This document shows positions 1 through 64,000 of a stretch of 64,000 nucleotides of DNA, one piece after another. Origin of the DNA: an uncultured Granulosicoccaceae bacterium. Its GTDB lineage: Bacteria > Pseudomonadota > Gammaproteobacteria > Granulosicoccales > Granulosicoccaceae. How positions within the stretch are numbered: the first letter of the stretch is position 1; the number at the start of each line of letters is the position of its first letter. Where the stretch lies: positions 62,001 through 126,000 of the forward strand of contig CALISD010000042.1 in assembly GCA_938041955.1 (NCBI GenBank), given 5' to 3'. Made by a program: the position numbers and the translations under genes. Under the pieces are notes generated by a model. The model did no database searches. It was not told where the DNA came from and saw only the letters and a list, made by a program, of their open reading frames with translations.

Positions 1-85
1 AGTAGCGCGCGCAATTATATGGTTGGTTTCAGATAATGCGTCTTATACCACCGGGGCGTTTATAAATGTCAGTGGCGGGCGATGA
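1..85 (+). CDS. C-terminal end of a short-chain dehydrogenase/reductase (partial)
   Basis: An open frame enters from the left edge (codons start at base 2) and stops at TGA 83-85. Its last 27 residues run through WLVSDNASYTTGAFINVSGG. This matches the conserved C-terminal signature of classical SDR oxidoreductases (W-L-x-S-x-x-A-x-Y-x-T-G-x-x-x-x-V-x-G-G). The Rossmann fold and the catalytic Ser-Tyr-Lys lie outside the window, so the substrate cannot be inferred. It runs in the same direction as the MarR gene 118 bp downstream. The family call rests on the tail motif only. Confidence 0.6.
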   Translation, partial: VARAIIWLVSDNASYTTGAFINVSGGR

Positions 86-203
86 GTGCTAAGTCATATT
101 CGGGTGCTTGTTGTTTGCATAAGGTTAGAGCTTGTGACGGTATGTAACAATCTACCTGCATTTATTTATGCCGTAGGAAAAGTAATTTTGCTAGGATGAA
201 GTG

Positions 204-674
204 ATGTTGGATCACGATGGAATAAGTATGGAAGACGACGGTGAACTTCATTCTCTAATCAGCGTTAAACTGAATGTAGTGAATGTGAAGATAAGTCGTC
301 AGATTGGACAAGCCGTTCAAGCGAGGGCGAACTTGCGTTTGCCTGAGTGGAGAATAATTTCGTTGCTATCGACGTCCGGGGCGATGAGCCAAGCTGATAT
401 ACGCAGTAATATCGGCATGGACAAAGGACAGATTAGCAGAACGGTTAAGACCATGATGGCGAATGAATTGCTGAGCTTTGACGGCGAGGATGGTCAGTCC
501 AGAAACGTACGTCTGTGCCTCACTGACAAGGGGCGCGAAGTACACCTGCGTGTTGACTCTATGATGGAGGAACACAAAGCGAAGGTGCTGGCGTTGCTCT
601 CACACGATGAGAAGCAGAGCCTCTACAACAGCTTGTTGCAGATCGAAAAATCGGTTGATGGCTGGCTCTCGTAG
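204..674 (+). CDS. MarR family transcriptional regulator
   Basis: A 156-residue protein of typical MarR length. The winged helix-turn-helix covers about residues 45-120: LRLPEWRIISLL begins the domain, MSQADIRSNIGMDKGQISRTV is the recognition region, and LTDKGREVHLRV closes the wing. A helical dimerisation segment follows. MarR proteins bind palindromic operators as dimers and usually respond to small aromatic ligands or oxidants; nothing here shows the ligand. A GTG lies directly before the ATG at 204; the AGGA at 193-196 is better spaced for the ATG. It could regulate the SDR gene upstream, but that is inferred from adjacency only. Confidence 0.85.
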   Translation: MLDHDGISMEDDGELHSLISVKLNVVNVKISRQIGQAVQARANLRLPEWRIISLLSTSGAMSQADIRSNIGMDKGQISRTVKTMMANELLSFDGEDGQSRNVRLCLTDKGREVHLRVDSMMEEHKAKVLALLSHDEKQSLYNSLLQIEKSVDGWLS

Positions 675-1029
675 TCAATTGCAATATCTGTCTGAGGATT
701 AGGTGACTGTGGCGTGCTCTAAGAGCATATGGTCTCTTCACGAAATTGCTATTCTCCCCCCTTGGTAATCCAGTGTCTCAGGGCTTCGAGCGCTGAGCCC
801 GACACCGTTTGCGCGTCTTTTCTATTAATCGCCACTTCCTAAGTCGTTGAAAAGTGGTGATACGTCAAGATTGTTGTATCAATCAACTGCTTTCGGGTGC
901 ATCTTGTAGATGCGTGCACGGTTATTAATTTCTTGAAATGCGATAGTGTTCGGTGACTCGGGAATTTGACGCCCAGAGGTGTGTGGCTCAGTATTTCCGT
1001 GACCTTCCCACTAAGAAAGATTACGCCGA
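675..1029 (+). other. Intergenic region, 355 bp
   Basis: No gene is convincing here. TGATAC and GTATCA form a short inverted repeat near 858-881. A 45-codon open frame begins at GTG 953 and runs into the next gene in another frame (positions about 953-1090). It reads plausibly (YFRDLPTKKDYAEWQHNKLE) but has no ribosome binding site. It could be chance, or the displaced N-terminus of the PAS-GGDEF-EAL gene after a frameshift. No promoter with good -35 and -10 boxes was found. Confidence 0.4.
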
Positions 1030-3792
1030 ATGGCAGCACAACAAGCTGGAATCGGGCGACCGCGCAATACGGCCCTTAAAGATGCGCAGTTGACGTACCG
1101 TGCCTGCACTTTGGGTTACGCCGAAGCACTGCAGTTAGCATCCCCGACACAACTCGTTGGGCAAACCGATTATGATCTCTTATCTGATCGCGGCGCGGCG
1201 TTGGTTCATGCGGCGGAGCGCCGGGTTCTTGAAACCGGCACAACAGAGATTACCGCAGGGGAGATTCTCAGCAAGCGTACTGCCGGGCGCTATTTTGTCC
1301 GAAGTCCGGTATTGAATCGTGAAGGGCAAGTCTGCGGTATTGAAATATTTGTGGTTAGTGTGGAAGAGCTACATCGCAGCTATCAGCTATTGCTTGGCGG
1401 TGAACAACAACTGCGCGATGTAATCAACCAATCACCGTTTGGGTTGCTGATACATCGGCAATATGAGCTGATTTATGTTAATGCCAGCTGGCTGCAGCTT
1501 ACGGGCTGTGCCGGTGCATCACCGAGTTCGGATGAAATTAGAAGAATGGTGCCAAGTGGTGCCGGCGACGAAGTAAGAACCATCAGATCGATGCATTCCG
1601 ACGGCGCAGAGGTTGAGTTATTTTTACGGTCTCGTGCGGTGCGATGGAACGGTAGTGATGTGCAAGCGGTCTACTGCACTGCCGGTCGAGTTGTAGAAAC
1701 AGACGCGGATATCGCGCATATCGAGTCCTCATCCTTTGTAGAAAAAAGACATGGCCATCGGCGCGATGCAGAAGCACAAGCTGTCGCACCACAACTCGCG
1801 ATTGATGAAGAGTTTTTTAAAAATATAAAACAACCGATGATTGTCTGTGATGCCTGGCGACCTGTGCAAGCCAATAGTGCTGCACAATCTTTATTAGAGA
1901 AGGACTCGGCAGGTATTTATCGAGCGCTTGATTATTGGTTTAGTGATCGTGTGCGATCGAGCGTTGAATCAATGTTGAATGGCCACGCTAACGGTGATCA
2001 ATTTGTGAATGCTCGTATTGAGCACGAAGGTCAGCGGTTTGCGGCCTACATCAGTACTGTTCTCTGGTCGGGCCACGATCATCTGCTTGTATCATTACAA
2101 CCCGCTGCTGAACGACAAAGTGAGCTTGAATTAGCTAATGCTAAGCTGAACGACTATGTGTCGGCTGCGGGTGATTTCTTTTGGGAGATGGACAGTGATC
2201 AGCGTTTAACCCATATTTCAATGGACATGAGTGACTTTCTTGGTGTTCAGACGGATCGTATGTTGAATGTGCCGCTTGAAGCGCTTATCAACGAGCATGT
2301 ACATGCGGATGACGTAGCTGAGTGGAAAGTGCTAACGGTAGACCTTAACAAACACTTACCTTTTAGAGATCGGGAATACAAATGGCAGCGCAAAGATGGC
2401 GAAAAGCGGGTAGTTCGGCTGTCAGGTGTGCCGGTATTTGACTCAGAGGACGCTTTTGTTGGCTACCGTGGAATTGGCTGGGATTGTACTGCGCAACATC
2501 ATAGCGCAAGCATTGTTGCTTATCATGCGAGCCATGATTCACTTACTGGCTTGGTTAATCGCCGTGAATTTGAATTACGTTGTAATGAGGCGATCAACCG
2601 ATCTTCAACGGCAAGGCAAGCATTGTGTTTTATTGATCTGGATAATTTTAAGCGTGTAAACGATACCGCTGGTCACCTGGCGGGTGATGAGTTGTTACGC
2701 CAGCTATCGACCCTGTTCACCAGTCTTGTACGTAAAAGTGATGTGCTGGCAAGATTGGGTGGTGATGAATTTGGTCTTCTTATCTACGATGTCGGATTGG
2801 CAGAGGCGATGCGCCTGGCTACTCAACTGCGCGCAGAAGTGGAGAGCTTTCAATTTCATTGGGAGGGTAAGAATTTCTCAGTGGGTGCGAGTATCGGCTT
2901 GGTTCTAATTGACGAGCGCTGGGAAACGCGCTCTGCGTTATTCGGTGCAGCCGATGCAGCTTGTTATGACGCAAAAAACCAGGGTCGGAACCGAGTGGCC
3001 GTCTATAGTGAATCGGAGGCCACTGGTAAAGAAAGGCAGGCAGATCGGCATTGGGATGAGTTTATAAAAACTGCCATTGCGGAGCGACGTATTAAGCTTG
3101 CGTTGCAGAGGATTGCGTCAACTGATTCATCTGAGAATTCTGAAAATTCACGTATAGAAATTTTGATGCGACTGCCATCGCCTGAAGGTGAGCTGTTGTT
3201 GCCTGGTACGGTGTTGCCACTCGCGGAGCGATATGGGTTATCAGTCAAGCTCGATAAAGCTGTGATTGAAGCTACTTTAGATTGGTTGGAAGGTCAACCG
3301 CATGTGACAGATCGGCTGGAACTCTGTTGCATTAACTTAAGCGGTGCATCTATTGCCGATGAAGCATTTTTGAAATACCTTGTTCCAGTACTCGAAAAAG
3401 CTACGATAGATAAGTCGGTGCTATGCTTTGAAGTTAGTGAATCAGCAGTGAGTACTAACCTTACTGCTGTTGCGCGATTTATGGATCAACTCGGCAAGCT
3501 TGGTTGTCAGTTCGCGATGGATGATTTTAGTGGTGGTTTAAATTCGTTCTCTTATCTTAAAAAACTTCCGGTGAGCTTCGTTAAGATAAATAGCATGTTT
3601 GTCAGGGCGATACTGGAAGACCCGGTGCACTACGCCATGGTGAAGTCGATTAATGACGTCGCACAAACGCTTGGCAAAAGCACAATCGCTGAAGCTGTTG
3701 AGAGCGAAGCGGTACTTGAAAAGCTGCGAGAGCTTGGTGTGAGTTTTGTGCAGGGATATCATATCTCTGCACCAGAGATGATAGATTTCTAA
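1030..3792 (+). CDS. PAS-PAS-PAS-PAS-GGDEF-EAL cyclic-di-GMP signalling protein
   Basis: A 920-residue soluble protein with PAS-like segments at roughly 15-105, 125-195, 260-345 and 370-490, a GGDEF domain (about 505-660) and an EAL domain (about 690-915). The diguanylate cyclase signature GGDEF is intact at 577-581 and preceded by an RKSD product-inhibition site. In the EAL domain E710 (EILMR), the DD pair (MDDFSGG), K852, AEAVESE and VQGYHIS are kept, but the usual KID is KIN, an Asp to Asn change at 854. The cyclase is therefore probably active; the phosphodiesterase is uncertain. There are no membrane segments, so it acts in the cytosol. The frame is closed by TAA at 1012, so ATG 1030 is the only start, and the first PAS domain begins abruptly. 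Confidence 0.9.
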   Translation: MAAQQAGIGRPRNTALKDAQLTYRACTLGYAEALQLASPTQLVGQTDYDLLSDRGAALVHAAERRVLETGTTEITAGEILSKRTAGRYFVRSPVLNREGQVCGIEIFVVSVEELHRSYQLLLGGEQQLRDVINQSPFGLLIHRQYELIYVNASWLQLTGCAGASPSSDEIRRMVPSGAGDEVRTIRSMHSDGAEVELFLRSRAVRWNGSDVQAVYCTAGRVVETDADIAHIESSSFVEKRHGHRRDAEAQAVAPQLAIDEEFFKNIKQPMIVCDAWRPVQANSAAQSLLEKDSAGIYRALDYWFSDRVRSSVESMLNGHANGDQFVNARIEHEGQRFAAYISTVLWSGHDHLLVSLQPAAERQSELELANAKLNDYVSAAGDFFWEMDSDQRLTHISMDMSDFLGVQTDRMLNVPLEALINEHVHADDVAEWKVLTVDLNKHLPFRDREYKWQRKDGEKRVVRLSGVPVFDSEDAFVGYRGIGWDCTAQHHSASIVAYHASHDSLTGLVNRREFELRCNEAINRSSTARQALCFIDLDNFKRVNDTAGHLAGDELLRQLSTLFTSLVRKSDVLARLGGDEFGLLIYDVGLAEAMRLATQLRAEVESFQFHWEGKNFSVGASIGLVLIDERWETRSALFGAADAACYDAKNQGRNRVAVYSESEATGKERQADRHWDEFIKTAIAERRIKLALQRIASTDSSENSENSRIEILMRLPSPEGELLLPGTVLPLAERYGLSVKLDKAVIEATLDWLEGQPHVTDRLELCCINLSGASIADEAFLKYLVPVLEKATIDKSVLCFEVSESAVSTNLTAVARFMDQLGKLGCQFAMDDFSGGLNSFSYLKKLPVSFVKINSMFVRAILEDPVHYAMVKSINDVAQTLGKSTIAEAVESEAVLEKLRELGVSFVQGYHISAPEMIDF

Positions 3793-3804
3793 TTGACGAT
3801 TGCA

Positions 3805-3832
3805 CTGCGTGCTCTCAATTCGGAGTGCGCAG
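3805..3832. terminator. Probable bidirectional terminator between convergent genes
   Basis: A 10-bp stem, CTGCGTGCTC (3805-3814) with GAGTGCGCAG (3823-3832), two of the pairs being G-U, closes an 8-base loop. It sits in the 62-bp gap between the convergent GGDEF-EAL gene and the oxidoreductase. The bases that follow are T-rich but not a clean T run. Confidence 0.45.
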
Positions 3833-3854
3833 ATTCTATATGTCTTTATTTCTG

Positions 3855-5345
3855 TTAAGACTCAGTTGCGGTAGTTGCGGTGCTGTCCTTTGATTTCTTG
3901 CCGCGTCTCCAGCGGTGGTAGCGTTCCAGTATTTTGAGTGCAAATTGCGGTGCATGTGCTCGCTGCCAGTTTCCTGCTACGGCTTTGTTGGCTTCAGACA
4001 TAGTGGGGTAGATGTGAATAGTGCCGAGTATTTTTTTCAAACCCAGTTTGTATTTCATCGCCATTACGAATTCTGGTAGTAAGTCCCCAGCATGTGCACC
4101 AACTATGGTCACACCGAGGATTTTATCTTTACCTGGTACAGTGAGTACCTTGACTACACCTCGGTCTTCGCTGTCAGCGATCGCACGATCAAGATCATCA
4201 ATGCCATAAGTGGTTACTTCATAGGCGATATTCTTTTCTTTCGCATCGGATTCATTTAAGCCCACTCTTGCTACCTCCGGGTCAGTAAATGTTGCCCATG
4301 GGATCACTGAATAGTCCGCTTTGTACTTTTTGAATTGGCCAAAAAGGCTATTTACAGTGGCGTACCAGGCCTGGTGTGAGGCTGTGTGTGTGAATTGATA
4401 GGGGCCGGTTACGTCACCAACGGCAAAAATATTATCGTAATTGGTGCGTAAAAAGGCGTCTGTTTCCACTGTGGTATTTTTACGTAAGGTGACCCCTAGT
4501 TCTTCTAAACCAAAACCCTCCACATTTGGCTTTCTGCCAATCGCAACGAGCATGGCATCAAATGGAATTTCAATGGTTTTACCATCTTGTTCGCAAACCA
4601 GTAATTGCTCTGCGCCTTTTTTGCAAGCTGTCGCTCGAGTATTGGTAAGCACCTTTATGCCGTCTGATACGAATTGCTCTTCCACCATTGCAGAGATTTC
4701 TTCGTCTTCTCTGATCATGATTCGTGGTGCCATCTCCACTTGCGTGACTTCGCTACCAAGGCGAGAAAAAGCCTGTGCCATTTCGCAACCGATAGGGCCC
4801 CCGCCAAGAACGATCATTCGTTTTGGTTGCTCGCGTAATTCCCAGATGGTGTCTGAGCTATACCAGTTGACTTGCTCCAGGCCCTCGATAGGCGGGATGA
4901 AAGGTCTGGCGCCTGTAGCGAGAATGATGTTTCTGGCGGTAATGGTCTTGCCGTTAACTTCCACTGACCAGGGGCTGGTTATTTTTCCCGTACCGGTTAT
5001 ACAGTCAACGCCCAGGCCTGTGAATCTTTCTATGGAATCGTGAGGTTCGATTTTTTTAATAACATCCTGAACCCGTTCCATAACATCTGAAAAATCAAAC
5101 TCTGCACTGGCAGACTTGATTCCGTACTTATCAGAGTGTTTGACGTCGTGCAGAAAACGAGCACTTTTAATTAAAGCCTTTGATGGCACGCAACCGGTAT
5201 TTAAGCAGTCTCCACCCATTTTATGCTTTTCTATGAGGGTGACTTTTGCTTTTACAGCGGCCGCAATTAACGCTGCGATGAGTCCGCCAGAACCTGCGCC
5301 GATAACAATGATGTTGGTATCGAAACTGTCGGGTGCATTATCCAA
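3855..5345 (-). CDS. Mercuric reductase-like FAD-dependent disulfide oxidoreductase
   Basis: A flavin-dependent pyridine nucleotide-disulfide oxidoreductase of about 496 residues. An N-terminal FAD-binding GAGSGG is followed by the redox-active CLNTGCVPSK, then an NAD(P)-binding GGGPIG motif, GDVTG, and a C-terminal dimerisation domain with HIYPTMSEA. It lacks the extra N-terminal metal-binding domain and C-terminal Cys pair of true MerA, so 'mercuric reductase' is a family label, not a function. The chosen start is TTG at 5345, which overlaps the upstream TVP38 stop by 8 bp and has AGGA about 9 bases before it; the frame is open to 5423 but that would add residues lying inside the upstream gene. 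Pairing with a TVP38/TMEM64 gene is a common arrangement. Confidence 0.85.
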   Translation of the reverse strand: MDNAPDSFDTNIIVIGAGSGGLIAALIAAAVKAKVTLIEKHKMGGDCLNTGCVPSKALIKSARFLHDVKHSDKYGIKSASAEFDFSDVMERVQDVIKKIEPHDSIERFTGLGVDCITGTGKITSPWSVEVNGKTITARNIILATGARPFIPPIEGLEQVNWYSSDTIWELREQPKRMIVLGGGPIGCEMAQAFSRLGSEVTQVEMAPRIMIREDEEISAMVEEQFVSDGIKVLTNTRATACKKGAEQLLVCEQDGKTIEIPFDAMLVAIGRKPNVEGFGLEELGVTLRKNTTVETDAFLRTNYDNIFAVGDVTGPYQFTHTASHQAWYATVNSLFGQFKKYKADYSVIPWATFTDPEVARVGLNESDAKEKNIAYEVTTYGIDDLDRAIADSEDRGVVKVLTVPGKDKILGVTIVGAHAGDLLPEFVMAMKYKLGLKKILGTIHIYPTMSEANKAVAGNWQRAHAPQFALKILERYHRWRRGKKSKDSTATTATES

Positions 5346-6027
5346 TGGTTGTATTCCTGCGTTTATAGAGTTCAATGAGTTTCTTGGCGACAATCGGGAA
5401 AATGCCCAGCAGCGCAAAAGCAATAAGTAGAGAAGGAGACAAAATATCGCTCAAGGTATTTATCTGCGCTAATTGATTGCCTGCGTTGACGAATACTGCA
5501 GTGCCGGGCAGCATACCCAGTTGGCTTACCAGTGCAAATACGAGAGGCTTGATGGTTGATAAGCCCATTAATAGATTGACAGCAAAAAAGGGAACAACCG
5601 GGATGAGTCGTAGGGTAAAAAGGTAGAATGCACCTTCCTCTTCGATACCATCGTTGATGGTTTGGAGGTGAGTTGAAAATTTATTCTGTACAGCGTCACG
5701 GAACATGAAGCGTGAAAACAGAAACGCTAGTGTTGCCCCGATGGTTGATGCAAAAGACACAATGATCAAGCCAGTCAAAAATCCGAAAATAGCACCGCCT
5801 GCAAGGGTCAAAAGCGCAGCGCCGGGAAGTGATAAGGAGGTGACGGCAACGTAGATAAGAAAAAAACCTGCGACAGCTACTGCTCTATTTTCAGCAGCAT
5901 AAGTTACCAGCATTTGATGCTTCGACTTCAAGAAGTCTAGTGATAAGTACTGACCCAGATCAAAAATAAAAAATGCTGCGATCAGTGCAAAAACTGCCAG
6001 GGCGATTATTATTTTTATGTTTTTCAT
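5338..6027 (-). CDS. TVP38/TMEM64 family inner-membrane protein
   Basis: A 229-residue polytopic membrane protein. Hydrophobic segments occur near residues 5-25, 45-105, 135-175 and 190-215. The SNARE-associated/VTT domain runs through LSLPGAALLTLAGGAIFG, then SRFMFRD and LRLIPVVPFFAVNLLMG, the last being the family hallmark. Related DedA and VTT proteins move lipids or small molecules across membranes; the substrate here is unknown. It overlaps the downstream oxidoreductase and is probably translationally coupled to it, suggesting a joint role such as membrane-linked redox or metal handling. Confidence 0.85.
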   Translation of the reverse strand: MKNIKIIIALAVFALIAAFFIFDLGQYLSLDFLKSKHQMLVTYAAENRAVAVAGFFLIYVAVTSLSLPGAALLTLAGGAIFGFLTGLIIVSFASTIGATLAFLFSRFMFRDAVQNKFSTHLQTINDGIEEEGAFYLFTLRLIPVVPFFAVNLLMGLSTIKPLVFALVSQLGMLPGTAVFVNAGNQLAQINTLSDILSPSLLIAFALLGIFPIVAKKLIELYKRRNTTIG

Positions 6028-6226
6028 AGCAGTGTCTGATGTGCCAGAGAACTGACCGGCGTTGTTATTAGTTGCTCAAGAATAAAAGCGGCGATTTGTT
6101 GGCGAAAGGAAATCGCTATACCCTTCGATGCACGAGATGCTGTTTAGTTCCGCTGGATTGCTACAGCTGTGAAGCGTTGATCCAAACAGGGTGGTCAACC
6201 ACTCGATACCCGTACATTTTTAAAAC

Positions 6227-7219
6227 CTAGAGACCCGATTTCAGGGCACGACCGATCATTTCCTCGTCGGCATTGCCGCCAGAGACAACGCAGATCACAG
6301 TGTCGGTCTGAATTGACTCTGGGTGAAAAAGTGCAGCTGCGAGTGCAACAGCGCCGCCTGGTTCAGCGATAATTTTTAGATATTTCATTGCTGCGGCCAT
6401 CGCTTGCAGCGCTTCTGTGTCTTTGACACTTATACCGGGGCCGCATAGTCTTTTAATGATGGGAAACGTGAGCTCCCCAGGAGAGGGGGTGACAATCGCA
6501 TCACAAATCGATGTCTCCTTGGTATCGACTCTTTCTCGTTGCCCAGAGCGCTGAGATCGGATCACATCATCATAGTAGTCGGGTTCAACAGGACGTGCGG
6601 TCATTTCCGGTGCGGAAGCCTCCAGGCTGATGGCAATCCCGGAAGTTAAGCCGCCGCCGCCGCAACATACCAGGACGTCTGCCTCTGTGACACCGGCTGC
6701 ATTTGCCTGTTCTGCGATCTCTATTCCGCAGGTGGCCTGCCCGGCGATGACTTCCGGATTGTCGTATGGTTTTATAAGATGCATGCCGCGTTCGCTCGCT
6801 ATTCGGCTTCCGATAGCTTCTCGATCTTCGCCACCGGGTCGATCATATAGGACTACCTCGGCACCGTAGCGGCGGGTATTTTCCAGTTTAAGTGCCGGCG
6901 CGTCATTTGGCATGACGATGACTGCATCTACCGACGCTATTTTGGCCGCCATAGCGACCCCCTGTGCATGGTTGCCGGAAGAGTATGCCAAAACTCCGGC
7001 TTGACACTGTTCTTTCGTGAGTTTTGTAATCGCAGACATTCCACCTCGAAATTTAAAGGATCCGGTATGTTGCAGGCATTCCGCTTTTACCAGCACTCGT
7101 CGTTTGGCTAGTTCATTGAGCAACGGGCTTTCGAGTAGTGGGGTTTTGCGAACTGCATCCTTAAACCGTTGCATTGCAGCCAGGGCATCTGAATAATTAA
7201 TGGCTTCTTTTATTGTCAT
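6227..7219 (-). CDS. PLP-dependent threonine/serine dehydratase family protein
   Basis: A 330-residue fold-type II PLP enzyme. The cofactor lysine lies in SFKFRGG (about residue 55), the phosphate-binding glycines in CGGGGLTSG (about 185), and the C-terminal GGNAD segment completes the site. No ACT regulatory domain is present, so it resembles catabolic rather than biosynthetic threonine deaminase. The expected reaction is deamination of L-threonine or L-serine to the 2-oxo acid. It is transcribed away from an EctC-like gene. EutB, a dehydratase of hydroxyectoine use, belongs to the same superfamily, so an ectoine-related substrate is possible, but the sequence alone does not decide this. Confidence 0.82.
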   Translation of the reverse strand: MTIKEAINYSDALAAMQRFKDAVRKTPLLESPLLNELAKRRVLVKAECLQHTGSFKFRGGMSAITKLTKEQCQAGVLAYSSGNHAQGVAMAAKIASVDAVIVMPNDAPALKLENTRRYGAEVVLYDRPGGEDREAIGSRIASERGMHLIKPYDNPEVIAGQATCGIEIAEQANAAGVTEADVLVCCGGGGLTSGIAISLEASAPEMTARPVEPDYYDDVIRSQRSGQRERVDTKETSICDAIVTPSPGELTFPIIKRLCGPGISVKDTEALQAMAAAMKYLKIIAEPGGAVALAAALFHPESIQTDTVICVVSGGNADEEMIGRALKSGL

Positions 7220-7397
7220 ATTGATGCGCCTTATACTTGGTAGCGATATCTGCAGTTGGCAGGTATTTGTGAATGTGGTCGAGTTAGGGTCTGACGATCG
7301 GTGTGCTCGTTGAAAAATATATCATGCGCGGGTTCGATTTGTTATTTTGGATCGATCTCTATTGCCTGTCCTGCGTAATGTTGCAACTGTTGGAGAA

Positions 7398-7784
7398 ATG
7401 ATGATTGTTCGAAGCCTGGAAGATGTCAAAGCACTTGGCGGGTTTGGTGAAAAACAAGGTGTTTGGAGTAGTGCGCGCTATTTATTGCAGTCTGATGATG
7501 TCGGATTCACGGTAACAATGACAACTGTTGCCGCGGGGCAATCGCTGGAGCTTGAGTATAAAAACCACGTAGAAGCTAATCTGTTAATAGAGGGGGAGGC
7601 GATGCTGACCGATACTGGCACCGGTACAGAGTATCCGCTGGGTCCAGGTGCTATGTACGCACTTGATAAGCATGATCGTCATCGGCTGTTTGCAGTATCC
7701 GATCTTAAGCTGGTGTGTGTCTTTTCTCCGGCTCTGATTGGCAATGAGTCACACGATGAGGACGGATCATACCCGGCAGCCTAG
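7398..7784 (+). CDS. ectC: Solitary L-ectoine synthase (EctC-like cupin)
   Basis: A 128-residue single-domain cupin starting MMIVRSLEDV and ending GNESHDEDGSYPAA, matching EctC along its whole length. Family residues for metal and substrate binding are present: the W and R of VWSSARY, the Y and E of YKNHVE, the Y, D and H of YALDKHDRH, and the E of GNE. EctC condenses N-gamma-acetyl-diaminobutyrate to ectoine. No ectA or ectB is nearby, so this is an orphan copy, known in some bacteria that do not make ectoine. Two ATGs (7398, 7401) follow GGAG at 7392-7395; 7401 has the better spacing. The frame extends upstream to 7347 without support. Confidence 0.82.
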   Translation: MMIVRSLEDVKALGGFGEKQGVWSSARYLLQSDDVGFTVTMTTVAAGQSLELEYKNHVEANLLIEGEAMLTDTGTGTEYPLGPGAMYALDKHDRHRLFAVSDLKLVCVFSPALIGNESHDEDGSYPAA

Positions 7785-8089
7785 CTGCGACAGATCGTAA
7801 AAAATTGTATTTGGGGCAGAAGTGGTCAGTGTTCTGATGCACTGTCTGGCCGCCACATCCATGTGACTAGGCCTTCCTGGTAAGGTGCGGCTCAGAAAGG
7901 ACCGCAGATTACTTTACCGGGGGAGAACTGGTGTCGATTCCCGATTCGCTCTTGAAATGGCCTAATAAATGCCGCCATCGGTACTGGTCGATGCATGATT
8001 TATAGTGATCTTCGGTCTTTCGAATATCTGAACTCGCAGTTTCTGTAACAAGTAAGCCAGGTACGGCAAATAGCCAACTCATTCTAACT
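7785..8089 (+). other. Intergenic region rich in short inverted repeats, 305 bp
   Basis: No protein gene is seen. Between 7827 and 7906 lie four small hairpin-capable repeats: CAGTG/CACTG (7827-7844), CACAT/ATGTG (7854-7865), CCTT/AAGG (7872-7885) and TGCGG/CCGCA (7886-7906). None has a T run like a standard terminator. This could be a structured 3' end of the ectC-like transcript, a small RNA or a leader. I could not match it to a known RNA family. Confidence 0.3.
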
Positions 8090-9154
8090 TTGATCAGTAA
8101 TAATTCCTTGAAATTAAATTCGTCTACAACAGTGCATTCACATCCAAAAGAAAGTGACCGTATTCTTGTCTGGGATGGTTGGCGTGGATTCGCAATTTTG
8201 TTGGTGCTGTGTGGCCATTTTTACGATATCCCGTTGGTGTGGGAAGATCGGATGGGTGTGGATGTATTCTTCGTACTATCTGGGATGTTAATGAGCATCC
8301 TTCTGTTTGAAAAACGTATTTCGCTTCGTGATTTTTATATTAGGAGGTTTAGCAGAATATATCCGGCGTTTTTTGTCTATTTGGTTTTTGCCTGTGTCGT
8401 GGGCGTCATTTTCTCTATTGAATTTTCCTGGTCTGAGTTGTTTTCCAGCTTGTTCTTTTTGAGAACTTACCTGCCGGTTGAGCCGGGTATATGGAGTAGT
8501 GGGCTGACTATCGCTCACTTGTGGTCTCTCAATATCGAGGAGCATGCCTATCTTTTTTTAAGTGTGGTGACGTTGCTGTTGGTGAATCGAAGGATTGTCG
8601 GCATAACACTGTTGCTGCTGGCTTTGGGCTCGATCTTACTAAGCTTTTATTATTACGCTCGATTAACCGCGGAGGATTTTAAGTTGTATTCAATCCGGAC
8701 CGAGAGCGCTGTAGTTTTTATACTATTTTCAGCTGGCTATGGCTTGCTTGCCCGCAAATACCAATGGACACTACCGTCGTGGATCCCGGTTGTCTGCCTT
8801 TTTATTGCCTTGATGTGCTATGTCGACGCCGCACCTGATTGGTTTGTATTTGCAGTGAGTCCCGTGGTATTGGGCATCGCGGTAAATCACCTTGATCAAA
8901 TGCCCTCGCTACTAAAAAGTATTTTTTCCAATGTTTTTATTCGCCATTTGGGGTTGTGGTCATACTCTATCTATTTGTGGCAGCAATTCTTTTTCGAGTA
9001 CTCATGGCGAATACCTGGCGGCAAAGTTACCGCGTTGCTATTGGCTTTTGCAGTGGGGGTGCTGTCCTATTATTTCCTTGAGCGCCCGGTACGGTATTGG
9101 GTAAACAGAAAATGGTCAGCTAATCCTGTTTATCGAGCTACGCCTCAAGCATAA
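8090..9154 (+). CDS. Acyltransferase 3 family O-acetyltransferase (OafA/YrhL type)
   Basis: A 354-residue multi-pass membrane acyltransferase. After a short N-terminal tail comes WDGWRGFAILLVLCGHF, holding the R and the conserved H of the family, then GVDVFFVLSGMLM and FYIRRFSRIYPAFF. Roughly ten hydrophobic segments end with YYFLERPVRYW. Such proteins transfer acetyl or other acyl groups onto surface glycans; at the left end of the exopolysaccharide locus this one probably decorates that polymer. No ATG fits the N-terminus. The frame opens after stops at 8003-8008 and TTG 8090 is the first usable codon, with no clear ribosome binding site, so the start is uncertain. Confidence 0.8.
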   Translation: MISNNSLKLNSSTTVHSHPKESDRILVWDGWRGFAILLVLCGHFYDIPLVWEDRMGVDVFFVLSGMLMSILLFEKRISLRDFYIRRFSRIYPAFFVYLVFACVVGVIFSIEFSWSELFSSLFFLRTYLPVEPGIWSSGLTIAHLWSLNIEEHAYLFLSVVTLLLVNRRIVGITLLLLALGSILLSFYYYARLTAEDFKLYSIRTESAVVFILFSAGYGLLARKYQWTLPSWIPVVCLFIALMCYVDAAPDWFVFAVSPVVLGIAVNHLDQMPSLLKSIFSNVFIRHLGLWSYSIYLWQQFFFEYSWRIPGGKVTALLLAFAVGVLSYYFLERPVRYWVNRKWSANPVYRATPQA

Positions 9155-9210
9155 GGTGAAAATCCTGGAAACGCATTGGGTGCTTTACCAGCTTAGGACT
9201 GATGCCGGGC

Positions 9211-10680
9211 TTATGTCAGCCTGGCAATCAAATTACTGGCGCTGCTGTTCGCAAATGCCCGTTCAGTTTTATCCAGCACAGTAAAGTACGCAAGCACTAC
9301 GTACACGACTGCAGCTATCAGCGCTAATCCGATGAGGCTTAAATAGCCGTCCGGGGCGTGGTATTTCGCAAAGTAGGCGAGCATTGCATACAGGACTATG
9401 CTGGCCGGAACTATGCGCAGATAGGTTTCTTTGAAATACGCTGGTAGTGAAAAGTTAATCACTCTGCTGGTTAAAATTGGAGTGACCACTGCGTAAAAAA
9501 CTATTTGCGTGAAGGCTGTCGCCACCGCAACACCCACCAGGCCAAATTTTTGAATCAGTAATATGCTTAGGATTAAGTTAGCCACAGAGAACAGCATGTT
9601 GTAAGTGGAGAATCTTTGATGGTTGGAGGTACCAAGCAGTATTGAGTAGCTAAGCAATTGTGGGCTCTTAATTAGCTGTGTAAAGAACATAATCGATAGT
9701 AAGGTTGAGCATTCAACTGCGTATCGAGGACCCATCCAGATGCCAATAAAGTTATCACCGAGCGCGAGTATTCCAATGCAAAGCAGGTTGGATAGAACAA
9801 GTACGGCTTTGGTGCCAGTAATATAGGTCCTATATAAAGACTCGTCTTTGGTGGCTTCTTGCTCACTGAAAACTGGAACAAACGTTTGCGCTACTGCGAA
9901 GATTAGTTTGTTGCTGTACTCGCTTAAGCTCCAGGGGATTGTGTAGATTGTTATCGCTGCTGCCGAGAGGAAATAACCAATAACAAAAGCGTCACTGTAA
10001 TAAATCAGCTGCATGCCGAGCATCGTCATGAAAGTGAATTTACTGTAGTGAAAGATTGATTTTACCGTTGCTCTGTCGGCATGCTTCGCTGTGATCTCGA
10101 CTTGCGGTTCGGTTTTTTTCATTAAAAAAGCCAGCAGGAATGTCGCGAGCAGATTGCCGATAAGTGATATCACCCCCATGGCCAATAGATCGTAATTTGA
10201 GGTCAGGGCAATATAGAAGACTACTGCTTTGAAGAGTGCGGCGAATAAGATCGCGGCATTCGTTATTTCGTTTCTTTGAAAGCCGTAGAAAGCGCCGAAG
10301 AACACACCGGAGGATACGAATATTGACACATCGATAGCGCCGATGATGACAAGGGTGTGAACGGTGTCCCTCAGGTCAGCGCTGATGTTAAAAGTGTTAA
10401 CCACCAAGTCTGCGATAAACGGGCTGAGTACTATCAGGAATCCCCCCACTACCAGCAGAATCGCTATGCCTGAGGAGAATACGACGTTGATTGATTTATA
10501 GTCGTTTAGCGCTTTGTACTTTGAGACATACTTGGCGACAGCTGAGCTGACACCCAGATCCAATAAAGTCATATACCCGGTCAGGGCGGCGATAATTGAC
10601 CAAATGCCGTATTTGGTATCACCAAGCGTGTTGACCAAAAACGGTGACAATAAGAAGGCGATAGCAATAGCGCCGAACAT
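9211..10680 (-). CDS. Wzx-type polysaccharide flippase (MOP/MATE superfamily)
   Basis: An integral membrane protein of at least 489 residues with about 12-14 hydrophobic segments and the N-terminal motif LGDTKYGIWSIIAALTGY followed by LLDLGVSSAVAKYVSKYK, typical of lipid-linked oligosaccharide flippases. It should move undecaprenyl-linked repeat units to the periplasm for polymerisation. The ATG at 10680 has no ribosome binding site. The frame upstream encodes KTILKNVFSNYVG, the usual beginning of this family, but contains no ATG, GTG or TTG back to a stop inside the preceding gene. The real start is therefore probably a rare codon near 10725-10731, or there is a sequence error. Confidence 0.85.
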   Translation of the reverse strand: MFGAIAIAFLLSPFLVNTLGDTKYGIWSIIAALTGYMTLLDLGVSSAVAKYVSKYKALNDYKSINVVFSSGIAILLVVGGFLIVLSPFIADLVVNTFNISADLRDTVHTLVIIGAIDVSIFVSSGVFFGAFYGFQRNEITNAAILFAALFKAVVFYIALTSNYDLLAMGVISLIGNLLATFLLAFLMKKTEPQVEITAKHADRATVKSIFHYSKFTFMTMLGMQLIYYSDAFVIGYFLSAAAITIYTIPWSLSEYSNKLIFAVAQTFVPVFSEQEATKDESLYRTYITGTKAVLVLSNLLCIGILALGDNFIGIWMGPRYAVECSTLLSIMFFTQLIKSPQLLSYSILLGTSNHQRFSTYNMLFSVANLILSILLIQKFGLVGVAVATAFTQIVFYAVVTPILTSRVINFSLPAYFKETYLRIVPASIVLYAMLAYFAKYHAPDGYLSLIGLALIAAVVYVVLAYFTVLDKTERAFANSSASNLIARLT

Positions 10681-10787
10681 ACCAACGTAATTCGAGAAAA
10701 CGTTTTTTAGGATTGTTTTAAAGATAACGATCGACCTGGTTATTGCTGTTACGCTGCCTAAGGCATGTATATTCTGGTGCGGCGGTG

Positions 10788-11366
10788 CTAGCGCTGCTTT
10801 ATTACGGTGGCCGGATTGCCTGCCACAATTTGGTTGTCTTCAACTGCATGGACTACAACGGAGCCAGCAGCCACTACACACTTGTTGCCGATGTCAGCCA
10901 TTATAATGGCGCCGTTGCCAATCCAGGTGTCTTCACCGACCTGAATCTTTGTCAGTGTTCCGCCCTGATCACGTATCGGAATGTCCGTGCTCTCAATAGA
11001 GTGCTGTCGTTTGCCGCTCAGGAGGTGTACACCACTGCCGAGCAGGCAATCTTGCCCGATTTTGCAACTCCCGATATTGCATTGCGGCCCAATATATGTG
11101 CCATGTGAGATTTCAGTGTCGAATTGTGAGAACAGAGTCCCGAAGGATATAACAACACCCTGATCACAGTGGGTCATTGTGAGGTGGTAAAAGCTGTTTC
11201 GCAGGTAGCTACCGATCTTGCCGGGGATCAGGCTCATGAATTGTGAACAAGATGCAAACGCGCTGTTTTTATCTGCAATTGCCAGAAGGCGATACGCTAA
11301 GTAGACCGGCAATATACAAAGCAATGTGACCAGTTGAGCAATATTTTTGACGTTTGGTTTTTGCAT
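10788..11366 (-). CDS. Hexapeptide-repeat acyltransferase (LbH family, WcaF/LpxA-like)
   Basis: A 192-residue protein with an N-terminal hydrophobic stretch (residues 10-30). A left-handed beta-helix domain follows, from ISHGTYIGPQCNIGSCKIG through VGEDTWIGNGAIIMADIG to GSVVVHAVEDNQIVAGNPA. The final motif is the acyl-CoA binding end of serine acetyltransferase/WcaF-like enzymes. It probably O-acetylates a sugar of the exopolysaccharide. It lies upstream of the flippase on the same strand, and the flippase frame runs back into its 3' end, so the two are likely co-transcribed. Confidence 0.8.
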   Translation of the reverse strand: MQKPNVKNIAQLVTLLCILPVYLAYRLLAIADKNSAFASCSQFMSLIPGKIGSYLRNSFYHLTMTHCDQGVVISFGTLFSQFDTEISHGTYIGPQCNIGSCKIGQDCLLGSGVHLLSGKRQHSIESTDIPIRDQGGTLTKIQVGEDTWIGNGAIIMADIGNKCVVAAGSVVVHAVEDNQIVAGNPATVIKQR

Positions 11367-11672
11367 GGTGGTCAGGTTCGATTGTGAGGTCAGATAGGCT
11401 TGTGATGAGTACTGATTTGTTGAGGTGCACTAATTGCAGGAAATCACAGACGGCATAGTGTGCCATGCCTATTCTGAAAAATCTGAGACAAATTGATCAG
11501 ATTAAGTGTGTACTAGTATCTTGTTAGTGTACGACTACGTGCCCAGTTTTTTTATGGTGAGTCACGCTGTTTTACATCTTTCAAAGTGGGCGAGCTTAGA
11601 AAGCGCTAACGTCACTGACTCTGTTCAGGCTACTGTGGTTTACAATAGTCTCAAATCAACAATTGCGAAATA
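11367..11672. other. Divergent intergenic region, 306 bp
   Basis: This AT-richer stretch separates the leftward acetyltransferase/flippase genes from the rightward FemAB-like gene and must hold promoters for both. No box pair close to a sigma-70 consensus was recognised and no gene or RNA is evident. Confidence 0.35.
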
Positions 11673-13094
11673 ATGTCGAAGTTAAATCAAAAAATCAGAA
11701 CCGGGTTGCGAAAAAATTCGGCCTTGTTGTTGGATGATCTATCGCTGAAAACAGAAAGCCCTGAAGCGGTTAAAAACAGCCTCTCCAAAATCGCTGCTCT
11801 GCTTAAGCAAGAAGATCAGATTAACCTTGATCGCAAGAAGTTATCGCGCCAGATAGGCTTAGCTCGCAAGGAAAACAAAGACCCGGCGGCCATCATTGAG
11901 GGCGTTTCTGGTTTAACGGCCCAGATAAAGCTGCTGTCGAGCCAGATTGACGATGAAATAACGATTATTGAGCAGGCATGTAAGCCGAATGAGTCTCTCC
12001 AATTGCCATCGATGCCGAAGCATTTGCTTGTTGTCAGTAAGGCGCTTGAGTCTGACGTGTCAGCATTGACGCTGACGCACAGTGATGTGATTGATGAGGT
12101 TGAGTGGCAACGATATGTTGATTCAGTCAATCACTCGAATGTTTATCATCACGCCAGGTGGTGTGCTCTGATCAAACAGAACTTTGGTCATACGCCGCAC
12201 TACATTACGTGCCGTAAGCCAAATGGTGAGCTTTGCGGTGTGTTTCCAACGGTGCACCTTAAAAGTCGTCTGTTTGGCTCTTTTGTCGTATCCATGCCGT
12301 ATTTTAACTATGGCGGTCCGCTAAGTGAGTATGTAGAGGTTGAACAACAGATGTTGGCATACGCCGCCGATCTGGGCGATGAGCTGGAATGTTCGCACAT
12401 GGAGGTGAGGGAGACACACAGCCGTGAGGGGTGGTTATCTAAGCAACACAAAGTCACTATGATTCTACCTTTGCCAGAAAGTGATCAGAAGCTCGACAAA
12501 CAGTTAGGCGCTAAGGTGCGTGCTCAGGTCAAGAAGGCGGCTCAGGCGGACCTTCATTATCAAGTGGGAGGAGCTGAATTACTTGGGCAGTTTTATCAGG
12601 TGTTTAGCCACAACATGAGAGACCTTGGGACGCCGGTATATAGCAAGCAATTCTTTGCCAGTATACTAGAGCAGTTTTCCGACAGCGCAAGCATTGCAAT
12701 TGTGAGTCACAATAATAAGCCGGTAGCGGTAGGGTTTTTATTGGGCCATAACGATAAACTCGAGATCCCGTGGGCGTCATCGTTGCGCAAAGCCAATCCA
12801 CTGGGCGCAAATATGTATATGTATCGCCAGATACTAAAAACGGCGGTGGAGCGCGGTTATGCGTTTTTCGATTTCGGCAGGTCAAGTAAAGGCGCAAGTA
12901 CATACCAGTACAAAAAACAGTGGGGCGCTCAAGAGTACCCACTACATTGGCACTACTGGCTTAAAGATTCCGATGAACTGCCGGAGCTGAATCCGAATAA
13001 TCCAAAATATAAATTGGTTATAAAGGCATGGCAAAAACTACCAGTGATGGTTGCCAATAGGATTGGCCCTATGCTGGTGCGTAACCTACCTTAG
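11673..13094 (+). CDS. FemAB/GNAT-fold protein of the XrtA/PEP-CTERM type, with an N-terminal coiled-coil arm
   Basis: A 473-residue protein. The C-terminal ~345 residues form a double GNAT FemAB-like domain (WQRYVDSVNHSNVYHHARW, later FFDFGRSSKGASTYQYKKQWG), as found in XrtA-associated exopolysaccharide clusters. FemAB proteins add amino acids from aminoacyl-tRNA to peptidoglycan; in these clusters the acceptor is unknown. The N-terminal ~130 residues are extra. Residues about 38-110 form a helical hairpin with RKKLSRQIGLARKENKD at 54-70, closely resembling the tRNA-binding arm of seryl-tRNA synthetase. A tRNA-binding role is inferred. ATG 11673 is the start, with no strong ribosome binding site. 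Confidence 0.8.
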   Translation: MSKLNQKIRTGLRKNSALLLDDLSLKTESPEAVKNSLSKIAALLKQEDQINLDRKKLSRQIGLARKENKDPAAIIEGVSGLTAQIKLLSSQIDDEITIIEQACKPNESLQLPSMPKHLLVVSKALESDVSALTLTHSDVIDEVEWQRYVDSVNHSNVYHHARWCALIKQNFGHTPHYITCRKPNGELCGVFPTVHLKSRLFGSFVVSMPYFNYGGPLSEYVEVEQQMLAYAADLGDELECSHMEVRETHSREGWLSKQHKVTMILPLPESDQKLDKQLGAKVRAQVKKAAQADLHYQVGGAELLGQFYQVFSHNMRDLGTPVYSKQFFASILEQFSDSASIAIVSHNNKPVAVGFLLGHNDKLEIPWASSLRKANPLGANMYMYRQILKTAVERGYAFFDFGRSSKGASTYQYKKQWGAQEYPLHWHYWLKDSDELPELNPNNPKYKLVIKAWQKLPVMVANRIGPMLVRNLP

Positions 13095-13137
13095 TTTTAA
13101 GGCAACTTTAGGCCGGCAATGTGGTCTGAATTATTAT

Positions 13138-14301
13138 CTAGATAGCGAGAACAGGCTCCCGATCCAGGACTTGGTAGTAGAGCTCTGTATATTCCCGGGC
13201 CATTCTATTGGCAGAGAACTTTTCATTGATGTGGTCTGCTGCTGCTAATGAAATTCGATTTGCCAGTGGTTCATCCCACAAAAGTTTTTTGCAGCATTGT
13301 TCCAGTTCATCCTTGTTTCCAAGTGTGGCTAAAAGACCAGTTTTTTCGTGTTCAAGGAGTTGATTAACACCTGGTATGTCGTAGGCTGCTACAGGGACTC
13401 CCATGGCCATTGCTTCCATCAGGCAGCGTGGTATGCCTTCGAGTGTAGAGCACATGGCAAAAAGATCGAAATCATTTAAATAGGACAACGGATCGTTCTG
13501 GAATCCAAGAAACGAAATTCGATCCCGTGCTTTCAGCCCGTCAGAGTAGCTTTCGAATTTTTCCCGGCTGTCACCGTCGCCGAGTAAAACAAGTTTTAAT
13601 CCGCTATTGGAAGCTGCCAGTTTCTCGAAAACATCAAGCAGATGACTCACATTTTTGCGCTCAATCATCTGTCCGATAAAACCTATTGTTTTGCTTTCCG
13701 GTGCGTTCAGGGGTGTGTCAGCAGTTCTCTCAACCGGAGATTCCGCTGGCAATCGGTAGTCGATATCCTTAAGGTCTACCCCGTTGCGTATGTAGATTAT
13801 TTTGTCTTCGGCTACGCCGAATTTTTCTACATCTGAATACAACTCACGTGAGAGTGGTACAACGTAGTCGAAGTACTTAAACGTTCTACAGCCTGCTGAA
13901 ATAAAGAGCTCAAGCTTCCAATCATTTGTTTTCTCAAATCCGTGGGGTGTTGTGATGCATTTTATTCCGGCAATCTTTGATGCGATAAGGCCGAGTATGT
14001 CTGACTTATATCCGTGAGAATGAAGCACATCTATTTGATTGTCTTTAATTACTTTCACGAGTGATTTAACAGCACGCACATCAAATCTTCCGCTCATGTC
14101 AACATGATGGCTTTTTAGGTCTAGTGCATTGAAGTCTTCTATTAGCTTAAGGTCGTGGTTTTCTGGTTCCCTGGTGACTACAAGTTCAGAAGTGACCAGG
14201 TTTCTATCACTGTTGTTTGCCAAAGCCAGAATCCACTTTTCAGCGCCATAAAAGCCTGTAGAACAGATAAAATGTAATACTTTGATTGGAGCGGTGGTCA
14301 T
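13138..14301 (-). CDS. Family 4 glycosyltransferase
   Basis: About 387 residues with a GT-B fold. The N-terminal acceptor half begins KVLHFICSTGFYGAEKWILA. The C-terminal donor half has GFIGQMIERKNVSHLLDVFE, LLGDGDSREKFE and the EX7E-type EGIPRCLMEAMAMGVPVAA. It should be a retaining transferase adding a hexose to the lipid-linked repeat unit on the cytoplasmic face. ATG 14301 (MTTAPIK) has a weak GAG seven bases upstream; a TTG at 14313 would add four residues. It follows the lyase-like gene by 20 bp on the same strand. Confidence 0.85.
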   Translation of the reverse strand: MTTAPIKVLHFICSTGFYGAEKWILALANNSDRNLVTSELVVTREPENHDLKLIEDFNALDLKSHHVDMSGRFDVRAVKSLVKVIKDNQIDVLHSHGYKSDILGLIASKIAGIKCITTPHGFEKTNDWKLELFISAGCRTFKYFDYVVPLSRELYSDVEKFGVAEDKIIYIRNGVDLKDIDYRLPAESPVERTADTPLNAPESKTIGFIGQMIERKNVSHLLDVFEKLAASNSGLKLVLLGDGDSREKFESYSDGLKARDRISFLGFQNDPLSYLNDFDLFAMCSTLEGIPRCLMEAMAMGVPVAAYDIPGVNQLLEHEKTGLLATLGNKDELEQCCKKLLWDEPLANRISLAAADHINEKFSANRMAREYTELYYQVLDREPVLAI

Positions 14302-14321
14302 AGGTCTACTCAATGTCTGGG

Positions 14322-16892
14322 CTAGCCAGTACGTGTTTTTATCCAGCGCATTTCATTGCCAATTTTAAATTTCGACAAACATGATACCCACACACCAGCG
14401 ATATACTTTAAGTGGGAGGCGGGTGTGTGAAAGCACTCTTCCTGATCGGTGATTGGTTTTTCCATGACCGCCGGGTAAGGCAAGCTATCCATATCCAGAA
14501 AAGCCGATGGCCCATGGTTTTGCAGAAGCAGTATTTGAATCCTTGAGTAGTGCAGCGTGTCAGACGTAGATAATTCGTTAGTCACGTAGTCTCTAAAGTA
14601 TCGTGCTTTTTCCAGGAACGGCTTTCTGTCCTTTACGGCGTATTTGTAGGCGGCGTAAAGTATGTGTATTTTTCTAGGTTCCTGTGCCGTCCATGTAGCG
14701 TTGGGATAGTCCAGTTTGTGTGCGTTCTCTAGATACGGTTCTTCGTTCTTTACCATCCATTTTGCATAGTGTAGAAGCGTTGCGCGAGCATAGTAGAAAG
14801 AATGATCGAACTGATTGAGTTCACGCTTGAGATCCAGGTAGCGGATGACTTCTTGCAGAAAAATTACGTAGTACCAGGTGAGTTCAATATTGTCGAAGCC
14901 TCTGGCTTCTATTTCGTCTGATGGACCTGCAGTTTTACTTATGATGTTTTCGATTTGAACAAGATATTTCTTTTCAGTCGTTAGCTCATAGCAATCCATC
15001 AGGGTGCGTAGGTAGTTACCTGTGCCTCTATCCATCGGATAGGTGTATTTAAAGATTTTGGCACCTTTGCAGGTTTGCACGAAATTCTTACTGTCTTCCC
15101 TTAGAGTTTTTTTCGCCGCTTCAATGACGGATCCTGTGCCCTCAATGTAATTGCGTATCCATTCGCCCATGCCAAGCACCGTTGCCTTTGCCTCTGTATC
15201 GCCTGTCATGTAATAGTGATACACAAGACCGCTGCTGTAGCAATGCTGAGGGCCCGGGCCACCACCTGATGAAGGGTGTCCTTGATCGTTAATCTGCAGA
15301 GACGAAAAGGTTCGATGAGTTGCAGTCTGGGCGTGGGCGTAGTGATCGGTATGCCAGAATAGACCGTTATTGTATTCAACCCGGTCCTGATCTGTCCGGT
15401 AAATATCAATATCCATCACATGTTGCGCAAGGTCTATTGTGAGTTGTTGCCAGCGAGGATCACCGGTTAAGGCGAACTGTTTTGCAAAGCCCCATATGGA
15501 ATCGTATTGATTGTTATAGTGAGAGACGAAGATGTCATCTCCGGTGTGGAAAGCGGCTTCGTGATCGGCGTAGACTTCACCATAGTTGCGCCAGCCAAAC
15601 TCATCCAATTGTTCGCGCTTTGCATTAAACCCGCGCTCTTCATTCATGGAGGGGTGGAGCAGTTTTTCATACGGTTCGTATGACATCTGGTGATCGAAAT
15701 AACTGAAAACACCTGACTCTTTGTAAATGCCCGGTTCGATGTACGCGATCGGTCGCGTGCACGTTACATGATCAATTGTGTCGTCAGTAAGAAACTGAAA
15801 GAAGATGTCGTGAGTCTTTCTCTCACCCCCTTGCAGTTCATGTCCATCATCGTGGTGAAACGGGAACAGTCGTAGTGTTGCCGACGATGGCTCTATATCA
15901 ATGCTCTTTGGAAAGTTTTGCCAAAAATCTTTTAGTTGAACCGTAAAGGCAAAGTTGTCTGTGGTGTTGATAGCAAGAGTCGGGTTTGATCGTGTCCCCT
16001 CTTGTAGAGTCTCGTGTTCAGTAGTTAACTTGTATCCACAGAATTTGTTGCAAACTTTCCCTTCACTATTAACGTGTACCGGACTGTCCCAGTTTTGTCC
16101 GCCACTGGAGGCTTGAAACAGAACCATTGCTTGTGTTGAGTCGACCCAAGTAGATTCTGCCTCAAGTTTTAGTTTTGACACACAGTTTGCCTGATTCTCC
16201 ATCGCAATAGAGAAATCTTTAAACTTTACAGATCCTGGATCTCCGAGGTCCCATATGCCCCCGGGATGTGAAGCTCGAGTTGGATTGTGCAGCTGGCAGA
16301 GTAACTGTAGCTGTCCACCGGGCAGTACTTCGAATTTGAACTGTGTGTTTAAGTGTAAGCCGGTACTATCAGAGAAAGTACCATTTACAATACAGACGCA
16401 CGATAGGTTGTCTTGTTCATGAATGCGGGTTTCATTAATTTGCAATCGACAGTTTTCGCCGAACATATTGGTAAGTGTTGGATAATAATTGTCGCGATTC
16501 CAAACATCTTTTCCGTCAATTGTTACAGATGGAAAAACAGAATCAGTGTTTTTTTCAAAAACGTATTTGAAATTATCACTTTGAATACTAATCGAGTGAT
16601 CGGTTTCATCTATCTGTAGAATTGCCGGTAGCGGTGTGTCGTCAGCTACTTTTACGACCAACTCGGCAGACGTTAAGTTGGTATGTTCCAGTGATATTTT
16701 CACCATGCACCATTTGACGCTCCCATCTGACCAGTGGGCCGTTGGTGTTATGGTTGCGTTGACGCGATCGTTGTCTCTATAAACCACTAACGCATCACAG
16801 TGCGTAATCAGACCTTTAGATAAAGGCAGTCCTACGCGGGCGAAATTTGCGCCAATTTGTAGTTGGGTGAGATTGATTTTTAATGGTTGCAT
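14322..16892 (-). CDS. PcRGLX/YetA-like (exo-rhamnogalacturonan lyase-related) protein
   Basis: A large 856-residue protein with no signal peptide visible. The N-terminal region has the pattern ARVGLPLSKGLITHCDALVV, then TAHWSDGSVKWCMVK, seen in the first beta-rich domain of PcRGLX/YetA-like proteins. A middle beta-rich region (about 150-400) is followed by a helical (alpha/alpha)6-type region (about 430-830) with HTDHYAHAQTATHRTFSS and SSGGGPGPQHCYSSGLVYHY, the His/Tyr-rich segment expected near an active site. Family members cleave or rearrange uronate-containing glycans; the substrate here may be the locus' own polymer. It is co-directional with the glycosyltransferase downstream. The family call comes from motif memory. 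Confidence 0.5.
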   Translation of the reverse strand: MQPLKINLTQLQIGANFARVGLPLSKGLITHCDALVVYRDNDRVNATITPTAHWSDGSVKWCMVKISLEHTNLTSAELVVKVADDTPLPAILQIDETDHSISIQSDNFKYVFEKNTDSVFPSVTIDGKDVWNRDNYYPTLTNMFGENCRLQINETRIHEQDNLSCVCIVNGTFSDSTGLHLNTQFKFEVLPGGQLQLLCQLHNPTRASHPGGIWDLGDPGSVKFKDFSIAMENQANCVSKLKLEAESTWVDSTQAMVLFQASSGGQNWDSPVHVNSEGKVCNKFCGYKLTTEHETLQEGTRSNPTLAINTTDNFAFTVQLKDFWQNFPKSIDIEPSSATLRLFPFHHDDGHELQGGERKTHDIFFQFLTDDTIDHVTCTRPIAYIEPGIYKESGVFSYFDHQMSYEPYEKLLHPSMNEERGFNAKREQLDEFGWRNYGEVYADHEAAFHTGDDIFVSHYNNQYDSIWGFAKQFALTGDPRWQQLTIDLAQHVMDIDIYRTDQDRVEYNNGLFWHTDHYAHAQTATHRTFSSLQINDQGHPSSGGGPGPQHCYSSGLVYHYYMTGDTEAKATVLGMGEWIRNYIEGTGSVIEAAKKTLREDSKNFVQTCKGAKIFKYTYPMDRGTGNYLRTLMDCYELTTEKKYLVQIENIISKTAGPSDEIEARGFDNIELTWYYVIFLQEVIRYLDLKRELNQFDHSFYYARATLLHYAKWMVKNEEPYLENAHKLDYPNATWTAQEPRKIHILYAAYKYAVKDRKPFLEKARYFRDYVTNELSTSDTLHYSRIQILLLQNHGPSAFLDMDSLPYPAVMEKPITDQEECFHTPASHLKYIAGVWVSCLSKFKIGNEMRWIKTRTG

Positions 16893-17154
16893 TGATTGTT
16901 GAGCGTGGCTTGTGAAGGACCGGGTGTGTTATACACAAATTTAGACAAGTTATAGTGTGATTGTGTTTTATAACCTTGAAATTTGTTGTAAAAATGTATG
17001 CTCATGTCAGTTGTGCCGTTCGCTGCCTTGTGACAGGGCAATCGGTTTGGCAGCCGAACGAGCAACTTTTAGTGTTTCTCGATAGTATTACTCATTTGAA
17101 TGGCCCAAGTCGGCATAAACTATTCTACGCTTCCAATTTTCGACACTATAGAAA

Positions 17155-18123
17155 TTGAATACACTTCGAACGAACAGTCTGAGATCGGTTGTTGTATCGG
17201 CAGCTCTTCTGGTTTCAAGCTTTATTTTTCTTGTCACAGTAGCGTTGCCGGCTAACAATCTGACCTACAGCGCATTTCAGAATTTTGGGCATTTCGCACT
17301 TTTCGCTATTCTGGGTTTTCTAGTCCTGCAGCAATTGTGCGGGCTTTTTCGGAAAAATATAGCGCTCGCTGTTTTTGTGAGTGCAGTTTCTTTGCTTGTG
17401 CTCGGCCTTGCAGTGGAGTGGTTTCAGTCCGGACTGGCTTCGCGAACAGCGTCTGTTAATGATTTTTTACTCGACGTGGGTGGAATTATCGGCGGTTTCT
17501 TTGCCTACTGGAGTCATAGGTTGTGGAGGTCAGGTCAGCGGACCTGGTCTTTGCTGCTGGCATTGGTTGTGGCGCTAGGAGGTTTTTTCGCTTTTAAGCC
17601 AACGCTAGGGCTCATCGGTTTTGATGTGTTCCGGCCCGCGTTGCCGGTGGTGCGCGGATTTGATCATCCGTTTTCTGTCGCTAAGCTTGACTCTGTGGGG
17701 GGTGCGTTAATTGAGCGTGTTCCTGTCGCTCAGGCTGTCGGGTCGACAGAAAAAGCGCTGCGGGTCGTCTTCGCGGCTCAGCGGTACAGCGGGGTGGTGT
17801 TTTATGAGTCATCGCTGGCATGGAGCAACTACAAGGGTATTCGCCTTGATATTTTTAATCGTCTGCCAGACACTCGACAAATTGAATTGCGAATTAACGA
17901 CCGACTGCATAATAATCTTTACAAAGATCGATATAATGCCTCGATTTCGATCATGCCGGGTTTGAACCGTATTGAGATTCCGCTGACAAGTGTAATTAAT
18001 ATGGGCGAAAGCGAGTCGCCTGATCGAAAAATGAACATTGATGATATCAGTCAGATACAACTTTTTGCCGATAGAAGTGCGAACAGTTTCACATTGGATG
18101 TGTTACGAATTGAGTTGTTCTGA
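17155..18123 (+). CDS. VanZ-like membrane protein with C-terminal carbohydrate-binding-like domain
   Basis: A 322-residue fusion. Residues 1-150 hold four to five membrane segments of the VanZ/YfiM type (FQNFGHFALFAILGFLVL, VNDFLLDVGGIIGGFFAYW). After a linker, residues 185-322 form a soluble beta-sandwich-like region: YSGVVFYESSLAWSNYKGIR, then LPDTRQIELRINDRLHNNLY. This is reminiscent of galactose-binding or CIA30-like domains. Proteins of this type occur in exopolysaccharide clusters; no reaction is established. The start is TTG 17155, because the frame is closed by TAG at 17149 and no ATG follows early. The ORF precedes the ligase/polymerase gene by 43 bp. Confidence 0.7.
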   Translation: MNTLRTNSLRSVVVSAALLVSSFIFLVTVALPANNLTYSAFQNFGHFALFAILGFLVLQQLCGLFRKNIALAVFVSAVSLLVLGLAVEWFQSGLASRTASVNDFLLDVGGIIGGFFAYWSHRLWRSGQRTWSLLLALVVALGGFFAFKPTLGLIGFDVFRPALPVVRGFDHPFSVAKLDSVGGALIERVPVAQAVGSTEKALRVVFAAQRYSGVVFYESSLAWSNYKGIRLDIFNRLPDTRQIELRINDRLHNNLYKDRYNASISIMPGLNRIEIPLTSVINMGESESPDRKMNIDDISQIQLFADRSANSFTLDVLRIELF

Positions 18124-18166
18124 ATAAATTTTGTGATGTCGGTCGTATTAGAACTGTGGTGAGCTT

Positions 18167-19669
18167 ATGACAATTCCGGTAATCCTGTTTACGCTTTTCA
18201 GCTGTATAACCGCTGTGGTTGTTCCTTGGCTGGGAGTAGTGGTTTACTACCTTTTAGCTGTCGGACAGTTATCGGCGTTGTGGCCTCAAGACTTTGGTGA
18301 TAGCCGTTCGTCGCTGTATATCTCTCTGGCTACTCTTGTCGGATTAGGCGTGGCCACAGCCACCAGGCAAGTTGACTATCGCCGCCTGGGTCATTTGCCT
18401 AATCTGTTGATGATGTTGCTGGTGGTTATCGTTAATTTATCTGTTGCTAATAGTCCTTATGACGGCTTTGAAGATGTAAAAATGTCTGCTCTTTCACCGC
18501 TTGAAATTCTTGATATTTTCAACAAGATTATGGTGATCTACTTTGCTGCAGTCCTGTTGATTGATACTCGTTTTAAGCTGATATTTTTATTGACGGTAAT
18601 TGGCGGTGTGCTGATGTACTACACATTGTGGGCTAACAAGATTTACGTGACTTCAGAATTCTGGCGATTCGGTGACAATGGCCGACTCAACGGACCTTTG
18701 GGGATATACTACGATGAAAATTATCTGGCGATGTTATTTCTTCTGGCAACCCCGATTTTTTATTATATGTCAGTGGGTACATCGAGCAGAATAATTCGTT
18801 ACGGCTTATGGTTCAGTATTCCGTTTACCTGGCATGCGCTGTTTCTGACAGGTTCACGTGGTGCGCTGGCATCGCTTGCTGTGGTTTGTGTCTATATCTT
18901 TTTTCGCAGCTACAACAAGAAAGCATCGGTTATTTTGGTGATTGGTCTCGTGGTGGCTGTGATTGATCAGAGCGGTCATTTGTTAACGCGGATAGATGGC
19001 ACGGTTAAAGTCGAAGAAGTCGAGAGAGACAGGGCGTTTGTTGAAAATACTGACTCCGATGACTTTAGCGAAGTAATCATCGATCCTAGATTGATATCGT
19101 GGCAGGTGGGCTTAAAACTGGCGAGGGACTACCCGCTTCTTGGTGTGGGTCCGGGTAACTTCATGAGAGCCTTCACGCAATACGACGATTCCGAGCCTCA
19201 CGTTGCGCATAATACTTTTATACAGTTTGCGGCCAATTGCGGAGTGATTGCAGGGATGATCTATCTGTATTTCCTGTTTATCAGGCTGAAGACAGTATTT
19301 AAAAAGCCAGATCCGGAAAAAAAGTATCCGAATGGGCTGCATCGAGACTATCTGGATGACATGCTGAATGGCTTGTTCGTGGCTTTTTACTGTGTTGCGT
19401 TCTTTTTGGATCTGATGGTTCTTGAGATCCTCTACTTTGTATTCCTGGTTGGGTACTGTAAGTACGCTCTTGATCGTAGCAAGAGAAAGCGTGGCCGCGG
19501 CCTGATTGCCTCGATATATCGCTGGAAGCAGGGCTCCAGGCAGCAGGTTGAGGAAACTGATCTTGATGCTACAGCAGGTGTGACCTTACCGACGCCGGCG
19601 TCCGCTTTGTACGCTAATAGTCAGTTGCCTGATAATACTGCTACAAATCGGTATGCGAAGTCCGCTTAA
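18167..19669 (+). CDS. O-antigen ligase/Wzy-like polymerase, exosortase-A-associated type
   Basis: A 500-residue integral membrane protein with about ten hydrophobic segments. The central loop contains LFLTGSRGALASLA and the large periplasmic loop has WQVGLKLARDYPLLGVGPGNF followed by EPHVAHNTFIQFAANCGV, the Wzy_C/WaaL signature with its conserved GxGxG and H-N. It probably polymerises or ligates undecaprenyl-linked repeat units at the periplasmic face. The cytoplasmic C-terminus is basic, then low-complexity. The 3' end overlaps the convergent glycosyltransferase by 29 bp. Confidence 0.82.
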   Translation: MTIPVILFTLFSCITAVVVPWLGVVVYYLLAVGQLSALWPQDFGDSRSSLYISLATLVGLGVATATRQVDYRRLGHLPNLLMMLLVVIVNLSVANSPYDGFEDVKMSALSPLEILDIFNKIMVIYFAAVLLIDTRFKLIFLLTVIGGVLMYYTLWANKIYVTSEFWRFGDNGRLNGPLGIYYDENYLAMLFLLATPIFYYMSVGTSSRIIRYGLWFSIPFTWHALFLTGSRGALASLAVVCVYIFFRSYNKKASVILVIGLVVAVIDQSGHLLTRIDGTVKVEEVERDRAFVENTDSDDFSEVIIDPRLISWQVGLKLARDYPLLGVGPGNFMRAFTQYDDSEPHVAHNTFIQFAANCGVIAGMIYLYFLFIRLKTVFKKPDPEKKYPNGLHRDYLDDMLNGLFVAFYCVAFFLDLMVLEILYFVFLVGYCKYALDRSKRKRGRGLIASIYRWKQGSRQQVEETDLDATAGVTLPTPASALYANSQLPDNTATNRYAKSA

Positions 19670-20771
19670 CAGCGCGTAGGTAGATATTTTTATAGCTCTG
19701 GATCATCTGGTTCAGAGCGAATTTGTTGTCGAAAGTGACCTTCGCAGCCTTGCCCATTTGCTGTCTCAATTCGCGGTTGCTTAAGAGTAGTTGCATGGTA
19801 TTGGCAAGTTCAGTGGCGTTATCTGACTCCACAATAAAACCATTCTCTTTGTTTTTTATTATTTCAACATTACCACCTACTGCTGTGACTATGCAGCAGG
19901 TTGAGAAAGACATTGCCTCAAGAAGAGTCATGGAGGTGCCTTCGCTGAAGGAAGACAGAACGTAGACATCAATCATCGACATATATTTTTTAGTGTCGGT
20001 TTGAAATCCGGTAAATATAACTGCTTTGTCCAGGTCGAGGCTTGCGACCAAGGTTTCTGCGGCACTTCTCTCATCTCCATCGCCGACCAACAGTAAGCGT
20101 GCGTGAGAGTTGTCCTTGTAGACTTTGGAAAACGCATTGATCATCATGGGAAGGTTTTTAATCGGATCAAAGCGTGTAATGGTGCCGAAGACTACATTGT
20201 CTTCTGTTAGTCCCAGTTCGTTGTTTTCTTTGTCGGGCGCAGATTCCCCGGTGTGCTCGATGCCGTTATAGACTACTTGAATCGTGCTTTTTCGAAACCA
20301 CTCGTAGTGTGCCAGCGCTTCTTTAGTTGCGGCAGAGATTGCTGTTATGGCAGTGGTCGTCAGGCCAAGCAGCGGGTTGATAAGCCTTCTTTTCCAACTG
20401 TATCGATCGGGGTGAAAGCGGCCGTGCTCTGTGAATACTACTTTAGTAGTATGAAAAAAAGCCGCCAGAACGCCGTAAACGTAAGGGGTGTACTGGTGGC
20501 AGTGAATTATATCGATTTCGTTGTTGGTCAGCAGTGCTCTGATGGACTTGATCAGATTGATATCAAAACCCGGCACGCGGCTTAGAACATGGAAAGTGGT
20601 TCCAGACTCATGTAGTTTTTGCCCAATGGCACCTATCTCACCCTCGATGCAAACAATCGAGTTATCAAACAGCGTGTTGTCAGCATGGTTCACCAGCTGG
20701 TAAATAACCTGTTCTGTTCCCCCGATTCCCATGTGGTAGGTCAGGTGCAGGATTTTTATTTTATCTGTCAT
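19641..20771 (-). CDS. Family 4 glycosyltransferase
   Basis: A 376-residue GT-B enzyme. It starts KILHLTYHMGIGGTEQVIYQ, carries VVFTEHGRFHPDRYSWKRR in the acceptor half and FGTITRFDPIKNLPMMINAF, LLVGDGDERSAAE and SSFSEGTSMTLLEAMSF in the donor half. The last is the EX7E element. It resembles the second glycosyltransferase found in XrtA-type clusters and should add a sugar to the growing lipid-linked unit. It lies downstream of the asparagine-synthase-like gene on the same strand (59 bp gap). Confidence 0.85.
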   Translation of the reverse strand: MTDKIKILHLTYHMGIGGTEQVIYQLVNHADNTLFDNSIVCIEGEIGAIGQKLHESGTTFHVLSRVPGFDINLIKSIRALLTNNEIDIIHCHQYTPYVYGVLAAFFHTTKVVFTEHGRFHPDRYSWKRRLINPLLGLTTTAITAISAATKEALAHYEWFRKSTIQVVYNGIEHTGESAPDKENNELGLTEDNVVFGTITRFDPIKNLPMMINAFSKVYKDNSHARLLLVGDGDERSAAETLVASLDLDKAVIFTGFQTDTKKYMSMIDVYVLSSFSEGTSMTLLEAMSFSTCCIVTAVGGNVEIIKNKENGFIVESDNATELANTMQLLLSNRELRQQMGKAAKVTFDNKFALNQMIQSYKNIYLRAVKRTSHTDL

Positions 20772-20824
20772 TCTTTGGATGCTGTTAAGTGCTTTAATTG
20801 GCGTGTGTTGCTACGACTATTAGG

Positions 20825-20840
20825 CATGGCCTAGGCCATG
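20825..20840. repeat. Perfect 16-bp palindrome at the end of the amidotransferase gene
   Basis: CATGGCCTAGGCCATG reads the same on both strands and contains the gene's TAG stop codon. There is no loop or T run, so it is not a standard terminator. It may be chance or a protein-binding site. Confidence 0.4.
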
Positions 20841-22714
20841 TAGTTGGCCCACCACAATTCAAACACCAACATGCTCCATAGTTCGCTGGAGTAGTCACGT
20901 TCGCCGCTTTGATGCTGTTGCCAGATCTTCTTAACTTCGGCAATGTTAAAAAACTCCGACAAGCCTGAACTTGGATTAAGCAGTTTTTCCTCGGCGATCG
21001 ACGATATCTCGTTGCGCAGCCACTGTGCGAGTGGTACTGAGAAACCCATTTTTTTTCGGTACAGGGTTTCCTCTGTCAGAAGTGATTCCATCGTTTTCTT
21101 CAATATGTATTTTGATTCCTTGTCCTTAAGTTTCAGGTTTGCAGGAATGGTAGCGGCGTATTCGACCACGCGATAATCGAGTATTGGAGCTCTTGTCTCA
21201 AGTGAGTTTGCCATGCTCATACGGTCCACCTTGACCAGTATGTCTCCCGGCAGATAGCTCTTGATATCGGTGTAGAGCACCTTGGATAGGTGGTTGTCTG
21301 TATCTGCCGCATGGTAAAGATCGGTGGTGATGTCTGCAGGGTTGTATTCGCCGAGTTCCTGTTTAAAGTCATCCCTTGCCAGTCGGTCCCACAGAGATTG
21401 GCTGAAAAACGAGTTGGAAATAAAAAATCCCGTATCAGCTGGTACTGACAGTGATCCGAGCAGTGAAGCCCCTCGTCGCAACTGACGGTTTTTATTGTCA
21501 GCCAGCATTCTCGATCCAGTGCGAAAAAGGCCTTTGCCCAAAATAGAGGGGATCATTGACCGAATTTTATTTTCGAGCTGATCGTGTTGGTATTTACTAT
21601 AGCCTGCGAAGTTTTCATCGCCACCATCGCCTGCCAGGGCAACAGTAACCATGGATCTGGCAAGCTTTGAAACGAAAAAAGTGGGAACAAAAGAGGGATC
21701 GGCAAACGGCTCATCAAAGAAGCTGGCTATGTGGGTAAGATTGTCAGCAACATTTTCTTTTACAGTGAACTCGTGGTGGTTTGTGTTGAATTGTTTGGCC
21801 ACTTTGGCGGCATAGACTACTTCGTCGAACTTTTCTGAGTCAAAACCGATTGCGCAGGTGGTTACTGGCTCGAGGCTGTTGTTAGCCATCAATCCTACTA
21901 CTGCACTGGAATCTACACCGCCGCTTAAAAAGGCCCCTAGTGGCACATCACTGATCATCCGGCTTCGGACACTGTCGTCTAACAGGTCGTATAACTCGGT
22001 TTGAATTTGCTCTGCTGATTTGTCTGTCGTGTTGGCAAACGATACATCCCAGTATTTTTCAGTATTAATGCCATCCTTGCCCACCAGCATCCACTGGCCT
22101 GCCTGAACTTTGTGTATATATTTAAAGATCGACTTGGATTCGGGCACATACTGGTAGAAGAAAAAATCTTTTACCGCCTCCTGTTCGATGGTGCGGTCGA
22201 TGTCAGGTGTAGTCAGAATGGCTTTAATTTCAGAGGCGAATAAAAATTGATTGTCCTTCTGATAATAGTAGAGTGGTTTTTTACCCAATCTGTCGCGTGC
22301 CAGGAACAGTATCTTTTCAATAGTGTCCCAAATGGCGATAGCAAACATTCCGTTTAGTTCGTCCAGGCATGCAGGCCCCATCTTTTCATACAGAGCCAGC
22401 ATAACTTCTGTGTCCGAAGAACCTCTAAAGACGACTCCCTCATTTTCCAGCGATTCTCGCAGTGAGGGGAAATTATAGATCTCACCATTAAAGACTGTGA
22501 CATATCGCCCTGATGGGGACTCCATCGGTTGACGGCCGGACTCGCTGAGATCAATAATCGCCAGCCTTCGATGACACAGGCCTATTTGTTCCTCTGTATA
22601 AACGTCGGAATCGTCCGGTCCACGATGAGCAATTGCATTGCCCATTTTTTCCAACAGATCGGGCGCGTTGCTGTAGGAGTGGTGAAACTGAGTGAAACCT
22701 GCGATACCACACAT
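20831..22714 (-). CDS. Asparagine synthase-like glutamine amidotransferase (XrtA/PEP-CTERM associated)
   Basis: A 627-residue two-domain enzyme. The mature protein begins CGIAGF after the initiator Met, giving the N-terminal nucleophile Cys2 of class II glutaminases, followed by RRLAIIDLS and NGEIYN. The C-terminal synthase domain has the ATP-binding SGGVDSSAVVG and ALAGDGGDENFAGYSKY. It forms an amide using glutamine and ATP. In exopolysaccharide loci members probably amidate a uronic acid or other carboxyl group of the polymer rather than make free asparagine. The stop codon lies inside the palindrome at 20825-20840. Confidence 0.87.
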   Translation of the reverse strand: MCGIAGFTQFHHSYSNAPDLLEKMGNAIAHRGPDDSDVYTEEQIGLCHRRLAIIDLSESGRQPMESPSGRYVTVFNGEIYNFPSLRESLENEGVVFRGSSDTEVMLALYEKMGPACLDELNGMFAIAIWDTIEKILFLARDRLGKKPLYYYQKDNQFLFASEIKAILTTPDIDRTIEQEAVKDFFFYQYVPESKSIFKYIHKVQAGQWMLVGKDGINTEKYWDVSFANTTDKSAEQIQTELYDLLDDSVRSRMISDVPLGAFLSGGVDSSAVVGLMANNSLEPVTTCAIGFDSEKFDEVVYAAKVAKQFNTNHHEFTVKENVADNLTHIASFFDEPFADPSFVPTFFVSKLARSMVTVALAGDGGDENFAGYSKYQHDQLENKIRSMIPSILGKGLFRTGSRMLADNKNRQLRRGASLLGSLSVPADTGFFISNSFFSQSLWDRLARDDFKQELGEYNPADITTDLYHAADTDNHLSKVLYTDIKSYLPGDILVKVDRMSMANSLETRAPILDYRVVEYAATIPANLKLKDKESKYILKKTMESLLTEETLYRKKMGFSVPLAQWLRNEISSIAEEKLLNPSSGLSEFFNIAEVKKIWQQHQSGERDYSSELWSMLVFELWWANYMA

Positions 22715-22944
22715 TTTTTTTACCCGAATCTAGCTTGTGTATGTTGAGTGTCAGGGCGCGTTGTGCCCGATTACTTTATAGCGGAATGGACGAGTCGCCG
22801 GTAAAGGATGACAATTTCTTTCCGATAACTGTCTCGTCAGGTTAGCGGCCTGAGGAAGATAATCTGTCCTCGGATTGCTAACAGGCTGCACGGAATGAAG
22901 CCCCAATATAGCGCTTGATGTCAATTTAATTACGGTGCACCAAT

Positions 22945-23820
22945 ATGATAGATAATATGAAAACCGAGAGTGCACCGAAGCAGGGGCTGCGCAACGCCAT
23001 GACGGTGGATGTCGAGGACTACTTTCAGGTATCCGCTTTTGATTCTTTTGTGAGTCGCTCCACATGGGGTGACTATGAGAGCCGGGTTGAGGCTAACACT
23101 GATCGTATTCTTGCGCTTTTTGATCAACATGACGTTCAGGGTACATTTTTCACGCTTGGCTGGGTGGCCGAGCGGTTTCCAGGCCTTATTCGCCGGATTG
23201 TCGATGGTGGGCATGAAATCGCCAGTCACGGCTGGGATCACATAATGGTCACCCGATTGAGTCGCGAGGAATTTTCAGAAGATATTCGCCGCGCCAAAGC
23301 AACACTTGAAGACACGGCTGGAGCCGCGGTAACAGGCTACCGTGCTCCCAGTTATTCGTTTACAAAAAAGAACGACTGGGCGCATTCAGTACTGGCTGAA
23401 CAGGGTTATCGTTACAGCTCCAGTGTCGCCCCCATTAAGCACGATTTATACGGTATACCGGATGCACCTCGGTTTGCTCATCCCCGAGCTGGTGGAGCAG
23501 TTATTGAGCTGCCCATCACAACAACTCGTATTATGGGGCGCAACCTTCCGTGCGGGGGAGGGGGATGGTTTCGATTGTATCCCTACAAATTAAGTCAATG
23601 GGCAATTGACAGAGTCAACAGAGAAGATAATGAACGCGCTATCTTTTATTTTCATCCCTGGGAGATTGATCCGCAACAGCCTCGTATCAGTGGGCTCAGT
23701 CTTCGGGCGCGATTTCGTCACTACCAAAACTTAGCTCGCATGGAAGGTAGAGTAGAGCAGCTTTTAACGGACTTTGAGTGGGGCACAATGGAGGAGGTAT
23801 TTGCCGAAGAGCTTGCGTGA
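22945..23820 (+). CDS. Polysaccharide deacetylase (XrtA/PEP-CTERM associated, DUF3473 tail)
   Basis: A 291-residue NodB-homology protein. AMTVDVEDYFQVSAFD opens the catalytic domain and supplies the metal-binding Asp pair. TFFTLGWVAERFPGLIRRI and HEIASHGWDH carry the two metal-ligand histidines. GYRAPSYSF is motif 3 and FYFHPWEIDPQQPR is typical of the C-terminal extension of this subfamily. It has no signal peptide. It probably removes N-acetyl groups from the exopolysaccharide or its precursor. An alternative later start (MKTES, four codons in) is possible; M22945 follows a weak site. Confidence 0.87.
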   Translation: MIDNMKTESAPKQGLRNAMTVDVEDYFQVSAFDSFVSRSTWGDYESRVEANTDRILALFDQHDVQGTFFTLGWVAERFPGLIRRIVDGGHEIASHGWDHIMVTRLSREEFSEDIRRAKATLEDTAGAAVTGYRAPSYSFTKKNDWAHSVLAEQGYRYSSSVAPIKHDLYGIPDAPRFAHPRAGGAVIELPITTTRIMGRNLPCGGGGWFRLYPYKLSQWAIDRVNREDNERAIFYFHPWEIDPQQPRISGLSLRARFRHYQNLARMEGRVEQLLTDFEWGTMEEVFAEELA

Positions 23821-24111
23821 AACAATGTACTACTTCGTGATGATTGACCAAAGAGCTACAGAAAATTAACATTCCGGAACATGGGTTGGTTAGGTGATAG
23901 ACCTGTCACACATGTGATACACAAAGCGTTGAAAACTCTGTGTTTCGAACCTGTTTTTTTACTGTTTAGTGTATACGTTATGTCAGTTGAATCATAAGAT
24001 TAGCGAATCTTATAAACCGAAGTGCATCATTTTTGTAGCATTGTGAGAAAGGGTTCTACGAACACAACCGAGTATTCCCGTATAGTACAGCGTTTTTAAG
24101 GATGCTGAATT
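23821..24111 (+). promoter_or_regulatory. Upstream region of the export operon with two dyads
   Basis: This 291-bp AT-rich gap lies ahead of a run of co-directional export genes. It holds a perfect inverted repeat ATAAGATT-AGCG-AATCTTAT at 23994-24013, and CACATGTG near 23910. The first would suit an operator or a leader hairpin. A promoter is expected here, but I could not fix -35 and -10 boxes with confidence. Confidence 0.35.
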
Positions 24112-24954
24112 ATGTATCAGGATTATTACGGTTTTAGTGCCGATCCATTCCGATTATCTTCACGCGGAGACAATCTGTATTTGCATGATTCGTTCAAGCG
24201 AGCCATGTCTTACTTGCTTTATGCATTTCACAAAGGCGAAGGCATGGTGCTGATCACAGGCAAGCCGGGTAGCGGTAAAACCACACTCATTGACGAGGTG
24301 GTGGCAGAGGCGAGTGACTCGCAAATGCCGATCACTGTTGTTGATTGTACGAATTTGGCTGGTGCTGATTTGCTGGGGCTTTATTTGGAGGCTCTTGGGG
24401 TGGCGGCGGCACCAGGTAGTTCAAATTCACGCGCTGTTCGCGAAACGCTTAGTAGTATGCGTCAGAGCAAGCAGCCGATTTTAATTTTAGATGATGCGCA
24501 TTTGTTGTCTGCGGAAAATTTAAACAAGGTTCATATGCTGTGTAACTTAAAGCAACAGGGGGTTCCTTTGTTACAGATTGTTTTAGTGGGGCAGCCCGCG
24601 TTGAGGGAGACACTATTGTCTCCTGGCTACGAGCAATTGCATCAAAGGTTGGTTGCGACTTGCAACATTGAGGCATTAGACATGTCTGAGACAAGAGAAT
24701 ATATGCTTCAAAAGCTTCGATCGGTAAATTGGGTGAACAACCCCAGTATTGCTGAAAGTGTATATGGAGCGATTTACCGATCAAGTCTGGGTGTACCCAG
24801 ATGGATCGATTTAATTTGCAGTCGCATGTTACTTAATGCGATGGCGAGTGATAGAAAATTTATTTCTCTGGATGACATATGTGAAGTCATTCGAGATCTT
24901 ATAGATGAAGACTTACTGCCGGACCAAGTCCGACTATCAACGAAAGTAGCCTGA
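24112..24954 (+). CDS. ExeA-like AAA ATPase of the XrtA/PEP-CTERM system
   Basis: A 280-residue ATPase. MYQDYYGFSADPFRLS at the N-terminus is the ExeA/GspA family opening, Walker A is TGKPGSGKTT (residues about 48-57) and Walker B is ILILDDAHLL (about 123-132). It ends with a helical lid. It resembles the cytosolic ATPase regularly encoded beside exosortase-type exopolysaccharide export genes; its exact role is not established. AAGGATGCTGAATT precedes the ATG. The next gene starts 8 bp after its stop. Confidence 0.87.
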   Translation: MYQDYYGFSADPFRLSSRGDNLYLHDSFKRAMSYLLYAFHKGEGMVLITGKPGSGKTTLIDEVVAEASDSQMPITVVDCTNLAGADLLGLYLEALGVAAAPGSSNSRAVRETLSSMRQSKQPILILDDAHLLSAENLNKVHMLCNLKQQGVPLLQIVLVGQPALRETLLSPGYEQLHQRLVATCNIEALDMSETREYMLQKLRSVNWVNNPSIAESVYGAIYRSSLGVPRWIDLICSRMLLNAMASDRKFISLDDICEVIRDLIDEDLLPDQVRLSTKVA

Positions 24955-24962
24955 GTGCCAAC

Positions 24963-25616
24963 ATGAAAACTTTTATATCAGCCATCATTGCTGTTTATGC
25001 CTTAGCCGGTTGCGCAAACCAGGCGAATGTTCAGCAAACTTCAACCACTGCGCAAGCGGCTACTGCAAGTGCTGCGGCCACACAGGCTGCGAGCTCGGGC
25101 GATGATACTGGTTATAAGTATATTATCGGACCGGGAGACACACTTGATGTATTCGTTTGGGGCTATAAGGACTTATCGGTCACTGTGCCGGTGAGGCCTG
25201 ACGGGAAAATTACCACTCGCTTGATCGAAGATATGCAGGCGAGTGGCAAGACTCCCACTGATTTGGCCAGAGACATTGAGAAAAAGTACGTCACTTATGT
25301 GAAGAATCCCACTGTGACAGTAACGGTCAACAAGTTTGTTGGCAGTCCATCTCAGCAGATAAAAGTTGTTGGAGGTGGCGCTAAGCCAAAGACTGTTCCT
25401 TATCGCAACAGCATGACAGTGCTTGATGTAATGATAGAAGTGGGTGGTCTAAGTAAATTTTCGAGTGGCAACAAAGCTGTTTTGGTGCGAACCACTAACG
25501 GCAAACAGCAGTCTTATAAAATTCGACTTCACAGTCTTTTAAAGGGCGGCGATATTACCGCAAATCGGGCAGTGCAGCCGGGCGATATAATTATTATTCC
25601 TGAGTCGTGGTTCTAG
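24963..25616 (+). CDS. Exopolysaccharide export lipoprotein (Wza/OPX-like, XrtA associated)
   Basis: A 217-residue outer-membrane polysaccharide export protein. The signal peptide ends in the lipobox LAGC with the lipidated Cys at residue 17. After a low-complexity Ala/Thr/Gln linker comes the polysaccharide export domain (YIIGPGDTLDVFVWGYKDLS, then RPDGKITTRLIEDMQASG), then a SLBB-like domain (VLDVMIEVGGLSKF) ending IIIPESWF. It forms, alone or with the beta-barrel encoded downstream, the outer-membrane exit for the polymer. It lies in the operon between the AAA ATPase and chain-length genes. Confidence 0.88.
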   Translation: MKTFISAIIAVYALAGCANQANVQQTSTTAQAATASAAATQAASSGDDTGYKYIIGPGDTLDVFVWGYKDLSVTVPVRPDGKITTRLIEDMQASGKTPTDLARDIEKKYVTYVKNPTVTVTVNKFVGSPSQQIKVVGGGAKPKTVPYRNSMTVLDVMIEVGGLSKFSSGNKAVLVRTTNGKQQSYKIRLHSLLKGGDITANRAVQPGDIIIIPESWF

Positions 25617-25675
25617 AAAACGAACCCCCGTTTACCGAATGGCATACCGCTTTAACCTAACGCTAGAAAAATATA

Positions 25676-27259
25676 ATGCATGAGTTATTTGACAAGTTAA
25701 GCGAATTCATCTGGGGTGTTTCCAGATACCGATGGACCGCCTTAGCCGTGGCCTGGACGCTGGCCTTGCTTGGTTGGTTGATGGTCGCTCAGGTCGATTC
25801 AAAATATCCAGCGACAGCCCGACTGTCTGTTGATACCAACAGGATTCTAGAGCCTCTTATTAACGACATCTCTGTCCAGACAGACGTGAAGAAGCAGGTC
25901 GCTCTGATGAGTAAGACGATTCTTAGTCGTCCGAACCTGGAGGCGTTAATCGAGAAGAATAACCTTGCTGCAAGAATCACTGACGAGAGTGACTATGAGG
26001 CATTGATAGGCTCATTGCAGCAGCAGATCGAGATTTACGATACCAACGGTACAAAGTCGCTTTACTCTATTGAGTACTCGCATACAGACTCTGAAGTTGC
26101 GCTTGGTGTCGTAGAGTCACTGGTCGACATATTTGTCAACAGCTCTCTTAATGAGGAGCGTAAAGACAATAATTCAACTCTGGTATTCCTGGACAAGCAG
26201 ATAGAGGACCTTGAAGTTCGTCTGACTTCTTCTGAAGATCGTCTGACAGAATTTAAAATGAAGCATGCTGGTTCGTTGCCAGGAGAAGCGGGCGGCTATT
26301 ACAGTCGTATGGAAGCTTTGGTCGGTCAGCAGCGTTCATCGGAGCTTGCCTTCGAGGAAGCCAGAAACTCGCGTAATTCTTTGCGCCAGCAACTGGCACA
26401 GGTTGAGGCAAATGTGCTTAGTGCTTCGCGTAGAACTTCGCCTGAAGACGTGCGAATCGAAGAGTTACAGAACACACTCGATGAACTGCTGGTTCGATAT
26501 ACTGAGCGCCACCCGCAGGTATCAATTTTACGTAGCTCAATAGCAGACTTGAAAGCGAGTAAGCTGAGTAACGGTGCAAGCGTAGGCAACCGCAATGCGC
26601 TTTTACAGAGCAGTGTAGTGTATCAGAAGGTAAGTACGTTGCTTGCTGAGGCAGAAGCAGAAGTTGCTAAGCTCCAGGCACGAACCAGCAATTTGTCGTC
26701 AAGAGTAAATGGTCTCAAGAGTACGGTAGATAGCATTCCGCTTGTTGAAGCTGAGCTAGTGCAGCTTGACCGTGACTATAATACGGTTCGTCAACAGCAT
26801 GAAACGCTTCTGCGCAAGCGTGAAGCTGCAAGACTAACGGGTAATGTTGAGCAGGATTCCAGTGATGCGAGAATTCGTTTGATCGATCCGCCATTTGTAC
26901 CTAGCCGACCAACTGACCCTGACAAGCTGCTATTGAATGCTCTGGTATTGCTTGGAAGCGTTGCTGCTGGTATTGCTTTAAGCTTCTTCCTGTCGCTGCT
27001 GCATCCGGTTTTTTACAATCGTCGGGCTCTTGAACATCACACAAGCATTCCTGTTTTGGGTGGCGTTAGTATGTCCAGCAAAGCGGCAGGACGATTTGAT
27101 AATACGGTTTCCAATCTGAACTTCGGTATTCTGGCTATTTTGTTACCCATCGTGTTTGGTGGTCTGCTGTACATGCAGGTTAAGAACAGCCCGATTTACG
27201 ATAGCTTGAAAATCAACGCATTCAGCGGAACTAAGACTGTTTCCATGCTGGAACAGTAG
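25676..27259 (+). CDS. Chain-length determinant protein (Wzz/PCP family, XrtA associated)
   Basis: A 527-residue inner-membrane protein with a first membrane segment near residues 20-40 (ALAVAWTLALLGWLMVAQV). The N-terminal Wzz domain contains KYPATARLSVDTNRIL. A long coiled coil (about 170-380) is rich in Glu, Leu and Arg. The second membrane segment lies near 415-440, preceded by the proline-rich LIDPPFVPSRPTDPDK, and a third hydrophobic segment occurs near 480-500. It sets polymer length and couples to the tyrosine kinase encoded next, which is the split Wzc arrangement. ATG 25676 lacks a clear ribosome binding site. Confidence 0.88.
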   Translation: MHELFDKLSEFIWGVSRYRWTALAVAWTLALLGWLMVAQVDSKYPATARLSVDTNRILEPLINDISVQTDVKKQVALMSKTILSRPNLEALIEKNNLAARITDESDYEALIGSLQQQIEIYDTNGTKSLYSIEYSHTDSEVALGVVESLVDIFVNSSLNEERKDNNSTLVFLDKQIEDLEVRLTSSEDRLTEFKMKHAGSLPGEAGGYYSRMEALVGQQRSSELAFEEARNSRNSLRQQLAQVEANVLSASRRTSPEDVRIEELQNTLDELLVRYTERHPQVSILRSSIADLKASKLSNGASVGNRNALLQSSVVYQKVSTLLAEAEAEVAKLQARTSNLSSRVNGLKSTVDSIPLVEAELVQLDRDYNTVRQQHETLLRKREAARLTGNVEQDSSDARIRLIDPPFVPSRPTDPDKLLLNALVLLGSVAAGIALSFFLSLLHPVFYNRRALEHHTSIPVLGGVSMSSKAAGRFDNTVSNLNFGILAILLPIVFGGLLYMQVKNSPIYDSLKINAFSGTKTVSMLEQ

Positions 27260-27299
27260 AAGTTCCGTAACTAAATTAGACAAAGAGTAAGGTGTAGTC

Positions 27300-28271
27300 A
27301 TGGGTGCAATTGAAAAAGCCATAGCAAGATTTAATACCGTAGCCAACCCTGATGTGAATCGGGAGTTGCAACAGCAGGTTCAACAGCAAGCGCAACACCA
27401 GGGTCAGCAGCAAGTTGATACCCGGGTGCCGCCGCCACCGCCTTTGGCTGTTGCACCTGCCAATCCATCGGTTCAGCTAATGAGTGGAAACAGTGTTCTC
27501 CCTAGCGCACTGGGGAATTCAAATAAAACGTTTACGCTGCCATACAAGGCTATGGAGCTTGAAGGACTGTTGTCTCTTTCTGCGGCCCGTAATCAAATGA
27601 CTGAGGAGTACCGGGCGATAAAACGGCCCATTCTGGCCGCTATAGATGCTCAGGATGAGGACCACGCTTCAGAGGTTAGCCGCAACGTTATCATGGTGAC
27701 AAGCTGTGTTTCCGGTGAAGGTAAAACTTTCTCGGCAATCAATCTGGCTCTGAGTATCGCACTTGAAAAGGATCGTGAGGTATTGTTGGTCGATTCGGAT
27801 ATCACTAATCCGAGTGCCGGTAAGCGCCTTGGGTTTGATAATGATCAGCCTGGATTAGCTGAGCTATTAAACAATAAGCAGCGCGATCCTGAAGAGTTAA
27901 TTTGGCAATCCGATTTACCGAATTTCCGCTTTCTGCCCGCGGGTATTGCTCATAATCATGTTACTGAACTGCTCTCCAGTCGTAACATGTCTGACCTGGT
28001 AGATGGCTTGTCTCGAAACTATCCGGAGCGCGTCATCATATTTGATTCTGCGCCATTGTTACTGACCAGTGAAGCAAGCATTGTTGCCGATTTGGCCGGA
28101 CAAATAGTCTTTGTCGTTAGTGCTGAATCTACAACTAAAGGAATGGTCTCTGATGCATTGAGAATCGTAAACGATCATTCCAGAATTGGTTTTGTTTTGA
28201 ATAAAACCCGAAAAAATCAAAACACGCTTTATGGTTATGGCTATGGTTATGGCTACGCCAACGCCAGCTAA
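27300..28271 (+). CDS. Tyrosine autokinase (CpsD/Wzc C-terminal type, XrtA associated)
   Basis: A 323-residue cytosolic BY-kinase. A Gln-rich linker (residues 20-45) precedes the kinase core with Walker A SCVSGEGKTFSAIN, Walker A' LLVDSDITNP and Walker B VIIFDSAPLL. The C-terminus is a Tyr-Gly cluster (YGYGYGYGYANAS) that acts as the autophosphorylation tail in this family. It partners the upstream chain-length protein to control polymerisation by cycles of phosphorylation. AAGGTG lies nine bases before the ATG and the gene follows its partner by 40 bp. Confidence 0.9.
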   Translation: MGAIEKAIARFNTVANPDVNRELQQQVQQQAQHQGQQQVDTRVPPPPPLAVAPANPSVQLMSGNSVLPSALGNSNKTFTLPYKAMELEGLLSLSAARNQMTEEYRAIKRPILAAIDAQDEDHASEVSRNVIMVTSCVSGEGKTFSAINLALSIALEKDREVLLVDSDITNPSAGKRLGFDNDQPGLAELLNNKQRDPEELIWQSDLPNFRFLPAGIAHNHVTELLSSRNMSDLVDGLSRNYPERVIIFDSAPLLLTSEASIVADLAGQIVFVVSAESTTKGMVSDALRIVNDHSRIGFVLNKTRKNQNTLYGYGYGYGYANAS

Positions 28272-28288
28272 TATCTAGAATGCCCAGT

Positions 28289-28309
28289 GCCACACTAAGT
28301 CAGTGTGGC
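28289..28309. repeat. 8-bp hairpin after the tyrosine kinase gene
   Basis: GCCACACT and AGTGTGGC form a perfect 8-bp stem around a 5-base loop. No T run follows, so it could be an intercistronic processing or attenuating hairpin rather than a full terminator. Confidence 0.4.
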
Positions 28310-28468
28310 TTGGTCGATGTAATACATGCTTCACTTGCTTCTATAATTGTGCGGTAGCGTTGGCTATCGCAGAAAACAACTGACCGTCCCGCTGATACTG
28401 CGATTGGTTAGTTCGGCTTAGACTGGTTGTACCCATGTCTGAAGCTATAACAACATGGGTTCATCAAT

Positions 28469-29809
28469 ATGTGCAAAAACATAATCCCGGCTTCTTTGCT
28501 CTTCTCACTTATCTCTTCCACACCTGCGTTTGCCGGTGATTGGGAGGTTTATAAGTTTGCTGAGATCGGTATTGCCGGAACGGATAACTACGGCCTGGCG
28601 GACAGTGACCAAATTGAGGAGTTTGTCGGGTCAGTAAAGCCATCAGTAGAACTGTACTTTAGCGGCAATCGCTTTGAGTCTGAGGTTGTGGCGGAAGTCG
28701 AGCTATATCAATTCAATGAGTCAGACTTCAATGTTGTTGACCCGCGACTTGCGCTCAGCACTACCGGAACGCTGGTTGAAAACCTCCTCTATGTTAGCTC
28801 CAGCTTGAACTACGCAAAGTCACTGCCTGAGGATGATTTCTTTGACTTGGGCGAAGACTCGGATGCTCAAACCCGCTTTCGTTTTAATCCGTTCTTGGCG
28901 CGCAAGTTTGGACGGTTCGCTGACGGGTATTTTGGCTATGGTCATCAGTCGATCGATGGCGACACAGACGGGAAAATTGACACGCAGCAAGACGCTATTT
29001 CCTTCTCTCTTGCACGCAACCCGAAATACGGCGGGTTTCTTTGGGGTTTTGGTGGCGACTACGAAAAAGATCGCTCAGATGGTAGGGAATTTGAAAATGC
29101 ATCGGTCTATGGATCCCTTGGCGCAACCCTTGGTCAGTCAGTATTTTTTGGCGTGCTTGGCGGTGCCGAGACTAATAACTATTCCGAGCTGCTGGAGGAA
29201 GACAAAGAAAGTACGATGTGGGAAGTCAGTGTTAAGTGGACACCAAGCGAACGTACCGCACTTAAGGTAGGTTACGGTGATCGATTTTTTGGTGAAGGCC
29301 CAACGTTTTCGCTGAAACATCGAGTAAGGAATTCAACTTTTAGTGCCGGGTATACCAGGGGCATAACCACATCGACAGACCCTGTTCTTAGTACCGTCAC
29401 TGCATTTACCGAGGTTCCCGATACCACTGTGGTGCCAAACGATTCAATAGACCTTATTGGTGATGGTAGTGCGACAAGAGAAAGTGTCCCGTATGTTGAA
29501 AAGCAGTTGCGTCTCGGCTACAAACTCGCTGGGCGACGCTCAGATTTCATCGTTGATGCAGTGTATTCGAACCAGGATGAGTTGACAGGTTCTGCTGAGA
29601 TCGAGAACCTTTTGGGTCGCGTGGTTTTTGATCGTCACTTAAGTCCACTGACCACCTTCCGGATCCAATACGACTACAAGGCCAAGATCAGAGAAGTTGG
29701 TGGTGAAACCGAATCTGATGCTGATGAAAACCGTATCGGTTTCAAATTCATCTATAACTTTGATCGAAAAGAGCGTGCATCCATCATCAAGGATGACATC
29801 AACGGGTAA
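28469..29809 (+). CDS. Outer-membrane beta-barrel protein of the XrtA/PEP-CTERM exopolysaccharide system
   Basis: A 446-residue secreted protein. The signal peptide (residues 1-22) ends in TPAFA before GDWEVYKFAE. The rest has alternating beta-strands with aromatic ends and a terminal strand NRIGFKFIYNF, as in porin-like barrels. It resembles the conserved outer-membrane protein encoded next to the export genes in XrtA-type loci, and probably forms or assists the polymer channel, working with the export lipoprotein. A transmembrane topology was inferred from pattern only. Confidence 0.78.
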   Translation: MCKNIIPASLLFSLISSTPAFAGDWEVYKFAEIGIAGTDNYGLADSDQIEEFVGSVKPSVELYFSGNRFESEVVAEVELYQFNESDFNVVDPRLALSTTGTLVENLLYVSSSLNYAKSLPEDDFFDLGEDSDAQTRFRFNPFLARKFGRFADGYFGYGHQSIDGDTDGKIDTQQDAISFSLARNPKYGGFLWGFGGDYEKDRSDGREFENASVYGSLGATLGQSVFFGVLGGAETNNYSELLEEDKESTMWEVSVKWTPSERTALKVGYGDRFFGEGPTFSLKHRVRNSTFSAGYTRGITTSTDPVLSTVTAFTEVPDTTVVPNDSIDLIGDGSATRESVPYVEKQLRLGYKLAGRRSDFIVDAVYSNQDELTGSAEIENLLGRVVFDRHLSPLTTFRIQYDYKAKIREVGGETESDADENRIGFKFIYNFDRKERASIIKDDING

Positions 29810-29851
29810 AAATCTGTTAAATCCGTTGTATCACTCGGTTGGAATTTAGTA

Positions 29852-29885
29852 CCTTTGATATAGGCATAGCAATCTATATCAAAGG
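29852..29885. repeat. Perfect 12-bp inverted repeat upstream of the sugar transferase gene
   Basis: CCTTTGATATAG (29852-29863) and CTATATCAAAGG (29874-29885) surround a 10-base spacer in a 255-bp gap. No T run follows. It could be a terminator-like hairpin for the beta-barrel gene or an operator for the priming transferase. Confidence 0.55.
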
Positions 29886-30064
29886 GCTTCGCTCAATAAG
29901 CTTCCAATGCTCAGTTACTAAATATTTCTCTTCGTAAAATCTGTACTAATAGCCCTTTTAGTGCACACTCCTTTGATTTAATCTTCGCCTTCCAAACTGC
30001 ATCACTGAACCCATTCGCGGTTTGGATTACAGTTTGTCGTTGTTCTGACTAGTGGCGAATTTCT

Positions 30065-31468
30065 ATGGACTTAGATCCTGCATCTGTAAACGTAGCACCC
30101 GGAGCTGTAGGCTCTTTAGCCGATGCTAAACCAACCAGAAAGATATCCCTCGCGGGGATTCGACCGTGGACCTGGTTTGTGATCGACTACGCAATCGCTT
30201 ACGCGAGCGCCACCCTTGCCTTCACTATTACACCTCACGCTTTGACGATTATGGGGCTGGAGCAAGAGCATGTCGGTCAAGCGGGATTTTCCTTTGGTTT
30301 GGCGCTGCTAGTGGCATTGGTGGCGCACGTTGCCGGGTTGCACGAGCTAAACCAGAAAAGAAGATCTTTCAGTTTACTTGGCAGATGTTTTTTCGTAACC
30401 CTGATTGCGCTTGTAATTATTAATGCCGAATTGTTATTTGTGCATTATCTGAAGGTCGGTCGATTGATTACTGTATTTACTTTGATTGGTTGCACTGCCG
30501 GATTATTTGCTCTTCGAGCGCTCATTGTCGGGATGGTTGTACGCAATACCTATGTTGCAGCGATCGTTGGCTCAACGGAGTATACCGATAGAGCGGTAAG
30601 CTATCTTGAAAGCAGCGAAACCAACGGTGTGAAAATTATTACACTTGACCTCGGCGAAAATCCTGATACGAACCTGAAAGAGTGGGCATTCAGAAACGGT
30701 GTGGATCAAGTAGTTGTAGATACTGACGATCCTCTGGTTCCATCTCAAAACGAGCTATTACACTTGATTGATGGTCGGCTGACCGTATCCACTTACACAA
30801 GTTTCGTGGAGAACCTTTTTGAAAAGGTGCCAAGCAAACACATTACTGCGCAGTGGATAATTGACACCCAATCAGCGCACGAAAGTTTGTACGAAAGTGC
30901 GGTAAAACGAGTTCTGGATATAGTAATAGCCGTCATCGCTTTGGTTTTGCTTTCGCCGCTGGTGTTGATTGCTGCGATTATAGTCAAGCTGGAGAGCCCT
31001 GGTCCGGTGATCTTTCGACAGGTCAGAGTGGGGCAGTACGGTCAGTTGTTTACCATGTTTAAGCTTAGAAGCATGAAGGCTGATGCTGAGAAAGATGGTG
31101 CTGTGTGGGCTACAGAGAAAGACAATCGAGTTACCAAAGTAGGTCAGTTCTTGAGAAATAGTCGTCTTGATGAAGCGCCGCAGCTACTTAACGTTATTGC
31201 TGGCCAGATGTCTTTGGTGGGTCCACGACCGGAGCGTCCGGAATTCACAGAGCAGCTGGAAAAAGGTATTCCGTTCTTTGTACATCGTTTGATGGTGAAG
31301 CCCGGGATCACCGGTTGGGCGCAGATTAATGCGGCTTATGCTGCCAGTGAAGCTGATTCGGAGACTAAGCTCTCATACGACTTGTACTATGTAAAAATGC
31401 TGTCTTTCGCGATGGATTTACGCATTTTGTTGCGAACTATTTCAAGCTTCACAAATGGTGCTCGCTAG
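30065..31468 (+). CDS. Priming sugar transferase (undecaprenyl-phosphate hexose-1-phosphate transferase, EpsB/WbaP-like)
   Basis: A 467-residue polyisoprenyl-phosphate sugar-1-phosphate transferase. Four N-terminal membrane segments (about 30-160) are followed by a Rossmann-like domain (about 165-250) and the C-terminal catalytic domain. The latter begins KRVLDIVIAVIALVLLSPLV and carries the signatures SPGPVIFRQVRVG, FKLRSM, RLDEAPQLLNVIAGQMSLVG, PRPERPEF and KPGITGWAQIN. It starts each repeat unit by moving a sugar phosphate from a UDP-sugar to undecaprenyl phosphate in the inner membrane. It matches the transferase typical of XrtA-type loci and closes the cluster here. Confidence 0.9.
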   Translation: MDLDPASVNVAPGAVGSLADAKPTRKISLAGIRPWTWFVIDYAIAYASATLAFTITPHALTIMGLEQEHVGQAGFSFGLALLVALVAHVAGLHELNQKRRSFSLLGRCFFVTLIALVIINAELLFVHYLKVGRLITVFTLIGCTAGLFALRALIVGMVVRNTYVAAIVGSTEYTDRAVSYLESSETNGVKIITLDLGENPDTNLKEWAFRNGVDQVVVDTDDPLVPSQNELLHLIDGRLTVSTYTSFVENLFEKVPSKHITAQWIIDTQSAHESLYESAVKRVLDIVIAVIALVLLSPLVLIAAIIVKLESPGPVIFRQVRVGQYGQLFTMFKLRSMKADAEKDGAVWATEKDNRVTKVGQFLRNSRLDEAPQLLNVIAGQMSLVGPRPERPEFTEQLEKGIPFFVHRLMVKPGITGWAQINAAYAASEADSETKLSYDLYYVKMLSFAMDLRILLRTISSFTNGAR

Positions 31469-31482
31469 TCTGCAGTACTGAA

Positions 31483-31530
31483 AAGCCTATGTAGGCTTAC
31501 TCTCCCTTTTTTGGTTCCATGGATGGAACC
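31483..31530 (+). terminator. Probable terminator region after the sugar transferase
   Basis: The palindrome AAGCCTATGTAGGCTT (31483-31498) is followed by a pyrimidine-rich stretch ending in six T (31507-31512), then a second repeat GGTTCC/GGAACC (31513-31530). The T run is further from the first stem than usual, so this is a weak call. Confidence 0.35.
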
Positions 31531-31579
31531 CGCGCTACCGTAGCTTGTCTCATTAGTTACCTTCCCGGAGACATGTACG

Positions 31580-32263
31580 TTGAATAGAAAGCGATTATCC
31601 TACACCCTTGTGCGGCCGTTGACTGCTGCCTTATTGTCCATTGGCCTGCTGGCCGCCTTGGCGTTTAATGTGAATACTGCCATTTCCGCCGATGCAGCCA
31701 CTTCCAGCGTCCATGATGGTGAAATATCCACTGCTATTTTTGCTGGCGGGTGCTTCTGGTGCGTTGAATCCGATTTTGATGCTGTGCCGGGTGTTCTTGA
31801 AACCGTTTCAGGCTATACCGGTGGGAGCACTGAAAACCCGACGTACAAGAATCATCATGCCGGTATGCATCGTGAAGTCGTTCAGATTACCTTCGACCCG
31901 GCAAAAGTCAGTTACGAACAATTACTGCATGTTTATTGGCGTAGTGTTGATCCAACCGATGAAGGCGGACAATTTTGCGATCGAGGGCATAGTTATACCA
32001 CTGCCATCTATACCGTCGATCAGGCGCAACAAGATGCTGCTATCGCTTCGAAAGCTATGCTTGTGCAAAGTGGAGTGCTTGGCAAGCGCGTTGTCACCCC
32101 TGTAGAATCGGCAAGTGAATTTTGGCCGGCGGAGGGCTACCACCAGGACTACTATCAAAAGAACCCGATTCGATACAAATATTACCGCACGGCATGCGGT
32201 CGTGATAAACGAGTAGGTAAGGTGTGGGGTGAAGAAGCGCACTCAGGTATTGAGCGTCACTGA
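31580..32263 (+). CDS. msrA: Peptide-methionine (S)-S-oxide reductase, exported form
   Basis: A 227-residue MsrA. The catalytic motif AGGCFWCVESDFD places the nucleophile Cys at residue 58, and conserved GVLETVSGYTGG, GHSYTTAIY and YHQDYYQKNP follow, with a C-terminal Cys (TACGRDK) for resolution. The N-terminal 38 residues include a hydrophobic stretch LTAALLSIGLLAALAFN, so the enzyme is probably exported or anchored and repairs oxidised methionine in envelope proteins. The start is TTG 31580, with GGAG upstream; no ATG fits. Confidence 0.92.
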   Translation: MNRKRLSYTLVRPLTAALLSIGLLAALAFNVNTAISADAATSSVHDGEISTAIFAGGCFWCVESDFDAVPGVLETVSGYTGGSTENPTYKNHHAGMHREVVQITFDPAKVSYEQLLHVYWRSVDPTDEGGQFCDRGHSYTTAIYTVDQAQQDAAIASKAMLVQSGVLGKRVVTPVESASEFWPAEGYHQDYYQKNPIRYKYYRTACGRDKRVGKVWGEEAHSGIERH

Positions 32264-32285
32264 TCGTTCGATGATTATGGCGGTT

Positions 32286-33728
32286 TTATTGTTGCGGCGC
32301 AGCGAGCTCAAGTTGTAGCATATTTGTTAACTCGCCCAGATCGTGCTGTAGCGAGCGACAATCCAACCATAAGGCGTTCTGGGAAATGCGCCCGATCAAA
32401 GGTATCGAAAGTGTTCTGAAAAGAGTTGCCAATGCACTGGCAGACATTGCACTGTTGCCTTCAATGGCCACTGCATAGCTGTCTAGAGTTTTTGTTGGTA
32501 AAGCCCCACTGCCGATCTGACTTTTACTGGCGCTAATGGAGATGGCAAAGTCGGGTAACGCTGATACCAATGCCTGCTTCAGTGCGTTGGCAGTGTGTTT
32601 TATTTCATCATCTGTTCGCGATAATAATCTTAATGATGGAACCTGCTCTGCCAGGTGGTGAGGTGATGCATAGAGCGTAAGTACTGCTTCGAGTGCTGCC
32701 AGTGTAACTTTATCGAGCCGCATGGCTCTTTTCATCGGATTTTTATCGATGAGCTCAATCAGGTTTCGCCGTCCTGCAATGATGCCGCACTGTGGTCCGC
32801 CAAGAAGTTTGTCTCCACTAAAAGTAATGACATCTGCACCATCTTGCAGCGCTTCGCGTGCGGTGCGTTCATAGGGTAGGCCAAATGCTGTTAGATCAAC
32901 CAGAGTGCCGCTACCCAGATCGTCAATGAGAGCAATGTTGTAAGCTTTTGCAAGCTCTGCTAATTCGCTTGCTGCAATGCTTTTAGTAAAACCGTTGATT
33001 TCATAGTTGCTGGTGTGCACTTTCATTAAAGCTGCAGTTTTTTTCCCTATCGCGTCTTTGTAATCATTGAGATGTGTGCGATTAGTGGTGCCGGTTTCGC
33101 GTAGCTTACAGCCGGCCTTTTTCATGATGGCAGGTACTCTGAATGAGCCTCCGATCTCAATCAATTCTCCACGCGAAACGATAACGTTTTTGCCATCGGC
33201 AATACTGTTCAAAGTCAGCAATACGGCTGCAGCATTGTTGTTAACCGTAGTGGCTGCTTCCGCACCGGTGAGCTTGCAGATCCAGCGTTCAACGTGATCG
33301 TCACGGCGGCCGCGTTGCCCTGTTTGCAAATCGAACTCAAGGTTACATGCGCCCTGACTGACCTTAACCATCGCATCAATTGCTGTCTGAGGGTAGGGTG
33401 CCCTGCCGAGATTGGTGTGTAGTATCGTACCGGTTAGATTAAATACTTTTCGAAGCGACGGTGTGAATTCCCGGATTAGAGATGCCAGAACATCATTGTG
33501 TAGAATTTCAAGAATTGATTCATCTGTACCGGCTTCGTTAGATGTGGCCGGTGTTTGCTCGTTTAGTTGATCCTCGGCCAATAGGCGTTTGCGTGTTTGC
33601 TCTAATTGGTTACGCAATTCGCTGACAACCGAATCACGACCGTATTGCCGCGCCAGTTCAACAAAGCGCTTACTTTGAAGCACTCGATCAACTGACGGCA
33701 GCTGTATATGGCGTGATTGGCTCGGCAT
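32286..33728 (-). CDS. selA: L-seryl-tRNA(Sec) selenium transferase
   Basis: A 480-residue fold-type I PLP enzyme of full SelA length. It has the LHTNLGRAPYP segment near residue 108, an intact TFSGDKLLGGPQCGIIAGR carrying the PLP lysine, and TGTTNRTHLNDY. SelA converts Ser-tRNA(Sec) to Sec-tRNA(Sec) using selenophosphate. It lies 39 bp behind the selenoprotein gene on the same strand, so the two are probably one transcript. selD and the tRNA(Sec) gene selC are not seen in this window. Confidence 0.94.
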   Translation of the reverse strand: MPSQSRHIQLPSVDRVLQSKRFVELARQYGRDSVVSELRNQLEQTRKRLLAEDQLNEQTPATSNEAGTDESILEILHNDVLASLIREFTPSLRKVFNLTGTILHTNLGRAPYPQTAIDAMVKVSQGACNLEFDLQTGQRGRRDDHVERWICKLTGAEAATTVNNNAAAVLLTLNSIADGKNVIVSRGELIEIGGSFRVPAIMKKAGCKLRETGTTNRTHLNDYKDAIGKKTAALMKVHTSNYEINGFTKSIAASELAELAKAYNIALIDDLGSGTLVDLTAFGLPYERTAREALQDGADVITFSGDKLLGGPQCGIIAGRRNLIELIDKNPMKRAMRLDKVTLAALEAVLTLYASPHHLAEQVPSLRLLSRTDDEIKHTANALKQALVSALPDFAISISASKSQIGSGALPTKTLDSYAVAIEGNSAMSASALATLFRTLSIPLIGRISQNALWLDCRSLQHDLGELTNMLQLELAAPQQ

Positions 33729-33767
33729 CGGGTTATTAGTGATACTTACTTAGTTTTTTTTCCGCGC

Positions 33768-34937
33768 TTAGTCGCGCCATCTATGAGGCACAATAAACTT
33801 AGTACCGAGATCTACCAGCTTTTCATCATCGGACGCCATGAATCGGTGTCTGAGTTCCCGCATTTGCTTGCCGAGGAGTGTGTCATGCCACATCCAATCG
33901 TAGATTTGCATACTGGAAGGCTGCTTATTATTCGCCAACGCTGCTTCTACGTAGTATGACTTAAGATCATCAAATGCCAGTCGAAGCATAAGTCTCGGTG
34001 ATATTTCCTCGCGCAGTGTTGTTAACTCGTTTTCCTGAAACACACGGTCAAACAAATCTGCGAGTTCTTTGATTGGCGTTTTCGCGACCCCCACAGAGGT
34101 TCGGCTTTGGCTGACGCACTGCTGTTGATAGTAAGATTTAAGAGCGGCGCTTTCTTCAGCCACTGTGGTGACGGTCTCGATAGATGGTGCCACCCATTTG
34201 GAAGACGCGGTTGCTCGAGGATCTTCAGTTTTAAATTCCTCCAGTATTGGTTGCTCTGCCGTTTCTACTAAGCTAAGCGCTTGCTGCAGTACTTCGCGTT
34301 GCAGTTTAGGGTTCCCTGGTGGCCCTAAGGGTCGCCCAAGCTCAAACGGAACCCAGAGGGCTCGCGGCGGTTGTATCTGTTCAAGGTGTGGTTTTATCAA
34401 GCCAATAACTACTGTGTTGATGCCAGCCTGTTCAATCCAGTGTGCAATCACGCTCACGGCGCGAGTACAGTTGGGTCAAACAGGAAGTAGGCAAACCGTG
34501 TTGATATTAAGGTCTGTTAGTTCCTGTGCCAGACGCTCTGCATTTTTTTGCAACAGTTCAGGTGCAGTGGCTCCCATAAACGAGTAGTGCGTGTCTGACG
34601 CCCGTTCGATGGTATCGTCCTCAGCCATTGATTTCAGTATGTCTTTTGGCAACACAGAATTAGCGTCTTCAGCGAAAGCAGTGCGATCAAAGTTAATTGA
34701 AAGGTGATTGATCAGAATGTCCCGATTTTGGCAGGTCTTGTCAAAGCGCCGGTAGTCGTCACTGTTGCCAGAAACATTCTCGTCATTGCGTCGCATTAAG
34801 CCAGCGGAAGAGATCAGTGCTACCCGGCATTTGCTCAGTGGCCGCGGTGCTGAGAATACGGCTTGCGGAAAGGTCGGACAACTCAGTGATTCAATGTGGG
34901 AGCGTTGGCTCTCCACCATGTCATTCAGCCGTGCCAT
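33768..34937 (-). CDS. GrdB-like selenoprotein (glycine/sarcosine/betaine reductase selenoprotein B family), read through an in-frame UGA
   Basis: The two open stretches 34937-34479 and 34475-33768 share one frame and are separated only by TGA at 34478-34476. Reading it as selenocysteine gives a 389-residue protein with Sec154 in LLPV-Sec-PNCTRAV, a U-x-x-C redox motif. N-terminal LISSAGLMRR, SINFDRTAF and SFMGATAP and the following RALWVPFELGRPLGPPG fit this family. Known GrdB/PrdB enzymes cleave C-N bonds of amino acids in anaerobes; the proteobacterial relatives have no proven substrate. selA follows directly and selB is divergent, which supports recoding over a pseudogene. Ordinary gene callers split it at the UGA. 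Confidence 0.9.
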
Positions 34938-35064
34938 ATAAATCTCCAGTGTTGCGGTGAGTATCGTTTATCAGCCAAAATGCTGTAAATATCACCTATA
35001 TGGTACTCATGATAGTTATAACTCAAGGTATTTGCTCGAAGAATTTTTCGGTAGTGGCCTATTT

Positions 35065-37035
35065 ATGATTATTGCTACGGCGGGCCATGTTGATCATGGC
35101 AAAACTTCTCTGGTAAGGGCGCTGACTGGCACCAACACTGATCGACTTCCAGAAGAAAAGAAGCGCGGTTTGACTATTGATATCGGGTTTGCCTATCTGC
35201 AAGCGAACAATGGTCAGCGTCTGGCTTTTATTGATGTTCCTGGCCACGAGAAATTTGTTCGCAATATGATCGCAGGCGTCGGCATGGTGGACATTGCCAT
35301 TCTGGTGGTAGCGGCTGACGACGGGCCGATGCCGCAAACGCTGGAACATATGGCCATTCTGCAACTGATGGCGGTAAGAAACATTGTGGCTGTCATCACC
35401 AAGGTGGATCTGGTTGATAGCGACCGTGTTACTACGGTAAGCGCATCGGTGGATGAACTACTGCAAGCGGCAGGTTTCGATAATACCCGGCGTTTCAGTC
35501 TCGCCACGAATGATCAAGCCGCGGTAACTTCGCTAAAAGAGCACATTGTGCAGTTGGCTGACTCGCAGCCATCGCGTCATCAACAAGGCTACTTTCGCAT
35601 GGCCATAGATCGTAGTTTTACACTTGATGGTAGTGGCACGGTGGTGACAGGTACAGTGGTGGGGGGTGAGATTAATAGGGGTGATAACGTTACTTTAGTA
35701 TCTGACGGGGTTGACCACTTAAAAACCGCTCGAGTGCGAAGTATTCACGCACAGAACGCAGAATCGGAGTCGGCAAAGATTGGCCAGCGTTGCGCGCTCA
35801 ATATCGCTGGAGAACTGTCCAGGCCGATGCTGAACCGGGGGGATTGGCTTGTCACCAATGCAGATGCTCAGTGTGTGAATGTTGTCGATGTGGTGCTGAG
35901 CCCGGCATTGTTTGTAGAAGATTATCGCAATAGCTCCAAGAAACCGCTGAGAACCAACTCCTCTTCTACGCGATTTACCTTGCAGCATTGGACGCCTGCC
36001 CATCTGCATTTGGGGGCCGCAGATATTCCCTGTCGGATTGCGCTTCTTAATGTCGACGAGTTAAAGCCCGGAGAGCAGGGCTTAGCCAGATTGATTTGTG
36101 AAAAAGAATTTTCAGCGGTACATGGAGATCGGTTTGTACTTCGGGATCAGTCGGCACGAAAAACCATAGCGGGCGGGCGTGTGCTCGATCCCTATCCACC
36201 TAAGCGCGGTCGCAGCAAACCGAGGCGGCTACAAGAACTGCACGCGTTAGATGAACAAAGTCCTGGCGCCGCATTGAGTAATTTGCTTGAACTAACGCCC
36301 ACTGGTGTTCGTCTGGATCACTTCTCGCGTCAGCTTAATTTGAATCCCGCAGAGTTAGAATCTGTCTCAATTCAGTTGGATGTAGTAACCCATCGTGCTG
36401 GCTCTGAGATGTGGGGTTTAACGAGAGAGCATAGCGGATCATTGCAAGGTGCAATCGTGAGTGTGTTGCATGAGTTTCACGATGACAATCCGGATGCGCT
36501 TGGTGCTGATACTGTTCGAATAAAAAAACTCTGTCCATTGCCAATCGAAATGGATGTGCTGGACTATCACTTACATTTACTCGTAGAGAGTAAGCAGGTT
36601 ATTAAAAGTGCAACTGTCTATCGATTAGCGGGTCGCGAAGCAACATTGTCAGACGCCGATCAGAAGCAGTGGGCGCTTGTGCACGAGCAGCTGTTAGCAA
36701 CATCACCCACACCGCCGCGAGTGACGGAGCTGGCTGTAGTTTTGGATTGCTCAGTAGATGACACTTTTCAGTTCTTGAATCACTGCGTATCGCACGGAAA
36801 GTTGTATAAGGTGACAGATAATCGATATTTTCTACCGCAAACGCTTCGTGACCTCGCAGATATTGCGATATCACTTAGCGCCAGTGACAGTTTGACTGTT
36901 CGGGACTTCAGGGATCAGTCAGGAGTAGGTAGAAACCTGGTGGTGGAGTTATTGGAGTATTTTGACAGGTGTCGCTTTACCTTGCGAATGGGTGATCGAC
37001 GAAAGACACTGAATTCGCCCGAAAAAAAATTCTAG
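35065..37035 (+). CDS. selB: Selenocysteine-specific translation elongation factor
   Basis: A 656-residue protein from ATG 35065. The frame is open back to 34957, but [20 protein letters not shown] is the normal SelB start. G1 [10 protein letters not shown]3 DVPGHE and an NKxD-like TKVD identify the GTPase domain (1-170), then two beta-barrel domains and four winged-helix repeats at the C-terminus (about 390-650). The winged helices bind the SECIS hairpin next to the UGA. It lies divergent to the selenoprotein and selA genes, sharing a short upstream region with them. Confidence 0.94.
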
Positions 37036-37086
37036 TTGGATTCATTGGAATAGCCGCGTTCATTTTTTTCAAGTGCTGCACTGCTG

Positions 37087-37236
37087 ATGCAGGACAAAGC
37101 CGGTTCCCCGACGAGGGAATCGAGTCTTGATGATCCGCTAATAGTACCTGTCACTAATAGAATCGATCTGTATTACTTCAGAAATGAAATCCATGATCTG
37201 CTGACTTATATGGCTGCGTGTTTGGGTGAGCAGTAG
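37087..37236 (+). CDS. Small ORF, possible truncated Smr-domain remnant
   Basis: A 49-codon frame from ATG 37087 to TAG 37234-37236 lies between selB and the lipoprotein gene. DPLIVPVTNRIDLYYFRNEI resembles the opening of short Smr-domain proteins (D-P-x-x-x-P-x-x-x-x-x-D-L-H-x-F), with Tyr where those have His. The Smr core is absent and no downstream frame restores it. There is no good ribosome binding site. It is either a decayed fragment or chance coding potential. Confidence 0.3.
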   Translation: MQDKAGSPTRESSLDDPLIVPVTNRIDLYYFRNEIHDLLTYMAACLGEQ

Positions 37237-37252
37237 CCTATCGGTTTTTCGA

Positions 37253-38731
37253 TTAGAGACTAAGATTCGCCAGTCGAGCGTCTGGCGGACCTTGTAGGTT
37301 TCTCATGGCAAGTAGCAGTCTTCCGGCGAATTGCATTAGATCTTTCTGTCCATGTACGTATCGTCCATCGATATGAATCAGATAATTGCCACTGGTCGCG
37401 GTGATTATCTCGACCGGGTATTCTGCATTCACCAAGCCGTTATTGATATATCCGCTGGCGCTGTACACTTCAATTGTATTTCGAACTGCGTGTCGGTTTT
37501 CGAATTCAGCGCTGTGGTGCTCGCGTTTCCAGTCTCTAATTTCAACCAGTTCGCCCTTTAGCTGGTCATACGTACTGAGTGTGCTGTTGAAGATTAGTGC
37601 TGCTGTTTTTCTCGCGGTTGTGGCTGAGTCTGTTTGTAACGCAATAACCGCAACCGGAATAGGAGTATCACTGCCGTGCTCATAATATTCGTGCTTAGTG
37701 GCAGCAAGAATTTTTGAAGTATAGAAGTTGACGATGGGTTGTCTTGCAGATGGATCTACACTAAAGGCAGCCGCAGCCAAGACGTTTCTTTTTAAGCTAC
37801 CGGTACTGTTTTTTTGCCATGGCTTTGTGCTTGCTTCTATAATTTCGGATAAGGTATCGTTTCGCCGCTCTCTCTCTCGATTCGGGAACGAGTCAGGATC
37901 GATTATCTGAATGGAATCTCTGGGTGGTTTGTTAAACGCAAGTGACACCATTGCAGCGCTGTTATTGCGTTGCTGGAGCTTGTCTATAAATCGCTCGCCT
38001 TCTTTGTAAACGAATTCCAGGTTCTTGAAGCTCCGACTCTGCACATATTTTAGTGCCGGATCTTCGGGTGATCCAGAATCAAACATGTAGTTGTTCAGTT
38101 GTGCAAATGCATTTTCACATCCGAAATTTTTACAAATTCTTCTGGTTTGCCATTGAGCGTGGCCTTCTATTACGGCAGACTTTGCGAACACTTCCTGATA
38201 GGACATCGAGTCCTGTTTGAAGGCTTGGTGGTTTTGGTCGTCAGCTGCGTGCACCAATTCATGGATCAAGAGTGCTTGAAGGGCTTCTTTCGCTCCACCG
38301 GTGCGCTTATTGAGGTATTTTTCAAGGTTGGTGCTGTGCAGCAGAATTTTCTTTACTGAAGGTGCGTATATCGCAAGCACTGATTCAGTCTGCAATGTCA
38401 GTATATTATCAACAAGACTTTCAGCAAATCTAGTGTTATCCAGATCGTGCTCCAGTGCCCCCATTAAGCTGGTTTTCGCATGGGTTGCTATGCCATTAGT
38501 ATCAGTTACGGACAATGCCACGTCTGAGAGGTCAACTCGAAGCTCACGGCTGACGACGTCTCTCACTTCTGCATACCAGGATTGTATTGGTGGTGATCCC
38601 TGTATTGGTCCCACTGCCGGGGTTTCAGGTTCTGTGGTCACTATGACATTAGTGGGTGCGCACCCCGCTAATGCGGCACTGCAGACAATCAGCGCGCAAA
38701 TAGTTTTTGTTGGAAGCAATTTTCTAAGCAT
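37253..38731 (-). CDS. Putative zinc metallopeptidase lipoprotein
   Basis: A 492-residue envelope lipoprotein. The signal peptide ends in LAGC with the lipid-modified Cys at residue 24. Residues 157-161 are HELVH, an HExxH zinc site, followed by VIEGHAQW whose Glu would be the third ligand of a gluzincin-like enzyme. The C-terminal half is mixed alpha/beta without a recognised domain. No specific family or substrate is known to me. It stands alone between selB and the lactate permease. Confidence 0.65.
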   Translation of the reverse strand: MLRKLLPTKTICALIVCSAALAGCAPTNVIVTTEPETPAVGPIQGSPPIQSWYAEVRDVVSRELRVDLSDVALSVTDTNGIATHAKTSLMGALEHDLDNTRFAESLVDNILTLQTESVLAIYAPSVKKILLHSTNLEKYLNKRTGGAKEALQALLIHELVHAADDQNHQAFKQDSMSYQEVFAKSAVIEGHAQWQTRRICKNFGCENAFAQLNNYMFDSGSPEDPALKYVQSRSFKNLEFVYKEGERFIDKLQQRNNSAAMVSLAFNKPPRDSIQIIDPDSFPNRERERRNDTLSEIIEASTKPWQKNSTGSLKRNVLAAAAFSVDPSARQPIVNFYTSKILAATKHEYYEHGSDTPIPVAVIALQTDSATTARKTAALIFNSTLSTYDQLKGELVEIRDWKREHHSAEFENRHAVRNTIEVYSASGYINNGLVNAEYPVEIITATSGNYLIHIDGRYVHGQKDLMQFAGRLLLAMRNLQGPPDARLANLSL

Positions 38732-39072
38732 GGAGAATGCGTTTATAGTAGTTTTGTAAATTACGCGATCAGGAATGCCACGCTCGCTGACAGTTTTTCT
38801 TTACTGTCTCTCCTGTAGGTATCGTACAAACACGGTGTTAGCTTTATGCAGCGGTTCGGATTATTGAACTGAGTGAGCAGTTCGCGTCTAAAGATCCCTG
38901 TATATAGAGTACGGTCGTCTATCTCGCCTGATAAGTTTGTTGCTTTGACATATGGCAATCCCTTGTGCGCACTGGATGGACGGGTCTGTCGGTCAAATAT
39001 TGTGTCACTGCAATGTGATCTGGTAGTGATGAATCAAGTATTTCTATTGCTGTGCGGCGAGAGGGTCGGTCG
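38732..39072. other. Divergent intergenic region, 341 bp
   Basis: The region separates the leftward lipoprotein gene from the rightward permease gene and should contain both promoters. A TTGACA occurs near 38945, but no matching -10 was found at the right distance. A 65-codon TTG-initiated frame on the minus strand is not credible as a gene. GAGAGG before the permease start is its ribosome binding site. Confidence 0.35.
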
Positions 39073-40536
39073 ATGAATATTGCGTTCGCAGTTGCACCGT
39101 TGCTGCTGTCGGTGTTGGCGATTGCGTTGCTTCAGCAATCGGCATTACGAGCTGGGTTGGTCGGCATTGTCAGTACGATTGCCATTATATTGACGTCGCC
39201 CACGTTTGCGATGGATGTTGAGAGCTTCGGGCGCTCTGTCCTCTTAGGTCTTTACAACACCTTGAATATTTCATTAATACTTTTAGGTGGTGTATTTCTT
39301 TATCGCGTCTTGGATAAGGGCGGAGCACTCACCATTATTGCAGACTGTGTTTTGGATCTCATCGATGAACCGGTCCATCGATTGTTTGCACTGGTATTTG
39401 GTGCATCAGTTTTCTTTGAATCAGCGACTGGTTTTGGAGTCGGTATAGTGGTTGTCGCACCGTTGTATTTAGCACTCGGGTATGCGCCGTTACAAGCGGC
39501 GGTATTGGCCTTACTTGGGCAATGTGCTGTGCCCTGGGGGGCGCTCGCAGTAGGCACAGTTGTCGGGGCGGATATATCCGGGGTTTCGGAGTTGCGTCTA
39601 GGTGCATTGAGCGCGATATTTACACTGCCTGTGGCGCTGCTATTCGGGATGTTGGTACTGCGTATCACCGGGCTTGTTTCACTGCGCGCTATCCGGATCT
39701 TGTGCCTTTATGCGTTGGTGCTGTCGGTCTTGCTGTGTTTGTGTTCACTGCTGGTGGGTGTGGAGTTAGCGGGTTGCCTTGCCGGGCTGCTGATTCTGAT
39801 TGGTGCTTTCATGAGCACATCCTGTCGAAAGGCGGGTGGTAAGGTTGTACCGGCACGATTGAGTTTTGCGTTGTCCGCATTTATACCATTTTCGGTATTA
39901 ATGGCAGCGTTATGCATTACCCGGCTTGTTCCTCCTGTAAGACAAGCGTTGCAGAGTATCGAGCTGCACTTTACTTCTGATCTTTCAATTGCGCCGCTCT
40001 ATCATGCTGGGGCCTATTTGCTTGTTTCAGCAGGTATCGGTTTGCTGCTATTTCCAAGGGCGCGTGCTGGATTTTTTGAAATTGCCAGTGTCGGGGCGCA
40101 GCAATGGTGGCTGGCTACATTGGCGGTCGGAGGTTTTGTGGTGTTTGGGCAGCTGATGATGGATTCCGGTATGACGCGGCATATTGCCGTTAGCATCGCC
40201 CGTGGCACGAGTGGTTATTATCCTCTGGCAGCACCATGGATAGGCGCATTGGGTGGTTTCTTAACTGCCAGCAACGCCGCGTCGAATGCACTGTTTATGG
40301 CTTTGCAAACCACTGTGGCAACGGAGCTCAGCTTGCCGGTCGATGTTATATCGGCGGGTCAAAACTCAGCGGGAAGCAACGTCACGTTGGCTTCACCTGG
40401 CAGGTTAATATTTGCTGCGTCCATTGTCGGTGAAACCGGTGCTGAATCCTTATTGCTAAAACGTGTTGCCGGCGTCACCCTGGCCGGTGTATTGAGTGCA
40501 TCGTTGGTTTCTGCCGCACTCTGCTGGTGGTTATAG
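39073..40536 (+). CDS. L-lactate permease (LctP) family transporter
   Basis: A 487-residue membrane protein with about 12 hydrophobic segments. Characteristic elements are FGASVFFESATGFGVGIVVV, GQCAVPWGALAVGTVVGA and SAGQNSAGSNVTLASPGRL, all seen in LctP-type lactate and glycolate permeases. It should import lactate or a similar hydroxy acid in symport with protons. ATG 39073 has GAGAGG eight bases upstream; the frame is open for seven more codons. A flavoenzyme of the glycolate/D-lactate dehydrogenase type lies 1.5 kb downstream, in line with a hydroxy-acid role. Confidence 0.85.
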   Translation: MNIAFAVAPLLLSVLAIALLQQSALRAGLVGIVSTIAIILTSPTFAMDVESFGRSVLLGLYNTLNISLILLGGVFLYRVLDKGGALTIIADCVLDLIDEPVHRLFALVFGASVFFESATGFGVGIVVVAPLYLALGYAPLQAAVLALLGQCAVPWGALAVGTVVGADISGVSELRLGALSAIFTLPVALLFGMLVLRITGLVSLRAIRILCLYALVLSVLLCLCSLLVGVELAGCLAGLLILIGAFMSTSCRKAGGKVVPARLSFALSAFIPFSVLMAALCITRLVPPVRQALQSIELHFTSDLSIAPLYHAGAYLLVSAGIGLLLFPRARAGFFEIASVGAQQWWLATLAVGGFVVFGQLMMDSGMTRHIAVSIARGTSGYYPLAAPWIGALGGFLTASNAASNALFMALQTTVATELSLPVDVISAGQNSAGSNVTLASPGRLIFAASIVGETGAESLLLKRVAGVTLAGVLSASLVSAALCWWL

Positions 40537-41955
40537 AGTAAAAGTCTTCCGGCGTCTCCACGAGACACCAATCGCTATAAAAGGCAGCATCAACATACTC
40601 AAAGCGCCACCACCGCTGGCCTTTTTTTCTACTGATGTTGTGGGGGTGTTCTGCGAAGGTTCGATGTTCAGTTCTACGGGATTAATGATACTGACTAGCT
40701 GCGCTTCATTATTATCGACAATATCTTCAAGCTGTGAAGAGCTGGCTGAAGCAAACAATTGTGCGAAGCTGTCAACACTTATTGCTTTAGCTGAGAAGTT
40801 AATTGAGGCGTCAGCACCGGGTGCAATCTCCGGAGTACTGCAGCTAACATTCTGATTCTCTGCAGTGCAGTTGTCACTCGCTTCAAATTGCATGGAGTCA
40901 GGTAGTAGAATTCCCACTACCGGTGCGCTGGCAGTGTTTGTCGCGTGTTGGTTTGCGAGTGCTATGTTGTAGGAGATGATATTGCCGACTTCTACCTGTT
41001 CGTTATCTGCGCTGATCGTTACTGCCAGATCAATTGTCACATCCGGTGATTCGATCATGACGGGATTTATGTTGGTGGTTATTGATACACCGTTGTTGTT
41101 TGTGTCAGTGTCGTTCTGATCTGAGATTACGGAAGCGGTAACTTCTTGTGCCCCGACGGTGTCGGCGACTGCAGTAAAAGTAAGGATCGATGTGTCTTTC
41201 GGGCCGAGTTCGGATATCAGGCAAGTCAACGTAGATGGGGCTGATTGACTACAGCCAGTGCTTGAAACATTACTGAAGCTATCAGGGTGGGTAATTGTGA
41301 TCTCAGGACTGGTAGCTGTGAATTCGTCTGAGGTGTTTTCGATTCCGACGGAAAAAGTGAGTGTTTCTCCCGCTGCAACAGTATTGTTGTCAACATCCAT
41401 GGTTAAGCTCAAATCGATGCTTTGCTGTGGATCCGGAGTAACGATTTCCTCATCAACAGAAGTAAGTGATAAGGCAACCCACCTGCCTCTTGCGAAGGCA
41501 AAGCCATCCCCTTCGGGAACGGTTCCGTTAGATACCGCAGTAGATTCAACGCCAATTAATGCACCTTCAGAAATACTGATATTGTAAAACGTGTGGTACT
41601 GGAGTCCGTAGTCCTCGGTGGCCGGATCATTTATCGCGGTCCCCATCACTTCGCCATCGACTAGAAATCGAAACGTTCCGTCGCCGTCAGTTTCGCCCAG
41701 CGAAGTGATGGTGACATCATAAGCCCCAGAGCTTTGTTCAAACACAAGTGTTGCCCGTGCGAACTCATTTCGATAGCTTTCGACTGCCGCATTTATCGCA
41801 AGTGCGTTAACACCGTTGTGGCGATAGTAAGGCACGGCACCCGCGTTAATATCACTAAAATCTGTGATAGCTTCGAAGTCATAGGTGACCGCCCATGCGC
41901 TGGAGCTTGCGGTCAGTCCCAGAATCAGTGCGATCTGTTTGGCGGCAGTGATCAT
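40531..41955 (-). CDS. Exported surface protein with repeated beta-sandwich domains and a GlyGly-CTERM-like tail
   Basis: About 474 residues from ATG 41955 (MITAAKQIALILGLTASSSAWA), a signal peptide. Two DUF11-type beta-sandwich repeats follow (IDLSLTMDVDNNTVAAGETL near 180 and IDLAVTISADNEQVEVGNII near 310), with paired Cys. The C-terminus is SGGGALSMLMLPFIAIGVSWRRRK: a Gly-rich motif, one membrane helix and a basic tail, as in GlyGly-CTERM proteins that are processed by rhombosortase. The N-terminal 140 residues may bind ligand. The 3' end overlaps the permease gene by 6 bp. Confidence 0.65.
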   Translation of the reverse strand: MITAAKQIALILGLTASSSAWAVTYDFEAITDFSDINAGAVPYYRHNGVNALAINAAVESYRNEFARATLVFEQSSGAYDVTITSLGETDGDGTFRFLVDGEVMGTAINDPATEDYGLQYHTFYNISISEGALIGVESTAVSNGTVPEGDGFAFARGRWVALSLTSVDEEIVTPDPQQSIDLSLTMDVDNNTVAAGETLTFSVGIENTSDEFTATSPEITITHPDSFSNVSSTGCSQSAPSTLTCLISELGPKDTSILTFTAVADTVGAQEVTASVISDQNDTDTNNNGVSITTNINPVMIESPDVTIDLAVTISADNEQVEVGNIISYNIALANQHATNTASAPVVGILLPDSMQFEASDNCTAENQNVSCSTPEIAPGADASINFSAKAISVDSFAQLFASASSSQLEDIVDNNEAQLVSIINPVELNIEPSQNTPTTSVEKKASGGGALSMLMLPFIAIGVSWRRRKTFTL

Positions 41956-42077
41956 TGGATCCCCGAATTTAATAGACATTAGTAAGTAGGCGTCAAAAAC
42001 GCGGTAAACTTGAAGTTAGCTGCCTGCTATTCGAGAACCCGGTAGCTAAAAAAGGAATTAAAAACACCCAACAGCAA

Positions 42078-43469
42078 GTGAGCAAGATGACTGAATCTAC
42101 TGAACGAAATGTTTCTCTTGCCCTGGATATCCTGCACCAGCGCTTTGGTGACCGGTTTCTGACAGGGCACTCAATTCGTGAGCAACATGGTCATACCACC
42201 ACTTACTTAAAAAACCAACCGCCAGACGCTGTGGTGATGGCGCAATCTGCAGAAGATGTGACCTGGGTGGTGCAAGTGTGTGCCGAACACCGATGCCCGG
42301 TTATTGCCTTTGGTGCCGGATCCTCTCTCGAGGGGCAGTTGAACGCGCCTGCGGGAGGGGTGTCAATTGATATGTCGGCGATGGATAAAATACTAAAAGT
42401 AGATCAGAACGATCTCACCGTTACAGTACAGCCCGGGGTTAAGCGCGTAGCGTTGAATGAACACCTGCGTGATACCGGTTTGTTTTTTCCAATTGACCCG
42501 GGTGCTGATGCAAGTATGGGGGGAATGGCATCAACCCGTGCATCAGGCACTAACGCAGTACGTTATGGCACCATGAAGGACAATGTCTTAAGTCTGAAGG
42601 CAGTGATGGCAGATGGTCGCGAAATTACCACTGCCAGTCGTGCGAAGAAAACGTCAGCAGGGTATGACATGACACGGCTTTTGGTAGGTGCTGAAGGTAC
42701 TTTGGGCGTGATTACAGAGCTGACGTTGAAATTACATGGATTGCCAGAATCAATTGTCGGGGGGGTGTGCAATTTCCCCGATATTGAATCGGTATGTCAG
42801 GCCACGATACAAACGATTCAATACGGATTGCCGATCGCACGTATTGAAATGCTTGATGAAGTTCAAGTACGCGCTTGCAATGCCTACTCAAAACTCTCTT
42901 TGGCGGAAAAGCCGACCCTGTTTGTAGAGTTCCATGGCAGTGAAGCCTCAACACAAGAGCAATCGGAAACGTTCAACGAGATTATTCAGGAGTTTGGTGG
43001 CTCAGATTTCGAGTGGACCTCAAACACCGAAGAGCGCACAAAATTGTGGCAGGCCCGCCATGATGCGTATTGGGCGGCCAGGGCGTTGCGGCCGGGTTGT
43101 GATGCGGTAGTGACCGATGCATGTGTGCCGATATCGCGGCTGGCCGACTGTGTTGAGGAGACGCTCAAAGATATTCAAGAGCACAATCTGCTTGCGCCCA
43201 TTGTGGGTCATGTAGGTGATGGTAACTTCCATACGGCAGTACTTATAGATATGGACAATCCGGATGCCGTGAATACGGCAAAGCAATTTGCCGAGCGACT
43301 TAGCCTGCGTGCTATTGCGATGGGAGGTACGTGTACTGGCGAACACGGGATCGGGCAGGGAAAGAAGTCGTATCTGAGACAGGAGCTTGGCGACACGGTT
43401 GATTTTATGAGTATGATTAAATCGTCGCTGGACCCGCTGAATATAATGAACCCGGAAAAGATCTTCTGA
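42078..43469 (+). CDS. FAD-binding oxidase (GlcD / D-lactate dehydrogenase type)
   Basis: A 463-residue protein of the VAO/PCMH family. The FAD-binding domain (about 55-230) has VIAFGAGSSLEGQLNAPAGG, GGMASTRASGTNAVRYG and TRLLVGAEGTLGVITELTLK; the C-terminal cap ends GTCTGEHGIGQGKKSYL, holding the catalytic His region. It oxidises D-lactate or glycolate and passes electrons to quinone or cytochrome. The start is GTG 42078 or ATG 42087; neither has a good site nearby. It fits with the permease upstream as a hydroxy-acid use module. Confidence 0.85.
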   Translation: MSKMTESTERNVSLALDILHQRFGDRFLTGHSIREQHGHTTTYLKNQPPDAVVMAQSAEDVTWVVQVCAEHRCPVIAFGAGSSLEGQLNAPAGGVSIDMSAMDKILKVDQNDLTVTVQPGVKRVALNEHLRDTGLFFPIDPGADASMGGMASTRASGTNAVRYGTMKDNVLSLKAVMADGREITTASRAKKTSAGYDMTRLLVGAEGTLGVITELTLKLHGLPESIVGGVCNFPDIESVCQATIQTIQYGLPIARIEMLDEVQVRACNAYSKLSLAEKPTLFVEFHGSEASTQEQSETFNEIIQEFGGSDFEWTSNTEERTKLWQARHDAYWAARALRPGCDAVVTDACVPISRLADCVEETLKDIQEHNLLAPIVGHVGDGNFHTAVLIDMDNPDAVNTAKQFAERLSLRAIAMGGTCTGEHGIGQGKKSYLRQELGDTVDFMSMIKSSLDPLNIMNPEKIF

Positions 43470-43669
43470 CGGACAGGCATTTGCATGGGCATCGGGCGGG
43501 CCAGGCATTTCAACAGGTAGTTTGCTAATTTGTGACCGTTTTCATGTGGCAAAGCTGTGAAAAGGTGCTGGACCAGCGTGAATACTGGCTGTGTCGCTAT
43601 CCTAATATGAATGTTTTCGGCAAGCTGCGTGACATCCGGTAATTTATACCGCTGATTGAGGGAAAACCC

Positions 43670-45055
43670 ATGAGTCTAGATACTCCACAAATCGACCTTG
43701 ATGAAGTAATTGATAACGATCAGGCGCACGTCTGGCATCACCTGACGCAGCACAAACCATACGAAACTGCAAAGCCGCCGGTAATGATCAGTGGTTCGGG
43801 CATTCGTGTGAAAAATGCTGAAGGGAAAGAGTTCATTGATGCAGTATCCGGTGGTGTCTGGACAGTGAACGTCGGTTACGGTCGTGAACGTATAGCAAAT
43901 GCAGTGCGTGATCAGCTGGTACAGATGTGTTACTTCGCAGGGTCGGCTGGAAACATACCAGCTGCGATGTGTGCGAAGAAGCTCATCGACAAAATGCCGG
44001 GTATGAGTCGAGTGTATTATTCGAACTCCGGTTCAGAGGCTAATGAAAAGGCCTATAAAATGGTGCGCCAGTTGGCAGCCATTGAAAATAACGGCGTTAA
44101 GCACAAAATTATTTATCGTGATCGTGATTACCACGGTACAACGATCGGTGCGCTAAGCTCTTGTGGCCAGTCGCAAAGAAAAGACCAGTACGGACCCTTT
44201 GCTCCTGGCTTTGTCATGATGCCCGACTGTCTTGAATACCGCAGCGCATACGGTGATGTAGACGACTACGGCGAAAGAGCCGCAAGAGAGCTTGAAAAAG
44301 TTATCCTGGCTGAAGGACCGGAGACGGTCGGTGCTGTTGTGCTTGAACCGATCACAGCGGGCGGTGGTGTTATTCCTCCTCCGGCTGGTTATTGGGAAAC
44401 GATTCAAGCGATATGTAAAAAGTACAACGTCCTCATACACATCGATGAAGTGGTTTGTGGTTTGGGCAGAACCGGTAAGTGGTTTGGTTATCAGCACTAC
44501 GGGGTGAAGCCGGATTTCGTCACAATGGCTAAAGGTCTTGCAAGTGGTTATGCGGCGATCTCTTGTACTGTGACTACAGAAGATGTGTTTGATCGATTTA
44601 AGGCTAATGCTGATGATCCGATGAGCTACTTCCGCGACATCAGCACTTTCGGTGGTTGTGCTTCCGGTCCTGCTGCGGCGCTTGAAAACATTCGAATCAT
44701 AGAAGATGAAAATCTTGTCGAAAATACCGCCAAAATGGGTGAGTATCTGATGGGGCGCTTACACGAACTTAAAGATAAGCATGAAATCATTGGCGACGTT
44801 CGCGGGGTTGGGTTGTTTGTCGGTGTTGAGCTGGTTGAAGATCGTAAGACCAAGGTGCCGGTTGATGAATCTATCCCAGCTGCTATTGCCGCAGACTGCA
44901 TGGCTAATGGTGTGATCATTGGTCGTACTAATCGCAGTTTTGAAACTTTCAACAATACCTTGTGTTTAAGTCCGGCGCTGATCTGTACTAAAGAAGATCT
45001 GGATTTGATTGTTGATGCGATTGATGCGGCAATCACGAGAGTGACGGCAGCCTAA
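43670..45055 (+). CDS. tpa: Class III aminotransferase, taurine:pyruvate type
   Basis: A 461-residue PLP-dependent class III aminotransferase. AHVWHHLTQHKPY near the start, GGVWTVNVGYGRERIANAVR and YYSNSGSEANEKAYKMVRQ closely resemble taurine:pyruvate aminotransferase. The PLP lysine is in VTMAKGLASGY, and HIDEVVCGLGRTG is the Asp motif. Tpa converts taurine and pyruvate to sulfoacetaldehyde and alanine. No xsc or taurine transporter lies nearby, so another omega-amino acid substrate remains possible. GAGGG precedes the ATG. A strong terminator follows. Confidence 0.72.
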   Translation: MSLDTPQIDLDEVIDNDQAHVWHHLTQHKPYETAKPPVMISGSGIRVKNAEGKEFIDAVSGGVWTVNVGYGRERIANAVRDQLVQMCYFAGSAGNIPAAMCAKKLIDKMPGMSRVYYSNSGSEANEKAYKMVRQLAAIENNGVKHKIIYRDRDYHGTTIGALSSCGQSQRKDQYGPFAPGFVMMPDCLEYRSAYGDVDDYGERAARELEKVILAEGPETVGAVVLEPITAGGGVIPPPAGYWETIQAICKKYNVLIHIDEVVCGLGRTGKWFGYQHYGVKPDFVTMAKGLASGYAAISCTVTTEDVFDRFKANADDPMSYFRDISTFGGCASGPAAALENIRIIEDENLVENTAKMGEYLMGRLHELKDKHEIIGDVRGVGLFVGVELVEDRKTKVPVDESIPAAIAADCMANGVIIGRTNRSFETFNNTLCLSPALICTKEDLDLIVDAIDAAITRVTAA

Positions 45056-45095
45056 AGTACTTTAATACTGCACTTTCCATTGCGGGAGGGTATTT

Positions 45096-45131
45096 AACGG
45101 CGTGTATGCTAAAGAGCTACACGCCGTTTTT
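45096..45131 (+). terminator. Rho-independent terminator after the aminotransferase
   Basis: AACGGCGTGTA (45096-45106) and TACACGCCGTT (45118-45128) form a perfect 11-bp stem with an 11-base loop, followed by five T (45127-45131). It is oriented for the plus strand. Confidence 0.9.
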
Positions 45132-45151
45132 GTATCTGCGGTCGTGATGGC

Positions 45152-45541
45152 CTAGAACGGTATATCGTCTGAGAAATCTTCACGTGTTGCTGTGAGTTCC
45201 GGGTAGTCTGCTTCGGGTGCTTTGGCCGCTGCAGCGGCGGGCGCTTTGTTGCTGCCGCGAGCCGGTTGAGCAGCGCCGGCAGTTTCGATTTTCCAGGCGT
45301 CTAGATTAGTAAAGTAGCGGTCATTCCACTCACGTCCGCGAAGATTAAAGTGAACGGTGATGTCGTCCGCTTCGTTGTGGTCGTCAATCAGGTCGCACTT
45401 ATCCTGCGTGAGCTGAAATTTGATCATTTGCGGGTAGTTGCCGTCAACAATTTCGATAACGAATTCTCTTGCGCGAAACTTCTCTGATTTTTGTTCAGTT
45501 TCGAATACTTTGTGTAACTTACCGTCTACTTGAAATGCCAT
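45152..45541 (-). CDS. DUF3127 (OB-fold-like) protein with an SSB-like C-terminal tip
   Basis: A 129-residue protein starting MAFQVDGKLHKVFETEQKS, the DUF3127 opening, with VIEIVDGNYPQMIKFQLTQD and a WNDRYFTNLDAWKIE segment. An Ala-rich linker (about 85-115) leads to the tip EDFSDDIPF, which is nearly identical to the acidic C-terminus of bacterial SSB that recruits repair proteins. A single-stranded DNA or SSB-partner role is inferred. DUF3127 is better known in Bacteroidetes. ATG 45541 is used; the frame upstream overlaps mce. It is the last gene of the leftward propionate run, but spaced 78 bp from it. Confidence 0.75.
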   Translation of the reverse strand: MAFQVDGKLHKVFETEQKSEKFRAREFVIEIVDGNYPQMIKFQLTQDKCDLIDDHNEADDITVHFNLRGREWNDRYFTNLDAWKIETAGAAQPARGSNKAPAAAAAKAPEADYPELTATREDFSDDIPF

Positions 45542-45618
45542 AATGTGGGGTGCCTGACTGAATAAAGCGGGTGGAAATTTTACCTTAATTTGATCGACCA
45601 AGGGGTCGAATTTTATCT

Positions 45619-46023
45619 TTAAACTTGTTCTAACTCGACTAGTGTGCCGCAAAAATCTTTTGGGTGAAGAAACACAACCGGCTTGCCATGAGCGCCTGTT
45701 TTCGGTTTTCCATCTCCCAGTACTCGTGCCCCATGTGAGGTCATTTTTGCAATGGCAACGTCGATGTCATCGACCTCGTAGCATAAGTGGTGAATGCCAC
45801 CAGCCGGATTTTTTTCTAAGAAGCGTTGAATTGGAGAATCTTTGCCCAATGGTTTCAGCAGTTCAATTTTGGTGTTGGGCAGTTCCACAAAAACGGTGGT
45901 TACCCCGTGTTCTGGCAAATTTGTGGCGTCACTCACTACAGCACCAAGCGTGTCGCGATAGATTGCTGTGGCAGCTTCCAGATCGTTGACTGCGATTGCC
46001 ACATGGTTAAGTTTGCCGATCAT
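45619..46023 (-). CDS. mce: Methylmalonyl-CoA epimerase
   Basis: A 134-residue vicinal oxygen chelate protein of full family length. LNHVAIAVNDLEAA opens the fold and HHLCYEVDDIDVAI and VVFLHPKDFCGTLVELEQV carry the metal-binding His/Glu residues. It interconverts (S)- and (R)-methylmalonyl-CoA in propionate catabolism. Its ATG overlaps the pccA stop by 4 bp (ATGA), so it is translationally coupled. Confidence 0.93.
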   Translation of the reverse strand: MIGKLNHVAIAVNDLEAATAIYRDTLGAVVSDATNLPEHGVTTVFVELPNTKIELLKPLGKDSPIQRFLEKNPAGGIHHLCYEVDDIDVAIAKMTSHGARVLGDGKPKTGAHGKPVVFLHPKDFCGTLVELEQV

Positions 46024-48014
46024 GATTTTTCAAATTCCAATATCTTTTGATCTACATCAAGGGTATTGCCTGGTGTAGTAAAAATTTTTGCGATAGTGCC
46101 ATTGCGCTCCGCCTTTAGTACGTTTTCCATTTTCATCGCTTCAACGACTGCCAATGAATCACCAGCACTGACTGTGTCGCCTTCCTTCACCATGACATCG
46201 ACCAGTAAGCCCGGCATCGGCGATAGCAGCAAACTCGAGGTATCAATCTCTTTGCGAATCGGCATGTAGTGATACTTGGATGCAGCTCGTGGTGACATCA
46301 CTTGCAACTCAGCTACATATTTTGCATTACTTATTTCGCAACCGAGGGATGTACGCTTCCACTGTAGCGCTACCGTACGATCATCTATTGTCGCGTTGAA
46401 CATGGCCTGCGCAGGTTTCCAATCGGTTTCCACTAACGCCGTTGTGGTGTCATTTTTAACTTGAAACTTCCCATCGCTTAGTTGTGTGATTTCAAATGGA
46501 AATAACTCGCCATTGTCTATCACCACAAGTGGCATGCTGTCGGGTATTGTCATTGAGCGCATCGTGCCACTAATTGATAATTCTATTTGGCGCTGTAAAA
46601 AGCGCGCTATTGCTGCTGCTGCATGTTGGTGCAGGCGTTCGATCGCTGATGGCTCTGTGCGACTAAACCCGTCCGGGTAGTGTTGTTCAATAAAGTGGGT
46701 AGAAAAATCACCCTCTTTAAAATCACTGTGGTCAAATAGCGCCGACAGGAACGGCATGTTGGTCGTTACGCCATCAATTTGATATTGATCCAGCGCGATC
46801 TGCATTTTTTCAATTGCATTGGCGCGTGTATCGCCCCAGGTGATCAGTTTAGAGATCATGGGGTCGTAGTAAATTGAGACTTCGCCTCCTTCGAATACGC
46901 CACTATCTACTCGTACATCTGGTGAGTTCAAGGGTTCTACGTAGTGTTTTACGCGTCCAGTTGAGGGCAGGAATTCACGAAATGGGTTTTCAGCATAGAC
47001 TCGCGCTTCCATAGACCAGCCGTTGATACCAATGTCTGATTGTTGATGTTTCAGTTGGTCACCGGCTGCGATGAGGATCATCTCTTCAATCAAATCGAGT
47101 CCGGTGATCATTTCTGTTACCGGATGCTCGACTTGTAAGCGGGTGTTCATTTCCAGAAAATAGAAATTCTGGTCGGCATCAACAATAAATTCGACCGTAC
47201 CTGCTGAGTGGTAATTTACCGTCTTGGCGAGTGCACAAGACTGTTCACCCATGGCTTTGCGGGTGGCTGCATCCAGAAACGGGGAGGGTGCTTCCTCTAT
47301 GACTTTTTGATGACGTCTTTGAATGCTGCATTCGCGCTCGTTTAGATAAAGGGTGTTGCCATGTTTGTCGGCAAGCACCTGTATTTCAATGTGGCGCGGC
47401 TTTTCAATGAATTTTTCAATAAAAATGCGGTCATCACCAAAGCTTGTTTTTGCTTCATTGGTGGCGCGCTCAAAACCTTCCGTGCATTCATCGTCGTTGT
47501 ATGCGACTCGCATGCCTTTACCGCCGCCACCGGCACTCGCCTTAAGCATGACGGGGTAGCCAATGCTGTTTGCTATGGATATCGCGTGACTGGCGTCAGT
47601 AATAATGTCAGTGTGCCCGGGAACGGTGTTAACACCGGCTTCAATAGCGATTTTTTTTGAGGTGATCTTGTCACCCATGCATTCGATGGCATGTTGGCCC
47701 GGGCCAATAAAGGTAATGTTGTTCGCTTCAAGGGCTGATGCGAATTCCGAATTCTCTGACAGGAATCCGTAACCCGGATAGACCGCATCAGAACCAGTGT
47801 CTTTGCACGCTTGAATGATTTTATCTATCGAAAGATAGCTTTCGGCCGAGGCTGCGGCACCTATGTGTACAGCCTCATCAGCGGTTTGCGTATGCAGAGC
47901 GGAGCGGTCAGCGTCTGAATAGACAGCGACAGTGGCTATTTCCATTTTCTTTGCGGTACGCATTGCCCGGCAGGCAATCTCACCACGGTTAGCAATCAGT
48001 ATTTTTGAAAACAT
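46020..48014 (-). CDS. pccA: Propionyl-CoA carboxylase alpha subunit (biotin carboxylase/BCCP)
   Basis: A 664-residue fusion. It has an ATP-grasp biotin carboxylase (about 1-450: KILIANRGEIACRAMRTAKK, KASAGGGGKGMR, EMNTRLQVEHPVTE), a BT-like linker domain (about 460-590) and a biotin carboxyl carrier domain with EAMKMEN, where Lys628 or thereabouts is biotinylated. With PccB it carboxylates propionyl-CoA to (S)-methylmalonyl-CoA. The domain layout fits propionyl- or other acyl-CoA carboxylases; the mce and prpE neighbours support propionyl-CoA. Confidence 0.92.
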   Translation of the reverse strand: MFSKILIANRGEIACRAMRTAKKMEIATVAVYSDADRSALHTQTADEAVHIGAAASAESYLSIDKIIQACKDTGSDAVYPGYGFLSENSEFASALEANNITFIGPGQHAIECMGDKITSKKIAIEAGVNTVPGHTDIITDASHAISIANSIGYPVMLKASAGGGGKGMRVAYNDDECTEGFERATNEAKTSFGDDRIFIEKFIEKPRHIEIQVLADKHGNTLYLNERECSIQRRHQKVIEEAPSPFLDAATRKAMGEQSCALAKTVNYHSAGTVEFIVDADQNFYFLEMNTRLQVEHPVTEMITGLDLIEEMILIAAGDQLKHQQSDIGINGWSMEARVYAENPFREFLPSTGRVKHYVEPLNSPDVRVDSGVFEGGEVSIYYDPMISKLITWGDTRANAIEKMQIALDQYQIDGVTTNMPFLSALFDHSDFKEGDFSTHFIEQHYPDGFSRTEPSAIERLHQHAAAAIARFLQRQIELSISGTMRSMTIPDSMPLVVIDNGELFPFEITQLSDGKFQVKNDTTTALVETDWKPAQAMFNATIDDRTVALQWKRTSLGCEISNAKYVAELQVMSPRAASKYHYMPIRKEIDTSSLLLSPMPGLLVDVMVKEGDTVSAGDSLAVVEAMKMENVLKAERNGTIAKIFTTPGNTLDVDQKILEFEKS

Positions 48015-48038
48015 GAGTGTCGGTTATCTTGTTGATTG

Positions 48039-49571
48039 TTACAGAGGTAAGTTGTCGTGCTTGCGCCACGGGTTTTCAAGCTGCTTGTTTGCGAGCATAT
48101 CCAGTGAACGACAAATATGCATTCTGGTGCCGTCTGGTTTAATGACGTCGTCAATGTAGCCGCGGCTTGCAGCGATGAACGGGTTGGCGAATTTTTCGCG
48201 ATACTCTTCCGTACGCTGTTCTATTTTTTCCGCATCACCAATGTCTTTTCTAAATATAATTTCTACGGCACCCTTAGGGCCCATGACTGCAATTTCGGCG
48301 TTCGGCCACGCCAGATTTACATCGCCTCGAAGGTGCTTTGAAGACATAACATCGTAAGCCCCGCCATAAGCTTTGCGTGTGATGACAGTGATCTTTGGTA
48401 CGGTGCACTCAGCGTAGGCGAACAATAATTTCGCCCCGTGTTTGATAATGCCACCATATTCCTGTGCGGTGCCAGGCAGGAACCCTGGAACGTCTACAAA
48501 GGTCACTATCGGAATATTAAACGCATCGCAAAATCGAACAAATCGTGCTGCTTTGATCGATGACTTAATATCTAGGCAACCGGCAAGCACTAGCGGTTGG
48601 TTCGCGACGATGCCCACGGTCTTTCCATCCATACGTGCCATGCCAATAATAATATTCTTTGCATAGTCAGGTTGAATTTCAAAAAAGTGTCCGTCATCGA
48701 CAACCTTAAAAATCAGTTCGTGTATATCGTAAGGCTGATTGGGGTTGTCGGGAACCAATGTATTTAAAGATGATTCACGCCGATCCGGTGAGTCGTTGCA
48801 AGGTCTTGTGGGCGGTTTTTCGCGATTGTTTAGTGGCAGAAAATCATAAAACTCACGCAATTTACGAAGTGCGTGCAGTTCGTTTTCAAAGGCAATATCG
48901 CAAACCCCGGATACCGTTGCGTGAGTCTCAGCGCCACCGAGTTCTTCGTGAGTCACTTCTTCATGGGTGACTGTTTTCACCACCTCGGGACCCGTGACGA
49001 ACATATAAGAAGTATCGCGTACCATGAAAATAAAATCAGTCATTGCAGGTGAATACACTGCACCGCCAGCGCAGGGACCCATGACCATTGAAATTTGCGG
49101 CACGACGCCTGATGCAAGCACATTGCGCTGAAACACTTCGGCGTACCCACCAAGAGAAGCAACGCCCTCCTGAATGCGTGCGCCACCAGAATCGTTTAAG
49201 CCAATGACGGGGGCGCCGACTTTCATTGCCTGATCCATGATCTTGCAGATTTTTTCTGCATGAGCTTCGGACAGGGACCCTCCAAAAACAGTGAAGTCCT
49301 GGCTAAAAACGAAGACCAGGCGTCCGTTGATCGTGCCCCAACCGGTAATGACACCGTCACCGGGTATCTTTTGATCTTGCATGCCAAAGTCAACGCAGCG
49401 ATGTTCAACGAACATGTCTGACTCTTTGAAGCTATCGTCATCAAGTAGTACTTCTACGCGCTCACGTGCAGTGAGTTTGCCTTTGGCGTGGTGCTTGTCA
49501 ATTCGTTCTTGGCCACCTGCAAGGCGTGCTGCCTCACGTCGTTCAAGTAGTTCTTGATCGATGGATTGCAT
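48039..49571 (-). CDS. pccB: Propionyl-CoA carboxylase beta subunit
   Basis: A 510-residue carboxyltransferase with N- and C-terminal crotonase-like halves. [20 protein letters not shown] opens the protein; [19 protein letters not shown] and [20 protein letters not shown] are the carboxybiotin and acyl-CoA sites. The C-terminal [21 protein letters not shown] is typical of PccB. It lies 24 bp upstream of pccA on the same strand and 108 bp after prpE. Confidence 0.94.
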
Positions 49572-49679
49572 AGAAAATAATTACCTGTCCAATGATTAAG
49601 TGCTGCAGCGATAAGCCAGTGTGGACTATCTGCCGGCTGACACAGTTAAAGTAATAAAGTTAAAGATTTGCCGAATGGC

Positions 49680-51584
49680 CTACTCGTCTGTTTTTTGCGG
49701 GTAGCCAATTGTCGCCAGTGATTCGGTGATTTCGTCAAGGATCACAGGGTCGTCAATAGTAGCAGGCATCTTCCATTCAGTGCCGTCAGCAATTGAACGC
49801 ATGGTAGCGCGTAGAATTTTTCCAGAGCGTGTTTTCGGTAGACGAGTCACGACCACAGCACATTTAAATGCGGCAACCGGTCCAATCTCACCGCGAACCT
49901 TTTGTATCACTTCCTTGCAGATGTCTGCTTCACTTCTGTCACAGCCTGAATTGAGTACCAACATCCCGACAGGCACCTGACCCTTTAAGGTGTCTGCAGC
50001 ACCCATCACGGCACATTCGGCCACATCCGGGTGTCCTGCGAGGACTTCCTCCATGGCACCGGTAGAGAGTCGGTGGCCGGCAACATTAATGACATCATCG
50101 GTGCGGGCCATGACAAAAATGTACCCGTCCTCATCAATATAACCCGCATCCCCCGTTTCATAGTGGCCGGGAAAATTTTTGAAATACGATTCTACGAATC
50201 GATCGGGTGCATTCCAAAGTGTTGGAAAAGTGCCCGGAGGCAATGGGGATTCCACGACTAACGCGCCAATGTCACCCGGTTTGCATTCTGAGCCGTCATT
50301 GTTAAGTGCTTTTAATTTGTAACCTGGAGCGGGCTTGGTCGGAGACCCGACTTTAATTGGCAGCATTTCAATGCCTGCGTAGTTAGCGCAAATAGAGGAC
50401 CCGGTTTCTGTTTGCCACCAATGATCAATGACGGGCACTTGCAGAACTTGTTGTGCCCACTCAAGGGTGTCTGGATCGCATCGTTCACCAGCAAGAAACA
50501 GATAGTCGAGGTGTGATATGTCGTACTTGGCGAGGTATTCGCCCTTCGGGTCTTCTTTTTTTATCGCACGGAAGGCAGTAGGCGCTGTGAACAGTACCCG
50601 TACCTTGTGCTCCGAGATGACTCTCCAGAATGCACCAGGGTCAGGTGTACCAACCGGTTTGCCCTCATACAGAACGGTCGTATTGCCGTGGAACAAGGGA
50701 GCATAAACAATGTAGGAATGACCAACTACCCACCCAACGTCTGAAGCGGCCCAGTAAACATCACCGGGATCAACCCCATAGATGCTTTTCATTGTCCACT
50801 TGAGCGATACGATGCTACCACCGGTATCGCGTACAACACCTTTAGGCGCGCCGGTCGTACCGGAGGTGTATAAAATATATAACGGGTGGTTAGCATTAAC
50901 GGCAACACACTCGGCAGGGCTTGCCTTGCTCTCTGCCTCCTGCCAGTGCACATCATGCGCTTGAGTCATTGAAGCTTTAGACTGATCGCGCTGCCAGATG
51001 TAACAATGTGATGGCTTATGTGTGGCAAGCTCAATGGCTTTATCAAGAAGGGGTTTGTACTCAACCACGCGCCCGGGCTCCAGCCCACAAGATCCCGCAA
51101 GAATGGCCTTCGGCTGACAATCATCGATACGCACGGCAAGTTCGTTGGCTGCAAATCCGCCGAATACGACACTGTGTACAGCGCCGATTCGAGCACACGC
51201 GAGCATCGCGATCGCCGCTTCGGGAATCATTGGCATATAAACAATAACTCTATCGCCCGCTACTACCCCGCCTTGTTGCAACATGCCGGCGATTTTGGAG
51301 ACTCGCACCTGCAGTTCGCGATAACTGATTTTTCTGGATTCATCGGTGACAGCGCTGTCGTAGATAATTGCGGTTTGCTCTGCACGGCCGTTGTCGACAT
51401 GCAGATCGACCGCGTTATAGCAGGCGTTGGTACGACCGTCCGGAAACCAGCGATAGAAGGGAGCGTTTGACTCATCCAGCGTGACCGTCGGGAATTGATC
51501 CCAGTGAATATCCTTTGCTGCCTCCAGCCAAAATGACTCTTTATCCGTGATTGATCGATCGTAGAGGCTTTTGTAGGCTGACAT
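49680..51584 (-). CDS. prpE: Propionyl-CoA synthetase (propionate--CoA ligase)
   Basis: A 634-residue ANL-family acyl-CoA synthetase. MSAYKSLYDRSITDKESFWL is the usual start (ATG 51584; the frame is open to 51641). The P-loop-like YTSGTTGAPKGVVRD, WWQTETGSSICANYAG and C-terminal PKTRSGKILRATMR (the acetylatable Lys) are all present. It activates propionate with ATP and CoA to propionyl-CoA, the substrate of the carboxylase encoded next. Acetate may be used more weakly. It is the first gene of the leftward operon. Confidence 0.9.
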   Translation of the reverse strand: MSAYKSLYDRSITDKESFWLEAAKDIHWDQFPTVTLDESNAPFYRWFPDGRTNACYNAVDLHVDNGRAEQTAIIYDSAVTDESRKISYRELQVRVSKIAGMLQQGGVVAGDRVIVYMPMIPEAAIAMLACARIGAVHSVVFGGFAANELAVRIDDCQPKAILAGSCGLEPGRVVEYKPLLDKAIELATHKPSHCYIWQRDQSKASMTQAHDVHWQEAESKASPAECVAVNANHPLYILYTSGTTGAPKGVVRDTGGSIVSLKWTMKSIYGVDPGDVYWAASDVGWVVGHSYIVYAPLFHGNTTVLYEGKPVGTPDPGAFWRVISEHKVRVLFTAPTAFRAIKKEDPKGEYLAKYDISHLDYLFLAGERCDPDTLEWAQQVLQVPVIDHWWQTETGSSICANYAGIEMLPIKVGSPTKPAPGYKLKALNNDGSECKPGDIGALVVESPLPPGTFPTLWNAPDRFVESYFKNFPGHYETGDAGYIDEDGYIFVMARTDDVINVAGHRLSTGAMEEVLAGHPDVAECAVMGAADTLKGQVPVGMLVLNSGCDRSEADICKEVIQKVRGEIGPVAAFKCAVVVTRLPKTRSGKILRATMRSIADGTEWKMPATIDDPVILDEITESLATIGYPQKTDE

Positions 51585-51976
51585 GGGGTAACTCTGGTGG
51601 CGGGATGAGGGATTGTCGCAAACATTCCTTGAATGACACAATCAAAATGAGATTGAAAAAGCTGCGATCTCTGCTAAATAGTCATGAAGTGGCTTTGGTG
51701 TAACTGGACAAGTCAACGAAATGGGCAGTAAAAGACAGTATCTTAGTAAACTATTGTTACCGTTCGGGTAAAAGTAGCGCAAACCTGTCTGACACATCCT
51801 GATTCAAATTGACACCATGTTAACGATAGGTAACAATTCCAGCATGATGCCTAGGTGCGACCACGTGTTACACGCACACTTCGTGGTTGGCTAGCAGTGA
51901 GTGCGTCAGACTATTCGAAGGTCAGCGAGCCAGTCCGCCAACCTACGTGAAGAATAATAAAATTAGGAGTGACGAC
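51585..51976. promoter_or_regulatory. Divergent intergenic region between prpE and hfq, 392 bp
   Basis: This region must hold promoters in both directions. For hfq, TTGACA at 51809-51814 lies 17 bases before AACAAT (51832-51837), a plausible sigma-70 promoter with a weak -10, leaving a leader of about 130 bases. AGGAG at 51965-51969 is the hfq ribosome binding site. No miaA precedes hfq, as it often does in gammaproteobacteria. Confidence 0.4.
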
Positions 51977-52228
51977 ATGGCAAAAGGGCAATCACTACAA
52001 GAACCCTTCTTGAACACCCTTCGAAAAGAACGTGTGCCGGTGTCTATCTATTTAGTAAATGGCATTAAGCTGCAGGGTCAAATTGAGTCCTTTGATCAGT
52101 TTGTGGTTCTACTCAAGAACACTGTCAGCCAGATGGTTTATAAACACGCGATATCCACTATTGTCCCGTCTCGTGCTGTGAAGATGGCACCACCAACCGC
52201 TGAGGAACAGGAAACTGCGGAAAGTTAA
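51977..52228 (+). CDS. hfq: RNA chaperone Hfq
   Basis: An 83-residue Sm-fold protein. [20 protein letters not shown] and [20 protein letters not shown] form Sm1; [14 protein letters not shown] holds the conserved Sm2 motif, KHA and the Tyr being part of the U-rich RNA-binding face. The acidic C-terminal tail is short. The protein forms a hexamer that pairs small RNAs with mRNAs. The frame extends upstream to 51887, but AGGAG and the family start support ATG 51977. It is followed 20 bp later by hflX, as in many gammaproteobacteria. Confidence 0.96.
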
Positions 52229-52248
52229 CTTGGTAAGTAGGATGCACA

Positions 52249-53529
52249 TTGTTTGATCGGCTAGAAGTCGGCAACGAGTGCGTCGTAGTCAATGTTGAGC
52301 TTCATGGACAGGAAAGTTATCCGGGTGAATTCTTAGAACTAGTTAAGTCGACTCAGGCCAACATCGTTGGCAACGTGACTGTGAAGATCAGAAACCCGCA
52401 CCCGCGGTACTTTCTCGGTACCGGAAAAGCGGAAGAGGTAGCCGAGCTGGTACGTGAGGCCGAAGCTGATCTCGTCATTATTGATCATTCGCTATCTCCA
52501 AGTCAGGAACGTAATCTTGAAGCGTTGTTAAAGTGCCGAGTGCTCGACCGGGCCGGTCTGATTCTGGATATCTTTGCCCAGCGAGCGCGTTCATTTGAAG
52601 GTCAGTTGCAGGTTGAGTTGGCGCAGCTGGAGCATCTTTCTACCAGGCTTGTACGCGGTTGGACCCACCTTGAACGCCAGAAGGGCGGGATAGGTCTGCG
52701 GGGGCCGGGTGAGACGCAGCTGGAGACCGACAGGCGTCTGATAGGCGCTCGAATCAAGCAAATTAAAAAGCGCATGGATCGTGTCGATTCGCGTCGCGAG
52801 CAAGGGCGGCGCAATCGTAAGAAAAACGAGCTACCGACCGTCTCAGTCGTCGGCTACACCAACGCGGGCAAATCGACGCTGTTTAATCGCTTGACCGATT
52901 CGTCGGTATACTCGGCAGATCAGCTGTTTGCGACCCTTGATCCCACCATCCGTAAGCTCGATCTGGGGATGGGTGGCCAGGCAGTGATTGCTGACACGGT
53001 CGGGTTTATTAGCAATTTGCCGCACGAATTGGTTGAGTCATTCAGGTCAACACTGCAAGAGACGCGTGAGGCTACGGTGTTATTGCATATTGTTGATGCG
53101 TCTGATCCGCTACGCGAGACGCGCCGCGAGCAGGTAGAAGAGGTTTTGGCAGAGATTGGCGCAGATGTGCCGCAAATTCTTGTGTTGAACAAAATAGACT
53201 TGCTCGATGTGTCAGCGCGAAATGCTCTGCTCGATGAGTGCCTGGGCGAAGATGCTGTGGCGGTGTCCGCCATCAGCGGTGAAGGAATAGAGGAGCTGCT
53301 CGCCCGGATATCTAAGCGGGTGCAGCCTGAGCGGCGCAATGGATGGCTGACACTAACAGCAATGCAAGGCAAAGAGCGCGCTATGCTGTATGAGCGAGAT
53401 GCAGTAAGGCAGGAAGAAATCGGCACCAGTGGCGAGTTTATTCTTCGATTAGAGATAGCAGAACACGACTGGCATCGTTTTATAAAGCAGACTGGAATCG
53501 ATGCTGAGCTTGTAATGCATCCAGTTTGA
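52249..53529 (+). CDS. hflX: Ribosome-associated GTPase HflX
   Basis: A 426-residue GTPase of normal length. The N-terminal HflX domain contains PHPRYFLGTGKAEEVAELV, IDHSLSPSQERNLEALL and GGIGLRGPGETQLETDRR. The GTPase domain has G1 GYTNAGKST (from residue 202), DTVGFISNLPHELVESF and NKID. HflX binds the 50S subunit and rescues or splits stalled ribosomes. The start is TTG 52249 with AGGA eight bases upstream. Confidence 0.95.
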   Translation: MFDRLEVGNECVVVNVELHGQESYPGEFLELVKSTQANIVGNVTVKIRNPHPRYFLGTGKAEEVAELVREAEADLVIIDHSLSPSQERNLEALLKCRVLDRAGLILDIFAQRARSFEGQLQVELAQLEHLSTRLVRGWTHLERQKGGIGLRGPGETQLETDRRLIGARIKQIKKRMDRVDSRREQGRRNRKKNELPTVSVVGYTNAGKSTLFNRLTDSSVYSADQLFATLDPTIRKLDLGMGGQAVIADTVGFISNLPHELVESFRSTLQETREATVLLHIVDASDPLRETRREQVEEVLAEIGADVPQILVLNKIDLLDVSARNALLDECLGEDAVAVSAISGEGIEELLARISKRVQPERRNGWLTLTAMQGKERAMLYERDAVRQEEIGTSGEFILRLEIAEHDWHRFIKQTGIDAELVMHPV

Positions 53530-53668
53530 CCACATTCATCTTGATACCTTCCAGTTGGCCGCCTAAACTTAGCGGCTTGGCCGGTGCAATCGCAGTCTGA
53601 TCAAATCACCAAATCACAACTTATAATTGCAGCAAGTCGCTGTTTCTAGAACTAATTCGGAGTGGGCC

Positions 53669-54856
53669 ATGGCCTGGAATGAGCCGGGGGGCAACAACAA
53701 CGATCCCTGGGGTAACAAAAAAAACGACAGCGGCCCACCTGATCTTGATGAGGTTTTTCGCAATCTGCAGAAGAAACTTGAGGGTCTCTTTGGCGGAAAA
53801 CGTGCGGGAGGCTCAAGCAGTGGCTCAGGCGGCAGCGACGGTGGCTTTAAGTTCCCCGGAAAGCTAGGTTCAATCGGGTTGATGGCCATCGGTCTGATAC
53901 TGGGTATTATTTGGTTCCTTAGCGGTATTTATATTGTGCAACCGGCTGAGCGTGGGGTGGTTACTCAATTCGGCAGGTTTGTCAAAACAACACAGCCTGG
54001 CCCGCACTGGCATATCCCGTGGCCAGTGCAACGATTTCAGCGTGTCAACGTGGATCAGAATCGGTCTGTCGAACTTCGACAGCAGGATATCCTGACCCGC
54101 GATGAGAATATCGTTGTGGTGGATGTGGCGGTCAACTACAAATTGGCCAAACCGGAAGATTACCTTTTCAATGTGGCAAGTCCGGACCTTACCCTAAGGC
54201 ATGCGGCCGAGAGTGCTCTGCGAGAAACTGTTGGACAAACGCTGATGGACACGGTCCTAACCGAAGGCCGCGAGCTGTTGGCGGATGAAACACAGGCGAA
54301 GATTCAGCAGAATCTCGACGACTACAATGCCGGGATTATCGTCACGGCGTTTAACCTTAAAAGTGCCGAAGCACCAGCCGAGGTCAAAAAAGCTTTTGAC
54401 GATGTTGTCAAGGCAAGAGAAGACCAGCAGCGCTTTATTGATGAATCTGAAACCTACAGAAACGGTGTGCTACCGGAAGCACGTGGAGAGGCCGTGATTG
54501 CGCTTGAGAGAGCACGTGCCTACAAATCTGAGGTGGTAAATGCGGCACAAGGTGAGGCCGCGCGTTTTGAATCCTTGCTGACTGAGTATTCAAAAGCCCC
54601 GGAGATCATGAAAGAACGTCTTTATATCGAGTCTATGGAGTCGGTGCTATCTAACAGCAGTAAGGTGATGGTGGGTACGGGAGAGAGCGGCAACAATCTG
54701 ATGTACCTGCCACTCGACAAGCTCATGGGCGCAGGCAACAACAACGCCCCGGCGCAGGTAACGCTTCCGCAGAGTGAATACGTAAACCCATCGGCTGGTC
54801 AATCGACCCCGCGCTCAAGCGATAGCAGTCGCACCCGATCGAGAGGCAGCAACTGA
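53669..54856 (+). CDS. hflK: HflK, membrane protease modulator
   Basis: A 395-residue SPFH protein. It starts MAWNEPGGNNNDPWG, the standard HflK opening; a Gly/Ser-rich cytosolic segment precedes one membrane segment near residues 70-90, then the SPFH domain (GVVTQFGRFVKTTQPGPHWH) and a coiled-coil region. HflK and HflC form a periplasmic complex that modulates FtsH. GGAG lies seven bases upstream of ATG 53669; the open frame begins earlier at 53627. Its TGA overlaps the hflC ATG. Confidence 0.93.
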   Translation: MAWNEPGGNNNDPWGNKKNDSGPPDLDEVFRNLQKKLEGLFGGKRAGGSSSGSGGSDGGFKFPGKLGSIGLMAIGLILGIIWFLSGIYIVQPAERGVVTQFGRFVKTTQPGPHWHIPWPVQRFQRVNVDQNRSVELRQQDILTRDENIVVVDVAVNYKLAKPEDYLFNVASPDLTLRHAAESALRETVGQTLMDTVLTEGRELLADETQAKIQQNLDDYNAGIIVTAFNLKSAEAPAEVKKAFDDVVKAREDQQRFIDESETYRNGVLPEARGEAVIALERARAYKSEVVNAAQGEAARFESLLTEYSKAPEIMKERLYIESMESVLSNSSKVMVGTGESGNNLMYLPLDKLMGAGNNNAPAQVTLPQSEYVNPSAGQSTPRSSDSSRTRSRGSN

Positions 54857-55737
54857 TGTTAAAAGCTATATTTATCGCATTGGCCGTGTTGTTGTTGGCG
54901 GTGTCCGTCAACAGTACTATTGCGCCGTTCTTTGTAGTCGATGAGCGAGAGCGCGCCATAAAGCTCTTCCTTGGTGAGATCGAAGAAGAAGAGTACGGAC
55001 CCGGTCTGCATTTCAAATGGCCATTTGCAAATACGATTCACAAGTTTGATTCTCGGGTCCTGAACATTGATGCTGAAGCTGGCACTGTGCTTACAAGTGA
55101 GAAGAAACGAGTTATCGTAGATTCTTTCGTAAAGTGGCGAATTGCCAAACCGACGCAGTATTTCAAAGCAACCGGTGGTGATTTACGTCGTGCAGAACTT
55201 ATCCTTTCTCAGTTCTTAAGTAAGGGAATGAAGGATGCGATTGGTAAACGGACCATTACGGACGTTATTTACGGAGAGCGCCTTGCGATTATGCGTGAGG
55301 TAGCAGTAGCTGCAGATAAGCAGACCAAGCAATCCGAACTTGGTGTCGAAATACTCGATGTGCGGATTAAGAAAGTTGAACTACCGGATGAGGTGCGTCA
55401 GTCGGTGTTCAGTCGCATGGAGCAGGAACGAGCCAAAGTGGCGCGTGACCTCCGAAGTAAAGGCCGTGAGACAGCAGCAGGTATCAGAGCTGATGCGGAT
55501 CGACAGCGCTCAATCATGTTAGCGGAAGCCTATAACGAGTCTCAGCAGATTCGTGGTGAGGCCGATGCTGAAGCGGCGGGGGTTTACGCTGGCGCATATG
55601 GTAAAGATCCAGAGTTTTACGGTCTTTATCGAAGTCTGAATGCCTATAAAACAACATTCAGTGGCGCCAATGATGTGTTGTTGATCAAGCCAGACTCGCA
55701 GTTCTTTAAGTATTTCAATGGAACTGAGCCGCAGTAG
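54856..55737 (+). CDS. hflC: HflC, membrane protease modulator
   Basis: A 293-residue SPFH protein. An N-terminal membrane anchor (residues 2-22) precedes the SPFH domain (FFVVDERERAIKLFLGEIEE, GPGLHFKWPF) and a helical region with RSKGRETAAGIRADADRQ. It partners HflK in the FtsH-modulating complex. The ATG overlaps the hflK stop in a TGATG, so translation is coupled. Confidence 0.95.
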   Translation: MLKAIFIALAVLLLAVSVNSTIAPFFVVDERERAIKLFLGEIEEEEYGPGLHFKWPFANTIHKFDSRVLNIDAEAGTVLTSEKKRVIVDSFVKWRIAKPTQYFKATGGDLRRAELILSQFLSKGMKDAIGKRTITDVIYGERLAIMREVAVAADKQTKQSELGVEILDVRIKKVELPDEVRQSVFSRMEQERAKVARDLRSKGRETAAGIRADADRQRSIMLAEAYNESQQIRGEADAEAAGVYAGAYGKDPEFYGLYRSLNAYKTTFSGANDVLLIKPDSQFFKYFNGTEPQ

Positions 55738-55739
55738 CA

Positions 55740-55922
55740 ATGGCTGAAGTACTAACAGCAGTTGCTTTAGTTATCGTTATTGAAGGCGTGTTGCCTGCTA
55801 TCAGTCCGTCGACCTACCGACGGGCTGCTATGCAGCTTGGCATGATGTCTGATCGTACAATTCGTTACACCGGTTTGAGCTTTATGGTCATCGGCGCGGT
55901 ACTACTACACCTGGTGCATTGA
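55740..55922 (+). CDS. DUF2065 (YjeT-like) inner-membrane protein
   Basis: A 60-residue protein with two membrane segments (about 3-20 and 44-58) around a basic loop with PSTYRRAAMQLGMM. It fits the DUF2065 proteins encoded after hflC in gammaproteobacteria. The role is unknown, though adjacency suggests a link to HflKC/FtsH. The stop overlaps the hisZ start. Confidence 0.85.
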   Translation: MAEVLTAVALVIVIEGVLPAISPSTYRRAAMQLGMMSDRTIRYTGLSFMVIGAVLLHLVH

Positions 55923-57142
55923 TGAGTCATAACGAAGCGCGGGCGCTTTGGCGATTGCCCGACGGCATGGATGAAATGCTGCCGCAGCAGGCGCGGGCGT
56001 TGGAATGGCTACGCCGATCAATCTACGATATGCATATTGCCTGGGGATATCAGCCGGTAGAACCTCCCTTTGTCGAGTTTCTCGATTCTCTATTGTCCGG
56101 CACAGGCCGTGACTTTGAACGCCAGACGTTTAAGGTTGCTGACCCGTTGAGCGGTCAGATGATGGGTGTTCGAGCAGACATGACACCACAGGTCGCGCGC
56201 ATAGATGCGCATCAGATGGCTGATCAAACAGCTGTCGGAGAGGTCTCGAGGCTGTTCTATCTGGGAACTGTGGTTCGTGCACACACTGATGGCGTGGAAA
56301 AAAATCGTGCGCCACTGCAGATCGGTGCGGAAATTTTCGGCCATCAGGGTCCACAGAGTGATGTTGAAGTGATTCGGCTCATGATTGCCGCACTGCATTG
56401 TGCCGGCATAGAAGATATCCACTTAGATCTTGGTCATGTGGGTGTATTTCGCAGTTTGTGTGAGCAGATTGGTCTGAGCGGTCACGATCAATCAACACTA
56501 TTTGTTTTGTTACAGAAAAAAGCCGTTCCGGACATTGAGGCGTTTGCGCATAGCATTGGCGTAGGCGAAGCGACCCGGCAGCTACTTTGCAATCTGTGTA
56601 GTTTGAATGGTGATAGCAGCGTGCTGCAGCGTGCACGAACAGAGTTGGGTGATTTTTGTGATAGCTCGATGAGTCTGGCGCTTGACGAGTTGCAGCAAAT
56701 TAGCGAGCTACTGCAACCATTGCCTGAGAGCACCACGTTGCATTTTGATCTGGCCGAAGTTCGAGGTTATCAGTATCACACAGGAGTGGTTTTCGCTGCA
56801 TACACCCCTGGCTCTGGAAGTGAGATTGCCAGAGGCGGTCGATATGATGGCATTGGCAAAACCTTTGGTAGATCGCGACCAGCAACGGGCTACAGTACCG
56901 ACTTAAAATTGTTAATGCGTTTGATCGGTTATGATCAGATTGCGAGTAAATTCAATATATCGACAAAGCAGCAGCGCGCTATATTGTGTCCGGATGATAA
57001 ATGCACAGAGCTCCAACGAGCTGTGGAATCATTGCGGGCGCAGGGTGAGGTTGTTATGTTTGATCTGGCTGGGCAGAACCAGTCGTTATGTGATCGTGTC
57101 ATTCGAAAAAAAGAAGGCAAGTGGTCAGTGGAGAATCTTTGA
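55922..57142 (+). CDS. hisZ: ATP phosphoribosyltransferase regulatory subunit HisZ
   Basis: A 406-residue protein related to histidyl-tRNA synthetase: WRLPDGMDEMLPQQARALEWLRR opens it, RADMTPQVARIDAHQM and EIARGGRYDGIGKTFG correspond to class II motifs. It lacks the anticodon-binding domain, as expected for HisZ. HisZ pairs with the short form of HisG to start histidine synthesis; hisG is elsewhere. ATG 55922 overlaps the DUF2065 stop by one base; a TTG codon lies directly before it. purA starts immediately after its stop. Confidence 0.92.
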   Translation: MSHNEARALWRLPDGMDEMLPQQARALEWLRRSIYDMHIAWGYQPVEPPFVEFLDSLLSGTGRDFERQTFKVADPLSGQMMGVRADMTPQVARIDAHQMADQTAVGEVSRLFYLGTVVRAHTDGVEKNRAPLQIGAEIFGHQGPQSDVEVIRLMIAALHCAGIEDIHLDLGHVGVFRSLCEQIGLSGHDQSTLFVLLQKKAVPDIEAFAHSIGVGEATRQLLCNLCSLNGDSSVLQRARTELGDFCDSSMSLALDELQQISELLQPLPESTTLHFDLAEVRGYQYHTGVVFAAYTPGSGSEIARGGRYDGIGKTFGRSRPATGYSTDLKLLMRLIGYDQIASKFNISTKQQRAILCPDDKCTELQRAVESLRAQGEVVMFDLAGQNQSLCDRVIRKKEGKWSVENL

Positions 57143-58441
<1,299 letters not shown>

Positions 58442-58590
58442 ATCATTGCCGGTGATTGAATAAAATAAAACAAGAAGTACAAATTAGTCAAAATGCACAT
58501 AATATAAGTACACCCTCTGATGTGCGGGCTCGTGTAAAGCCAAACTGATAAAGGGTGTTTAATGAGCTACTGAAGCCTGAAGAGTTGAAT

Positions 58591-58611
58591 ACGCGCGATA
58601 TTGCGCGTTTT
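58591..58611 (+). terminator. Possible terminator hairpin after purA
   Basis: ACGCGC (58591-58596) and GCGCGT (58603-58608) form a GC-rich stem with a six-base loop, followed by four T (58608-58611). It is about 150 bp after the purA stop and before the opposing tRNA gene. Confidence 0.4.
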
Positions 58612-58619
58612 AATGGTGA

Positions 58620-58643
58620 CCAAATACTAAAAGAAGTATTTGG
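58620..58643. repeat. Perfect 8-bp inverted repeat overlapping the tRNA 3' CCA
   Basis: CCAAATAC (58620-58627) and GTATTTGG (58636-58643) surround an 8-base spacer. The right arm includes the encoded CCA of the tRNA. No T run follows on the minus strand. It may influence 3'-end processing of the tRNA precursor, or be chance. Confidence 0.45.
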
Positions 58644-58727
58644 TGCCGAGAAGAGGACTTGAACCTCCACGGGGATACCCCCACTAGCACCTGAAGCTAG
58701 CGCGTCTACCAATTCCGCCACCTCGGC
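58641..58727 (-). tRNA. tRNA-Leu (anticodon CAG)
   Basis: An 87-base class II tRNA including an encoded CCA (58643-58641 on the minus strand). The acceptor stem GCCGAGG pairs with TCTCGGC with one G-U; the D-arm has GGCGGAATTGGTAGACGC; the anticodon stem-loop reads CTAGCTTCAGGTGCTAG, placing CAG in the loop; a variable arm and the T-arm GAGGTTCAAGTCCTC follow. It closely resembles E. coli tRNA-Leu(CAG). Confidence 0.95.
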
Positions 58728-58863
58728 AAGGTGATGCAGCTGAGCGCGAAACTATAGAAGTCTGCATCGTTGATGTCAATGAATGCATTCTGTTTTACCT
58801 ACTTAACCGGTGGCTGCACAAATCAAGATCGCAGCGATACCGGTAAACCAATTAGAGAAATTT

Positions 58864-61467
58864 ATGGCTAAAAAGAAAAAAGCCACCACAGTAAAAAAGA
58901 AAAAATCCAATAAACGCAGTTCCGGTCGACCGGCGCTGGTAGCGCCCGCTGACAAAAGGAAGCGTGGCCGTAGTAAAAAGAAAGAGATTACGGCGGCGGC
59001 CGACGGTCCAAAACCCAAGCGTCAATACGCTTTTGAAATTGCCAGTCGCGAGCAATTGATTGAAGAGCTGGTTCAGGCCGGAAAGCCGTTGAATCAAGAG
59101 CAATTGGCCGGCGTGCTTGAAATGGTTGAGCGCGATGAAAAATACGTAGCCCTTGGCAGGCGGCTTGGTGCAATGGTCAGGGACGGCCAAATAGTACGTA
59201 ATCGGCGCGGCGGCTTTTTACCGCTCGATGAGAAAAACTTGATCCGTGGTCGTGTTTCTGCCCATCCGGACGGCTTTGGATTCCTGATCAGTGAGACTGG
59301 CGGGGAAGATACCTTTCTAGCGGCTCGCCAGATGCGCTCAGTAATGGACGGAGATCGTGTGGTTGTGCATATCACGGGTACAGATCGCAGAGGCCGCTCT
59401 GAAGGCGCTGTGATTGAGGTGCTTGAACGAGCAGTAAAAACATTGGTCGGCAGACTGCAGATCAGCCAGGGAATTGCGGTGCTGCAACCAGATAACAAAC
59501 GCATCTCCCGTGAAATAGTGATAAACGACACAGCCGACGCTCAGGACGGGCAAATAGTATTGGCTGAAATCGTGGAGCAACCAAGTAACAGCCGGCCAGC
59601 GATTGCTGCAGTGGTGGAGGTGCTCGGCGAGCACCTGTCGCCCGGGCTGGAAATTGACATCGCCATACGCTCTCGCGACATTCCTAATGAATGGCCGGAC
59701 GAGGTGATATCGGAGAGCGGCAGGATAGGAACAAGTGTTGATCCGACAGTGATTGGTGAGCGGCGCGATTTGCGTTCGACGCCACTGGTCACAATCGATG
59801 GTGAAGACGCCCGTGATTTTGATGATGCAGTTTTTGCTGAGCGCAAGCCAAATGGCTTTCGTTTGGTCGTCGCAATAGCTGATGTATCGCACTACGTTAC
59901 TCCTGATTCTGCACTTGATGTCGAAGCGTACAATCGTGGTACATCGGTATATTTTCCTCAGCGGGTTGTACCCATGTTGCCGGAAAGCTTATCCAACGGA
60001 TTGTGTTCCTTAAATCCTGATGTTGACCGCTTATGTATGGTGTGTGATATGTCGATCACAGACGATGGAGAAATTAAGCGTGCCAGGTTTTATCCTGCCA
60101 CCATGCGTTCGCATGCACGACTGACCTATACCCAGGTGCATCATTATCTTCAAAGCCAACTCGGTGCAGGCGGTAAGGGTAAGCCAAGTGAGCCGCAACA
60201 GGCCGCAATAGAAAAAATTGGTACGCTTGGCAAACACATCGACGTGTTGCATGAACTCTATGAGGTAATGCGTGTGGCACGTAGTGAGCGCGGAGCTATT
60301 GAGTTTGACAGCAATGAAACACGCATTGTGTTTAATGATCAGAAAAAGATTGAACAGATAGTACCCGTTGAGCGCAATGAGGCGCACATGCTGATTGAAG
60401 AATGCATGATCGCTGCGAATATAAGTGCTGCCCGGTACATTGGAAAACGCAAGATACCCGGATTGTATCGGAGCCATGAGGGCCCTGGCGCAGACAAGCT
60501 TATAGATGTACGTAAGTTTTTATCTCAACGTGGGCTTGAGCTCGGGGGTGGTGATAATCCGGGGGCTATTGATTATGCCAAAACGCTTGCGAGTGCGGAT
60601 GGTCGACCTGATAAGTTGGTCATTCAAACGCTCATGTTGCGTTCCATGAATCAAGCCGTATACAGCACACGCAATGCAGGCCACTTTGGCCTGGCGCTGG
60701 AGGAGTATGCGCATTTTACTTCACCGATACGGCGCTACCCTGATTTAATGGTCCATCGTGCGATAAAGCATATGCTGGTGCATAACAGTACAAACGGATA
60801 TCCGTATAGTTCAAATCATATGGCGGAAATCGGTGACCATTGTTCCAGTACTGAGCGGCGCGCTGAAGAGGCTACTCGGGATGTGGTGGCCTGGCTTAAA
60901 TGTGAGTATATGCAGGATCAAATTGGCAGTATCCACCAAGGGGTTATTACAGGTGTTACTTCCTTTGGTGTTTTTGTAGAGCTAGCTGGTATTCATGTCG
61001 AAGGGCTGGTCCATATCACCTCACTTCCGCAAGACTACTACGAGTTCGATTCAACTAATCATCGTTTAGTCGGGCGAAAAGGTGGGCTGTCGTACGCGCT
61101 TGGCCAGGTCATTAGTGTTCTGGTTGCCGCGGTGAATCTTGACGAGAGAAAAATAGATTTTCAAATTGATAAGACTGGTGTTCAGGCCTCCGGTAAGCGT
61201 CGGAAAAAGCCGACGAATAAATCCGGCTCTGGTAAGCACGCTGAGGCTGATGCCAAGCCGCAAGCTAAAAAACAAGACAAGAAGAAAAAAGTAAAAAAGA
61301 AAAAGCGTGCAGCGGTCGCCAAGAAGAAAGCCTCACAAACCACCAGTAAGAAGAAAGCCCGTGGTAAAGCCGATGAGACAAAGCCGGCGGCTAAGAAGAA
61401 GACGACTCGAAAAAAGGCGGCTCGCAAGAAAACCTCCAAGAAGCGAGGTGCAAAGCGTCAGGAATAA
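58864..61467 (+). CDS. rnr: Ribonuclease R
   Basis: An 867-residue 3'-to-5' exoribonuclease. It has a Lys-rich N-terminus (residues 2-20), a helix-turn-helix region (about 60-115), two cold-shock domains, the RNB catalytic domain (DGEDARDFDDAVFAERKPNG with the metal-binding Asp cluster, and SPIRRYPDLMVHRAI), and an S1 domain (IHQGVITGVTSFGVFVELAG). A C-terminal tail of about 95 residues is very rich in Lys and Arg and longer than in E. coli. It degrades structured RNA and helps trans-translation. ATG 58864 begins MAKKKK; the frame is open from GTG 58810. Confidence 0.95.
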   Translation: MAKKKKATTVKKKKSNKRSSGRPALVAPADKRKRGRSKKKEITAAADGPKPKRQYAFEIASREQLIEELVQAGKPLNQEQLAGVLEMVERDEKYVALGRRLGAMVRDGQIVRNRRGGFLPLDEKNLIRGRVSAHPDGFGFLISETGGEDTFLAARQMRSVMDGDRVVVHITGTDRRGRSEGAVIEVLERAVKTLVGRLQISQGIAVLQPDNKRISREIVINDTADAQDGQIVLAEIVEQPSNSRPAIAAVVEVLGEHLSPGLEIDIAIRSRDIPNEWPDEVISESGRIGTSVDPTVIGERRDLRSTPLVTIDGEDARDFDDAVFAERKPNGFRLVVAIADVSHYVTPDSALDVEAYNRGTSVYFPQRVVPMLPESLSNGLCSLNPDVDRLCMVCDMSITDDGEIKRARFYPATMRSHARLTYTQVHHYLQSQLGAGGKGKPSEPQQAAIEKIGTLGKHIDVLHELYEVMRVARSERGAIEFDSNETRIVFNDQKKIEQIVPVERNEAHMLIEECMIAANISAARYIGKRKIPGLYRSHEGPGADKLIDVRKFLSQRGLELGGGDNPGAIDYAKTLASADGRPDKLVIQTLMLRSMNQAVYSTRNAGHFGLALEEYAHFTSPIRRYPDLMVHRAIKHMLVHNSTNGYPYSSNHMAEIGDHCSSTERRAEEATRDVVAWLKCEYMQDQIGSIHQGVITGVTSFGVFVELAGIHVEGLVHITSLPQDYYEFDSTNHRLVGRKGGLSYALGQVISVLVAAVNLDERKIDFQIDKTGVQASGKRRKKPTNKSGSGKHAEADAKPQAKKQDKKKKVKKKKRAAVAKKKASQTTSKKKARGKADETKPAAKKKTTRKKAARKKTSKKRGAKRQE

Positions 61468-61507
61468 TCAAGCGCGACGACAGCAATGCATTTGATAGTA
61501 TTAGCGT

Positions 61508-62245
61508 ATGAATCTAACCCATGTATTTGGACTGCACGCTGTGCAGTCTGTGCTGCAAAACAACCCCAAGTCTGTCGTCAAGCTATTGCTGTCTGATGCA
61601 CGTGACGATAAGCGATTGTCTGAAGTTGAAGCGCTCGCGACCGAGCGCCGTGTTGTTATTGAGCGGATATCATCAAAGGAGCTGCAAAAGATTGCAGGGG
61701 AAGGCCGGCATCAGGGGGTGATTGCCCAATGCCGAGCTCGTGAAGTCATGTCCGAGCCGCAGCTGCTGACACATATCATGGGTTTAGATAACGCGCTATT
61801 GCTGGTGCTTGACGGGGTAACTGACCCGCATAACCTGGGCGCGGTTTTGCGTACTGCAGATGCCGCAGGTGTAGATGCGGTCATTGTTCCACGAGCGGGC
61901 AGTGCCGGGCTAAGCCCAGTGGTGCGCAAGGTCGCGTCCGGCGCGGCTGAGACGATGGCATTTTGTCCTGTGGCTAATCTTGCGCGCACCCTCGGAGAGC
62001 TCAAAAGCCTCGGTGTCTGGTTGTACGGAGCCAGCGATACCGCTGATGCGAAGTATACAGAAGTCGATTATCGTGGCCCGGTGGCATTGTTGATGGGTGC
62101 CGAAGGGGCAGGTCTTCGCCGGCTGACTCAGCAGGCATGCGACGGGCTGATTTCTATTCCGATGTCGGGTTCTGTAAGCAGTTTGAATGTTTCCGTCGCC
62201 ACCGGTGTATGCCTGTTTGAAGTAGTACGTCAGCGACGTGGATAA
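61508..62245 (+). CDS. rlmB: 23S rRNA (guanosine-2'-O-)-methyltransferase RlmB
   Basis: A 245-residue SpoU-family (SPOUT) methyltransferase. The N-terminal substrate-binding domain begins HVFGLHAVQSVLQNNPKSVV; the knotted catalytic domain has DGVTDPHNLGAVLRTADAAG, LLMGAEGAGLRRLTQQACDG and IPMSGSVSSLNVSVATGVCL, the three SpoU motifs. It methylates G2251 (E. coli numbering) of 23S rRNA. It lies 40 bp after rnr, as usual in gammaproteobacteria. Confidence 0.95.
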   Translation: MNLTHVFGLHAVQSVLQNNPKSVVKLLLSDARDDKRLSEVEALATERRVVIERISSKELQKIAGEGRHQGVIAQCRAREVMSEPQLLTHIMGLDNALLLVLDGVTDPHNLGAVLRTADAAGVDAVIVPRAGSAGLSPVVRKVASGAAETMAFCPVANLARTLGELKSLGVWLYGASDTADAKYTEVDYRGPVALLMGAEGAGLRRLTQQACDGLISIPMSGSVSSLNVSVATGVCLFEVVRQRRG

Positions 62246-62304
62246 CTAAAGGCAGTGCTCGCGTTGTTTTGATCAGTGAGTCGGCTCCTGCGCGGCTGCA
62301 TTCA

Positions 62305-62326
62305 CACAAGAATGGCCTTTCTTGTG
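62305..62326. repeat. 8-bp inverted repeat downstream of rlmB
   Basis: CACAAGAA (62305-62312) and TTCTTGTG (62319-62326) form a perfect stem around TGGCCT. The flanking CTGCA and TGCAG could extend it past a small bulge. No T run follows. It may terminate or process the rnr-rlmB transcript. Confidence 0.45.
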
Positions 62327-62387
62327 CAGATTCTGGCAATATTGTCAGATTGATCATCGATTAGTGTCTTTTAAGGGCCGAGGGAAT

Positions 62388-62415
62388 TTGCCTGATGCCA
62401 GCCTTGTGATATAAT
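62388..62415 (+). promoter_or_regulatory. Sigma-70 promoter of the rpsF operon
   Basis: TTGCCT (62388-62393) and a perfect TATAAT (62410-62415) are 16 bases apart, about 75 bases upstream of rpsF. This is the best promoter match in the window. Confidence 0.75.
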
Positions 62416-62420
62416 TGGGA

Positions 62421-62489
62421 GTTACCCTTGAGGTAATACTCCTTGTCTAGTGGCATCCTGCCACGGGCAAATATCCCACAGGAGCGACA
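62421..62489 (+). promoter_or_regulatory. Structured rpsF leader, possible S6:S18 autoregulatory site
   Basis: The leader can form two hairpins. GGAGT-TACC pairs with GGTA-(AT)-ACTCC around CTTGA, then GTGGCA-TCC-TGCCAC forms a second stem just before CGGGCA and the ribosome binding site CAGGAG. An S6:S18-binding motif is known ahead of rpsF in many bacteria. I cannot confirm that the conserved bases are arranged correctly here. Confidence 0.4.
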
Positions 62490-62939
62490 ATGCGTCACTA
62501 CGAAATCGTATTTCTGGTTCATCCGGATCAGAGCGAGCAAGTCCCCGCTATGGTTGAGCGGTACCGCGGCATCATCGAAAACAGCGGCGGTACAGTACAC
62601 CGCGTTGAAGATTGGGGCCGTCGTCAGCTTGCTTACCCAATCAATAAAGTCTACAAAGCGCATTACATTCTGACTAACATCGAATGTGATCACAGTGCAC
62701 TTGAAGAACTCACCAGTGCTTTCCGCTTCAATGATGCGGTTATCAGGCACCTGGTAATTAAGCGCAAGGCACCTGTTACAGGTGAATCACCACTTCTGAA
62801 GCGCGAAGAAGAAGAAACCCGCCGACCACCACGTGAAGATCGCAACAGAGATCGTTCTAGTGAATCTAACGAAAGTGCGGCACCGGAAACAGCAGCAGTG
62901 GAAGCATCTGATGCAGCCCCTGCAGAGGGAGAGTCATAA
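62490..62939 (+). CDS. rpsF: 30S ribosomal protein S6
   Basis: A 149-residue S6. [20 protein letters not shown] opens the ferredoxin-like fold and [20 protein letters not shown] and [12 protein letters not shown] complete it. After residue 95 comes a charged tail rich in Glu, Arg and Ser, longer than in E. coli. AGGAG lies seven bases before the ATG. The stop overlaps the rpsR ATG. Confidence 0.96.
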
Positions 62940-63163
62940 TGGCGCGTTTTTTCAGAAGAAAGAAATATTGCCGATTCACGGCAGAGAACATTGCACACAT
63001 CGATTACAAAGACCTTGAGTTGCTGAAGGCCTATGTCACCGAGACAGGCAAAATCGTACCTAGTCGTATCACCGGTACCAGTGCACGCTATCAGCGTCAG
63101 TTGGCAACGGCCGTGAAGCGGGCGCGATTTTTGTCATTGCTGCCGTACAGCGATCAACACTAA
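62939..63163 (+). CDS. rpsR: 30S ribosomal protein S18
   Basis: A 74-residue S18. It has [20 protein letters not shown], then [20 protein letters not shown], the conserved rRNA-binding core. The ATG overlaps the rpsF stop by one base (TAATG), so translation is coupled. S18 binds with S6 to the 30S platform. Confidence 0.97.
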
Positions 63164-63186
63164 TTATTAATTTGTAGCATTGATCT

Positions 63187-64000
63187 ATGTGGCAAGCGCT
63201 TGCAGGGTACGCAGTGCGTGGTCCGGCTCAGGCGGCGCTGCTGGCATTTAGCACGTTGCTGTTGTCGTTGCTGATGCCGCCTTTGGTGGTTATCAGCAAT
63301 GCGCTGGTGGCTTTAGTTTTTTTAAGACTGGGGCCGGCGCCCGGCTTTATCGCAGTGGGTGTTGCGCTGGTGGTGGGAACTGCCATTGCAGCTCTGTCCG
63401 GTAAAGCGGCGGTGCCCGGGGCGATGATGATGTCGTTCTGGTTGCCGGTGATCGTGATGGCGCTGGTACTTCGAAAGACGGTAAGTTTAAATTTGGCCAT
63501 CCTGGCTGGTGCGGTGCTCGCGTTAGCGGGGGTGATCATTACCTACCTGATTGTCGAAAGCCCGTCTAACGAGTGGCAAGGGTTGATAGAAGCGGTCAAG
63601 GTGGCAGCGGAACAAACCACCGGTGGCACAGATCGTCAGAAAGTGGCTGATTGGTTGAACAACGCCGGTACCTGGATGACAGGCTTCAGCGCGGCCACCC
63701 AGTTTATTATTGCAGTGCTAAGTTTATTGCTGGCCAGAGTGTGGCAGGCAAGGCTGTTTAACCCTGGAGGGTTGCAGCAGGAGTTTCATGGATTGCGTTA
63801 CGGGCTTGCCGCGGGTGCTGCAGGTTTGGCTATTACGGTAGCGGCGACGTTTTTCAACGTAGAGCTATTAACCAATCTTGCCATTGTGGTGATTGTGGTG
63901 TTTGCGTTTCAAGGGTTGGCCATTTTGCATGCCTTGGTAGCGCAGTTAAAATTGCATGTACTGGTGATGGTAGCGTTATACGGATTTTTGTTTATGTTGT
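63187..64000 (+). CDS. DUF2232 family membrane protein (partial, runs off the window)
   Basis: An open frame from ATG 63187 continues to the right edge (271 codons) without a stop. It is strongly hydrophobic, with about eight membrane segments and a polar loop at 120-155 (SNEWQGLIEAVKVAAEQTTG). The position between rpsR and the expected rplI matches the DUF2232 protein common in gammaproteobacteria. Its function is unknown. Confidence 0.8.
   Translation, partial: MWQALAGYAVRGPAQAALLAFSTLLLSLLMPPLVVISNALVALVFLRLGPAPGFIAVGVALVVGTAIAALSGKAAVPGAMMMSFWLPVIVMALVLRKTVSLNLAILAGAVLALAGVIITYLIVESPSNEWQGLIEAVKVAAEQTTGGTDRQKVADWLNNAGTWMTGFSAATQFIIAVLSLLLARVWQARLFNPGGLQQEFHGLRYGLAAGAAGLAITVAATFFNVELLTNLAIVVIVVFAFQGLAILHALVAQLKLHVLVMVALYGFLFML

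Follow-up and report, generated by a model that had tools for sequence, protein, structure and literature searches.

D-proline reductase and glycine reductase work with a subunit of the PF09338 family, of which GrdE is a member, and the PrdA-type subunit of D-proline reductase reportedly carries a pyruvoyl group, as the title of Kabisch 1999 has it. The selenocysteine (Sec) subunit of D-proline reductase is PrdB, a protein of 241 aa with the motif U-G-T-C, encoded in a prdC-prdA-prdB cluster. In PrdB and other U-x-x-C selenoproteins the selenolate makes the attack and the cysteine brings about resolution.

Proteins of this type have been catalogued in marine metagenomes. The passages on Sec-PrdB in two surveys count the family 42 times in the Sargasso Sea metagenome (PMC1088965) and 235 times in the GOS, where it ranks with the more abundant selenoprotein families in the ocean samples (PMC2398784); entries in two reviews list it as a family (PMC13188914, PMC9312934). 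Like the clade described here, these are U-x-x-C proteins of the PrdB type from ocean bacteria, a likeness taken from their description. A link between a selenoprotein gene and the genes that decode its Sec is also known, namely for fdhA beside selA-selB-selC, according to passages of PMC1794560 and PMC5029168. At the present locus the tied gene is PrdB-like instead, and selC lies on another contig. Neither this clade nor its lack of the partner or its linkage to selA was treated in any paper of the literature searched.

The locus and its linkage to selA

The window, i.e. the whole stretch of DNA that was analysed, comprises 64,000 nucleotides (positions 62001–126000 of contig C42) and comes from a draft assembly that totals 6.18 Mb over 222 contigs, with a completeness of 93.5%. 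The organism is an uncultured member of the Granulosicoccaceae, placed in the Gammaproteobacteria, Chromatiales, by the NCBI taxonomy. The loci of the nearest named relatives stem from metagenome-assembled genomes, five of the six being labelled Granulosicoccaceae and one Chromatiales, with the closest showing 94% protein identity. The features of the locus are collected in Table 1.

Table 1. Positions of the features at the PrdB-like locus, numbered within the window
Feature	Position	Strand	Evidence and remarks
PrdB-like selenoprotein gene (very probable)	33768..34937	-	389 codons and TAA stop, one in-frame UGA
UGA codon, very probably for selenocysteine 154, motif U-P-N-C	34476..34478	-	UGA in 23/23 full-length proteins, Cys in 16/16 Cys-type relatives
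Apical SECIS-like hairpin, 10 pairs, loop CGUGA	34443..34469	-	90% of cells paired (26 sequences), covariation, codon freezing
Longer stem-loop, UGA paired in lower stem	34427..34484	-	lower stem from the window's own fold alone
PrdB-like domain, residues 19–227	34257..34883	-	TIGR04483 92 bits (cut-off 300); hhalign with Enterococcus raffinosus PrdB 99.4%
C-terminal helical domain, residues 244–389, lineage-specific	33771..34208	-	
selA, selenocysteine synthase	32286..33728	-	TIGR00474 569 bits (cut-off 268); 39 nt downstream of the stop of the PrdB-like gene
selB, Sec-specific elongation factor	34957..37035	+	TIGR00475 410 bits (cut-off 242); divergent from the PrdB-like gene

The sequence-only reading had described two stretches in one frame, joined only by a TGA in the motif LLPV-Sec-PNC and flanked on both sides by genes for Sec incorporation. 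The coordinates bear this out: the minus-strand ORFs 34937–34476 (153 aa) and 34457–33768 (229 aa, GTG start) share a frame whose sole break is this TGA, and the flanking genes are selA downstream and a divergent selB upstream, as that reading had named them. The readthrough product measures 389 aa with U154 within LLPVUPNCTRAV; standard annotation would split the gene in two. The first 36 residues of the selB ORF as listed lie outside the TIGR00475 match, which starts at residue 37, corresponding to ATG 35065; this ATG is probably the true start. Promoter and terminator patterns at the locus showed no excess over shuffles. Two further neighbours were observed: an msrA at 31580–32263, convergent to the adjoining selA and present in six of the loci compared, and, at 37253–38731, a gene whose 492-aa product contains the motif HELVH and matches no Pfam family above cut-off, and which adjoins selB in ten of the loci compared.

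All of selA, selB, selC and selD are present in the genome. The tRNA-Sec has the anticodon UCA and is encoded on a contig other than that of the window; a second Rfam tRNA-Sec match (C42:183122) was rejected, as it is a tRNA-Ser. SelD forms the C-terminal part of a 721-aa fusion (L009 1417–3582) and has Cys, not Sec, in HCAGCGSK, which we take to be the SelD active site.

A search of 48 genomes of the family gave a match to the PrdB-like protein in 24, of which 17 carry a selA-linked, TGA-bearing copy and 7 only matches listed without a stop. Exactly one internal TGA was found at 22 places (own gene included; one is cut by a contig end), these being the 17 selA-linked copies and five second paralogues of 32–36% identity in five of the same genomes. 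selA (TIGR00474) was detected in 17 of the 48 genomes, exactly the 17 that have the selA-linked gene, and in all of them it is adjacent and on the same strand; these are related genomes and neighbouring genes, so that the match does not amount to 17 independent events. The spacing, measured between ORFs in 15 cases, is 0–393 nt, while for G008 and G017 the order was taken from search coordinates. In 11 loci a divergent selB lies on the far side of the gene, and in two (G004, G005) it comes after selA; the remaining four have a contig stretch without selB or were outside the selB comparison. In another family, G310 shows the order gene-selA-selB, a transposase remnant separating the PrdB-like gene from selA. 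In G405 (L073 9896–12061) the two are separated by a gene on the same strand that encodes a sensor histidine kinase with PAS and receiver domains.

No selA was seen in the stretches fetched around the five TGA-bearing paralogues. Because these genomes thus hold a second TGA-bearing copy away from selA, the PrdB-like gene is not always the only client of the Sec machinery. As for FdhA as another client, many FdhA-like genes were found, and none of the matches listed has an internal stop. As a separate observation, a shorter TGA-bearing PrdB-like gene with the motif VAMUPVC in another family (G138; L089 5799–9015) is divergent to a gene whose 739-aa product carries the domains Pyr_redox_2 and AIRS. 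The product is probably a SelD fusion, and the pair would then represent a second linkage of the superfamily to a selenium gene.

The constancy of the order gene-selA, seen in 17 of 17 family genomes within at most 393 nt where measured, and extended by selB in G004 and G005, would also fit a mainly non-catalytic selenium sensor in which readthrough of the UGA gates the translation or transcription of selA. We regard this as unlikely, since the motif and indeed the whole 389-residue protein are strongly conserved, selB is divergent in 11 loci, five paralogues are unlinked to selA, and the kinase gene intervenes in G405.

Relation to PrdB, the missing partners and the C-terminal domain

In its N-terminal part the protein shows homology to PrdB, with Sec at the same U-x-x-C place. 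hhalign with the PrdB of Enterococcus raffinosus gave 99.4% over residues 20–229, and the score with the PrdB model TIGR04483 is 92 bits, below the cut-off of 300. Unlike PrdB, the protein has 389 aa, with an additional C-terminal domain, and its gene stands beside selA rather than in a prdC-prdA-prdB cluster. PF07355 (GRDB) was matched with 45.4 bits against a gathering score of 22, over profile positions 221–344 of 347. The GrdB-type NCBIfam models were matched at approximately positions 217–426 of 431–435, with scores below the cut-offs for PrdB, GrdB, GrdF and GrdH. The likeness to GrdB, GrdF and GrdH (PF07355, TIGR01918) is thus confined to the C-terminal part of these models, which includes the U-x-x-C, whereas their N-terminal ~217 positions have no counterpart here, and neither GrdA (five genomes searched) nor PF09338 (48 genomes) was found along with the gene. 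The sequence-only reading had referred to GrdB-like proteins; among characterised families PrdB is closer than GrdB.

The PF09338 partner subunit, to which PrdA belongs, was found in none of the 48 family genomes. The same search detected prdA and a gene for a component B subunit on the Enterococcus raffinosus plasmid NZ_CP081847.1, used as a positive control. As the genomes are drafts, this absence rests on all 48 together. Selenoprotein A (GrdA) was likewise found in none of five family genomes, its positive control being detected. On the grounds of these missing partners, membership in a D-proline or glycine reductase was rejected. That the protein is a genuine subunit of D-proline reductase (or of a glycine, sarcosine or betaine reductase), as the family name suggests and as its clear homology, the shared U-x-x-C position and the PF07355 score above cut-off would allow, is therefore very unlikely, the more so as it falls far below the cut-offs of the specific models and carries the extra domain.

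This C-terminal domain comprises ~146 residues (244–389) with invariant P251, E262, G283, D324, E331 and W350, and was modelled as seven helices (pLDDT 92.0). Its comparison with the PDB gave no meaningful match (best E 2.4). In the model of the full protein (pLDDT 91.6, pTM 0.90) Sec154 is predicted to lie between strand 147–151 and helix 155–170, at the start of the helix. No PDB structure matched the full model below E 0.02 (best E 0.023; query-normalised TM ≤0.23 in the best 50 matches), and neither this match nor the best hit in a viral structure library (E 0.042) was meaningful. Searching the PDB by sequence, the family profile found nothing up to E 10 and the single protein two chance-level matches; true PrdB found nothing convincing either (best E 0.63). 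Judged by these searches, no solved template seems to exist. As true PrdB is also without a convincing solved relative, the missing structural match is a poor guide to whether the first domain is novel.

The in-frame UGA and the hairpin behind it

In all 22 single-TGA places of the family the TGA falls within the same motif. In the class, eight of 369 genomes searched gave any match (own genome counted); two genomes of another family have a full-length TGA copy with the same motif, and two of a third family a shorter TGA copy. The recurrence of the motif in the 22 places and in the two full-length relatives of the other family argues that the UGA is more than chance. Among 398 Pseudomonadota genomes 16 matched (own included), with the full-length Sec type only in the own genome, two places in G535 being left out. 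These two (L114, L117) are remote matches outside the class, listed with an internal TGA. An order-level search of the same 48 genomes showed a TGA in G006:C103 and a TAG in G016:C48, each within longer matches of Cys-type genes that the family search had listed stop-free. Plasmids gave no nucleotide match and remote protein matches in 19 records; among phages a single remote match at the protein level turned up, in a record that carries no annotation.

The UGA at residue 154 is kept in all 23 aligned full-length proteins (31–94% identity to that of the window), and P155, C157, T158, R159, A160 and V161 are invariant in them. The relatives of the Cys type, annotated in Proteobacteria as 'glycine/sarcosine/betaine reductase selenoprotein B family protein', belong to the same superfamily and have Cys at the Sec site, as C-P-x-C, in 16 of the 16 aligned (taken from 24 such places listed); so do two alphaproteobacterial plasmid proteins. 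They differ in length (256–325 aa in the compared set) and form a separate branch: in a tree of 45 rows, one branch (100/99) has the 23 full-length Sec proteins on one side, and 18 Cys proteins are set apart likewise. The program warned of long-branch meeting, and the placement of PrdB, GrdF and two short Sec proteins in this tree is unsure.

Purifying selection acts on either side of the UGA. For the closest pair, dN was 0.028 before and 0.034 after the UGA, with dS at 0.72 and 0.56, and for five other pairs dN was 0.15–0.19 before and 0.17–0.26 after, with dS >2 or not computable. On these values the region behind the UGA is maintained as protein by purifying selection. Taken as a whole, the evidence is strong that UGA 34478–34476 is a selenocysteine codon, and the gene very probably makes a Sec protein.

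The bases behind the UGA were folded, as the sequence-only reading had proposed, and a SECIS-capable hairpin was predicted. Folding of 34490–34425 gave −24.7 kcal/mol (z −4.32), which none of 200 shuffles equalled; three other cuts of the window gave z −2.16, 0.19 and 0.36, the two longer ones being no better than shuffles. In 26 relatives (24 genes of the full-length type and 2 of the short type) the apical helix of ten pairs is formed in 90% of cells and a lower helix of three pairs in 59%. None of 500 shuffles attained the covariation score of 0.229, and controls slid along the alignment scored 0.021–0.089. Five pairs have changed on both sides (a number reached by 12 of 500 shuffles), and the further pair types were reached by 36 of 500. 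RNAalifold, unaided, predicted only 6 pairs in the hairpin region. On average 9.0 of the ten apical pairs form in the 26 Sec genes, compared with 6.9 in 16 Cys genes.

Ten Sec genes were recoded synonymously, 1000 times each. The observed number of pairs was reached 1–38 times per 1000 in six genes (once for the gene of the window) and 86–124 times in four; the observed folding energy was reached 4–36 times in seven genes and 134–233 times in three. The codon is GCC for Ala160 and GTG for Val161 in 23 of 23 genes, and the mean normalised codon entropy is 0.41 for the seven invariant-residue codons after the UGA vs 0.85 for 27 elsewhere, a value as low being met in 3 of 20000 random draws. At the hairpin site no RNA family reached its Rfam cut-off, a match to mir-1420 remaining far below. 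Constraint at the RNA level after the UGA is thus demonstrated by sequence comparison, yet the RNA evidence is uneven. None of the three findings by which the sequence-only reading would have been refuted (homologues without Cys or Sec at the site, no SECIS-capable fold, no selC and selD in the genome) was encountered.

That the UGA is a real stop, its halves being separate proteins or the gene decaying, is extremely improbable: a GTG 18 nt after the UGA could start a second ORF, but no purine-rich ribosome site is apparent by eye in these 18 nt, the same UGA recurs in every aligned gene at the position of a Cys in relatives that are one continuous protein, both halves are under purifying selection, the codons following it are frozen, and the gene co-occurs exactly with selA.

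A probable stand-alone reductase and its significance

The reading that we consider likely is that of a genuine selenoprotein of the PrdB superfamily, a stand-alone U-P-N-C reductase that lacks a PF09338 partner and is the chief client of the sel genes next to it. It is founded on the conservation of the UGA, the Sec/Cys pair, the constraint on the RNA, the linkage to selA and the absence of PF09338, all of which were established at the level of sequence. SelB, together with Sec-tRNA and the following hairpin, would decode the UGA as selenocysteine. The product would combine the U-P-N-C redox motif at a helix start with the lineage-specific helical domain and act without a PF09338 subunit. The selenolate of Sec154 would attack an electrophilic substrate, Cys157 would resolve the adduct to give a selenenylsulfide, and a reductant of the thioredoxin type would recycle the latter. 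This chemistry and the electron donor are proposed by analogy with PrdB and U-x-x-C selenoproteins, the reaction being a guess from the motif. We infer an operon with selA, which would probably be expressed behind the PrdB-like gene in one transcription unit, and likewise the role of principal client.

No single hint at a substrate emerged from the genes around the Cys-type copies and the paralogues. In 7 of the 13 stretches fetched from the family (L077, L078, L079, L083, L084, L086, L087), a five-gene set for an ABC transporter of the Liv type, with family scores below the equivalog cut-offs, is found close to the Cys-type gene. The second Sec paralogue of G006 (L071 3893–6356) is flanked by a gene for a short-chain dehydrogenase and one for a GFA-domain protein, standing 3 nt ahead of the second, and these surroundings are possibly a functional neighbourhood.

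The genome holds two genes of the COX1 family, from which the organism can probably respire oxygen; the description 'aerobic' in the sequence-only reading stands as far as this capacity and no further. The compact selenium module described there is supported. The kind of protein is not new, Sec-PrdB genes of ocean surface waters having been catalogued since 2005 (PMC1088965, PMC2398784). In the literature searched, the loss of the partner, the extra domain and the selA linkage of this clade appear to be undescribed.

A bolder proposal, to which we attach little weight, is that this marine gammaproteobacterial lineage keeps Sec coding because of a new class of stand-alone, oxygen-tolerant PrdB-type selenoenzyme, whose helical domain would have an unseen fold, and that Sec-dependent readthrough of the enzyme's UGA gates selA, making the gene both client and sensor. 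Under the stand-alone reductase reading, the locus presents a case in which the client linked to Sec-decoding genes is not formate dehydrogenase. With selA linked in 17 of 17 genomes, removal of one gene would be expected to remove much of the need of the lineage for selenocysteine. If the relatives in the GOS samples are also without PrdA, the label 'proline reductase' would be wrong for them, and a widespread marine selenoenzyme activity would be without an assignment.
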